A stretch of 28,744 nucleotides of DNA. Origin: a virus. The stretch's first letter is position 1; every line of letters begins with the position of its first letter. Both the position numbers and the translations under genes were made by a program. The notes below the pieces were generated by a model, which was not told the DNA's origin, did no database searches, and saw only the letters and a program-made list of their open reading frames with translations. Below, one piece after another: positions 1 to 28,744 of this stretch. Location of the stretch: the IMG/VR virus record IMGVR_UViG_3300010885_012914, positions 1-28,744 of that record; one strand, written 5' to 3'.

Positions 1-100
1 CAGTCTCCGAAATAACTTGACCATCAAACGGAACCGTAGGTCTGCTCGTAGATGTGGCTACACCCATGCGTAGACCTTGTGTTGTAGCAGAAATTGTCAT
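1..100 (-). CDS. Tail fibre or minor tail protein, N-terminal fragment
   Basis: This is the first 33 codons of a gene that runs off the low-coordinate end of the window. The ATG at 100 follows an AGGAG ribosome site about 6 nt upstream and overlaps the TGA of the preceding gene (ATGA). The visible residues include GLRMGVATSTSRPTVPF, the kind of opening seen in phage minor tail and fibre proteins that go on to describe a material or label attached to a structure. Its place after the tape measure, distal tail protein and glycine-rich adhesin supports a tail-tip or fibre role. The function of the missing part cannot be read. Confidence 0.6.
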   Translation of the reverse strand, partial: MTISATTQGLRMGVATSTSRPTVPFDGQVISET

Positions 101-336
101 ACTGGCTCCTCAACTATTGGTGCAATGAACTCATCTAACTCAACGTCATATGTGAAACCGATGCCTGCGTAGTGACCTCGGTAGTTGTGATTGTACGAAG
201 TGCGTTTACAGGTTTGGCTACGAAAGTTCCCGTACCAAGTTTCGGGGTCTAAACCTTCAATTAGTTCAGTTTCGTCAATGCCGACAATAACTTCGGTCAC
301 GACATTATTCGCATCTAAAAAAGCGTAATGTGCCAT
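97..336 (-). CDS. Small tail-fibre-associated protein (cyanophage-like family)
   Basis: This 79-aa protein begins MAHYAFLDANN and contains KRTSYNHNYRGHYAGIGFTY near its end. The pattern MAHxAxLDxNNxVTxVIV, then TSYN and YAGIGYTYD, is known to me from small proteins next to tail-fibre genes in marine T4-like cyanophages and other aquatic phages. I start it at 336, where TAATG overlaps the stop of the glycine-rich protein; a start 9 nt upstream is also in frame but less natural. It probably sits in the fibre or adhesin cluster as an adaptor or receptor-interacting piece. The biochemical role of the family is not established. Confidence 0.75.
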   Translation of the reverse strand: MAHYAFLDANNVVTEVIVGIDETELIEGLDPETWYGNFRSQTCKRTSYNHNYRGHYAGIGFTYDVELDEFIAPIVEEPV

Positions 337-1178
337 TATGCCCAACTCACATTTCCTGTACCAGCAGTAATAGTTGCTCGCTTGTAGCCGCCACTCGCTG
401 AAGATTCTGTACCAGTTAAACCTGCACCAATAGTGATTGTGTATGTGTCTGCGTAACGCAAGATGACTACACCACTCCCACCTGACCCACCAGTGGCTTG
501 AGAACCACCACCACCACCACCAGTGTTTGCAGTACCAGCAGTTCCGTTACTCAAATTGTTCCCTGCACCTCCACCACCGTTACCACCAGTACCAGAATTG
601 CCGTCTTGATTCGCACCTGCACCACCACCACCAGCACGAAATACGCCAGTTCCAGTTATTGAACTAGAAAGACCAACACCACCATTCTCTGAAGAGTTCT
701 GACCACCTGCACCAGCAGCACCACTAGGATAACCACTGCTGCCACCAGTTGAACCATATCCAAACAACCCACCAGTGGTATCACCACCATAGTTCTCTGT
801 GCCACCACCACTACCACCCATAGCACCCCACGCACTACGACCACCACCGTGACCACCACCAGCCATACTTATATTTGCAAACTGTGAAACAGAACCACTA
901 GAACCAGTGCTACCACCAGTTCCATTAGCACCACCAGCACCAACAGTCACAACATAGTTTGTTGCAAGTGACGCTTTGAATACAGGCTGCGCACTTTTGC
1001 CACCACCTGAACTCTCACCACTCACACTGCATATATATCCACCGCCACCACCACCACCAGCACGACTATTCGTTGCACCACCACCACCAGCAATGATTAG
1101 GTAGTCAATAGTTGGGTAATTCAAAGAATTGACATAGTTCTTTAATCCAAGAACGCCGTAAGGTGTACGAATACCCAT
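336..1178 (-). CDS. Glycine-rich tail adhesin / fibre protein
   Basis: The 280-aa product has a short N-terminal segment (YLIIAGGGG near residue 26) followed by about 190 residues dominated by Gly, Ser, Ala and Asn, with runs of up to seven Gly. It ends with GVVILRY and a small beta-rich tail. This architecture matches glycine-rich domains of phage tail tips and adhesins, where polyglycine-II sheets form stacked sandwiches and the loops contact the receptor. On the plus strand the region reads as long ACC/CCA-rich tracts. It lies between two fibre-cluster genes and overlaps the next by TAATG. A host-range determinant is likely by family analogy; the receptor is unknown. Such repeat coding can vary in length between relatives. 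Confidence 0.8.
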   Translation of the reverse strand: MGIRTPYGVLGLKNYVNSLNYPTIDYLIIAGGGGATNSRAGGGGGGGYICSVSGESSGGGKSAQPVFKASLATNYVVTVGAGGANGTGGSTGSSGSVSQFANISMAGGGHGGGRSAWGAMGGSGGGTENYGGDTTGGLFGYGSTGGSSGYPSGAAGAGGQNSSENGGVGLSSSITGTGVFRAGGGGAGANQDGNSGTGGNGGGGAGNNLSNGTAGTANTGGGGGGSQATGGSGGSGVVILRYADTYTITIGAGLTGTESSASGGYKRATITAGTGNVSWA

Positions 1179-1180
1179 AT

Positions 1181-1525
1181 TTAGTTTGTCTTATCCCAAC
1201 CAACAACAGTCACATTCACCTTGCTTGCCGTATCCGACAAACCAGTCAAAGTTTCTGTAGTTAGTAACACGAGTGCCGTATCCCAAATCATCACATCATT
1301 CGCACCAATCGGCAAATTAGACATAATGCGATTAGCAGCCGTAGCCGAAGTACCAATAGCCAAAGTCACAGTACGGTCAACCGTATCCGTGTTAGCAATA
1401 ATGATTTGTTTTACCACAAAAGTATGACCTGCTGTTACCGTACACAAAGTTGTTGATGTTGTACCCAACTGTACGGGGGCTGTACCACCCGAAAGTCGTG
1501 ATTCTGTTCTGTCGCCTGAAGCCAT
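1181..1525 (-). CDS. Small beta-rich tail protein
   Basis: The 114-aa product is rich in Thr, Val and Ile in alternating patterns (VKQIIIANTDTVDRTVTLAIG), which suggests a beta-sandwich. It has no signal peptide or membrane segment. The start at 1525 has GGAG about 9 nt upstream. Similar small jelly-roll-like proteins occur in tail and fibre clusters of actinobacteriophages, but I do not recognise a named family. Its position between a 96-aa tail protein and the glycine-rich adhesin argues for a structural tail-tip role. It shares a general composition with the 84-aa product at 11507-11761, though I cannot show homology by eye. Confidence 0.65.
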   Translation of the reverse strand: MASGDRTESRLSGGTAPVQLGTTSTTLCTVTAGHTFVVKQIIIANTDTVDRTVTLAIGTSATAANRIMSNLPIGANDVMIWDTALVLLTTETLTGLSDTASKVNVTVVGWDKTN

Positions 1526-1529
1526 ATTT

Positions 1530-1820
1530 TTATACTCCTACATCCATGATGAATACTGCACCGTCTGTTGTTGTGTTTAATCCGCCACCGCCACTGATAG
1601 TGACCCACGCTACGCCGTTATAAACCTCGACGCTGTTTGTGTCCATTAGATAACTCATCATACCCTCAGCGAGTGTAGCCTCGCCTGCACCACCGAATGC
1701 TGCTGTGCGTGCTGCAGCATCAGCAAAACGCATCACTGCCTGATCCATCAAATAGGTATTGACTTCTGCGGCGGTAAGTACACTGCCACTGGTGAAAAGT
1801 TTAGAGCCTGCGCCTGCCAT
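1530..1820 (-). CDS. Minor tail protein, tail-tip cluster
   Basis: This 96-aa protein contains LFTSGSVLTAAEVNTYLMDQAVMRF near its N-terminus, written here in two halves: LFTSGSVLTAAEVN and TYLMDQAVMRF. That segment recurs in small tail proteins of actinobacteriophages, where it precedes a short beta-rich C-terminal part mentioning a Trp-Val motif; here VEVYNGVAWVTISG is seen. It lies just downstream of the distal tail protein in the transcription direction. No enzymatic motif is visible. The role is structural by context; the exact position in the tail tip is not known. Confidence 0.65.
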   Translation of the reverse strand: MAGAGSKLFTSGSVLTAAEVNTYLMDQAVMRFADAAARTAAFGGAGEATLAEGMMSYLMDTNSVEVYNGVAWVTISGGGGLNTTTDGAVFIMDVGV

Positions 1821-1834
1821 GGTTCGAGTTTACA

Positions 1835-3091
1835 CTATGCCAATGCGTTATCGCTGTCAAGCACACCGAATGTTACATCATCGAGCAGGAACTGGTACAA
1901 GATCGAAGCCACACGCAAACCGAAAGTAGCAGTATGTGACGACGCAGTCAATGTATGTTGCACTCTTTCCACAGCGTAGTTTTGTGTTGTCGACGCAGGC
2001 GTACCAGTGCTATAGGTGCGAGTGATAGCGATAACATCGCCGATTTCCAACCCGACCACAATGGCGCGATTTGGTGCACTCAATGAGGACACACTCACAG
2101 TTAGATCATCGAACCTGTAGATAGGTTCACTGTACGTGTTCACTAAACTAGTCGCCAGCGCTAACGCTTCAGCATTGCTAGACAGCAGAAGATTGTCGAT
2201 CGCGAATGTTGATACACCGAACTCTGTTTGACTGGCTGCATCGTCTACGCTTTGGACTATGCCACCAACAACTGTTGTCTGTACGCGGTTATAAAGTTGC
2301 TCTTGACCGTACAACACTGACAGTGTTTGATACGGTATGCCAGTACCTGTATCGCTGAATGTGGCGGCTACTGTAGCGAACGTTGCGCTAAGCCGATCAG
2401 TGAAAGTCAGGTTGCCGTTTGCGGCGATGAAACACAACCCCTGCTCACTTTCCGCGATTTTTTGCAGGTAAGTTAGCGCGTTAGTGTTAGCATCGATCTG
2501 ATACGTGCCTAGCGTCGACGTGCCTGTAGCGATGGATCGTGTTGTTGCGCTGTATGCGATTTCAGGCAGGTCTAACAGGTATGAGACTCGTGAGCCGCTC
2601 AGTTCGGCTGTTGGCGTCAGTGCGCTGGCTACGTTAGCGTTAGCCAACAACACGAAATCATCGGCAACGGCGAACGTGACTGTGCTGTTCGTGAAATCGT
2701 AATCGATGTCAATATCGGTGATACGACCAACGAACAAAGGCAAACCACCTGAGGTGATCGTCACTTTGCGTCGTGGTGTTACACCACTGCGACCTGCTAC
2801 CACATCGTAATACGGTGATGCTTGGTTGATTGGGTCGAAACGTCGATCGTTGTTGTTCAACACGATCGTACATGTACCAGCGTTGAAATTGCTTAGCGGA
2901 TCTGTGCGTCCACGTGTGATAGACAATTGCTGTATGTAAGGCGACACGTCATCACCGAGAAGCGTGCCATCTAGAAAACCGCCAGTGTCAAGTTGACCGA
3001 GTGCTGCATCGTCGAGTGTAAAGAAGTTGGTTATGAAACCCAATTCGCACAGTACCGCAACAGATTCACCCGATGCAAGCGTTGTAGCCAT
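1835..3091 (-). CDS. Minor tail protein, baseplate hub or distal-tail-like
   Basis: The 418-aa protein follows the tape measure directly, with its ATG overlapping the tape-measure stop (TAATG). The segment SPYIQQLSITRGRTD, then a region with NNNDRRFDP, is characteristic of actinobacteriophage minor tail proteins that form the distal tail or hub. The middle and C-terminal parts are beta-rich with many Thr, Ser and Val residues. No peptidase or glycosidase motif is seen. Length and position match a hub or Tal-like protein that receives the tape measure and carries the fibres encoded downstream. Confidence 0.75.
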   Translation of the reverse strand: MATTLASGESVAVLCELGFITNFFTLDDAALGQLDTGGFLDGTLLGDDVSPYIQQLSITRGRTDPLSNFNAGTCTIVLNNNDRRFDPINQASPYYDVVAGRSGVTPRRKVTITSGGLPLFVGRITDIDIDYDFTNSTVTFAVADDFVLLANANVASALTPTAELSGSRVSYLLDLPEIAYSATTRSIATGTSTLGTYQIDANTNALTYLQKIAESEQGLCFIAANGNLTFTDRLSATFATVAATFSDTGTGIPYQTLSVLYGQEQLYNRVQTTVVGGIVQSVDDAASQTEFGVSTFAIDNLLLSSNAEALALATSLVNTYSEPIYRFDDLTVSVSSLSAPNRAIVVGLEIGDVIAITRTYSTGTPASTTQNYAVERVQHTLTASSHTATFGLRVASILYQFLLDDVTFGVLDSDNALA

Positions 3092-5532
3092 TAGAGCGCG
3101 TTGGCGTATTGTGCCGTTATAGGTACGAAACCGTTGCGTCGCTCATATCTACGCAACGCGTCGACGATCGTGTCACCGATAGCGCTTTCATTCGCGCCCA
3201 TACCTGCATTAACGGTGATGTTGATCGTTTTGCTACCGAACGAGTCAAGCCGATCGAGTGGTATTACAGCCTCTGCACCTGCCTCGCCGATGAGCGCCTG
3301 TGTTGCACGCGTGACGATACCGCCTGCAGCCAGTCTAGGTATCAAGCCGCGTCGCTGTTCTAATGCTGCAGCCTGCTCATACGACAGAAACCCTGCTCGC
3401 GCCGCTTTCATCTCTGCCGACAGCGAACCGCTTGCGGTCGGCGTGCTTGTAACTGTCGGCGTGCTTGTAACTGTCGGCGTGCCTGTACCAGTCGCTGCAC
3501 CAACCGTGACAGCAGCATCGCCTTGTATGACGATCGCCTTGCCCACTTCTTTACGTACCTCGCGCAGTTTCTCTTCCGCTTCACGTAGTTTGTCCACAGC
3601 GTCACGTTCCCGTTCATATGCTTCGGTCACTTTGTCTGATGCCTCGACCTGATCTTTTTTCGCTTGGTTCAAATCGTCCAACAGTTCAGTGTACTTAGCA
3701 CTCCCCTCTTTCACACCGTTGATCGTCTCATCGAGATCTTTTTCGGCTTCGTTCAACGCTAGCGTCGACTCGGTTTGTGCATCAACAGCGTCGCTGACTG
3801 TCAGTTTCGCTTCGGCTAGTGCGATCTCCGCTTCACGTATCTTTTGTGGTGTTGACTCAGGATCGGCACGTACCTCAGCAAGTTTGATCTCGGCGTCTCG
3901 CACAGCGAATGTTGCTTGCTCGACTGCGTAGCCTGAACGTTCGACGTCGTGTTGTGCTTTAGCCAACAGTTTTTGTGCTGCTTTGCCCTCTTTGCTATCT
4001 TTGCCGTAGCCGCTGATCGCTTCGTTGAACGCCAACTGGCTAAGTTCCATCTTCTTAGTCGCGTTGGCGTAGTCTTCATTCGCTTTGGTTGTTGCCTTCA
4101 ACGCGTCACGCACTGAACGCTGCGCACTGGTCGTTGATTTCAACGCGTCCATGTATTTGCTCAGTTTTTCTTTCGCGGTTTCTATTTTCTTGCCTGCGCC
4201 GCCTGCACCGTCACCCATACCAGCGAATGCGTTGGTCGCTTTGACGATGTTGCTTGTACCGCCTTCTTTGGCAGCAAACGCACCAGCAACTTCAGCCACA
4301 CCTTTAATGTCTGTTTTCGCTGTGGTAGCCGCTTTGCCTATACGACCGAACTCAACTTCTCCGATATGACCGAGTGTTTTCAGTCCAGCGCCGAAAAAGT
4401 TAGCGGCTTTGATCAGCAGGTTGATTCCGTCGACGATGAAGTTGATCGTTTTGATCCAAACATTAAGCCAGTCTTCGATGATCGCGATGATCGCATTGAT
4501 CACAGTGTTGACGACTTTGCGCACACCTTCGAACTTGACGTACAACACCGCTAAGATAGCAATAACAGCGACCACACCAAGCACGATCAGCCCGATAGGG
4601 TTAGCCAACAGTGCTGCGTTCCACAGTTGTGTCGCCAATGTCGCCAAATTCGTATAGAGAGTGTACGCTTTAGACACCAAGATCACCGCGCCGATAGCCG
4701 CAGCAGCCGACAACAACACAGTGCCAAACGTGCCTAGCGACTGGATCTTGTCAACCACCGTCTGACCGAGCACTTCGAACACACCAGCAAGACCGTTCTT
4801 GCCCATCGCGTCAGCGAGTTTCTGTGCATACGGCACGACAACGTTCAGCAAAAAGTTAGCGAACTTTTCAACAATCGGCATCAGGTAGTAGCCGACTTGT
4901 TCAACGATCTCGCTAAACGCGATTCTCAAACGTGCGAAACGACCAGCCATCGTATCGGCTGCAGCACCAGCCGCACCGCCAAACATCTCAGTCAACTGTT
5001 GTTGTGCAGCACCGAAATCTTTGCTCTTTTTAGTCGCTTCGTCGATCGGCACACCAAGTTTCGTCAACGCACCAACGTTGCCATTGTACGCCTTAGCCAG
5101 CGCAAGGCTGACAGTTTCAGTGTCTTTACCAGTAGCCGCCGAGATGTCGAGGCTTAGACTGAGCAGGCTTTGCGCCTTGGTTAAGTCTCCAGTGCCACGT
5201 ACTAGACTTGCTAGGGCAGGGCGCAGTTGGTCATCAGCGACACCAGTAGCGCGTTGTGTTTTGTCGATGAACGCTTCTGTTGCGGCGATTTGTGCGTCTG
5301 TTGCGCCTGTGGTTGCACGGATCTGCTGTGCTAGCAGCGTTTGCGCTTTTTGGTCTTCCATCGCAGCCTTGACAGCGACAGCACCAGCCGCGCCCAACGC
5401 AGCGAAACCGATAGCCGCTTTTTTGGCTACATCAACAGCGGATCGCTTCAGATCGTTAAACGATTTGGTGGCAGATTTGATCGCTTTTTGAAGTCCAGCG
5501 TCATCACCTAAGATGGGGATTACTACTGCCAT
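3091..5532 (-). CDS. Tail tape measure protein
   Basis: This is the longest gene in the window (813 aa). The N-terminus is alpha-helical and Ala/Lys-rich (around AIKSATKSFNDLKRSA) and is followed by a conserved stretch with DDQLRPALASLVRGTGDL, typical of tape measures of the phiC31/mycobacteriophage kind. Residues roughly 270-350 are strongly hydrophobic (several membrane-like segments, such as ANPIGLIVLGVVAVIAILAV), and roughly 450-660 form a long charged coiled coil. The C-terminus has GEAGAEAVIPLDRL, a common tape-measure motif. The protein sets tail length and is ejected with the DNA. At about 0.15 nm per residue it would specify a tail near 120 nm. It sits between the chaperone/gp10-like genes and the hub. 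Confidence 0.92.
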   Translation of the reverse strand: MAVVIPILGDDAGLQKAIKSATKSFNDLKRSAVDVAKKAAIGFAALGAAGAVAVKAAMEDQKAQTLLAQQIRATTGATDAQIAATEAFIDKTQRATGVADDQLRPALASLVRGTGDLTKAQSLLSLSLDISAATGKDTETVSLALAKAYNGNVGALTKLGVPIDEATKKSKDFGAAQQQLTEMFGGAAGAAADTMAGRFARLRIAFSEIVEQVGYYLMPIVEKFANFLLNVVVPYAQKLADAMGKNGLAGVFEVLGQTVVDKIQSLGTFGTVLLSAAAAIGAVILVSKAYTLYTNLATLATQLWNAALLANPIGLIVLGVVAVIAILAVLYVKFEGVRKVVNTVINAIIAIIEDWLNVWIKTINFIVDGINLLIKAANFFGAGLKTLGHIGEVEFGRIGKAATTAKTDIKGVAEVAGAFAAKEGGTSNIVKATNAFAGMGDGAGGAGKKIETAKEKLSKYMDALKSTTSAQRSVRDALKATTKANEDYANATKKMELSQLAFNEAISGYGKDSKEGKAAQKLLAKAQHDVERSGYAVEQATFAVRDAEIKLAEVRADPESTPQKIREAEIALAEAKLTVSDAVDAQTESTLALNEAEKDLDETINGVKEGSAKYTELLDDLNQAKKDQVEASDKVTEAYERERDAVDKLREAEEKLREVRKEVGKAIVIQGDAAVTVGAATGTGTPTVTSTPTVTSTPTASGSLSAEMKAARAGFLSYEQAAALEQRRGLIPRLAAGGIVTRATQALIGEAGAEAVIPLDRLDSFGSKTINITVNAGMGANESAIGDTIVDALRRYERRNGFVPITAQYANAL
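3437..3485 (-). repeat. Tandem 18-bp repeat inside the tape measure gene
   Basis: Two perfect head-to-tail copies of an 18-bp unit (3437-3454 and 3455-3472) and a third imperfect partial copy encode a Thr-Pro-Thr-Val-Thr-Ser linker between the coiled coil and the C-terminal domain of the tape measure. The unit is a multiple of three, so copy-number change would keep the frame and alter linker length. Confidence 0.85.
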
Positions 5533-5545
5533 CGCGCTGTGCCTT

Positions 5546-6121
5546 TCATCGTATGTTGATTTTTACATCTGCCAAATGTGGATTGATTTTGCGGTACATG
5601 CGCACCGCTGCCTCTTTAACATCGGCTTCCATACTAGCACGCTTAGACTCGACTGCAGGGTACATAACTCTCGACGGCGTGCCCGACAAAGCACCAACAA
5701 ACGCAGCACCCTGACCTTTTGTACGTTTGCGACCTAAACGGTCTTTTTTCGTTTTATCAGTAAACTTGTTCGATTTACCAGCCATGTCATACACAGCACC
5801 AGCCACATCAGTCTGTTTGATAGTCAACACACGCTGGATATTGGTACGCGGATCGTAATTACCACCGAGAGCAGCAACAACACCCTTCTTCAACTTTGGT
5901 ATCGAGTAACCCATGCGACCGCCAGCAGACCAAGTTGGTTTGCCGTTGCGCTCAGCACCAGTAGGGTTGTTTGGGTAACTGCTGCGAGCCAACGCCAAAG
6001 TTGAATCGGCAGACGATTTGATCGTTTTCCGCAGTTCTTTATACAAGACAGGGCTTACTTGTTTGAGTTCGGCGATGGTAGCAGCAACAGTTGCCGATAC
6101 GACGCGCTCTGTTTCATTCAC
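5546..6121 (-). CDS. Putative HK97 gp10-like tail completion protein
   Basis: The 191-aa basic protein lies between the tail assembly chaperone and the tape measure. It starts with a helical region (SPVLYKELRKTIKSSADSTL), has a central basic segment (KTKKDRLGRKRTKGQG) and ends with a helix preceded by RVMYPAVESKRASM. An N-terminal helix plus a C-terminal Pro-Ala-Val-Glu helix resembles HK97 gp10-type neck or tail-completion proteins, but such genes usually come before the tail tube, not after the chaperone. The ATG at 6121 overlaps the frameshift product's end region. I place it as a structural or assembly protein with moderate confidence only; an unrelated tail protein is possible. Confidence 0.5.
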   Translation of the reverse strand: MNETERVVSATVAATIAELKQVSPVLYKELRKTIKSSADSTLALARSSYPNNPTGAERNGKPTWSAGGRMGYSIPKLKKGVVAALGGNYDPRTNIQRVLTIKQTDVAGAVYDMAGKSNKFTDKTKKDRLGRKRTKGQGAAFVGALSGTPSRVMYPAVESKRASMEADVKEAAVRMYRKINPHLADVKINIR

Positions 6122-6124
6122 TGT

Positions 6125-6534
6125 CTACCGCGATCTTTTGTTGGCTTGTTCTGAACGCCAACGCACATAACCAATCATAGCATCAAGAAACATGTCATCT
6201 TGTTGCATTAGTACACTCGGCGCGATGTTGACTTCACACGCCAAAGAAGCGATCAACCAGTGGGTTGACTCTCTGCCAAAGGGGTATCACCGTCTTCAAC
6301 GACTGATACTTCTTCGATCGTGTTTAACCATTCAGGGTCGAACTGCGCGATGGCTGGATTGCCACGTTTTGACGCGTGCCATGCAAGCCATGCAAGATCG
6401 GTGAGTCGCATTTCTGTTTCCAGTTTAGCGATTGATCTGTTCCATGTGCGCTCGAATGCAACGAAATCTGCAAATCGTGCGGTCACGTCGGTGCTGTCAC
6501 CGTTGAGTGTTTTTACTGTCAGGGCGAGTTTCAT
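6125..6534 (-). CDS. Tail assembly chaperone, frameshifted long form (GT-like)
   Basis: A -1 frameshift near the 3' end of the 93-aa short chaperone would add a C-terminal extension ending at the TAG at 6125-6127, giving about 136 aa. After the slip the frame reads THWLIASLACEVNIAPSVL and later MFLDAMIGYVRWRSEQAN, which closely matches the T-domain pattern of siphovirus chaperones (HW...LA...I.P..L, then M...M..Y..WR...AN). The extension has no start of its own and no separate gene explains it. In lambda and many actinobacteriophages the long form recruits tail-tube subunits to the tape measure. The tape measure comes just downstream, as expected. Confidence 0.85.
6253..6534 (-). CDS. Tail assembly chaperone, short form (G-like)
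   Basis: The 93-aa product starts MKLALTVKTLNGD and contains FVAFERTWNRSI and LTDLAWLAWHASKR, the classic signature of actinobacteriophage tail assembly chaperones (AFER..., then T.L.WLAWHA..R). I choose the ATG at 6534 because the family begins at this MKL and the upstream in-frame start would run into the preceding intergenic space. It lies between the tail-tube genes and the tape measure, the canonical place. Most ribosomes should terminate at the TGA at 6253, with a minority shifting to make the long form. Confidence 0.88.
   Translation of the reverse strand: MKLALTVKTLNGDSTDVTARFADFVAFERTWNRSIAKLETEMRLTDLAWLAWHASKRGNPAIAQFDPEWLNTIEEVSVVEDGDTPLAESQPTG
6277..6283 (-). promoter_or_regulatory. 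Programmed -1 ribosomal frameshift slippery heptamer
   Basis: On the coding strand the seven bases are CCCTTTG, read C CCT TTG in the zero frame. This is a perfect X XXY YYZ heptamer: tRNAs on CCT and TTG can re-pair on CCC and TTT after a one-base slip. It lies 24 nt before the zero-frame stop, and the -1 frame after it encodes the conserved T-domain of the chaperone. Confidence 0.88.
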
Positions 6535-6550
6535 GTGTCTAGCCGTTTCC

Positions 6551-6958
6551 CTACGAGACTGCCTTGACAAGTGTTCCACCCGTAAACGTTACACTCGTTG
6601 CAGCCAACTCGCCGACAGCGCCTGCGACGGGGGTATGCGCCGATAGAAACGTCGAACTTAAAGTGTACGATGGATTTGTAGCCGATGTGGTAGAGCCGTT
6701 TGGCTTGACGATCACAGTTGTGGTCGTGCCCACGAGTGGGTACAGTGTTGCTTCGGTTTTGCTCGCTGCGTAGTCTTGATGGAAAGTGATCTCGCATGAG
6801 TTGTTTTGCAAGCCACCAGTGAACTTGTGTCCTGAGTCGCCGAAAGCGGTGACTTCAACAGAATCGATCTCGTAGTTCATCGTCACTGTGTTCGAGTGAT
6901 CACTCAAATCGACACCACCGATTGACACGAATGCGTTTGTTAGTACGATTACAGCCAT
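6551..6958 (-). CDS. Major tail (tube) protein, second paralogue
   Basis: The 135-aa protein is beta-rich, with NYEIDSVEVTAFG, the Phe-Thr-Gly-Gly-Leu-Gln motif and HTPVAGAVGELA. By eye about 95 of 135 positions are identical to the adjacent upstream gene, and the two proteins are the same length, so they are a tandem duplication. Position directly before the chaperone and small size fit a TP901/lambda-V-like tail-tube subunit. The differences cluster in the N-terminal 20 residues and in residues about 85-100. It could be a co-assembled minor tube component or a decoration variant. Confidence 0.8.
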   Translation of the reverse strand: MAVIVLTNAFVSIGGVDLSDHSNTVTMNYEIDSVEVTAFGDSGHKFTGGLQNNSCEITFHQDYAASKTEATLYPLVGTTTTVIVKPNGSTTSATNPSYTLSSTFLSAHTPVAGAVGELAATSVTFTGGTLVKAVS

Positions 6959-6970
6959 TGTTCTATCTCC

Positions 6971-7378
6971 CTATGCGTTTGCTTTCACGAGTGTGCCACC
7001 CGTGAATGTTAGACTTGTTGATGCCAATTCACCTACAGCGCCTGCGACAGGTGTGTGTGCCGCTAGGAAAGTGTTGGAAATCGTGTATCTGTTGTTCGTG
7101 CTGCTAACAGTGGTATTCACTGGAATAATCTCGACTGTCGTTGTTGTGCCGACCAACGGGTAGATTGTCGCTTCAACGTTGGCTGCGGCGTAATCTTGCT
7201 GGAAAGTCACTTCGATAGAGTTGTTTTGCAAGCCGCCAGTGAACGTATGCCCACCTGATCCGAACGCGGTGACCTCGACAGAATCGATCTCGTAGTTGAG
7301 AGTCACGGTGTTGGCACGGTCTGCCAGTTGCACAGTGTTCACTTTGATCGAGCAATTAGTGAGTACCAAAACAGCCAT
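6971..7378 (-). CDS. Major tail (tube) protein, first paralogue
   Basis: This 135-aa gene is the upstream copy of the tail-tube pair. It begins MAVLVLTN and shares NYEIDSVEVTAFG, FTGGLQNNS and the C-terminal LTFTGGTLVKA with its neighbour. The ATG at 7378 overlaps the TAA of the preceding 53-aa gene (TAATG). Which copy is the more abundant virion subunit cannot be read. The beta-rich, Thr/Val-rich composition and place between head-tail connectors and chaperone are those of the tube subunit. Confidence 0.82.
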   Translation of the reverse strand: MAVLVLTNCSIKVNTVQLADRANTVTLNYEIDSVEVTAFGSGGHTFTGGLQNNSIEVTFQQDYAAANVEATIYPLVGTTTTVEIIPVNTTVSSTNNRYTISNTFLAAHTPVAGAVGELASTSLTFTGGTLVKANA

Positions 7379-7539
7379 TATTTTTCTCCGTCTGACTTGC
7401 TCGCCCGTACAGCGATCGCTTCAATGTGTTGACCTTCGATGAGTGCACCGATGTTGCAGCCTTCGAGTTCAGCATCGGTGATTGTGTCACCTGCTGCTTT
7501 GTTAGCAACGCGATCGCTCAAAACTTTATATGATGCCAT
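7378..7539 (-). CDS. Small conserved-position protein before tail tube genes
   Basis: A 53-aa reading frame begins MASYKVLSDRVA and ends ASKSDGEK, running from the ATG at 7539 to a TAA that overlaps the tail-tube start by one base (TAATG). It contains AAGDTITDAELEGCNIGALIEG, which I give as AAGDTITDAEL and GCNIGALIEG; this resembles short proteins of actinobacteriophages placed between the tail terminator and the tube gene. Translational coupling to the tube gene is likely. It is acidic and shows no membrane segment. Its function is unknown. Confidence 0.7.
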   Translation of the reverse strand: MASYKVLSDRVANKAAGDTITDAELEGCNIGALIEGQHIEAIAVRASKSDGEK

Positions 7540-7574
7540 GTGACAATCCTACACTAACACCGTGCTGCAGGTTT

Positions 7575-7982
7575 TCAACTGTGTACCCTGCAGTCGAACG
7601 TGACCATCAGAAACTGCTCATCTGCTTGCGTCTCAGGTTGGATATTCGCACCTCTGCTCAACACTAAAGATTGCGCCACACCGCCGAGCGTGCGATCGCC
7701 CTCAATCGCCAAACGTATTGACGTAGCGCCATCATAAGAAAGATAGCCGTCGAGCGAGGCGAAAGCACGTGAATCAGTGTATCTGCCTACGATCACAACG
7801 ATTGACCAATTCGTAATGATGTCGCCGCCGCTGAACGCGCCGTGATATTCAACTGAATCTAGGATCGGGTAGCCGATCGGTGGTGTTATATTCTCAGGCT
7901 GTGACGAGAACGTACGCAGATTTGGTATCGTAGCCAGTCTCGTCTTCAAACCTTCAGCGATCTGTGAGATCGTGGTAGCCAT
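7575..7982 (-). CDS. Tail terminator / head-to-tail connector protein
   Basis: The 135-aa protein begins with a helix (ISQIAEGLKTRLATIPNLR) followed by beta-strands and a segment WSIVVIVGRYTDSRAF, then LDGYLSYDG and a late IRLAIEGDRTLGG. This order is typical of tail-terminator or minor head-tail proteins of the HK97/mycobacteriophage type. The start overlaps the stop of the upstream connector by one base, so the two are coupled. It would cap the tail tube and bind the neck. Confidence 0.78.
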   Translation of the reverse strand: MATTISQIAEGLKTRLATIPNLRTFSSQPENITPPIGYPILDSVEYHGAFSGGDIITNWSIVVIVGRYTDSRAFASLDGYLSYDGATSIRLAIEGDRTLGGVAQSLVLSRGANIQPETQADEQFLMVTFDCRVHS

Positions 7983-8584
7983 TACGCGATACCGAACACT
8001 ACAAACGGCGATAGTAAGTCGCGCACGTCAGGATCGACGCTACGCACTTGGATAGCCATATCTGCGAAACCAACAACACCGAGCGCTGCATTCAAACGGG
8101 CAAAACCGCGTATCGTCAGCAAGATAGTGGCAGTGCGCACGTCATCGGGTATGGCGTTCCAGCCCCACTGAGCCGTGCATTGCACAGTAGGGAAAGACGG
8201 GGTCACTTCTAACGGGAACGTTTTGCCACCGAGCATACGTGCTTGACGGTATGGTCTGCCGCGCAACGGCGCATCGGTGGGTTCTAGAATGTAATCAGTG
8301 CCTTGCACCAGTGTGGTTGCGTAAGTGCCATTAGCGGCTGTGTCGGTTTTGATCGTGACTGTTGTGTTGGGTAGGTCAGCAGGGAAACGCACCAAGAACT
8401 CATCATACGGGTAGATTGGTATCGCTGTGCTGGTTGTTTTATAGAACCATCTGCCACAGAACCCGTCAACACGACGACTTGCTCCTTCGATTTCTTTCTC
8501 CAGTAGTGTATCATCGTTACTATCTGTTATTCTGAGTGCGGCTTTCACCTCTGCAAGTGTGCAGTAGCCGTTTGTGATAGCCAT
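7982..8584 (-). CDS. Head-to-tail adaptor (gp6-like)
   Basis: The 200-aa protein opens with YCTLAEVKAALRITDSNDD followed by LLEKEIEGASRRVDGFCGR. This is the recognisable head-tail adaptor fold (HK97 gp6/SPP1 gp15 type): two helices with a conserved L-K-x-x-L-x-I motif. The C-terminal part includes DDVRTATILLTIRGFARL, the last helix of the family. It should form a ring under the portal. It starts directly at the end of the 68-aa gene and precedes the tail terminator. Confidence 0.85.
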   Translation of the reverse strand: MAITNGYCTLAEVKAALRITDSNDDTLLEKEIEGASRRVDGFCGRWFYKTTSTAIPIYPYDEFLVRFPADLPNTTVTIKTDTAANGTYATTLVQGTDYILEPTDAPLRGRPYRQARMLGGKTFPLEVTPSFPTVQCTAQWGWNAIPDDVRTATILLTIRGFARLNAALGVVGFADMAIQVRSVDPDVRDLLSPFVVFGIA

Positions 8585-8790
8585 TAGTTAGCGCGTTTCT
8601 GTGCGCGTTTCTGCATTGCTCGCTCTGTTGGCGGTTCTACTGTTGCTGTCTCAACAGTGTCAGCAAGATATTTGTGTTCAAATCCGACCTCGCGCAATGC
8701 TGCGTCGACGGCTTTGACGCGATCAACAAGACCGCGACGTTCGTAACCTGCACGCTCTACTAGCAGTGACTCGATGTATTTTGATGTCAT
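8584..8790 (-). CDS. Small charged protein after the capsid gene
   Basis: The 68-aa product is highly charged (LLVERAGYERRGLVDRVKAV; C-terminal Gln-Lys-Arg repeats). It lies between the major capsid gene and the adaptor and shares its stop with the adaptor start. Similar short coiled-coil proteins lie after the capsid gene in many actinobacteriophages and carry an ER.GY..RG..DR motif like the one here. The role is unknown; a connector or scaffolding accessory is a guess from position. Confidence 0.72.
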   Translation of the reverse strand: MTSKYIESLLVERAGYERRGLVDRVKAVDAALREVGFEHKYLADTVETATVEPPTERAMQKRAQKRAN

Positions 8791-8815
8791 TGTGCTTTGT
8801 CCTCTCTAGTGGTAG

Positions 8816-8850
8816 GTCGGCGCTGGCTGCCTGACGAAGCCAGCGCCGAC
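8816..8850 (-). terminator. 13-bp hairpin downstream of the major capsid gene
   Basis: Arms 8816-8828 and 8838-8850 form a perfect 13-bp GC-rich stem with a 9-nt loop. In the direction of the genes it is not followed by a T tract, so it may be an RNA-stabilising or attenuating hairpin behind the capsid message rather than a full intrinsic terminator. On the opposite strand it is followed by a loosely T-rich stretch (TTTCCTGATGTTTCTT), where it could stop antisense transcription. Confidence 0.65.
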
Positions 8851-8883
8851 TTTCCTGATGTTTCTTATCTAACTGTTGTTAGA

Positions 8884-10182
8884 TTAGAAGGTTGGGGCGA
8901 CTAACCCTGTACCGTTGATTTGTGCCCAAGCGTTCGGGTAGCGGTTTGCAGTGAATGCTGCATATCCGTACACGATCATCTGCACGTCGAGTTCCGAACC
9001 CTTTGGCTGTTCGAAACGCAACATCATTGGCTCGCCATTGCCCTGTTCCCACAGGTGCAGTTCTTGCGAGTTGCCGATGTAGATGGTGTCTTGGTCTGTG
9101 CCAGTTCCCTTGTTGGTTGCAACTGTTGCATCGGTGAACACTGGCAATCCAGCAATAGCGTAGCCGCTGTTGCCGTATTGTGGTGCACCGTTGCCAACTG
9201 CAACTGCGTTCTGCGCGTATGGCGCAGGTACAGCAAGTGGACGGTTCTGACCATCAACTGCAGCCAAGATCATCGCGAGACGACGTGGGTGCATGATGAT
9301 CACGTTTGGACCAGCAAAGAAAGTGGTTTGTACTTTCTGAATGGCGTCCAACAGTTTAGGGTACATTTCTGCAACGGTAGGCGAGGCGTCAGTATAAGTG
9401 ACGCTCTGACCTGCTGAAGAGAAAAGTTCTGCAACGACTGCGGTGTTCAACACTGTGTGGTATGAAGACACCAAATCAGCCATGACCAACGAGTCGATAC
9501 CAGTGCCACGCTCAAGAGCCTGACGTGATACGTTTTGTTGTCCAGCGTATGTTTTCACGCTGATATCCAACTTGGTGTCATCCATGTTTGTCTCTTGAAC
9601 TGCTGCACCTTCAGTTTGCTCAGCGGTTGCTGAACCTGTGGTGATTTTGCTCAACGAAATCGTCAAACCTTGTGCTGGCAAGGCATGCTTGCGAGCGATG
9701 TCTGCAGTAACGCGACCTGCACGTGCGAATGGCGCGGCAAGATCGGTGAGGAACTGTGGAACAACCAAGCCAGCAAACGCTGCCGAAGTTACGTCACGGC
9801 GTTCGATCTTTTCTTCTTGCATGTGTCGTGCAAGACGATCTTTCGCTGCGAAGTCGTTGTTGAACTGTGCTGCATAAGCGTCGGCGATGAACGAAACCTC
9901 AGCGTGTTGGCTGTAGGTGCGTGCTTCGGACTTCACTACTGCAGGTGAATTGATAGCCGTGTTTTTGCGTGCTTCAGCAGCAGCAGCGGCGCGACCTTCA
10001 AGTTCAGTGTGTTGTTTGATTTGCTCGTCCAATTCGCGAACTTCATCAAGGGCAACGGCGATAGTGCCGTCTTCGTCCTTGCTCAAGTCACGCTGTTCGG
10101 ACACAGCGATTTGTGTGATTTGTTCTGCACGTGCCAGCGCTGCGTCGCGCTTCTCGTTCAGAATCTCGGTGTACTTTGCCAC
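8884..10182 (-). CDS. Major capsid protein, HK97 fold
   Basis: The 432-aa protein has an N-terminal charged helical delta domain (about residues 1-95, with KRDAALARAEQI and EVRELDEQIKQH) followed by the HK97 core (FLTDLAAPFARAGRVTADIA; TISLSKITTGSATAEQTEG). I start it at the GTG at 10182, because AAGGAG lies 8 nt upstream there; an ATG 45 nt further up lacks that ribosome site and would add a non-conserved tail. The delta domain acts as scaffold and is removed by the protease encoded just upstream. A 7-bp inverted repeat (10198-10204 / 10225-10231) sits before the ribosome site. Confidence 0.92.
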   Translation of the reverse strand: MAKYTEILNEKRDAALARAEQITQIAVSEQRDLSKDEDGTIAVALDEVRELDEQIKQHTELEGRAAAAAEARKNTAINSPAVVKSEARTYSQHAEVSFIADAYAAQFNNDFAAKDRLARHMQEEKIERRDVTSAAFAGLVVPQFLTDLAAPFARAGRVTADIARKHALPAQGLTISLSKITTGSATAEQTEGAAVQETNMDDTKLDISVKTYAGQQNVSRQALERGTGIDSLVMADLVSSYHTVLNTAVVAELFSSAGQSVTYTDASPTVAEMYPKLLDAIQKVQTTFFAGPNVIIMHPRRLAMILAAVDGQNRPLAVPAPYAQNAVAVGNGAPQYGNSGYAIAGLPVFTDATVATNKGTGTDQDTIYIGNSQELHLWEQGNGEPMMLRFEQPKGSELDVQMIVYGYAAFTANRYPNAWAQINGTGLVAPTF

Positions 10183-10197
10183 GTTATAGTCTCCTTG

Positions 10198-10231
10198 ACT
10201 CGTGTATATGGGTATGTTGGATTCCACGAGT
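10198..10231 (-). promoter_or_regulatory. Inverted repeat just before the capsid ribosome site
   Basis: Perfect 7-bp arms (10198-10204 and 10225-10231) flank a 20-nt loop, and the capsid SD AAGGAG (10191-10196) starts immediately after the stem. In the mRNA this would put a small stem beside the ribosome site. No promoter hexamers are convincing here. The structure may tune capsid translation or mark a processed 5' end. Confidence 0.35.
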
Positions 10232-10273
10232 GACTCCTGCAGTGTGCCTTTCTAGGCTACGGCTGCGGTTCGG

Positions 10274-11503
10274 CTAGCGGTGACGGGCTATTTGGATCTG
10301 ACGCTGACGCGCCAGCAAAGAACCCGACGGCACAACAGTAACAGGCTGCGAACGGCGCAACTCTGCAATAGTGTCCTCGTAAGCAGGATAAGTTACCACG
10401 CTCACATCGAACAGTTGTACCTCACGCAACTCACGCACCATGCCATCGGCACTGAAAGCGTCCTTGATCGTGCGGAATGCAAACGACATCTGTGACAGGT
10501 CGCCGCGTCGCATCGCTGAGATCACACGTTGTGCATCAGGGTTCATCGGATCTAGCGACGCCTCAACACGCAAACCACGCTCATCTTCCTCTAACATCAA
10601 CGTACCCGACTTAGTGCGTGCCAGTGGCACACCTTCATGGTCGATCAAAAGACGCACATCTGCGCCATCTTTCAAGGTCTTAGCGAAAGCACCTTTGCGC
10701 ACATACTCGACGAACGGCATCGGCTCGCTAGGTGAATCGAATATCGCAGCGTAGCCAGTGAAAATGTTGCCATCTTCCGAGGCTCGCATCTCCAGTGTCG
10801 TGTATGCAACACTGCGTCGTTCGTCCAATGTGTCGCTGACCCATTGTACAGTGCTGTTCATATCAGCACCAGCGTACACGCTGCTCGCACTGCGTTCGCT
10901 TCCATTATCTTCAATCATCGGCTGTTCTTCTTCAACTACATCTTCAGCCTGATCAGCGACAAACGCCTCAGGTGTGTAGCCTTCGATGCCAATCGACGCG
11001 TAGGCGTCTAGGTTTGCTTGGTCATTGTCAACAGCGGCGTCGATCAGTACACCGCTGTTGACTAGTTCTGTGGCTGCTTGCTTTTTAAACTCAGACGTGT
11101 CAGTCGAGTCTTCAGGCTGCATAATCAAATCTTTATACATGACACCAGCATCAGACAGCGCCTGTTCGGTTTCAGCACGGCGCGATTCATCGCGACCAGT
11201 TATAAGATACACCTCGTATCCGCTGCCGTTCACTGCGTCGATAACATCTTGCATAGGCTCAGTTCCTGCACCCAACAACGTACCATCGATGTCGACGATC
11301 AGGGCTTCGTTTTCTCCCTCGGCGCGTTTGTTGACATCACCGATCGGATCAAGACCTTCAGATAGAGACACCGCTACCATTTGATCGATCGCGTCTTGTT
11401 TAATGTCATGACATGCAATTGTATCATACGAACCGTCGCTGTTTTGTTTAACAGTTGCCCAACCTGCGCAGTCGCTTTGGCTGTCACTTATCCCGTATGG
11501 CAT
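10274..11503 (-). CDS. HAD-like domain fused to HK97 prohead protease
   Basis: This 409-aa protein has three parts. Residues 1-55 carry DCAGWATVK and CHDIKQDAIDQMVAVSLSEG, a short module common in phage head proteins. Residues 66-170 look like a HAD-superfamily phosphatase: DIDGT at 71-75, LITGR at 100-104, and a late acidic VDND at 158-161. Residues about 235-385 are the S78-type prohead protease: FTGYAAIF, KGAFAKTL, catalytic candidates His289 (LLIDHEG) and Ser340 (QMSFAF), and LFDVSVVTYPAY. The protease cleaves the capsid delta domain during maturation. The HAD insertion is unusual; its substrate is unknown. The gene lies directly before the capsid gene, as expected. Confidence 0.88.
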   Translation of the reverse strand: MPYGISDSQSDCAGWATVKQNSDGSYDTIACHDIKQDAIDQMVAVSLSEGLDPIGDVNKRAEGENEALIVDIDGTLLGAGTEPMQDVIDAVNGSGYEVYLITGRDESRRAETEQALSDAGVMYKDLIMQPEDSTDTSEFKKQAATELVNSGVLIDAAVDNDQANLDAYASIGIEGYTPEAFVADQAEDVVEEEQPMIEDNGSERSASSVYAGADMNSTVQWVSDTLDERRSVAYTTLEMRASEDGNIFTGYAAIFDSPSEPMPFVEYVRKGAFAKTLKDGADVRLLIDHEGVPLARTKSGTLMLEEDERGLRVEASLDPMNPDAQRVISAMRRGDLSQMSFAFRTIKDAFSADGMVRELREVQLFDVSVVTYPAYEDTIAELRRSQPVTVVPSGSLLARQRQIQIARHR

Positions 11504-11506
11504 CAG

Positions 11507-11761
11507 TTAGTCTCCATCGGGTGTCAGCACGCGCACGTTTGTAGTGCCTGTGTTAGTGATACCGTAAAGCGTTTCGCCGAGTGGCACGTTTATCGTGATC
11601 GTTTGGTTGTTTGGCAGATGCAAGCCACTAGATGTAGTCACTGCACTGTCACCTAAATACGTGCTGCCGCTGGTCGAATGCAGGTAGCAGATACGGTTTT
11701 GATTATCTGCAGAGATAAGTAATGTGGCAGTCGTTGCTACTGTTACAGCCGCCGATTTCAT
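11507..11761 (-). CDS. Small beta-rich head-region protein
   Basis: The 84-aa protein is rich in Thr, Ser and Val (TVATTATLLISADNQNR; ITINVPLGETLYGI) and probably forms a small beta-sandwich. Its ATG overlaps the portal stop (ATGA), so translation is coupled to the portal. Small proteins of this composition occur in head gene clusters as decoration or accessory pieces, but I do not recognise a family. No signal or membrane segment is visible. Confidence 0.65.
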   Translation of the reverse strand: MKSAAVTVATTATLLISADNQNRICYLHSTSGSTYLGDSAVTTSSGLHLPNNQTITINVPLGETLYGITNTGTTNVRVLTPDGD

Positions 11762-12948
11762 TGTGGTGGCTGGCTATCTACACCGAGAAGCGGCAAATCG
11801 CCACCATCAATAGAAGACATCGGCGCACCAGCGATACCGATAATAAACTGGTCGCCACCTTCGTACGGTTCGCGGTCATCATCTGCACGTGCCTCGTTTG
11901 GTGTTAGCGTGCCGTTCATGATCTGTATCTGTTGTGCACGTACACGTGTGATCAAGTCGGCTCGCATGAACTCATCGGCGTTGAACCGCACACGCTGTGT
12001 GATCGGCAACATCTCGCTGATAGCGTCCTCAACACGTCGCATCCAAGGCAATAAAGTGAAACGCACAAAGTTCGTACCCATCGACTCGATGTTTTGATAC
12101 GTTTGCGAGTCGCCACCAGTACCAGCGATCAAATGCAACGGTACGCGATACACGCGAGCGATATCACGTATGATCGACTCGCGGTGTTCCAACATCTGCA
12201 TATCTGCAGCGCTGGTTGTGATCGAACGCCAGCGCAAACCGTTAGACAACACGGCAGGACGACGACGTTTGTGATGTGACTCTTCCCAAGTATCGCGCAA
12301 CACTTGCGCCTGTTCAGGTGTGATCGGCTTATCCGACTCCAACACCGACGATGGTGTAGCACCTTCGCCGTAAAACTGCGCTAGGAAACGATCCATCGCT
12401 AACGCCATGCCGATCGTGTTGCGTTGGGCTTCCAACGGTGACACACCTCGACGTTGACCAGCCAGCAGCAGCCAATGGATAGAACGTATGTCGCCAACTT
12501 CGAAACGTTGATTACCGATCTCGTAGTACATGCCGTCGATGTCGGTATCGTATTTTTCTTTCACGTGATGAGGGTGAATAGCACGCATTTCAGATGGCAG
12601 TTCACCAGCGCGACGCGGTGCGTAAATGTACGCGCAACCGTGCAGCGCTAACGTGGCTACAACTTCATGCACAAACTCGAACATAGACTGTGTGGCGTTT
12701 GGCTTGATCAGGACGCTAGGTGTTGGGATCGACTCGATACGACCACCACGTTGACGTGTCAACTCTAACGGCATCGTGGCGATTGTGTCTGCGATCAACG
12801 ACACACAAGCCAAAACAGCAGACGAGGCGAACGCATTCTGTTCGCTAATCACCTCACCTGAGTAGTTAGGGTAATAAGGGCGTGCGGTTATCTGATACGG
12901 ATCGATCGACGTCGGCAACGCACGTGTTTCACGTTTGAACAGGCTCAT
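11758..12948 (-). CDS. Portal protein, HK97 family
   Basis: The 396-aa protein shows the HK97-type portal order: ACVSLIADTIATMPLEL near residue 50, a central HPHHVK region, LEAQRNTIGMALAMDRF, the GLRW segment, and DIARVYRVPLHLIAG followed by the Gln-Asn-Ile-Glu helix. The length is normal for the family. It forms the dodecameric DNA-entry ring and docks the terminase. Its ATG overlaps the TGA of the 44-aa membrane protein upstream, and its end overlaps the 84-aa gene. Confidence 0.92.
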   Translation of the reverse strand: MSLFKRETRALPTSIDPYQITARPYYPNYSGEVISEQNAFASSAVLACVSLIADTIATMPLELTRQRGGRIESIPTPSVLIKPNATQSMFEFVHEVVATLALHGCAYIYAPRRAGELPSEMRAIHPHHVKEKYDTDIDGMYYEIGNQRFEVGDIRSIHWLLLAGQRRGVSPLEAQRNTIGMALAMDRFLAQFYGEGATPSSVLESDKPITPEQAQVLRDTWEESHHKRRRPAVLSNGLRWRSITTSAADMQMLEHRESIIRDIARVYRVPLHLIAGTGGDSQTYQNIESMGTNFVRFTLLPWMRRVEDAISEMLPITQRVRFNADEFMRADLITRVRAQQIQIMNGTLTPNEARADDDREPYEGGDQFIIGIAGAPMSSIDGGDLPLLGVDSQPPQ

Positions 12949-13079
12949 TGCATGATGCCGATCGTGATCAAAGCAATGCCAAGAACGATAGCACTAACAG
13001 CGATACTGAATGTAGCGACACCGATGACAACGCACCCGATACCTAAACACTCTACCGCTGTCGTTGCCTTGTCGCCCAC
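12945..13079 (-). CDS. Small membrane protein between terminase and portal
   Basis: A 44-aa frame begins at a GTG (13079) that overlaps the terminase stop as TAGTG and ends in a TGA overlapping the portal ATG. AAGGA lies about 8 nt upstream of the GTG. The product is hydrophobic over most of its length (CLGIGCVVIGVATFSIAVSA, then IVLGIALITIGIM), enough for one long or two short membrane segments. Perfect coupling on both sides and a good ribosome site make this a real gene. The function is unknown; a small membrane protein in the head operon is unusual. Confidence 0.7.
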   Translation of the reverse strand: MGDKATTAVECLGIGCVVIGVATFSIAVSAIVLGIALITIGIMQ

Positions 13080-14563
13080 TAAGAATCCTTCCAAACATCT
13101 ATCACAGACGGGTTGGCGTCTGTTTTGTTTACGAGTGTAGCACGGTCAAGGGCTATGACTAAAGCAATAGCCGCGTCGATCTTACGTTTCGATTTGCCCT
13201 TGCTCAAACGCCACCCCTCGTCAGTCATACGTTGAGCCGCTGACAGCACCTGATCGACGAACTGCGGCGAACCATCATGCGCGACACGTTGATTCACTAT
13301 CATCTCGAACGCATTGCCACACGCTGGTATCATACGAGCACGCGACTGTGGAAACTCGACCATCGGCAACCCGTCATCAGTCAAAATCTCACTGCTGCGC
13401 TGGAAATAAGCAGGGTCATACGCGAACTCGCGCACGTCATACGTTTGATGTAGCCAACGTAGATGAGCCTCAACAGCGGCAACATCGAGCGGCGCGTCTT
13501 GCGGATACCATATCTTGCTACGCACAACGACCACATCATCTTGCGGCTGTGCCACCACCACCGCGATACTGTCATGTTTCAACGCCATATCAAGACCAAC
13601 ATAGACAGGCAAATCGAACGACAACTGGCGATCAGACTTGCACGCCTCGAACGCACCAGCAGGAAGCCACGACTCTAATGTACGAGTCCACTGGTTTAGG
13701 CGGTAACGGCGAAACGCATTTTCGCTGGTTTGTTTCACTGCCACTTCCATATCTTCAACATCGATCAAACCGTAGGCGAGATTAGGGTTTGCACGTATCC
13801 ACTCATCACGGTCATCTAACGGACAGTCGGCTACGGCTTCCCACCACCAAAATCCGAAACTCGGATCGTCAACTTCACCAGCCGCGACACGTTTGCCATA
13901 CTGGTACATTTTGCCGCACAAAGTCTCCAAGTCGTGACCTGCTGTGGTGATGGCAACTGTCATCGGATCGAGACGCGCACCCGATCCCAACGTCAACGCG
14001 TCCCATAAATCCTCGTTTGCCTGTACGTGTAACTCATCAAATACAACGACGCTAGGGTTCAGTCCTTGTTGCAACTTTGCATCGCTCGACAAAACACGGA
14101 ACACCGCGCCAGTAGCAGGTACAGCGATCACGTCACGATAGATCTTGCAGATACCGCTCAACGCCTGCGATCTGATCACCTGTTGACGTGCAGTTTCAAA
14201 CACGATCCGCGCCTGTTGTCGATCACCAGCAGCCGCATACACTTCAGCACCAAGACCGCCCTCAATAAGACCATGCAACGCAATCACTGAACCAAGCAGC
14301 GACTTGCCATTTTTGCGACCTAAACCGATCAACGCACGACGGTATCGGCGACGTCCATCAGCGCGACGTTCATACAGCGAATGGATCAAATCGCGTTGCC
14401 ACTGGACAAGTTCCAACGGATCGCCAGCACGCATGCCCTTGTCCACGTGTAGAAATGTGCGAGCAAAATCGATTACATTTTCGCCGTCGAGCGCGTCAGT
14501 AAGTCGGGGTGTCGCCCAAGTCGCTACGCTTCTTGGTTCTATTCCTGTACTCGTCAAGTTCAT
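13079..14563 (-). CDS. Terminase large subunit
   Basis: The 494-aa protein has the two-domain packaging-motor plan. The ATPase domain carries a Walker A-like GRKNGKS (82-88) and a Walker B with VVVFDELH, followed by the SGARLDPMTVAITTAG coupling motif. The C-terminal nuclease domain starts with VGLDMALKHDSIAVVV, whose Asp is a metal ligand, and ends with acidic residues in the KSKRKIDAAIALVIALDR segment. This is the Terminase_1 (phiC31/HK97-like) type. It overlaps the small subunit by 68 bp, which is long but leaves no better start. It is followed by a coupled small membrane gene and the portal. Confidence 0.93.
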   Translation of the reverse strand: MNLTSTGIEPRSVATWATPRLTDALDGENVIDFARTFLHVDKGMRAGDPLELVQWQRDLIHSLYERRADGRRRYRRALIGLGRKNGKSLLGSVIALHGLIEGGLGAEVYAAAGDRQQARIVFETARQQVIRSQALSGICKIYRDVIAVPATGAVFRVLSSDAKLQQGLNPSVVVFDELHVQANEDLWDALTLGSGARLDPMTVAITTAGHDLETLCGKMYQYGKRVAAGEVDDPSFGFWWWEAVADCPLDDRDEWIRANPNLAYGLIDVEDMEVAVKQTSENAFRRYRLNQWTRTLESWLPAGAFEACKSDRQLSFDLPVYVGLDMALKHDSIAVVVAQPQDDVVVVRSKIWYPQDAPLDVAAVEAHLRWLHQTYDVREFAYDPAYFQRSSEILTDDGLPMVEFPQSRARMIPACGNAFEMIVNQRVAHDGSPQFVDQVLSAAQRMTDEGWRLSKGKSKRKIDAAIALVIALDRATLVNKTDANPSVIDVWKDS

Positions 14564-15038
14564 TAGCCACTCTTATCTCAAATAAGCCGAGACGCGCACG
14601 CTCGGACACGGGTAAACCTAGTAACTGTAACCAGCCAGTGATCTGTGCATCAGCCTGCTCGATCTGTTTAACTGCAGGGTGTGTCACAGTTTGACCATTT
14701 GCAGTAGTATACCACCTGTTGCGCACATCAGTGCCTAGCCACTCACGTAGAGCGTTCACAGTTTGCAACTTCTCAACCAGCATGCACATCATCACCATGT
14801 CATGTGACTCGGACAGATGGCGACGTCCAGCAGACCACAACATCGACCAAACCTGTGCGCCATATGGATCGCACCATGCAGGGACGGGTGGCAACTCATC
14901 GAGATAGACAACTGCGAGCGCTGTTTCAGGTGTTGGTGCAGGTGGTAGCGCCTTGTGTGATGGGTTGCCGCGTGCACGGTGTACTTCGAGTGGCTGCGGC
15001 TTACTGCCTCGACCAACTCCAGTCTTGGGTTTAGGCAT
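14496..15038 (-). CDS. Terminase small subunit
   Basis: The product starts MPKPKTGVGRGSKP and is 180 aa. It contains PVPAWCDPYGAQVWSML, SHDMVMMCMLVEKL and LGLFEIRVANELDEYR, typical of P27-like small terminases of actinobacteriophages. An in-frame ATG at 15089 would add 17 residues that include the translated 18-nt repeat; I prefer 15038 because the basic MPKPKTG opening is normal for the family. The 18-nt repeat ends 6 nt before this ATG and supplies a purine-rich ribosome site. It should recognise the packaging site, probably nearby in the upstream 240-bp gap. Confidence 0.85.
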   Translation of the reverse strand: MPKPKTGVGRGSKPQPLEVHRARGNPSHKALPPAPTPETALAVVYLDELPPVPAWCDPYGAQVWSMLWSAGRRHLSESHDMVMMCMLVEKLQTVNALREWLGTDVRNRWYTTANGQTVTHPAVKQIEQADAQITGWLQLLGLPVSERARLGLFEIRVANELDEYRNRTKKRSDLGDTPTY

Positions 15039-15282
15039 GGCGTTTCCGAGCCTTTCCCTTGCGCTTGTGGTGGCTAGATGCACCGACATAGCCTAGATGT
15101 GGGGAGAACGCAACCCGATGCATGGGAAGTGGCAAGGTAGCCAGCACCGACTGGCGACTGGTAGACGCCGACCCGACCCTAGGCATAGGGGGACTGCCAA
15201 GGAAATGCACTTCTGCTGGCATCGGGGTGCATGGATATATATCCCTCGGCAGAAAAGACAACCTCTTCATATGCACAGCGAT
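15039..15282. other. Non-coding gap between HNH and terminase genes; candidate packaging site
   Basis: No convincing gene lies in these 244 bp; an 81-codon open frame here lacks a ribosome site and looks unlike a protein. The gap holds the 18-nt repeat (15045-15062), a 12-bp perfect palindrome GGATATATATCC (15233-15244), and a small CCCTA/TAGGG hairpin (15177-15190). In phages with an HNH gene next to the small terminase, cos or pac sites commonly lie here, so this is the best place to look for one. That is inference from position. Confidence 0.4.
15045..15062 (-). repeat. 18-nt intergenic repeat, copy 1
   Basis: On the coding strand it reads GCAAGGGAAAGGCTCGGA and lies 6 nt before the small-terminase ATG. 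The identical 18 nt occur at 22476-22493 (opposite orientation) and at 27653-27670 (same orientation), and a partial copy lies at 22421-22440. All are between genes. It may serve as a ribosome-site element here and a protein-binding site in general. Confidence 0.9.
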
Positions 15283-15588
15283 TCAGTCGCGTCTGTGAGT
15301 CGCGCCACGACGACTGTTGCAAGATCGGTGAGCAGGTAGCAATGCTGATCCTACCACCGACTGGTTCACATGATCTGCCGTGAACGGGTCATTCGACCGA
15401 GCGCCACCGCCACAGATCCAGCAGGCAGTTGCTTGTTGTCTCACTTTAGCAGCCTCACTTCGATATGTGCCTTTGTAGTGGACACGGCGCGAGTTACGCA
15501 CCTGTTCCTTCATACGTTTGCACCGATCGCACCGTGTGGCTCTGCATAAGACACGGCAGTCTATGCATGGCATGACCCCTGCACTCAT
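15283..15588 (-). CDS. HNH endonuclease
   Basis: The 101-aa protein has two zinc-type cysteine pairs (CIDC and CDRC at the start; CWIC later) followed by FTADHVNQSV and LLPAHRSCNSRRG, the beta-beta-alpha HNH motif with its Asp-His and His/Asn residues. Phage HNH proteins next to the small terminase are needed, together with the large subunit, for cos cleavage in HK97-like systems. Its ATG overlaps the stop of the leaderless 52-aa gene (ATGA). The position just upstream of the terminase genes supports a packaging role rather than a free-standing homing enzyme. Confidence 0.85.
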   Translation of the reverse strand: MSAGVMPCIDCRVLCRATRCDRCKRMKEQVRNSRRVHYKGTYRSEAAKVRQQATACWICGGGARSNDPFTADHVNQSVVGSALLPAHRSCNSRRGATHRRD

Positions 15589-15743
15589 TGCACCTGCGAT
15601 GTTGTCACCTGCTTGCGCCTATGGTAGAAATCCCTCTGCCTACTGGCTATTACCGCCTTGCATGGGGTACACATGGATTCCCGTTTACGTTGGTGGCGTC
15701 TTGCTGCTGCGTACGTGCCGCATGGTCTTAGTTCTATTGACAT
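15585..15743 (-). CDS. Small CGT/CxxC putative zinc-binding protein, leaderless
   Basis: A 52-aa frame from the ATG at 15743 encodes LRPCGTYAAARRHQRKRE followed by MCTPCKAV. The pattern PCGT.AA.RRH.R.GE..C..C recurs in small proteins of actinobacteria and their phages; the Cys and His residues suggest one metal site. The ATG comes exactly 6 nt after a TATGAT -10 box, so the mRNA is predicted to be leaderless. The TGA overlaps the HNH start. It probably acts as a small DNA-binding or packaging accessory, but no function is established. Confidence 0.75.
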   Translation of the reverse strand: MSIELRPCGTYAAARRHQRKRESMCTPCKAVIASRQRDFYHRRKQVTTSQVQ

Positions 15744-15749
15744 AACCAC

Positions 15750-15758
15750 ATCATACCA
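15750..15758 (-). promoter_or_regulatory. Promoter P5 (extended -10) for the packaging operon
   Basis: The coding strand reads TGGTATGAT: a TATGAT -10 box (15750-15755) with an extended TG element. No good -35 hexamer is seen at normal spacing. The bases before it (TGTGG) match the end of the spacer in the other promoters. Transcription should begin at or next to the ATG at 15743 and enter the HNH, terminase and head genes. It may be the late promoter, needing an activator. Confidence 0.55.
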
Positions 15759-15768
15759 CATGGTCTGA

Positions 15769-16302
15769 TCACGGTCGGCTCAATGTCCAAGGTCGCCAGC
15801 CTGCAACCTCAAACAGTAAACGACCAGCCGCGAGATTAACAACTGGATCGAGCAAAGGCTCTTGGCTGCAGACCTTCATCTGCTTACAGACAAGCCCTGC
15901 ATATTGTGCGTGGTCTTGCTTCCAATGCACACCATTGATCTGCAACAGTCCACTATCTGAGCGGTGTGTGTAGGTGCTGACCTTCAACGTGTTGCAGTTC
16001 GCGTCGACGACGTCGCCACCTATGCGACGTGGACAACACCCTGATTCACGGCTTATGATATGTACTAGGTCGGGGATTTGTTTGGCTTTCCAGCCGACGC
16101 TTAGCGCGATCGGCGCTACCCAACTGCAGTCGCCGTGCTTATATGTTGCTGGCACTAGGGTCGAGGTTGTGGTTGTGGTTGGCTCGATAAGGTAGGGCGT
16201 CACGTCTAGCGTGGTTGGTGCTTCGACTGGCTGTGCTTTCGCGTTTAGCGCGAACAGTGCAACTACGAATAGGACTATGGTGATTTTGGTGATTGTGCGC
16301 AT
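15769..16302 (-). CDS. Secreted lysozyme/transglycosylase-like protein
   Basis: I start this 177-aa protein at the ATG at 16302, which gives a clean signal peptide (MRTITK, then ITIVLFVVALFALNAKA). A longer frame begins at a GTG at 16371 but puts 23 residues before the signal. After a Thr-rich linker (about residues 30-50) comes a lysozyme-like core: IISRESGC with the likely catalytic Glu, SDSGLLQINGVHW, and LDPVVNLAAGRLLFE with a final GWRPW. This is the pattern of SLT-type and actinobacterial cell-wall lytic proteins. Several Cys residues suggest disulphides outside the cell. It follows a two-segment membrane protein, suggesting a second lysis or wall-remodelling module. Confidence 0.75.
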   Translation of the reverse strand: MRTITKITIVLFVVALFALNAKAQPVEAPTTLDVTPYLIEPTTTTTSTLVPATYKHGDCSWVAPIALSVGWKAKQIPDLVHIISRESGCCPRRIGGDVVDANCNTLKVSTYTHRSDSGLLQINGVHWKQDHAQYAGLVCKQMKVCSQEPLLDPVVNLAAGRLLFEVAGWRPWTLSRP

Positions 16303-16388
16303 TTGCCGACTTTCGGTTAAGGCTGGAACGTGTGTGTTCAACAGCGACGTTTTGCGTGGGTCTAGATCCACCCTACTAGATTGATGAG

Positions 16389-16583
16389 TCAGCCTTCTTT
16401 CACTATAGTCTTGCCTAGGCGCACTAACACAAGCACCAGCGCTATTGTGGGTAGGTCAGGTGCTGGTGTTTCGATGTAGTTCTCGTAGCGGTATAAGAAG
16501 ATCGCTGTCACGGCTGCCAGTGTTAGGTAGGCTGTCCAGTTTTTGGTGCGTTCCCATTTTGCGGTGTCGGTTACTTTGATCAT
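16389..16583 (-). CDS. Small two-segment membrane protein, holin candidate
   Basis: The 64-aa product starts MIKVTDTAKWERTKNW at an ATG (16583) preceded by GGAGAAAA and overlapping the upstream TGA (ATGA). It has two hydrophobic segments: about residues 18-31 (AYLTLAAVTAIFLY) and 45-55 (LPTIALVLVLV), joined by a short turn, and a basic end. Class II holins have this size and topology, and the next gene encodes a secreted wall hydrolase. A holin or lysis accessory is therefore plausible; a generic small membrane protein is the alternative. Confidence 0.65.
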   Translation of the reverse strand: MIKVTDTAKWERTKNWTAYLTLAAVTAIFLYRYENYIETPAPDLPTIALVLVLVRLGKTIVKEG

Positions 16584-16780
16584 GATTTTTTCTCCGTGAA
16601 GTCGATGACGTCGTGCATGTTGCAGAACAGATAGGCGGTTTTGCTGTTGATCTTGCGTCGTGTGACGGTTCGACCGTCTTCTCGCAGCATGAACCAGCCG
16701 AAGTGCTCGGTGTACTCTTGTGTGTTCATGTCGAATGTGGTTAGCATTCCTCGTTTTTCGAATCGGGCTATTGTGTCCAT
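16580..16780 (-). CDS. Small hypothetical protein, P4 operon
   Basis: The 66-aa product begins MDTIARFEKRG and includes FGWFMLREDGRTVTRRKI followed by AYLFCNMHDVIDF. It has a plausible beta-strand hairpin and no signal. The ATG at 16780 lies inside the end of the previous gene with AAAGGAAA upstream. It shares the MDT opening with three other early genes. I do not recognise it; small early phage proteins of this kind often target host functions. Confidence 0.65.
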   Translation of the reverse strand: MDTIARFEKRGMLTTFDMNTQEYTEHFGWFMLREDGRTVTRRKINSKTAYLFCNMHDVIDFTEKKS

Positions 16781-16962
16781 GTTTCATTTCCTTTGCTGAG
16801 TGTTGGTTGTGGTGTGTCTTGGTTGATTGTTATTGTGGTGCGTGTGTACCTGTTCCAGTCTACCCACATCTGCGTGTAGACTTGCATGGCTTCTTTCTCA
16901 TTGTCGAACTTGAATGTGATCAAGTGACCTGTGAATGGGTTGACATATTCGACTGTATACAT
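16768..16962 (-). CDS. Small hypothetical protein with FDxxKEA helix motif
   Basis: The 64-aa product begins MYTVEYVNPFTGHLI at the ATG at 16962, preceded by AGGAGA. It has a short strand (ITFKFD) then a helix (NEKEAMQVYTQMWVDW), then a polar tail. Longer open frames over the same region are not real: the ribosome site marks this start. The strand-helix core with Phe-Asp followed by Lys and Ala resembles segments in two other early proteins in this window. Function unknown. Confidence 0.7.
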   Translation of the reverse strand: MYTVEYVNPFTGHLITFKFDNEKEAMQVYTQMWVDWNRYTRTTITINQDTPQPTLSKGNETWTQ

Positions 16963-16964
16963 TG

Positions 16965-17222
16965 CTATTCTCCTGTCATTTCTTTGTCGGTGACGTGTGC
17001 TGTGTCGTAGTTCGATCCGCCGCACAATGCTTTGGATTCGCGGTCTAGCCACACTTTTGTGTGTTGTGGTGTGAGGTAGGTGTTGCTGTACTTCTTGTGG
17101 TCGGTTGCATTGCTGATGCTCATCTTGAAGATGGCGCGTGAGCAACCGTTGCATGTGCTGCGTTGTGGTCGCTTTGCTGATGTGTCCATGTCATTTGTCC
17201 TTTGGTTGGTGTCGTTGTTCAT
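16965..17222 (-). CDS. Small cysteine-containing protein, leaderless start at P4
   Basis: The 85-aa frame opens MNNDTNQRTNDMDTSAKR. Its first ATG is exactly 6 nt after the -10 of promoter P4, so a leaderless mRNA could start on it; a second start, Met12, has AAAGGACA upstream. The core contains TCNGC and later LCGG, four cysteines that could bind zinc. The C-terminus is acidic. The family is not recognised. It is the first gene of an operon running to the secreted lysozyme-like protein. Confidence 0.65.
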   Translation of the reverse strand: MNNDTNQRTNDMDTSAKRPQRSTCNGCSRAIFKMSISNATDHKKYSNTYLTPQHTKVWLDRESKALCGGSNYDTAHVTDKEMTGE

Positions 17223-17228
17223 GTCTCT

Positions 17229-17274
17229 ATCTTACCACACCAGTCTACCATTTGTCAAGCATTTCAACAACCTG
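17229..17274 (-). promoter_or_regulatory. Promoter P4, with upstream CAGGTTGT element
   Basis: The -35 box is TTGACA (17253-17258), the spacer is 18 nt, and the -10 box is TAAGAT (17229-17234). CAGGTTGT (17267-17274) lies 8 nt before the -35. The spacer ends CTGGTGTGG, close to P1 and P2. The ATG of the first gene begins 6 nt after the -10. Confidence 0.85.
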
Positions 17275-17284
17275 ACCACAGAAG

Positions 17285-17298
17285 CCCGTCAGGACGGG
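17285..17298 (-). terminator. Short dyad between the primase gene and P4
   Basis: CCCGTC and GACGGG form a 6-bp dyad with a 2-nt centre, just after the primase-helicase gene. There is no T tract, so terminator function is doubtful. A different dyad lies the same 10 nt upstream of the CAGGTTGT element at P1, so it may be an operator. Confidence 0.3.
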
Positions 17299-17318
17299 GT
17301 TTGGAAGGCTTAGAAATA

Positions 17319-19496
17319 TCATAACCAGTCGTCTATATTGTCGGGGTCGAGGTCGGCAAATGTGGGCGTGCCGACGTTTCCCCCTTGGGGGGGGAAAACG
17401 AACGGCACAACGCCTGCTGTTGCTGTGCCGTCGTGTGCCGAACGTGTGCCGCCGCGTAGCGACGCGTTTTTGTGTTGTGTGCCGTTGTTTGTGCCGTTGT
17501 CTTGTGCTGTTGTGCCGAGTTCACGTGTGCCGTCTGTTGTGCCGATTTTTTCGACCCATGCTTCGATGTTGTTGTTGTCGATCCGTAGCCGTCTAACGCG
17601 TAGCGCTGTGCGTAAGATGTCGCTGGCTGATTTGATGTTGTGTTTTTTCATGAGGTCACGCGCGGCGCGTGCTGTGATGTCGATCGGTGCGTCGAGTTTG
17701 TCCAGTTGTGTGGCTAGTTGTTGTGCGGCGTCGCTGATCTCGTCGCCGATGATGCTGTGTGTCAAGATGCCGTTATATTCGCGTAGTTCAAGTTCGATCT
17801 TGTCAGGTATCCATTGCATTCGGCGGTGTGTGGCTTCGATCAAGATACTGGTGCTGTTGCGTTTAGTGAAGCGCCATACCACATCAACGTCGTCGTTTTT
17901 CGCGCTGCTTCCACGTTGCCCTTTGGCGCTGTCTTTTCCTGCGTGGTCTGCTCGTACCCATGTGACACCGAGTGATTTGAGTGCGACACCTGACCATCTG
18001 TAGAAGGCTCGTAGTGTGTCGGCGTCGTTTTCTTCACCTTCTACTGCTCTTGCTGTGGTGTCGATGATGACCAGTTGTATGTTTTTTTGTGTGACGGCGG
18101 CGATGACAATGTCTGCACCTGCTCTAGTGTCTAGCCCTCCGATCGATGGCAGTAGCACGTAGTGTAGGTGTTGCATGTTGTCTTCTTTGCTGTAGCCGAA
18201 TGCTTCTAACCTGTCTCTGATGTCTGCACCTGTCATCTCATAGTCGATGTATAGCACGGGGATCGGGTCGCGTTTCGGTAGGTTCAACACTGGTCTGCCT
18301 GTGGCTAGCGCGGCTGCAAGTTCGAGCAGCAGCAACGATTTTCCTGATTTCGCGCTGGCGTACAGTGCGTGTGCTCGTCCTCGCGCTAGCAGCGGCTCGC
18401 ACAGCCATTCGGTTTGTTGATTTTCGGTTGACCACAGTTGTTCCCAATCGACGTACCATGTGTCGAGTGGGTCTGTCGATGGTGTTACGATTTTCGGTGT
18501 TGTATCTGATTGGATCGCTTTGATCCATTCGGCGATTTGATCTTCGTTTTGTGCGTTGAGTGTTCGTGCCGCATCGGTGAAGTCGCCGTTGTGTCGTGTT
18601 TGTGTCCAGTAGCCGAATCGGTCGTATGATCCTGTCGGTAGGTTGGCTATCGATGTGGTGAAAACGGTCAGGTTGTCGTTGCCGTTGTGATTGACTGTGG
18701 CGCTTATACCGTCGCGTGGGTGTTTGTCGGGTCGTGTCCAGTAGAAGGTTGTGCCTTCGACGTGGTGTGGTGTCCAGCCGTCGTTCATCAAGAGGTCGTC
18801 CCATGTGGTCGAGCGGTTGAACTTTGTGCCTGCCCGTTCGTCGTTTATACCCTCGTTATTATTGTTTATTATTGGCTTATTCGGGATTTCGCCTATATTA
18901 CCAGTATTAGCAGGGTATTGTTTGGGTATTAGCAGGGTGATTAGCCAGTCGGGGGCTTGGGCGATTTCGATCTCGCCGATGGCGTGGTCTTGTTCCCATT
19001 CGTAGGCGTTGCCGTTGGGGTGGATTGTTGGTGCTACGACGATCTGTGCATTGATGGCTCTGACGTCGATACCTGCGCCGAGCATCCTGCCTGCGCCGTT
19101 TCCGATGTCGGGGTGGTGGTCGGCTAGGGTGTACAGCATGTGTATGCCGCCTGAGCCTGTTCGTGCTCTTACTGTGTCAGGTAGTGGCTGGTGGTCTTGT
19201 TCGAGCCGTTTCAGGGTGGCTGAGCCGCTGTTTTCAGGGTCGTGTTCGTCGATGTCGAGCACGAAATACCGTGTGCCGTTTTCGAGTGTCCCTGTGACTA
19301 TTCCGATGCCATAGCCTTGGTAGTTGCCTTCCCACCATGCTCTGATCGTGCCTGTTTGAGTGGTTGCGACGTCTTGCCATGCGCCCATCGGTGGGCGTTT
19401 TTCTTTCGGTTTGATTGGCACTACACGGTAGCCGTGCGTTGCGTAGTGCAACGCCCACTCTAACGTTATCTCATTCAGTCCCTCGTTGACGTTCAT
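17319..19496 (-). CDS. Primase-polymerase fused to RecA-like helicase
   Basis: The 725-aa protein joins replication priming and unwinding. Residues 10-190 form an archaeo-eukaryotic-type prim-pol domain: HGYRVVPIKPKEKRPP, the metal-binding VLDIDE (Asp81, Asp83) and GSGGIHMLY with His119. Residues 230-310 carry a WDDLL...GW and FYWTRP region that commonly links these domains. Residues 370-545 are a RecA/RepA-like ATPase: SAKSGKS (Walker A, 381-387), LYIDYE, LVIIDT (Walker B, 475-480) and VRADHAGK. A divergent tail may hold a helix-turn-helix (about 590-640). GGAAGG precedes the ATG. The gene overlaps the resolvase by 26 bp. A run of eight C occurs near its 3' end. Confidence 0.9.
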   Translation of the reverse strand: MNVNEGLNEITLEWALHYATHGYRVVPIKPKEKRPPMGAWQDVATTQTGTIRAWWEGNYQGYGIGIVTGTLENGTRYFVLDIDEHDPENSGSATLKRLEQDHQPLPDTVRARTGSGGIHMLYTLADHHPDIGNGAGRMLGAGIDVRAINAQIVVAPTIHPNGNAYEWEQDHAIGEIEIAQAPDWLITLLIPKQYPANTGNIGEIPNKPIINNNNEGINDERAGTKFNRSTTWDDLLMNDGWTPHHVEGTTFYWTRPDKHPRDGISATVNHNGNDNLTVFTTSIANLPTGSYDRFGYWTQTRHNGDFTDAARTLNAQNEDQIAEWIKAIQSDTTPKIVTPSTDPLDTWYVDWEQLWSTENQQTEWLCEPLLARGRAHALYASAKSGKSLLLLELAAALATGRPVLNLPKRDPIPVLYIDYEMTGADIRDRLEAFGYSKEDNMQHLHYVLLPSIGGLDTRAGADIVIAAVTQKNIQLVIIDTTARAVEGEENDADTLRAFYRWSGVALKSLGVTWVRADHAGKDSAKGQRGSSAKNDDVDVVWRFTKRNSTSILIEATHRRMQWIPDKIELELREYNGILTHSIIGDEISDAAQQLATQLDKLDAPIDITARAARDLMKKHNIKSASDILRTALRVRRLRIDNNNIEAWVEKIGTTDGTRELGTTAQDNGTNNGTQHKNASLRGGTRSAHDGTATAGVVPFVFPPQGGNVGTPTFADLDPDNIDDWL

Positions 19497-19815
19497 TTTC
19501 TGACCTTCCCCATTGTTCTAACGTGGTCACGGCTAACCAGCCGTGTTTGCTGTGTTTGATAAATAACACGCCGTCAGGCGCTTTTTTGTTGTTCTGCTGT
19601 TCTTGCAGTTGGGTGATGCCTTCGCGAATCGCTGATGTGATGTCGCGCCAGTGTTTGACTTGGATCGCTGTTGTTGGCATCCCGTCGAGGTCGCCGATGT
19701 CGTCGGCTCGCCCAGCGCCCAACATACGGCGTATCGGCATGCCCAACAGTTCTGTCAACTGTTTCGCCAGTTGCAGTTCTGCTCGATCGCCTTTTCGTTT
19801 GTTTGAGTTTGCCAT
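19471..19815 (-). CDS. Holliday-junction-resolvase-like PD-(D/E)XK nuclease
   Basis: The 114-aa protein starts with KRKGDRAELQLAKQL, where Glu13 is a typical first active-site residue. It continues with RRMLGAGRADDIGDLDG (Asp42 or Asp44) and IQVKHW (Gln52-x-Lys54). E...D...(E/Q)xK is the PD-(D/E)XK core of Hjc-type resolvases and related phage nucleases; Gln in place of the usual Glu also occurs in this family. It would cut branched replication or recombination intermediates before packaging. It lies between two small genes and the primase-helicase in one operon. Confidence 0.8.
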   Translation of the reverse strand: MANSNKRKGDRAELQLAKQLTELLGMPIRRMLGAGRADDIGDLDGMPTTAIQVKHWRDITSAIREGITQLQEQQNNKKAPDGVLFIKHSKHGWLAVTTLEQWGRSENERQRGTE

Positions 19816-19829
19816 CGTTGGTCAGTTTA

Positions 19830-19964
19830 TCATGCATGTTTTGTCCTTTTCTTGATTTCGTGTTCGATTTTGTCGGCTAGTTTGATGATTTCTTCTTCTC
19901 GATGTTTGATGTAAGACCGCTGGACGATCTCATGCAGCAGCCAGTAGTCCTGTAGGGTGAGCAT
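19830..19964 (-). CDS. Small charged helical protein
   Basis: This 44-aa frame starts at the ATG at 19964, which overlaps the previous TAA (TAATG), and ends in TGA at 19830. The product has an aromatic start (LTLQDYWLLHEIVQRSY) and a charged amphipathic helix (HREEEIIKLADKIEHEIKKR). Coupling with the preceding gene and the codon pattern support a real gene. Function unknown; it may bind DNA or a neighbour. Confidence 0.65.
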   Translation of the reverse strand: MLTLQDYWLLHEIVQRSYIKHREEEIIKLADKIEHEIKKRTKHA

Positions 19965-20155
19965 TATTGTTCACACGCTGCGTCATATGCTTCGACTGCC
20001 ATCATTGCCATGTCGTTGTTTTGTTCGTGGTGTGCTGCGTAGAACAGTTGGGCTATGCCTTTCCATCTGCTGATGTCGCGCGACAGTTGCATACTGTTCT
20101 TTCTACAGTCGCGCAGGTCTTGGCTTAGACCGTATGTGCCTTGTTGATATCTCAT
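19964..20155 (-). CDS. Small hypothetical protein downstream of WhiB
   Basis: The 63-aa product is mostly helical (LSQDLRDCRKNSMQLSRD; GIAQLFYAAHHEQ; MMAVEAYDAACEQ). Its ATG overlaps the whiB stop (ATGA) and its stop overlaps the 44-aa gene. It has no signal or metal motif. I do not recognise a family; co-translation with the WhiB protein may mean a regulatory partnership. Confidence 0.68.
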   Translation of the reverse strand: MRYQQGTYGLSQDLRDCRKNSMQLSRDISRWKGIAQLFYAAHHEQNNDMAMMAVEAYDAACEQ

Positions 20156-20586
20156 TTTTTCAGTCCTTCGAATATGGTTTTGAACTTCATGATGCGCACG
20201 TGATGGTACACGGTTGCGGTTGATATTTCCAGTTCTCTACTTGTCGCTTTCACAGGATCTGTTCTTCCTGCGTTTTTGTAGCGTGTGTAGGTGTCGTAGG
20301 TCAGTTGTTCGCGTGTTCTGTCTTTGTCATTTGCTGATGATGCTATCTCGCGCCGTGCTCGTGGTGACAAGCCGCCCCAAATACCGTACTCTATGTTGTT
20401 GATGATTGCGTAACGTGCACAGTCGTCTTGCACTGGACATCTGTTGCACATGGACACCGCTGTCGCAGCGCCGCTGTCAGTCATTGTTTCAGGAAAAAAC
20501 AAGTTGAAAGAAGCGCCACGACATTCGGCATTTACCATCCATCGAGCATCGCCATCCGTCAGTGATGGGAAGTCGAAATATTCCAT
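20152..20586 (-). CDS. WhiB-family Fe-S transcriptional regulator
   Basis: The 144-aa protein has the WhiB signature: Cys22, then Cys47-x2-Cys50-x5-Cys56 (MCNRCPVQDDCARYA), which ligates a [4Fe-4S] cluster, and the turn GIWGG (68-72). The following SPRARRE is the basic start of the usual DNA-contact region. An extra C-terminal part (about 95-140) has the look of a helix-turn-helix (SRELEISTATVYHHVRI). WhiB proteins bind the primary sigma factor and occur only in actinobacteria and their phages, so this fixes the host phylum. It lies in the recombination/replication operon and could control a switch in phage or host transcription. Confidence 0.9.
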   Translation of the reverse strand: MEYFDFPSLTDGDARWMVNAECRGASFNLFFPETMTDSGAATAVSMCNRCPVQDDCARYAIINNIEYGIWGGLSPRARREIASSANDKDRTREQLTYDTYTRYKNAGRTDPVKATSRELEISTATVYHHVRIMKFKTIFEGLKK

Positions 20587-20939
20587 TAGATCAGTTCGTC
20601 TGCGTCTATTGGTTTGCCTTTAACAACTGTCACTTCAAAATGTTTGAGTGTTTTGTTGCCTGCGAGTTTCTCTACACGTGTGTGCACGATTGTGATCGTG
20701 TCACCTACGTTCGGTTTTTTCTCTGCTACGAGGCGCAGTAGTTGTGTTTGAGATACCAAGATCTCGAATTTGTCGCCTGCTACGTCGACAGTGAGTGATG
20801 GGTATTTGTTGCCGTCGGGCATTGTTGCCACTCGGATCGAGTTGATGATGCCTGATATCTGATCGCCTTCGTTTTCAGGTTTCCATCTGTTGTAGTCGCC
20901 ACCTACAGGTCGTTCGAACTCTTGCCAGTTGATGCTCAT
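20586..20939 (-). CDS. Possible OB-fold / ssDNA-binding protein
   Basis: The 117-aa protein begins SINWQEFERPVGGDYNRW and has alternating beta-strands (DQISGIINSIRVATMPDG; YPSLTVDVAGDKFEILVS; GDTITIVHTRVEKLAG). The arrangement and aromatic N-terminus recall an OB-fold single-strand DNA-binding protein. Its position next to a Cas4/RecB-like nuclease and upstream of resolvase and primase genes fits such a role. No family is certain from the sequence. Its ATG overlaps the TGA of the nuclease gene and its stop overlaps the whiB start (TAATG). Confidence 0.6.
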   Translation of the reverse strand: MSINWQEFERPVGGDYNRWKPENEGDQISGIINSIRVATMPDGNKYPSLTVDVAGDKFEILVSQTQLLRLVAEKKPNVGDTITIVHTRVEKLAGNKTLKHFEVTVVKGKPIDADELI

Positions 20940-22378
20940 TTTTGTGTCGCTTTCTGAACACTATATGTGTTCTGTTCGGTGTTGTATGTTACTGCTGATC
21001 TGCCGTCGCGGATTTGCGACAACATTTCAGACATCTGTGTGATTTGGTAAATGTCACAGCCGCCTAGGATCGCGCCTAGTGGCTGGTCTGTTTTGTAGCC
21101 TAGTGTTTCGATGATGGTGATGAGCAGGTCTGCTGAGCCTTCAGCATCGTTCAGTGCGTTGAGCATGAACTCGACCAGCGCTGCTCGTCGCAGTGTCGGT
21201 TTACCACTGAGCGAGATTGATTTCTTCGCTGCGCTGGCTTCTTTCGCTAATGCTTTGGCTGTTGCTTGTACTCGTTGGTTTGATTCGGCTAGTTTGTTTC
21301 GTAGTCTGATGATTTCGTCTTCGTCGATTAGCAGGTTGTCGCTTGGCAGTTCGGCTGGTTCTTTGATTTCGGTTTTTACTGGTGGTGGTGGTCGTTTGAC
21401 GATGATGTCGTTGAATGCAACGGTGTGGTTTGCTTCGATCCGTGTTACGAGTTGGTTGATTTCGTTGAGTTGCTGCATTGTATGCACGTGGTCTGATTTC
21501 ATTGTTGGCATCGATGGCGACCACTGTTGCACAAGTTCTTGCAGCGCGGCAGGGTAGTTGTCTTTGATGTAGGTGATGCGTTTGCGTAGGTTGTCTGCTC
21601 GTCGTGGCTGTTCTTCAGGGTCGGCTGTTGGTGATGGCATTCTGCCGAGCAGCATCTCTTTCGGTGTCATGCTGTGCAGGTGTTTGGCTGCTTTGAAGTA
21701 TTCCCAACCGAGGTTGATGTCGCAGCCGACAACTTCATATGTGCCGTCGATCGCGAATCTGACTACTACGCCGTGTTTGATTTCGGGCATTGGTTGTGCT
21801 TTGCCGTCGTCATCAAGCATCTCTTCTCCGAATGCGTATGCGGCGAGTTGTGCAGCGACTTCAGGGTAGACGGCTTTGCTTGTTTTGTAGTCGAGTATGA
21901 CAAGGTCGTCGCCAAACTGTGGCATTTTGCAGATCATGTCGAATGAGCCTGCGTAGCCGATTTTGTCGTTGAACACTGTCTGTTCGATGTAGACGGGGAT
22001 TGGTTGGTGGTCGGCGAAGAATGCGCGTAGCGCTTCTACGTAGCCGCCGATTGCGTCTGCCCATACTGGCAGTGTGCCTGTGCGTGCGTAGGCTTCAGCG
22101 ATTGCGTGTACGTCTGTGCCTCGTGATGCTGCGCGATCCAGCGAGCGTAGCGGTTCGCGTTTGAGTAGGTCGACGGCTGCTTGGTCGTCCAGTGCGAGCC
22201 ATGTGTCTTTCATTTTGACGGCGTATTTTGCTACTTCACCTGCAGCCCAATGTTTTAGTGCGTCGCCTTTGCCGACAACGCCGAGAACTGTTGTAACTGA
22301 CGGGTATTGTGCGCCTGTCGTTGGGTGGGTGTAGAGCCTGCCGCGTGCGGTGGTTGTTGCTAGTTTTGGTGATGTCAT
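20936..22378 (-). CDS. Cas4/RecB-like PD-(D/E)XK exonuclease
   Basis: The 480-aa protein carries the RecB-type nuclease core: RGTDVHAIAEAY with His91, GYAGSFDMIC with Asp147, LVILDYKTSK with Asp163 and Lys165, and a QLAAYAFG motif around residues 177-183. These are the expected motifs of phage PD-(D/E)XK exonucleases of the Cas4/PDDEXK_1 type. No cysteine cluster of a true Cas4 is seen. Residues about 330-480 form a charged helical extension, partly coiled coil (DEDEIIRLRNKLAESNQRVQ), that may bind a partner. It begins the replication operon after a strong terminator and probably processes DNA ends for recombination. Confidence 0.85.
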   Translation of the reverse strand: MTSPKLATTTARGRLYTHPTTGAQYPSVTTVLGVVGKGDALKHWAAGEVAKYAVKMKDTWLALDDQAAVDLLKREPLRSLDRAASRGTDVHAIAEAYARTGTLPVWADAIGGYVEALRAFFADHQPIPVYIEQTVFNDKIGYAGSFDMICKMPQFGDDLVILDYKTSKAVYPEVAAQLAAYAFGEEMLDDDGKAQPMPEIKHGVVVRFAIDGTYEVVGCDINLGWEYFKAAKHLHSMTPKEMLLGRMPSPTADPEEQPRRADNLRKRITYIKDNYPAALQELVQQWSPSMPTMKSDHVHTMQQLNEINQLVTRIEANHTVAFNDIIVKRPPPPVKTEIKEPAELPSDNLLIDEDEIIRLRNKLAESNQRVQATAKALAKEASAAKKSISLSGKPTLRRAALVEFMLNALNDAEGSADLLITIIETLGYKTDQPLGAILGGCDIYQITQMSEMLSQIRDGRSAVTYNTEQNTYSVQKATQK

Positions 22379-22420
22379 ATCGGTATCCTATCGTAGGGGT
22401 GTAACACGGTGGTGGACGTT

Positions 22421-22494
22421 TCCGTTTTCTTTCCCTTGCACGGGGGCTATTTGAGTCGCATTGGCGGCTTCTGATGCAAGGGAAAGGCTCGGAA
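22421..22494. repeat. Inverted pair of the 18-nt motif before the nuclease gene
   Basis: A divergent copy (22421-22440) and an exact copy of the 18-nt repeat (22476-22493) face each other. Perfect 12-bp arms lie at 22429-22440 and 22475-22486, with 34 nt between them. The pair sits between the dUTPase terminator and the nuclease ATG. It could be a two-site operator or form a long stem in RNA. Confidence 0.85.
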
Positions 22495-22510
22495 AGGGTA
22501 GGGAAACTAA

Positions 22511-22548
22511 ACGGGCGCGGTGCTTGATGGGGGTTGCACCGCGCCCGT
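22511..22548 (-). terminator. Intrinsic-like terminator of the purZ/dUTPase operon
   Basis: A perfect 13-bp GC-rich stem (22511-22523 with 22536-22548) and 12-nt loop lie 45 nt after the dUTPase gene. In the direction of transcription it is followed by TTTAGTTTCCC, a modest T-rich stretch. It is the best terminator in the window and separates the nucleotide operon from the replication operon. Confidence 0.85.
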
Positions 22549-22592
22549 CGCCGCGCTCAAGCCGAAAAGGACAGAACGACGAGCGCGACATC

Positions 22593-23459
22593 TTAACGAC
22601 CTGACGATCCGAAGCCGAGTTCGCCCCGTTCGGAAGGTCGCAGAGTGCCTAGTTCAAAGGTTATCAGATCCGCTTCCAGTTTCAACGGCAACAACTGCCC
22701 GATCCGCTGACTAGGTTCGATCACCGAGTCCACTTTGCCATAGTTCCAACAGACAACATACAACTCGCCTCGAAACCCTGCATCAATGACCGAGAGCGGC
22801 ACGTGCAAGTTCAGTTTGCTGAATGTCGACGAGCGACCAACGATGATCGAGTAGTAGCCGTCAGGCATCTCTACTTTCACACCTGTTGGCACGGCTGCAC
22901 GTTCTCCAGCCGCAATCGTTAACGGTATCATACCGCTGTAAGCAAGGTCGAAACCTGCGTCACCTTTGTAGGCTCGTGTCAGTTGTTCGGTGTCGGTGTC
23001 GGTTTCATAGAACGCTGTCTTGATGTCTGCCTTGGCTCGCTGTGCCAGTGCGATGTTGCTGGTGACGAGCATCGCGATCGGGATCTCACCGACGTTGTAC
23101 ACTCGCACGTTTTTATGTTCAGACCAGTACAGTTCGACGATTGAACGCATACCGAACTCGTCATCGACTAGCAACACCACTGGTTTGCTAAGTTCCAACG
23201 CCAACGTGATCTCGGCTGGCACACCACGACTCAGCGTTTTTGCTGGTAGGTAGGCTAGAACGACGTCGGCTGTGCGTAACGCTTGTTCGTTCATTTGTTG
23301 CACTCTTGCGTCTAGTGGTGTTGTCACCACCCACGCCGTTTGAGGGTCGTAGGTGGTGACGCCGATCAACAGCGCTGCTGCTTCACGCACACGTTTGACT
23401 GTGGCTGTGCATTGATCGTTGGCGAAATCGATCGGGTGTGCGAAGTAGATCAACGCCAT
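22593..23459 (-). CDS. Deoxyribosyltransferase-like domain fused to dUTPase
   Basis: The 288-aa protein has two domains. Residues 1-110 resemble nucleoside 2-deoxyribosyltransferases: MALIYFAHPIDFA, ADVVLAYLP (Asp64) and PAEITLALELSKPVVLL, in which Glu83 matches the nucleophile position. Residues 155-288 are a trimeric dUTPase with all five motifs: DAGFDL (167-172), GRSS (208-211), VIDAGFRGEL (224-233), QRIGQL (251-256) and RGELGFGSSG (278-287). dUTPase keeps uracil out of DNA and provides dUMP. The extra domain may hydrolyse or exchange bases on a nucleotide; the substrate is unknown. It ends the operon that contains purZ and the MazZ-like gene, and its ATG overlaps the 66-aa gene by 10 nt. 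Confidence 0.88.
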   Translation of the reverse strand: MALIYFAHPIDFANDQCTATVKRVREAAALLIGVTTYDPQTAWVVTTPLDARVQQMNEQALRTADVVLAYLPAKTLSRGVPAEITLALELSKPVVLLVDDEFGMRSIVELYWSEHKNVRVYNVGEIPIAMLVTSNIALAQRAKADIKTAFYETDTDTEQLTRAYKGDAGFDLAYSGMIPLTIAAGERAAVPTGVKVEMPDGYYSIIVGRSSTFSKLNLHVPLSVIDAGFRGELYVVCWNYGKVDSVIEPSQRIGQLLPLKLEADLITFELGTLRPSERGELGFGSSGR

Positions 23460-23650
23460 ACGTTTCTCCTGATCGTGCTGTTCGGGTCGGGTCGCAATGT
23501 GGTTTCGTCGATGATGGCGTCATCGCGATCGATCCACAGCACAAGTTCGACTGTTCCGTTGATGTTGCAGCGGTGTTGTGCTTCGACAATGCCGTGCTGG
23601 TAGAGTGCTTTAGTGCGGCAGTAGTTAACTGCGTCTATGCCTTCGTTCAT
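23450..23650 (-). CDS. Small hypothetical protein between mazZ-like and dUTPase genes
   Basis: The 66-aa product begins MNEGIDAVNYCRTKALYQHG at the ATG at 23650, which overlaps the mazZ-like stop (ATGA). It has a helical first half and a beta-rich second half (GTVELVLWIDRDDAIIDE). A longer open frame across the region includes spurious upstream codons. Co-translation with nucleotide genes suggests a related role, but no family is recognised. Confidence 0.7.
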   Translation of the reverse strand: MNEGIDAVNYCRTKALYQHGIVEAQHRCNINGTVELVLWIDRDDAIIDETTLRPDPNSTIRRNVWR

Positions 23651-24015
23651 TTTGGCATCACTCCTGCTCGACCTGCTAACACCATTTTGCTGTAGACGGC
23701 TAGGTCGTGCCATGTGTCGTCTGATGCGGTGCGCCCTTGTTCGGCTGCGGTGATCACACGCTGGATTTTGCCCAGCGCGTAGAACATGATGCCCAACTCG
23801 TACATCTGTTCGTTGGTGAGTTCCAGCCCGTAAGAGCCAAGGTCGTCGATCTGTTTGTCGATGTCGACGCCTCGCACTTTCATCATCTGTCGCCCGATTT
23901 CGTGCAGGTCGCCAGTTCCATATTCGGCTAGTTTGTCCATCATGGCGTCGATCTCGGTGGTTGCTTGTCCGATCCACCAGTTGCGCAGTTTGTTTTTTGC
24001 TCGTGTGTTGAACAT
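23647..24015 (-). CDS. mazZ: MazZ-like MazG-family nucleotide pyrophosphohydrolase
   Basis: This 122-aa all-helical protein contains WWIGQATTEIDAMMDKLAEYG (shown as WWIGQATTEID and MDKLAEYG), DLHEIGRQM and YELGIMFYALGKIQRV, then SDDTWHDLAVYSKM. The spacing of the acidic residues (Glu21, Asp23, Glu31, Asp36, Glu39, Glu73 and the final Asp-Asp pair) fits the all-alpha NTP pyrophosphatase fold, and closely related actinobacteriophage proteins are annotated MazG-like. In Z-genome phages MazZ turns (d)GTP into (d)GMP for PurZ. Adjacency to purZ with a one-base TAATG overlap strongly supports that role. Substrate choice is not proven. Confidence 0.82.
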   Translation of the reverse strand: MFNTRAKNKLRNWWIGQATTEIDAMMDKLAEYGTGDLHEIGRQMMKVRGVDIDKQIDDLGSYGLELTNEQMYELGIMFYALGKIQRVITAAEQGRTASDDTWHDLAVYSKMVLAGRAGVMPK

Positions 24016-25133
24016 TAGTCGTTACTCCAGTCGTAGATTTGCATGTCGAGCATGTCGTGGTCGAACATCGCTGTTGCTTGTCCAGTGCCGTACATCGAGA
24101 AGGTTTGACCGACATCTGATGCTCGGCTGAGCACTTCTGCTTCTGCTTCAAGGTGTGAACCGTTGAACAGTTCAGTGATGTTGGTTTTTCCAGCGAGTGT
24201 TGGGTCGAGGTAGTCGACGAACATCAAGCACGGGTGCAGCGATTCGTTGTTGCCGCCGTTGGCTTGCACAGCGCGTTGCACGATGTCAGTGTCCCATTCG
24301 CCTACACGTCGCACCTTTTTGGTGACGGTGGTGAGTTCGGGTTTGATGTAGCCGCCGCTGCGTTCGCCGAGCAGATCCCAATTCAACTCGTTGTCGAGTG
24401 TGCCGCTGTTGCCTGCAACACGGATCGGGTAGGTGCGCATGACCAGCCATGTATGTATGGCGCGGCTGCGGTTCGGGTCGAGCGGCATGAAACCGATCTG
24501 TTGCAGCAGGTCAACAGTGCGACAGTCGCCACTTGTTGTCTGTGGGTAGTTCGCGGTGTGCATGCCTAGCCCGTAGCCTTGTGTGCCTTCAACGATGATT
24601 GTTGCACCTTTGTAGAACGCTGTGCCGATCATTTTGGCTGTGTCCATCATGTAGGGCGCAAGTTCTGCGATGTCGCGTGCTGTTTTTGCTCGGCGCATGA
24701 TCCGATCGGCACGTGCAGCGCCGATGCCTTTGGCTGTTGATCCTGTGCGTGCATTCAAGTCGCTACCTGTTTCGGCGTCGATGTGATGCTGTTCGATGAT
24801 CGTTGCCGACGGGTCGATGTAAAGTCGCGCTGAGACGTTGAAGTTCGCAGCGTCGAGTTGGTTGATCTCGTCGGTGAGCACGTTCATGTCGATCTCGCTG
24901 CCTTGTGCGATGATCAGTTTTGCCATCGGATCGATGACGGCTGCGGCTGGTATCTGTCGCAGCGCCCACACTCTACCGTCTTGATCGACGGCTGAGTGTC
25001 CAGCGTTGCTTCCCCCGACGCGCACCAGTTGCGTCACTGAGGTGCGCCCTTGGTAGTGGTCGGCTATTTGTGCTGCGACGTGTCCTTTGGCTTCGCTGCC
25101 AAACTGACCGCCGATGACGGTGTGAATTGCCAT
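24015..25133 (-). CDS. purZ: PurZ, 2-aminoadenylosuccinate synthetase for base Z
   Basis: The 372-aa protein is clearly related to adenylosuccinate synthetase PurA but has the marks of PurZ. The P-loop reads GGQFGSEAKGH, with Ser13 where PurA has its catalytic Asp (WGDEGKGK). The IMP-site region is RVGGSNAGHS, keeping Asn43-Ala-Gly-His46 but with Ser for one His. Further on come GSTAKGIGAARADR, EGTQGYGLGMH, YPQTTSGDCRT and KVRRVGEWD, which equals the aspartate-binding Arg loop of PurA. PurZ makes N6-succino-2-amino-dAMP from dGMP, Asp and ATP; host PurB then yields dZMP. The protein is shorter than PurA (about 430 aa), as PurZ enzymes are. AAGGAG precedes the ATG, and the mazZ-like gene follows directly. 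Confidence 0.93.
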   Translation of the reverse strand: MAIHTVIGGQFGSEAKGHVAAQIADHYQGRTSVTQLVRVGGSNAGHSAVDQDGRVWALRQIPAAAVIDPMAKLIIAQGSEIDMNVLTDEINQLDAANFNVSARLYIDPSATIIEQHHIDAETGSDLNARTGSTAKGIGAARADRIMRRAKTARDIAELAPYMMDTAKMIGTAFYKGATIIVEGTQGYGLGMHTANYPQTTSGDCRTVDLLQQIGFMPLDPNRSRAIHTWLVMRTYPIRVAGNSGTLDNELNWDLLGERSGGYIKPELTTVTKKVRRVGEWDTDIVQRAVQANGGNNESLHPCLMFVDYLDPTLAGKTNITELFNGSHLEAEAEVLSRASDVGQTFSMYGTGQATAMFDHDMLDMQIYDWSND

Positions 25134-25178
25134 GTTTTTCTCCTTGTTTGTTGGTTTGGTTATATTACAGGTGGGGTG

Positions 25179-25571
25179 TTACGCGGTTGCTTTGTCGCGT
25201 GCACGTTCTTCGACGTAGTTGCGCACTTCGTGCTTATACTGGTCGATCCGCTTGAAGCGGTGAGGGTTGTCTGCTATGAACTTGCGAGCCACGTTTTGCG
25301 AGCAGCCTGCGATCTCGGACAGTTGGCGTGTTGTGACCACGACGTAGGGGTTCGAGTTGCACCAGTCGGCTAGCGGCTGTTTGATGTCGTCCACTTTGAT
25401 CAGTGTTGGTGTGGCGTTGCGTGCTGCGGCTAGCATCTCGCGCAGTGTCGTGGCTGGCACGAGGTTGCGAACTCTGATCGGCACGTGGCACAGCGCTAGC
25501 GGCATGCCGTGTTGTTCGAGTGCTTCACGCATTGCGCGTGTCGCTTGGTCGGGTGTGGTGATGGTGTTCAT
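25179..25571 (-). CDS. Putative helix-turn-helix DNA-binding protein
   Basis: The 130-aa protein has a helical first half (ATRAMREALEQHGMPLAL; TTLREMLAAARNA) and a second half with VVVTTRQLSEIAGCSQNVARKFI, shown here as TTRQLSEIAGCS and QNVARKFI, which looks like a helix-turn-helix, followed by a basic helix. It precedes purZ by 45 nt. AAAGGACA lies before the ATG. It could regulate the nucleotide operon or act in replication. The family is not certain. Confidence 0.7.
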   Translation of the reverse strand: MNTITTPDQATRAMREALEQHGMPLALCHVPIRVRNLVPATTLREMLAAARNATPTLIKVDDIKQPLADWCNSNPYVVVTTRQLSEIAGCSQNVARKFIADNPHRFKRIDQYKHEVRNYVEERARDKATA

Positions 25572-25589
25572 GTTGTCCTTTGTCCTTTG

Positions 25590-25814
25590 TTATCGTGTTA
25601 CTGTGATTGGGCTTTTGCTGAACAGTTGACCGCTGCGTGCGACGAATTGACGTGTCTGCTGTGCGCGGTAGATGAAGTTCCATGCGTGCACGTTCAAGCG
25701 GAATTGCTCGCGCTTGTCGTCGACGATGATGATTTTCTGACCGCTTTCGGTTTCGAAAATGTCAACGCCTAGGTAGTGTCCGATTGGTGTGAGTGTTGTG
25801 ATTGCTGTGTCCAT
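25590..25814 (-). CDS. Small hypothetical protein, first gene of the purZ operon
   Basis: The 74-aa product begins MDTAITTLTPIGHYLGVD and continues with SGQKIIIVDDKREQFRLNV and NFIYRAQQTRQFV. It looks like a small beta-rich domain with a basic helical end. Its leader (CAAAGGACA and then ATGGACACAGC) is almost the same as that of the 216-aa gene at 26859-27509. No family is recognised. Confidence 0.7.
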   Translation of the reverse strand: MDTAITTLTPIGHYLGVDIFETESGQKIIIVDDKREQFRLNVHAWNFIYRAQQTRQFVARSGQLFSKSPITVTR

Positions 25815-25845
25815 TTTGGTGTCCTTTGTTCGTTGTCCTATGAAT

Positions 25846-25875
25846 ATCTTACCATACGTGGATAGGTCTTGTCAA
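25846..25875 (-). promoter_or_regulatory. Promoter P3 of the purZ operon
   Basis: TTGACA (25870-25875), an 18-nt spacer and TAAGAT (25846-25851). Hexamers and spacing equal P1, P2 and P4, but the spacer sequence differs and there is no CAGGTTGT upstream. The purZ operon may therefore escape the control acting on the other three. Confidence 0.85.
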
Positions 25876-25878
25876 GCA

Positions 25879-26424
25879 TTATTCCGAGACGCTGTGGGCG
25901 AGCAGTTCGATGAAGTTCTCCAGTTCGCCTGATCCGATGTGGATATCGATCGCGCCGAATGCGCCACGTGTGACGTGACAATCGACGAACTTCTTCATCT
26001 GCTCTACGATGATCGGCATCAATTCGCTGCACAAAGCGTTGGCGTGGGCTTCTTGCTCTTGCTCTTGCTTGTAGATGGCGCTGCGGATCTCGCGTGCCTT
26101 CTCTGCACGCTCGCGTGCTGCTTCGATTTTCTCATATGCCTCGGTGTAGTTGTTGGCGAACAAGTTGATCTGATTGATCTGCTTTATGATCGCCGATGAC
26201 GTTGCAAACGTTGCGATCATCTTGCCATCTTGATCTTTGGTGAACTTGATCGGGCGCAACATCACTGCGTTGGGTTTGCGTGCTATCACGTTGCGTGCAT
26301 ATGTCGATACTGATTCATCTGTCGTGTGAATCGCGATGCACTTGATGCCGTTGTTGTCGATAAACACTGGCATTGATGTGGCTGTGCTGAGCACTACTGC
26401 TTTTTGGAAGTCGATCTTTTTCAT
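25879..26424 (-). CDS. Hypothetical protein with coiled coil
   Basis: The 181-aa protein has a beta-rich start (MKKIDFQKAVVLSTATSMPV; IKCIAIHTTDESVST) and a long charged helix at about residues 85-125 (IEAARERAEKAREIRSAIYK, followed by Gln-Glu repeats). The C-terminus is amphipathic (SGELENFIELLAHSVSE). SD AAAGGACA precedes the ATG. It lies between P2 and P3. I do not recognise a family; DNA or partner binding through the coiled coil is possible. Confidence 0.72.
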   Translation of the reverse strand: MKKIDFQKAVVLSTATSMPVFIDNNGIKCIAIHTTDESVSTYARNVIARKPNAVMLRPIKFTKDQDGKMIATFATSSAIIKQINQINLFANNYTEAYEKIEAARERAEKAREIRSAIYKQEQEQEAHANALCSELMPIIVEQMKKFVDCHVTRGAFGAIDIHIGSGELENFIELLAHSVSE

Positions 26425-26452
26425 GGTGTGTGTCCTTTGTTATTGTTGTTGG

Positions 26453-26623
26453 TTATTTGGCTGTTCGTGTGCTGAATGCGCACTGCTGACCACAAAGATC
26501 GCTGTAGATCTGTGCGAATCGCTCTGCAGTCTTGCGGCTGTCGAATGTGCGCACGATTTGCTTTGTGCTTGTCCTGATTACGTGTGTCTTGTTCATGGCT
26601 GGTGTCCTTTGGTCGTTGTTCAT
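26453..26623 (-). CDS. Small hypothetical protein, leaderless start at P2
   Basis: From the ATG at 26623, 6 nt after the -10 of P2, the frame gives 56 aa starting MNNDQRTPAMNKTHVI. An internal Met (26596, giving 47 aa) has AAAGGACA about 8 nt upstream and is the alternative start. The core VRTFDSRKTAERFAQIYSDL is a strand followed by a helix and resembles segments in two neighbours. Two cysteines follow (LCGQQC). The leaderless opening MNND is shared with the gene at P4. Function unknown. Confidence 0.62.
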   Translation of the reverse strand: MNNDQRTPAMNKTHVIRTSTKQIVRTFDSRKTAERFAQIYSDLCGQQCAFSTRTAK

Positions 26624-26629
26624 GGATCT

Positions 26630-26675
26630 ATCTTACCACATCAGTATATCATCTGTCAAGCCTTATCACAACCTG
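26630..26675 (-). promoter_or_regulatory. Promoter P2, with upstream CAGGTTGT element
   Basis: TTGACA (26654-26659), an 18-nt spacer and TAAGAT (26630-26635). CAGGTTGT (26668-26675) lies 8 nt upstream of the -35. The TGA inside TTGACA is also the stop codon of the 67-aa gene before it. The spacer differs from P1 at one base. Confidence 0.87.
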
Positions 26676-26859
26676 CCCCTTCGAGGTTCTCCGAGGCGTA
26701 GGTTTCGAGCAGCCCCCCGATCGCGCTCATCTCGGCATAGATCCCCTCGGCGGCTGTCCAGTCGCCGCTGGCGATGGCTTGTTCAGCCAATCGCAGCGAC
26801 TCCCGAATGTACCTGTGGTCGACCCTGAATGCCTTCAACGGGTGAACCAGTTGGCTCAC
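26656..26859 (-). CDS. Small acidic hypothetical protein
   Basis: I start this 67-aa protein at a GTG (26859) that overlaps the upstream TAG as TAGTG and follows AGGGGGG. An ATG at 26880 would add seven residues. The product is helical (YIRESLRLAEQAIASGDW; AAEGIYAEMSAIGGLLETY). The TAGTG junction is also used at the small gene between terminase and portal. Its stop lies inside the -35 box of P2. No family is recognised. Confidence 0.65.
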   Translation of the reverse strand: MSQLVHPLKAFRVDHRYIRESLRLAEQAIASGDWTAAEGIYAEMSAIGGLLETYASENLEGAGCDKA

Positions 26860-27509
26860 TATGCCCCCCTCTTGAACCATTTGCAGTAACCGTGATCGCC
26901 ATCGTTCTGACGCTTGGTGGACTCGACGGTGCGAATGATGCACTTGACTCGAACTGGTGACGCCTCGACGACGTAACCAGCGCGTTGCTTGCCGAAACCG
27001 CGAACCTGCACCAAATCACCGACTTTTGTAAAGGGGTTTGGCGTCGGCAACGCTTTGACCTTCACAGGTGAAAAAAATGCTGTTGGCATCGTGATGTCCT
27101 TCAGTTCAGCCAGCGCTGCTGCTTCTGCACGGCTGGCGATGATGTTCTTTTTCCATTTGCGCATCGCTGCTTCTGCTTCTTTCTGCGTGTCGAACTTGTA
27201 CCGATCGCTTGTGAGCACTTTGTCGGTAGAAGTATCCAGCACGACCCAACGCAGATCAGTTGTGAACTGGCTGCCGATCGAGTTGTAGCCTTTTTCTGTG
27301 CCGTAGATGCTTGCGCTGTTGATGAGCATGCGACGCATGATCACTGTCATCGTGTCAACGTTGCCATATAGGTGATGCGTGGTGTTGCCATGCACTTCGT
27401 TCAAGAATGCATTCCTTGCAATGTATTCAGGGTTAACGCATTCGCCTTTCTCATTGTAGCGGTACTCGCCCCATGTGAACGTTGTGATGATTTCGGTTGC
27501 TGTGTCCAT
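26859..27509 (-). CDS. Hypothetical protein with a C-terminal KOW/SH3-like segment
   Basis: The 216-aa protein begins MDTATEIITTFTWGEYRYN. Residues about 100-125 have the strand-helix pattern YKFDTQKEAEAAMRKWKKN also seen in smaller neighbours. Residues about 158-195 (VGDLVQVRGFGKQRAGYVVE, then VRVKCIIRT) look like an SH3/KOW-type beta barrel. It is the first gene after P1 and has CAAAGGACA before the start. It may bind nucleic acid; no specific family is recognised. Confidence 0.72.
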   Translation of the reverse strand: MDTATEIITTFTWGEYRYNEKGECVNPEYIARNAFLNEVHGNTTHHLYGNVDTMTVIMRRMLINSASIYGTEKGYNSIGSQFTTDLRWVVLDTSTDKVLTSDRYKFDTQKEAEAAMRKWKKNIIASRAEAAALAELKDITMPTAFFSPVKVKALPTPNPFTKVGDLVQVRGFGKQRAGYVVEASPVRVKCIIRTVESTKRQNDGDHGYCKWFKRGA

Positions 27510-27555
27510 TTTGTTGTCCTTTGTTCGTGGTTGATGTTGCTTGCCTTACCCCTAT

Positions 27556-27601
27556 ATCTTACCACATCAGTGTATCATCTGTCAAGCATCCTCACAACCT
27601 G
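27556..27601 (-). promoter_or_regulatory. Promoter P1, with upstream CAGGTTGT element
   Basis: TTGACA (27580-27585), an 18-nt spacer and TAAGAT (27556-27561). CAGGTTGT (27594-27601) lies 8 nt upstream of the -35. It drives the 216-aa and following early genes, with a leader of about 40 nt and an AAAGGACA ribosome site. Confidence 0.87.
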
Positions 27602-27611
27602 CCCCCAAAAC

Positions 27612-27627
27612 GGGTATGGCGATACCC
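27612..27627. promoter_or_regulatory. Dyad upstream of P1
   Basis: GGGTAT and ATACCC form a perfect 6-bp dyad with a 4-nt centre. It begins 10 nt beyond the CAGGTTGT element, the same gap as the dyad at P4. It could be an operator or a weak end of the upstream transcript. Confidence 0.4.
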
Positions 27628-27652
27628 ACTTCCGCTTGGCTTCCTTGCCCTC

Positions 27653-27677
27653 TCCGAGCCTTTCCCTTGCGCTCGGA
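27653..27677 (-). repeat. 18-nt intergenic repeat, copy 3, inside a hairpin
   Basis: The 18-nt sequence at 27653-27670 is identical to copies at 15045-15062 and 22476-22493. Here its end is extended into a 7-bp hairpin (27653-27659 with 27671-27677). It lies about 70 nt upstream of the P1 -35 box, in the gap between the lysis genes and the early region. Confidence 0.88.
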
Positions 27678-27722
27678 ACGCCCACCGCCACATCGACAGG
27701 GGTAGCCCTAGAAAAAGGCTCT

Positions 27723-27920
27723 CTAGGCTTCCTTCTCTATATGCCACTCGACGTGACGGTCAATCTTGTTATCAACCTTGTCAACCTTACGAGCCACCAA
27801 ACGCAAAAGATCCGCAACCATAGCGTGATCCTCGCTGTTCTCCTTACGCACACGCTGCAACAACGCAACAATCACCGACGCGATAGCCGCAACAACAGCG
27901 GCGACCACCATCTCGTTCAC
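27723..27920 (-). CDS. Small membrane protein of the lysis cassette
   Basis: The 65-aa protein starts with one membrane segment (VVAAVVAAIASVIVALLQRV, residues 5-24) followed by a charged helix (ENSEDHAMVADLLRLVARKV). Its ATG overlaps the stop of the endolysin (ATGA). Single-segment proteins with a charged coiled-coil tail lie beside endolysins in many actinobacteriophages and are thought to be holins or spanin-like accessories. A holin role is plausible. Confidence 0.7.
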   Translation of the reverse strand: MNEMVVAAVVAAIASVIVALLQRVRKENSEDHAMVADLLRLVARKVDKVDNKIDRHVEWHIEKEA

Positions 27921-28402
27921 TTCGCAGCAAAAATCTTAGTGAAAGCAGCCTCGACAGCAGCAGGATTGTCAGCCATAGCAGGTGACAACTCAACATGCAA
28001 CCAGTCTCCAAGCGGTGCGCCATGCACAGTCTCTTTGTCATACTTTTGCCAAGCGTTGCGGTCACACTTCCACGCACGACCATGCGGCGCAGGGAAATAA
28101 TCGATGATCATCTCGATACCGAGTGCATCAGCGTTGTCAGTCAAAATCTTGCACCACTCCATCGCGTGCTGGCGTCCCTTGTCTTTGCCTTTGTTGCCCA
28201 TCTTACGGTAGGACAGATCGACAGCGCGACCAGTGGCGTGCACGCTCAGGCTCTCTTTGCCGCGCATATTGCGAACACCGAAATCGCCATTGTTCCACAA
28301 TGCATGATCGGACAAGAAAACAACACGATCGATAAAAGACTTCAAACCAGCGCGAACTCGTTTGGCTTCGCCGTCTTTGTTACCTGTATAGACGCGGCTC
28401 AT
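27917..28402 (-). CDS. Endolysin, M15-type D-Ala/L-Ala-D-Glu peptidase
   Basis: The 161-aa single-domain enzyme shows zinc ligands of the M15 peptidase family: SVHATGRAVDLSY with His55 and Asp62, and GDWLHVEL with Asp133 (catalytic acid) and His136. The order HxxxxxxD...DxxH matches the Ply500/VanY type that cuts peptide stems of peptidoglycan. No separate wall-binding domain is visible; the C-terminal 20 residues form a helix. Its start overlaps the upstream holin-like gene and its end the small membrane protein, a normal lysis cassette. Confidence 0.88.
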   Translation of the reverse strand: MSRVYTGNKDGEAKRVRAGLKSFIDRVVFLSDHALWNNGDFGVRNMRGKESLSVHATGRAVDLSYRKMGNKGKDKGRQHAMEWCKILTDNADALGIEMIIDYFPAPHGRAWKCDRNAWQKYDKETVHGAPLGDWLHVELSPAMADNPAAVEAAFTKIFAAK

Positions 28403-28677
28403 CAGAGTGCTCTTTTCGAAACCTTTTTCGCTGCGATCTTCGCAGGTGTCGCACCAAAAGCGCTATCGATCTCGTCCATAGTCAACTTGCCGTCGATGCT
28501 CGCCTTAGCGAGAGACTCGACAACCTTAAACACTGAGACAGCGCCAGCAAGAGCGGCAGCCTTCCAAATCTCCAACTCAGGCGCGATAACAGCCGCGCCA
28601 GTGACCACACCGAGTGCGTTTGTAAGAAACAGGGCGACTATACGTTGTGCTACTGCTTGCATCTTGTTCATATGCAA
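28402..28677 (-). CDS. Holin-like membrane protein
   Basis: The 91-aa protein has two hydrophobic segments, about residues 10-28 (RIVALFLTNALGVVTGAAV) and 34-48 (WKAAALAGAVSVFKV), then a polar, basic tail (AAKKVSKRAL). Size and topology match small actinobacteriophage holins. The ATG may be at 28677 or 28671. It overlaps the endolysin start. A holin function is inferred from context. Confidence 0.72.
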   Translation of the reverse strand: MHMNKMQAVAQRIVALFLTNALGVVTGAAVIAPELEIWKAAALAGAVSVFKVVESLAKASIDGKLTMDEIDSAFGATPAKIAAKKVSKRAL

Positions 28678-28689
28678 CAGCGTAGCAGG

Positions 28690-28744
28690 CTACTCCGTGC
28701 GTAGTGTGTCAACACCGAGCACCACCATATCACGCACCATAGCC
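28690..28744 (-). CDS. C-terminal fragment of an upstream gene
   Basis: The last 17 or so codons of a frame entering from beyond the window end at a TAG at 28690-28692 (visible residues MVRDMVVLGVDTLRTE). The fragment is too short to identify. It does not continue in frame from the gene cut at the other end of the window, so the window does not simply close into a circle. Confidence 0.4.
   Translation of the reverse strand, partial: AMVRDMVVLGVDTLRTE

Follow-up and report, generated by a model that had tools for sequence, protein, structure and literature searches.

A PurZ0-type operon predicts diaminopurine DNA in a small, probably actinobacterial phage that appears to lack the PolA of its cultured relatives

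An operon in which a purZ-like gene is followed by a small MazG-like candidate and a dUTPase poses the question whether the virus that carries it replaces adenine with diaminopurine (Z) in its DNA, and if so, how adenine is kept out. The locus lies in IMG/VR record IMGVR_UViG_3300010885_012914, a linear contig of 28,744 bp that was analysed over its whole length (here called the window). Translations and synteny identify terminase, portal, capsid and tape-measure genes on the contig, which also has an exonuclease gene and a WhiB gene (5.8e-19). The WhiB gene and the hosts of related phages point to an actinobacterial host. Judged by its sequence, the record thus probably derives from a small, uncultured actinobacterial siphovirus.

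The operon predicted on the minus strand at 22593-25133 is real, and all its ORFs were recovered in place (Table 1). The one-base overlaps ascribed to it exist only at the junction of purZ and the 122-aa gene (TAATG), whereas the 122-aa and 66-aa genes overlap by 4 bases (ATGA) and the 66-aa and 288-aa genes by 10 bases. The 130-aa gene had been taken for an HTH protein. Its product has relatives in the genomes G004 and G005 (38% and 65% in blastp) but no match in Pfam or PHROG, and an HTH was not confirmed by any profile. The 66-aa protein likewise has no match in Pfam or PHROG, and its gene is kept between its two neighbours only in the closest clade (IMG/VR contigs L008-L013). PADLOC returned no match for three operon proteins, so that a reading of the operon as a defence system finds no support there.

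Table 1. Operon genes and further features of the 28,744-bp window
Feature	Coordinates	Strand	Basis
purZ0, PurZ0-type succino-aminodeoxyadenylate synthetase, 372 aa	24015..25133	-	PF00709 and PurZ0 clade
F122, all-helical, 122 aa, probable dNTP pyrophosphohydrolase	23647..24015	-	synteny with purZ0, weak fold matches
66-aa protein, no family match	23450..23650	-	HMM matches only in L008-L013 and the window
dmtZ-dutZ fusion, 288 aa	22593..23459	-	PF05014 and PF00692
PrimPol-AAA protein, 725 aa	17319..19496	-	PF09250 7.9e-39, PF13481 2.6e-30
130-aa protein directly upstream of purZ0	25179..25571	-	kept in G004 and G005

The 372-aa protein matches PF00709 (3.7e-36) and phrog_1211, '2-aminooxy adenylosuccinate synthetase' (3.3e-76), and scores 298.7 bits against the NCBIfam PurZ model, just below the cut-off of 300. 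Its closest solved structure is 7vf6 (3.7e-73). The best cultured relatives are actinophages of Gordonia, Streptomyces, Arthrobacter and Microbacterium (40-48%); PurZ carriers such as Vibrio phages and S-2L reach 27-31%. A phylogeny against PurA, PurZ and PurZ0 had been suggested as a check on the original prediction. In our maximum-likelihood tree of 65 sequences, for which IMG/VR relatives were gathered by a search with a PurZ0 alignment, each of the three forms one group with full support. The 372-aa protein falls inside the 33-row PurZ0 group (branch support 100/100), apart from both PurA and PurZ, and its nearest neighbours are the contigs L008-L013.

The active-site residues are in line with this placement. 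Ser13 occupies the position of the catalytic Asp of PurA (GQFGSEAKG versus GQWGDEGKG in PurA); this residue is Ser in all 33 PurZ0 and all six PurZ sequences and Asp in all nine PurA sequences. In the TKxD guanine motif, the Asp is retained (D307). It is present in 33/33 PurZ0 and 8/8 PurA sequences, whereas 6/6 PurZ sequences have Asn or Gln. A guanine-type donor pocket is predicted for the 372-aa protein. GTP is the probable donor of PurZ0, in line with the conservation of D307 here. The text of PMC12884076 gives the order of ATP and GTP the other way round. With Ser in place of the catalytic Asp and full support for the PurZ0 clade, we reject a PurA identity. Because the tree and Ser13 identify a PurZ-type enzyme, and not PurA, in an actinophage operon, the prediction of Z-DNA, with diaminopurine for adenine, is sound. 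What did not hold is the assignment to the PurZ clade whose members go with MazZ and DatZ.

Ser at the Asp13 position was also seen in chromosomal PurA/PurZ-like proteins of bacteria and archaea (GQ[FY]GSEGKG; L115, L116, L128, L150 and many of 209 matches), which lie apart from phage PurZ in the tree. These proteins have an N-terminal kinase-like AAA fusion, and a DUF7002 gene comes next in the cases checked. PurZ-like genes of Lachnospiraceae and Pseudomonadales (L112:4980-7095, L119:4162-6235) branch beside phage PurZ plus PurZ0. The L112 gene is followed by one of dCTP-deaminase/dUTPase type, and a gene of similar appearance is present in L119.

The 288-aa protein had been described as a DRT-dUTPase. 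An NDT-like N-terminal domain (about residues 1-130; PF05014, 2.3e-7) and a dUTPase-fold C-terminal domain (about 158-288; PF00692, 5.5e-23) are indeed present, but the protein is best read as a DmtZ-DutZ fusion. The text of PMC12884076 characterises DmtZ and DutZ in the Gordonia phage Ghobes and a fused DmtZ-DutZ in the Arthrobacter phage Wayne. Aligned with Wayne gp53, the window protein shows 32% identity across 99% of its length. Its residues Y5, D11, P39, N57 and E83 correspond to Y6, D12, P57, N77 and E103 of Ghobes DmtZ, which were tested by mutation in that study, and they are invariant in 23 relatives. Trp124 of DmtZ, proposed there as a lid outside the catalytic triad, is replaced by Ile107. 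In the same text, DutZ converts dATP and dGTP, and also dUTP, to the monophosphates, while the Wayne fusion cleaves dAMP and forms dZMP. From these relatives, the 288-aa protein is predicted to hydrolyse dATP and dGTP and to cleave dAMP. The dUTPase fold is fused to DmtZ in the window, linked to purZ0, and it has the same place in relatives.

The 122-aa protein, here called F122, was expected to be a MazG-like protein of MazZ type. We found no match for it in Pfam, PHROG or NCBIfam; three relatives have no PHROG match, and 54 relatives gave only scattered, chance-level Pfam matches. The MazZ profile PF04447 recognises S-2L MazZ as a control (2e-11) but neither F122 nor its relatives, and hhalign gives a probability of 1%. 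On sequence grounds, the MazZ identity was therefore abandoned.

F122 is instead tied to purZ0. Homologues directly follow purZ in Goodman (gp55), Hiyaa (gp68) and Ghobes (gp51), and PurZ0 retrieved 80 IMG/VR loci, in 78 of which F122 comes after purZ0. The two remaining loci are L016, where the contig ends just after purZ, and the Arthrobacter-type L084, which has DUF5664 there. When loci were instead collected with conserved stretches from a closer subset of the F122 alignment, purZ was present in 68 of 70, and the two exceptions begin right at the edge of a contig or locus. Among 50,697 phage records, F122 occurs in 31, all in groups that carry purZ0 (18 Microbacterium, 6 Gordonia, 5 Streptomyces, 1 Micrococcus and 1 Curtobacterium phages), and three divergent queries returned the same breakdown. 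PurZ0 counts equal F122 counts in all these groups, with accessions matching one by one for Microbacterium, Micrococcus and Curtobacterium, and agreement by counts and listed records for Gordonia and Streptomyces. Arthrobacter phages, with 105 PurZ carriers, are without F122, and in those inspected DUF5664 occupies its slot. F122 itself does not match PF18909 (DUF5664), which finds Korra gp51 at 2.3e-31.

The AlphaFold model of F122 is a confident helical bundle (pLDDT 88.8, pTM 0.78), and K28, L37, Y79, K83, R86, D100, D104, Y108 and M111 are invariant in the family. Its matches among viral structures are orphans of PurZ0 phages first, followed by Nmad1 and DUF6378 proteins (Foldseek probability up to 0.99, but E 0.1-3). 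The phage domains Nmad1 (DUF1599) and DUF6378 have a K..R / D(S,T)..D...Y pattern in common with F122; the sequence match is not significant (hhalign probability 3%, and 3-4% for DUF6378, though the motif lines up). PF07659 (DUF1599/Nmad1) was not found in 198 genomes of one phylum. Foldseek against the PDB gave no significant match, and the F122 profile gave only chance-level matches to PDB sequences. In a second look at the PDB, DCTPP1, dCTPase, MazG and HisE reached Z 3.8-5.2, which is weak for a helical bundle (DCTPP1, Z 5.2, 3.7 A over 77 aa; MazG, Z 4.0, 2.7 A over 67 aa). F122 is a probable dNTP pyrophosphohydrolase. In the main text of PMC12884076, F122 is seemingly undescribed, and the terms 'Microbacterium', 'hypothetical' and 'unknown function' do not occur. 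F122 is a small, widespread family that can be assayed directly, also from the cultured phages Ghobes (gp51) and Goodman (gp55). If it acts on dGTP or dATP, the missing step of the PurZ0 pathway outside Arthrobacter phages would be gained.

Could the operon nevertheless encode a classical PurZ-MazZ(-DatZ) system, in which the 122-aa protein is a MazZ that makes dGMP and the dUTPase is an ordinary one? The gene sits where mazZ sits in S-2L, and the model would allow an all-alpha NTP-PPase fold. We nonetheless consider this unlikely, given the PurZ0 placement of the synthetase, the PF04447 and hhalign results for F122 and the lack of DatZ: PF13023 (DatZ, HD) has no match in the window or in any of 16 related records, although S-2L DatZ was detected as a control. 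A system confined to general purine and dUTP control, with ordinary DNA, appears very improbable. It draws on Table 1 of PMC12884076, in which the kcat of Wayne DmtZ-DutZ is highest with dUTP, and is opposed by the Ser13/Asp distinction from PurA, by the fact that dmtZ, dutZ and F122 travel with purZ0, and by the presence of the same gene set in phages that the text of that paper describes as Z-DNA phages.

With a PurZ0-type Z-DNA system as the preferred reading, the question becomes which polymerase copies the DNA. The PrimPol-AAA gene is the only polymerase-like gene found in the window. PolA (PF00476), detected in 22 of 50 PurZ0/PurZ records tested, has no match in the window or in 11 records drawn from its clade and from close neighbours, and profiles for PolB (PF00136) and PolIII-alpha (PF07733) likewise find nothing in the window record. 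The PrimPol profile PF09250 matches the window and 10 of the 11 PolA-less records; in L021, a PrimPol-like gene was seen only with a purpose-built profile. As contigs may be fragments, completeness was judged by gene order. In G004 (32.2 kb) and G005 (34.1 kb), the genes run from TerS round to lysozyme/HNH, and since lysozyme/HNH adjoin TerS in the window, the gene circle of both relatives looks complete. In G004 about 400 bp separate the last tail gene from the holin, the two genes at the ends of the window, so that the window is probably short of the full genome by only a few hundred bases. No PolA, PolB, PolIII-alpha or DatZ was found in the clade of the window, these gene-complete relatives included, and the lineage is apparently without the special DNA polymerase that its cultured relatives have. 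A second PolA-less group (L054, L068, L078, L081 and L039), whose contigs may be incomplete, suggests that PolA was lost more than once. G004 also encodes a 352-aa protein (L092:5252-6307) that is metallophosphoesterase-like by eye, has no Pfam match and was not seen in the window.

A precedent for this arrangement is the cyanophage S-2L (PMC8065100, PMC8342488), which also has no PolA and a PrimPol as its sole phage polymerase, and in which dATP removal is expected to exclude adenine. Its PrimPol does not discriminate between A and Z, and dATP is removed by its DatZ (PMC8065100). The enzymes differ, with PurZ, MazZ and DatZ in S-2L and PurZ0, F122 and DmtZ-DutZ, but no DatZ, in the window.

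We consider it likely that the operon is of PurZ0 type and that the nucleotide pool mainly excludes adenine. Here, DutZ, and probably also F122, would convert dATP and dGTP to dAMP and dGMP. PurZ0 would join dGMP and aspartate to N6-succino-2-amino-dAMP, probably with GTP, and host PurB and kinases would carry this on to dZTP. DmtZ would remove dAMP as adenine and could also pass its deoxyribose phosphate to the Z base. As no Z-selective PolA is encoded, adenine would be kept out mainly by the drain on dATP, while either PrimPol or an enzyme of the host copies the strand. The enzyme activities are carried over from relatives, pool-dependent exclusion is argued by analogy with S-2L, and Z in the virions and the function of F122 are likewise predictions. 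For this model count the observed gene identities and synteny, including the PurZ0 clade with S13 and D307, the DmtZ-DutZ catalytic residues, the F122-purZ0 link, the absence of PolA, PolB, PolIII-alpha and DatZ, and the S-2L precedent. Against it count the dUTP still accepted by DutZ relatives, the weak fold matches of F122 (Z 4-5; E 0.1-3), Ile107 in place of Trp124 and the occurrence of the PrimPol gene in PolA-bearing PurZ0 phages.

This last point bears on the role of PrimPol. As PF09250 is also found beside PolA, PrimPol may only prime here, with a host polymerase copying the DNA. Many small phages replicate with host Pol III. A PurZ0 system that relies on a host or unrecognised Z-tolerant polymerase, with PrimPol as primase only and some adenine perhaps remaining, is a possibility we would sooner doubt than accept, since PrimPol can be the sole phage polymerase in S-2L (PMC8065100). 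A more novel reading is that F122 is an unrecognised, PurZ0-specific dNTP pyrophosphohydrolase family and that pool control alone yields a complete Z genome without a Z-selective polymerase, independently of the S-2L route. We put this forward tentatively, at somewhat under an even chance. The operon and its relatives would set apart polymerase choice and pool control, two ways of excluding adenine, within one PurZ0 family.

The PurZ0-type diaminopurine gene set is a kind of system described in early 2026, and both the PurZ0-DmtZ-DutZ system and the operon order are already known. The suggestion that the order may be new fails on Wayne and Korra, which show purZ, hydrolase, small gene and NDT-dUTPase. 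Wayne (PMC12884076) has purZ0, the hydrolase slot, the small gene and the dmtZ-dutZ fusion in the same order as the window, but with DUF5664 (DUF5664-1) in the slot of F122; PolA is missing in the window clade. The PurZ0 of Ghobes (PMC12884076) is 40% identical to that of the window, and the C-terminus of gp51 is an F122 member. Unlike the window, Ghobes has dmtZ and dutZ as separate genes, as well as PolA and a purB-like gene. New, as far as checked, appear to be the uncultured small-phage lineage, the almost invariable pairing of the F122 family with purZ0, and the occurrence of PurZ0 where PolA is lacking. Adenylosuccinate lyase (PurB-like) genes lie near purZ0 in Ghobes (L003:1-543) and Hiyaa (L004:13471-14844), and some PurZ0 phages may thus supply the step assigned to host PurB themselves.
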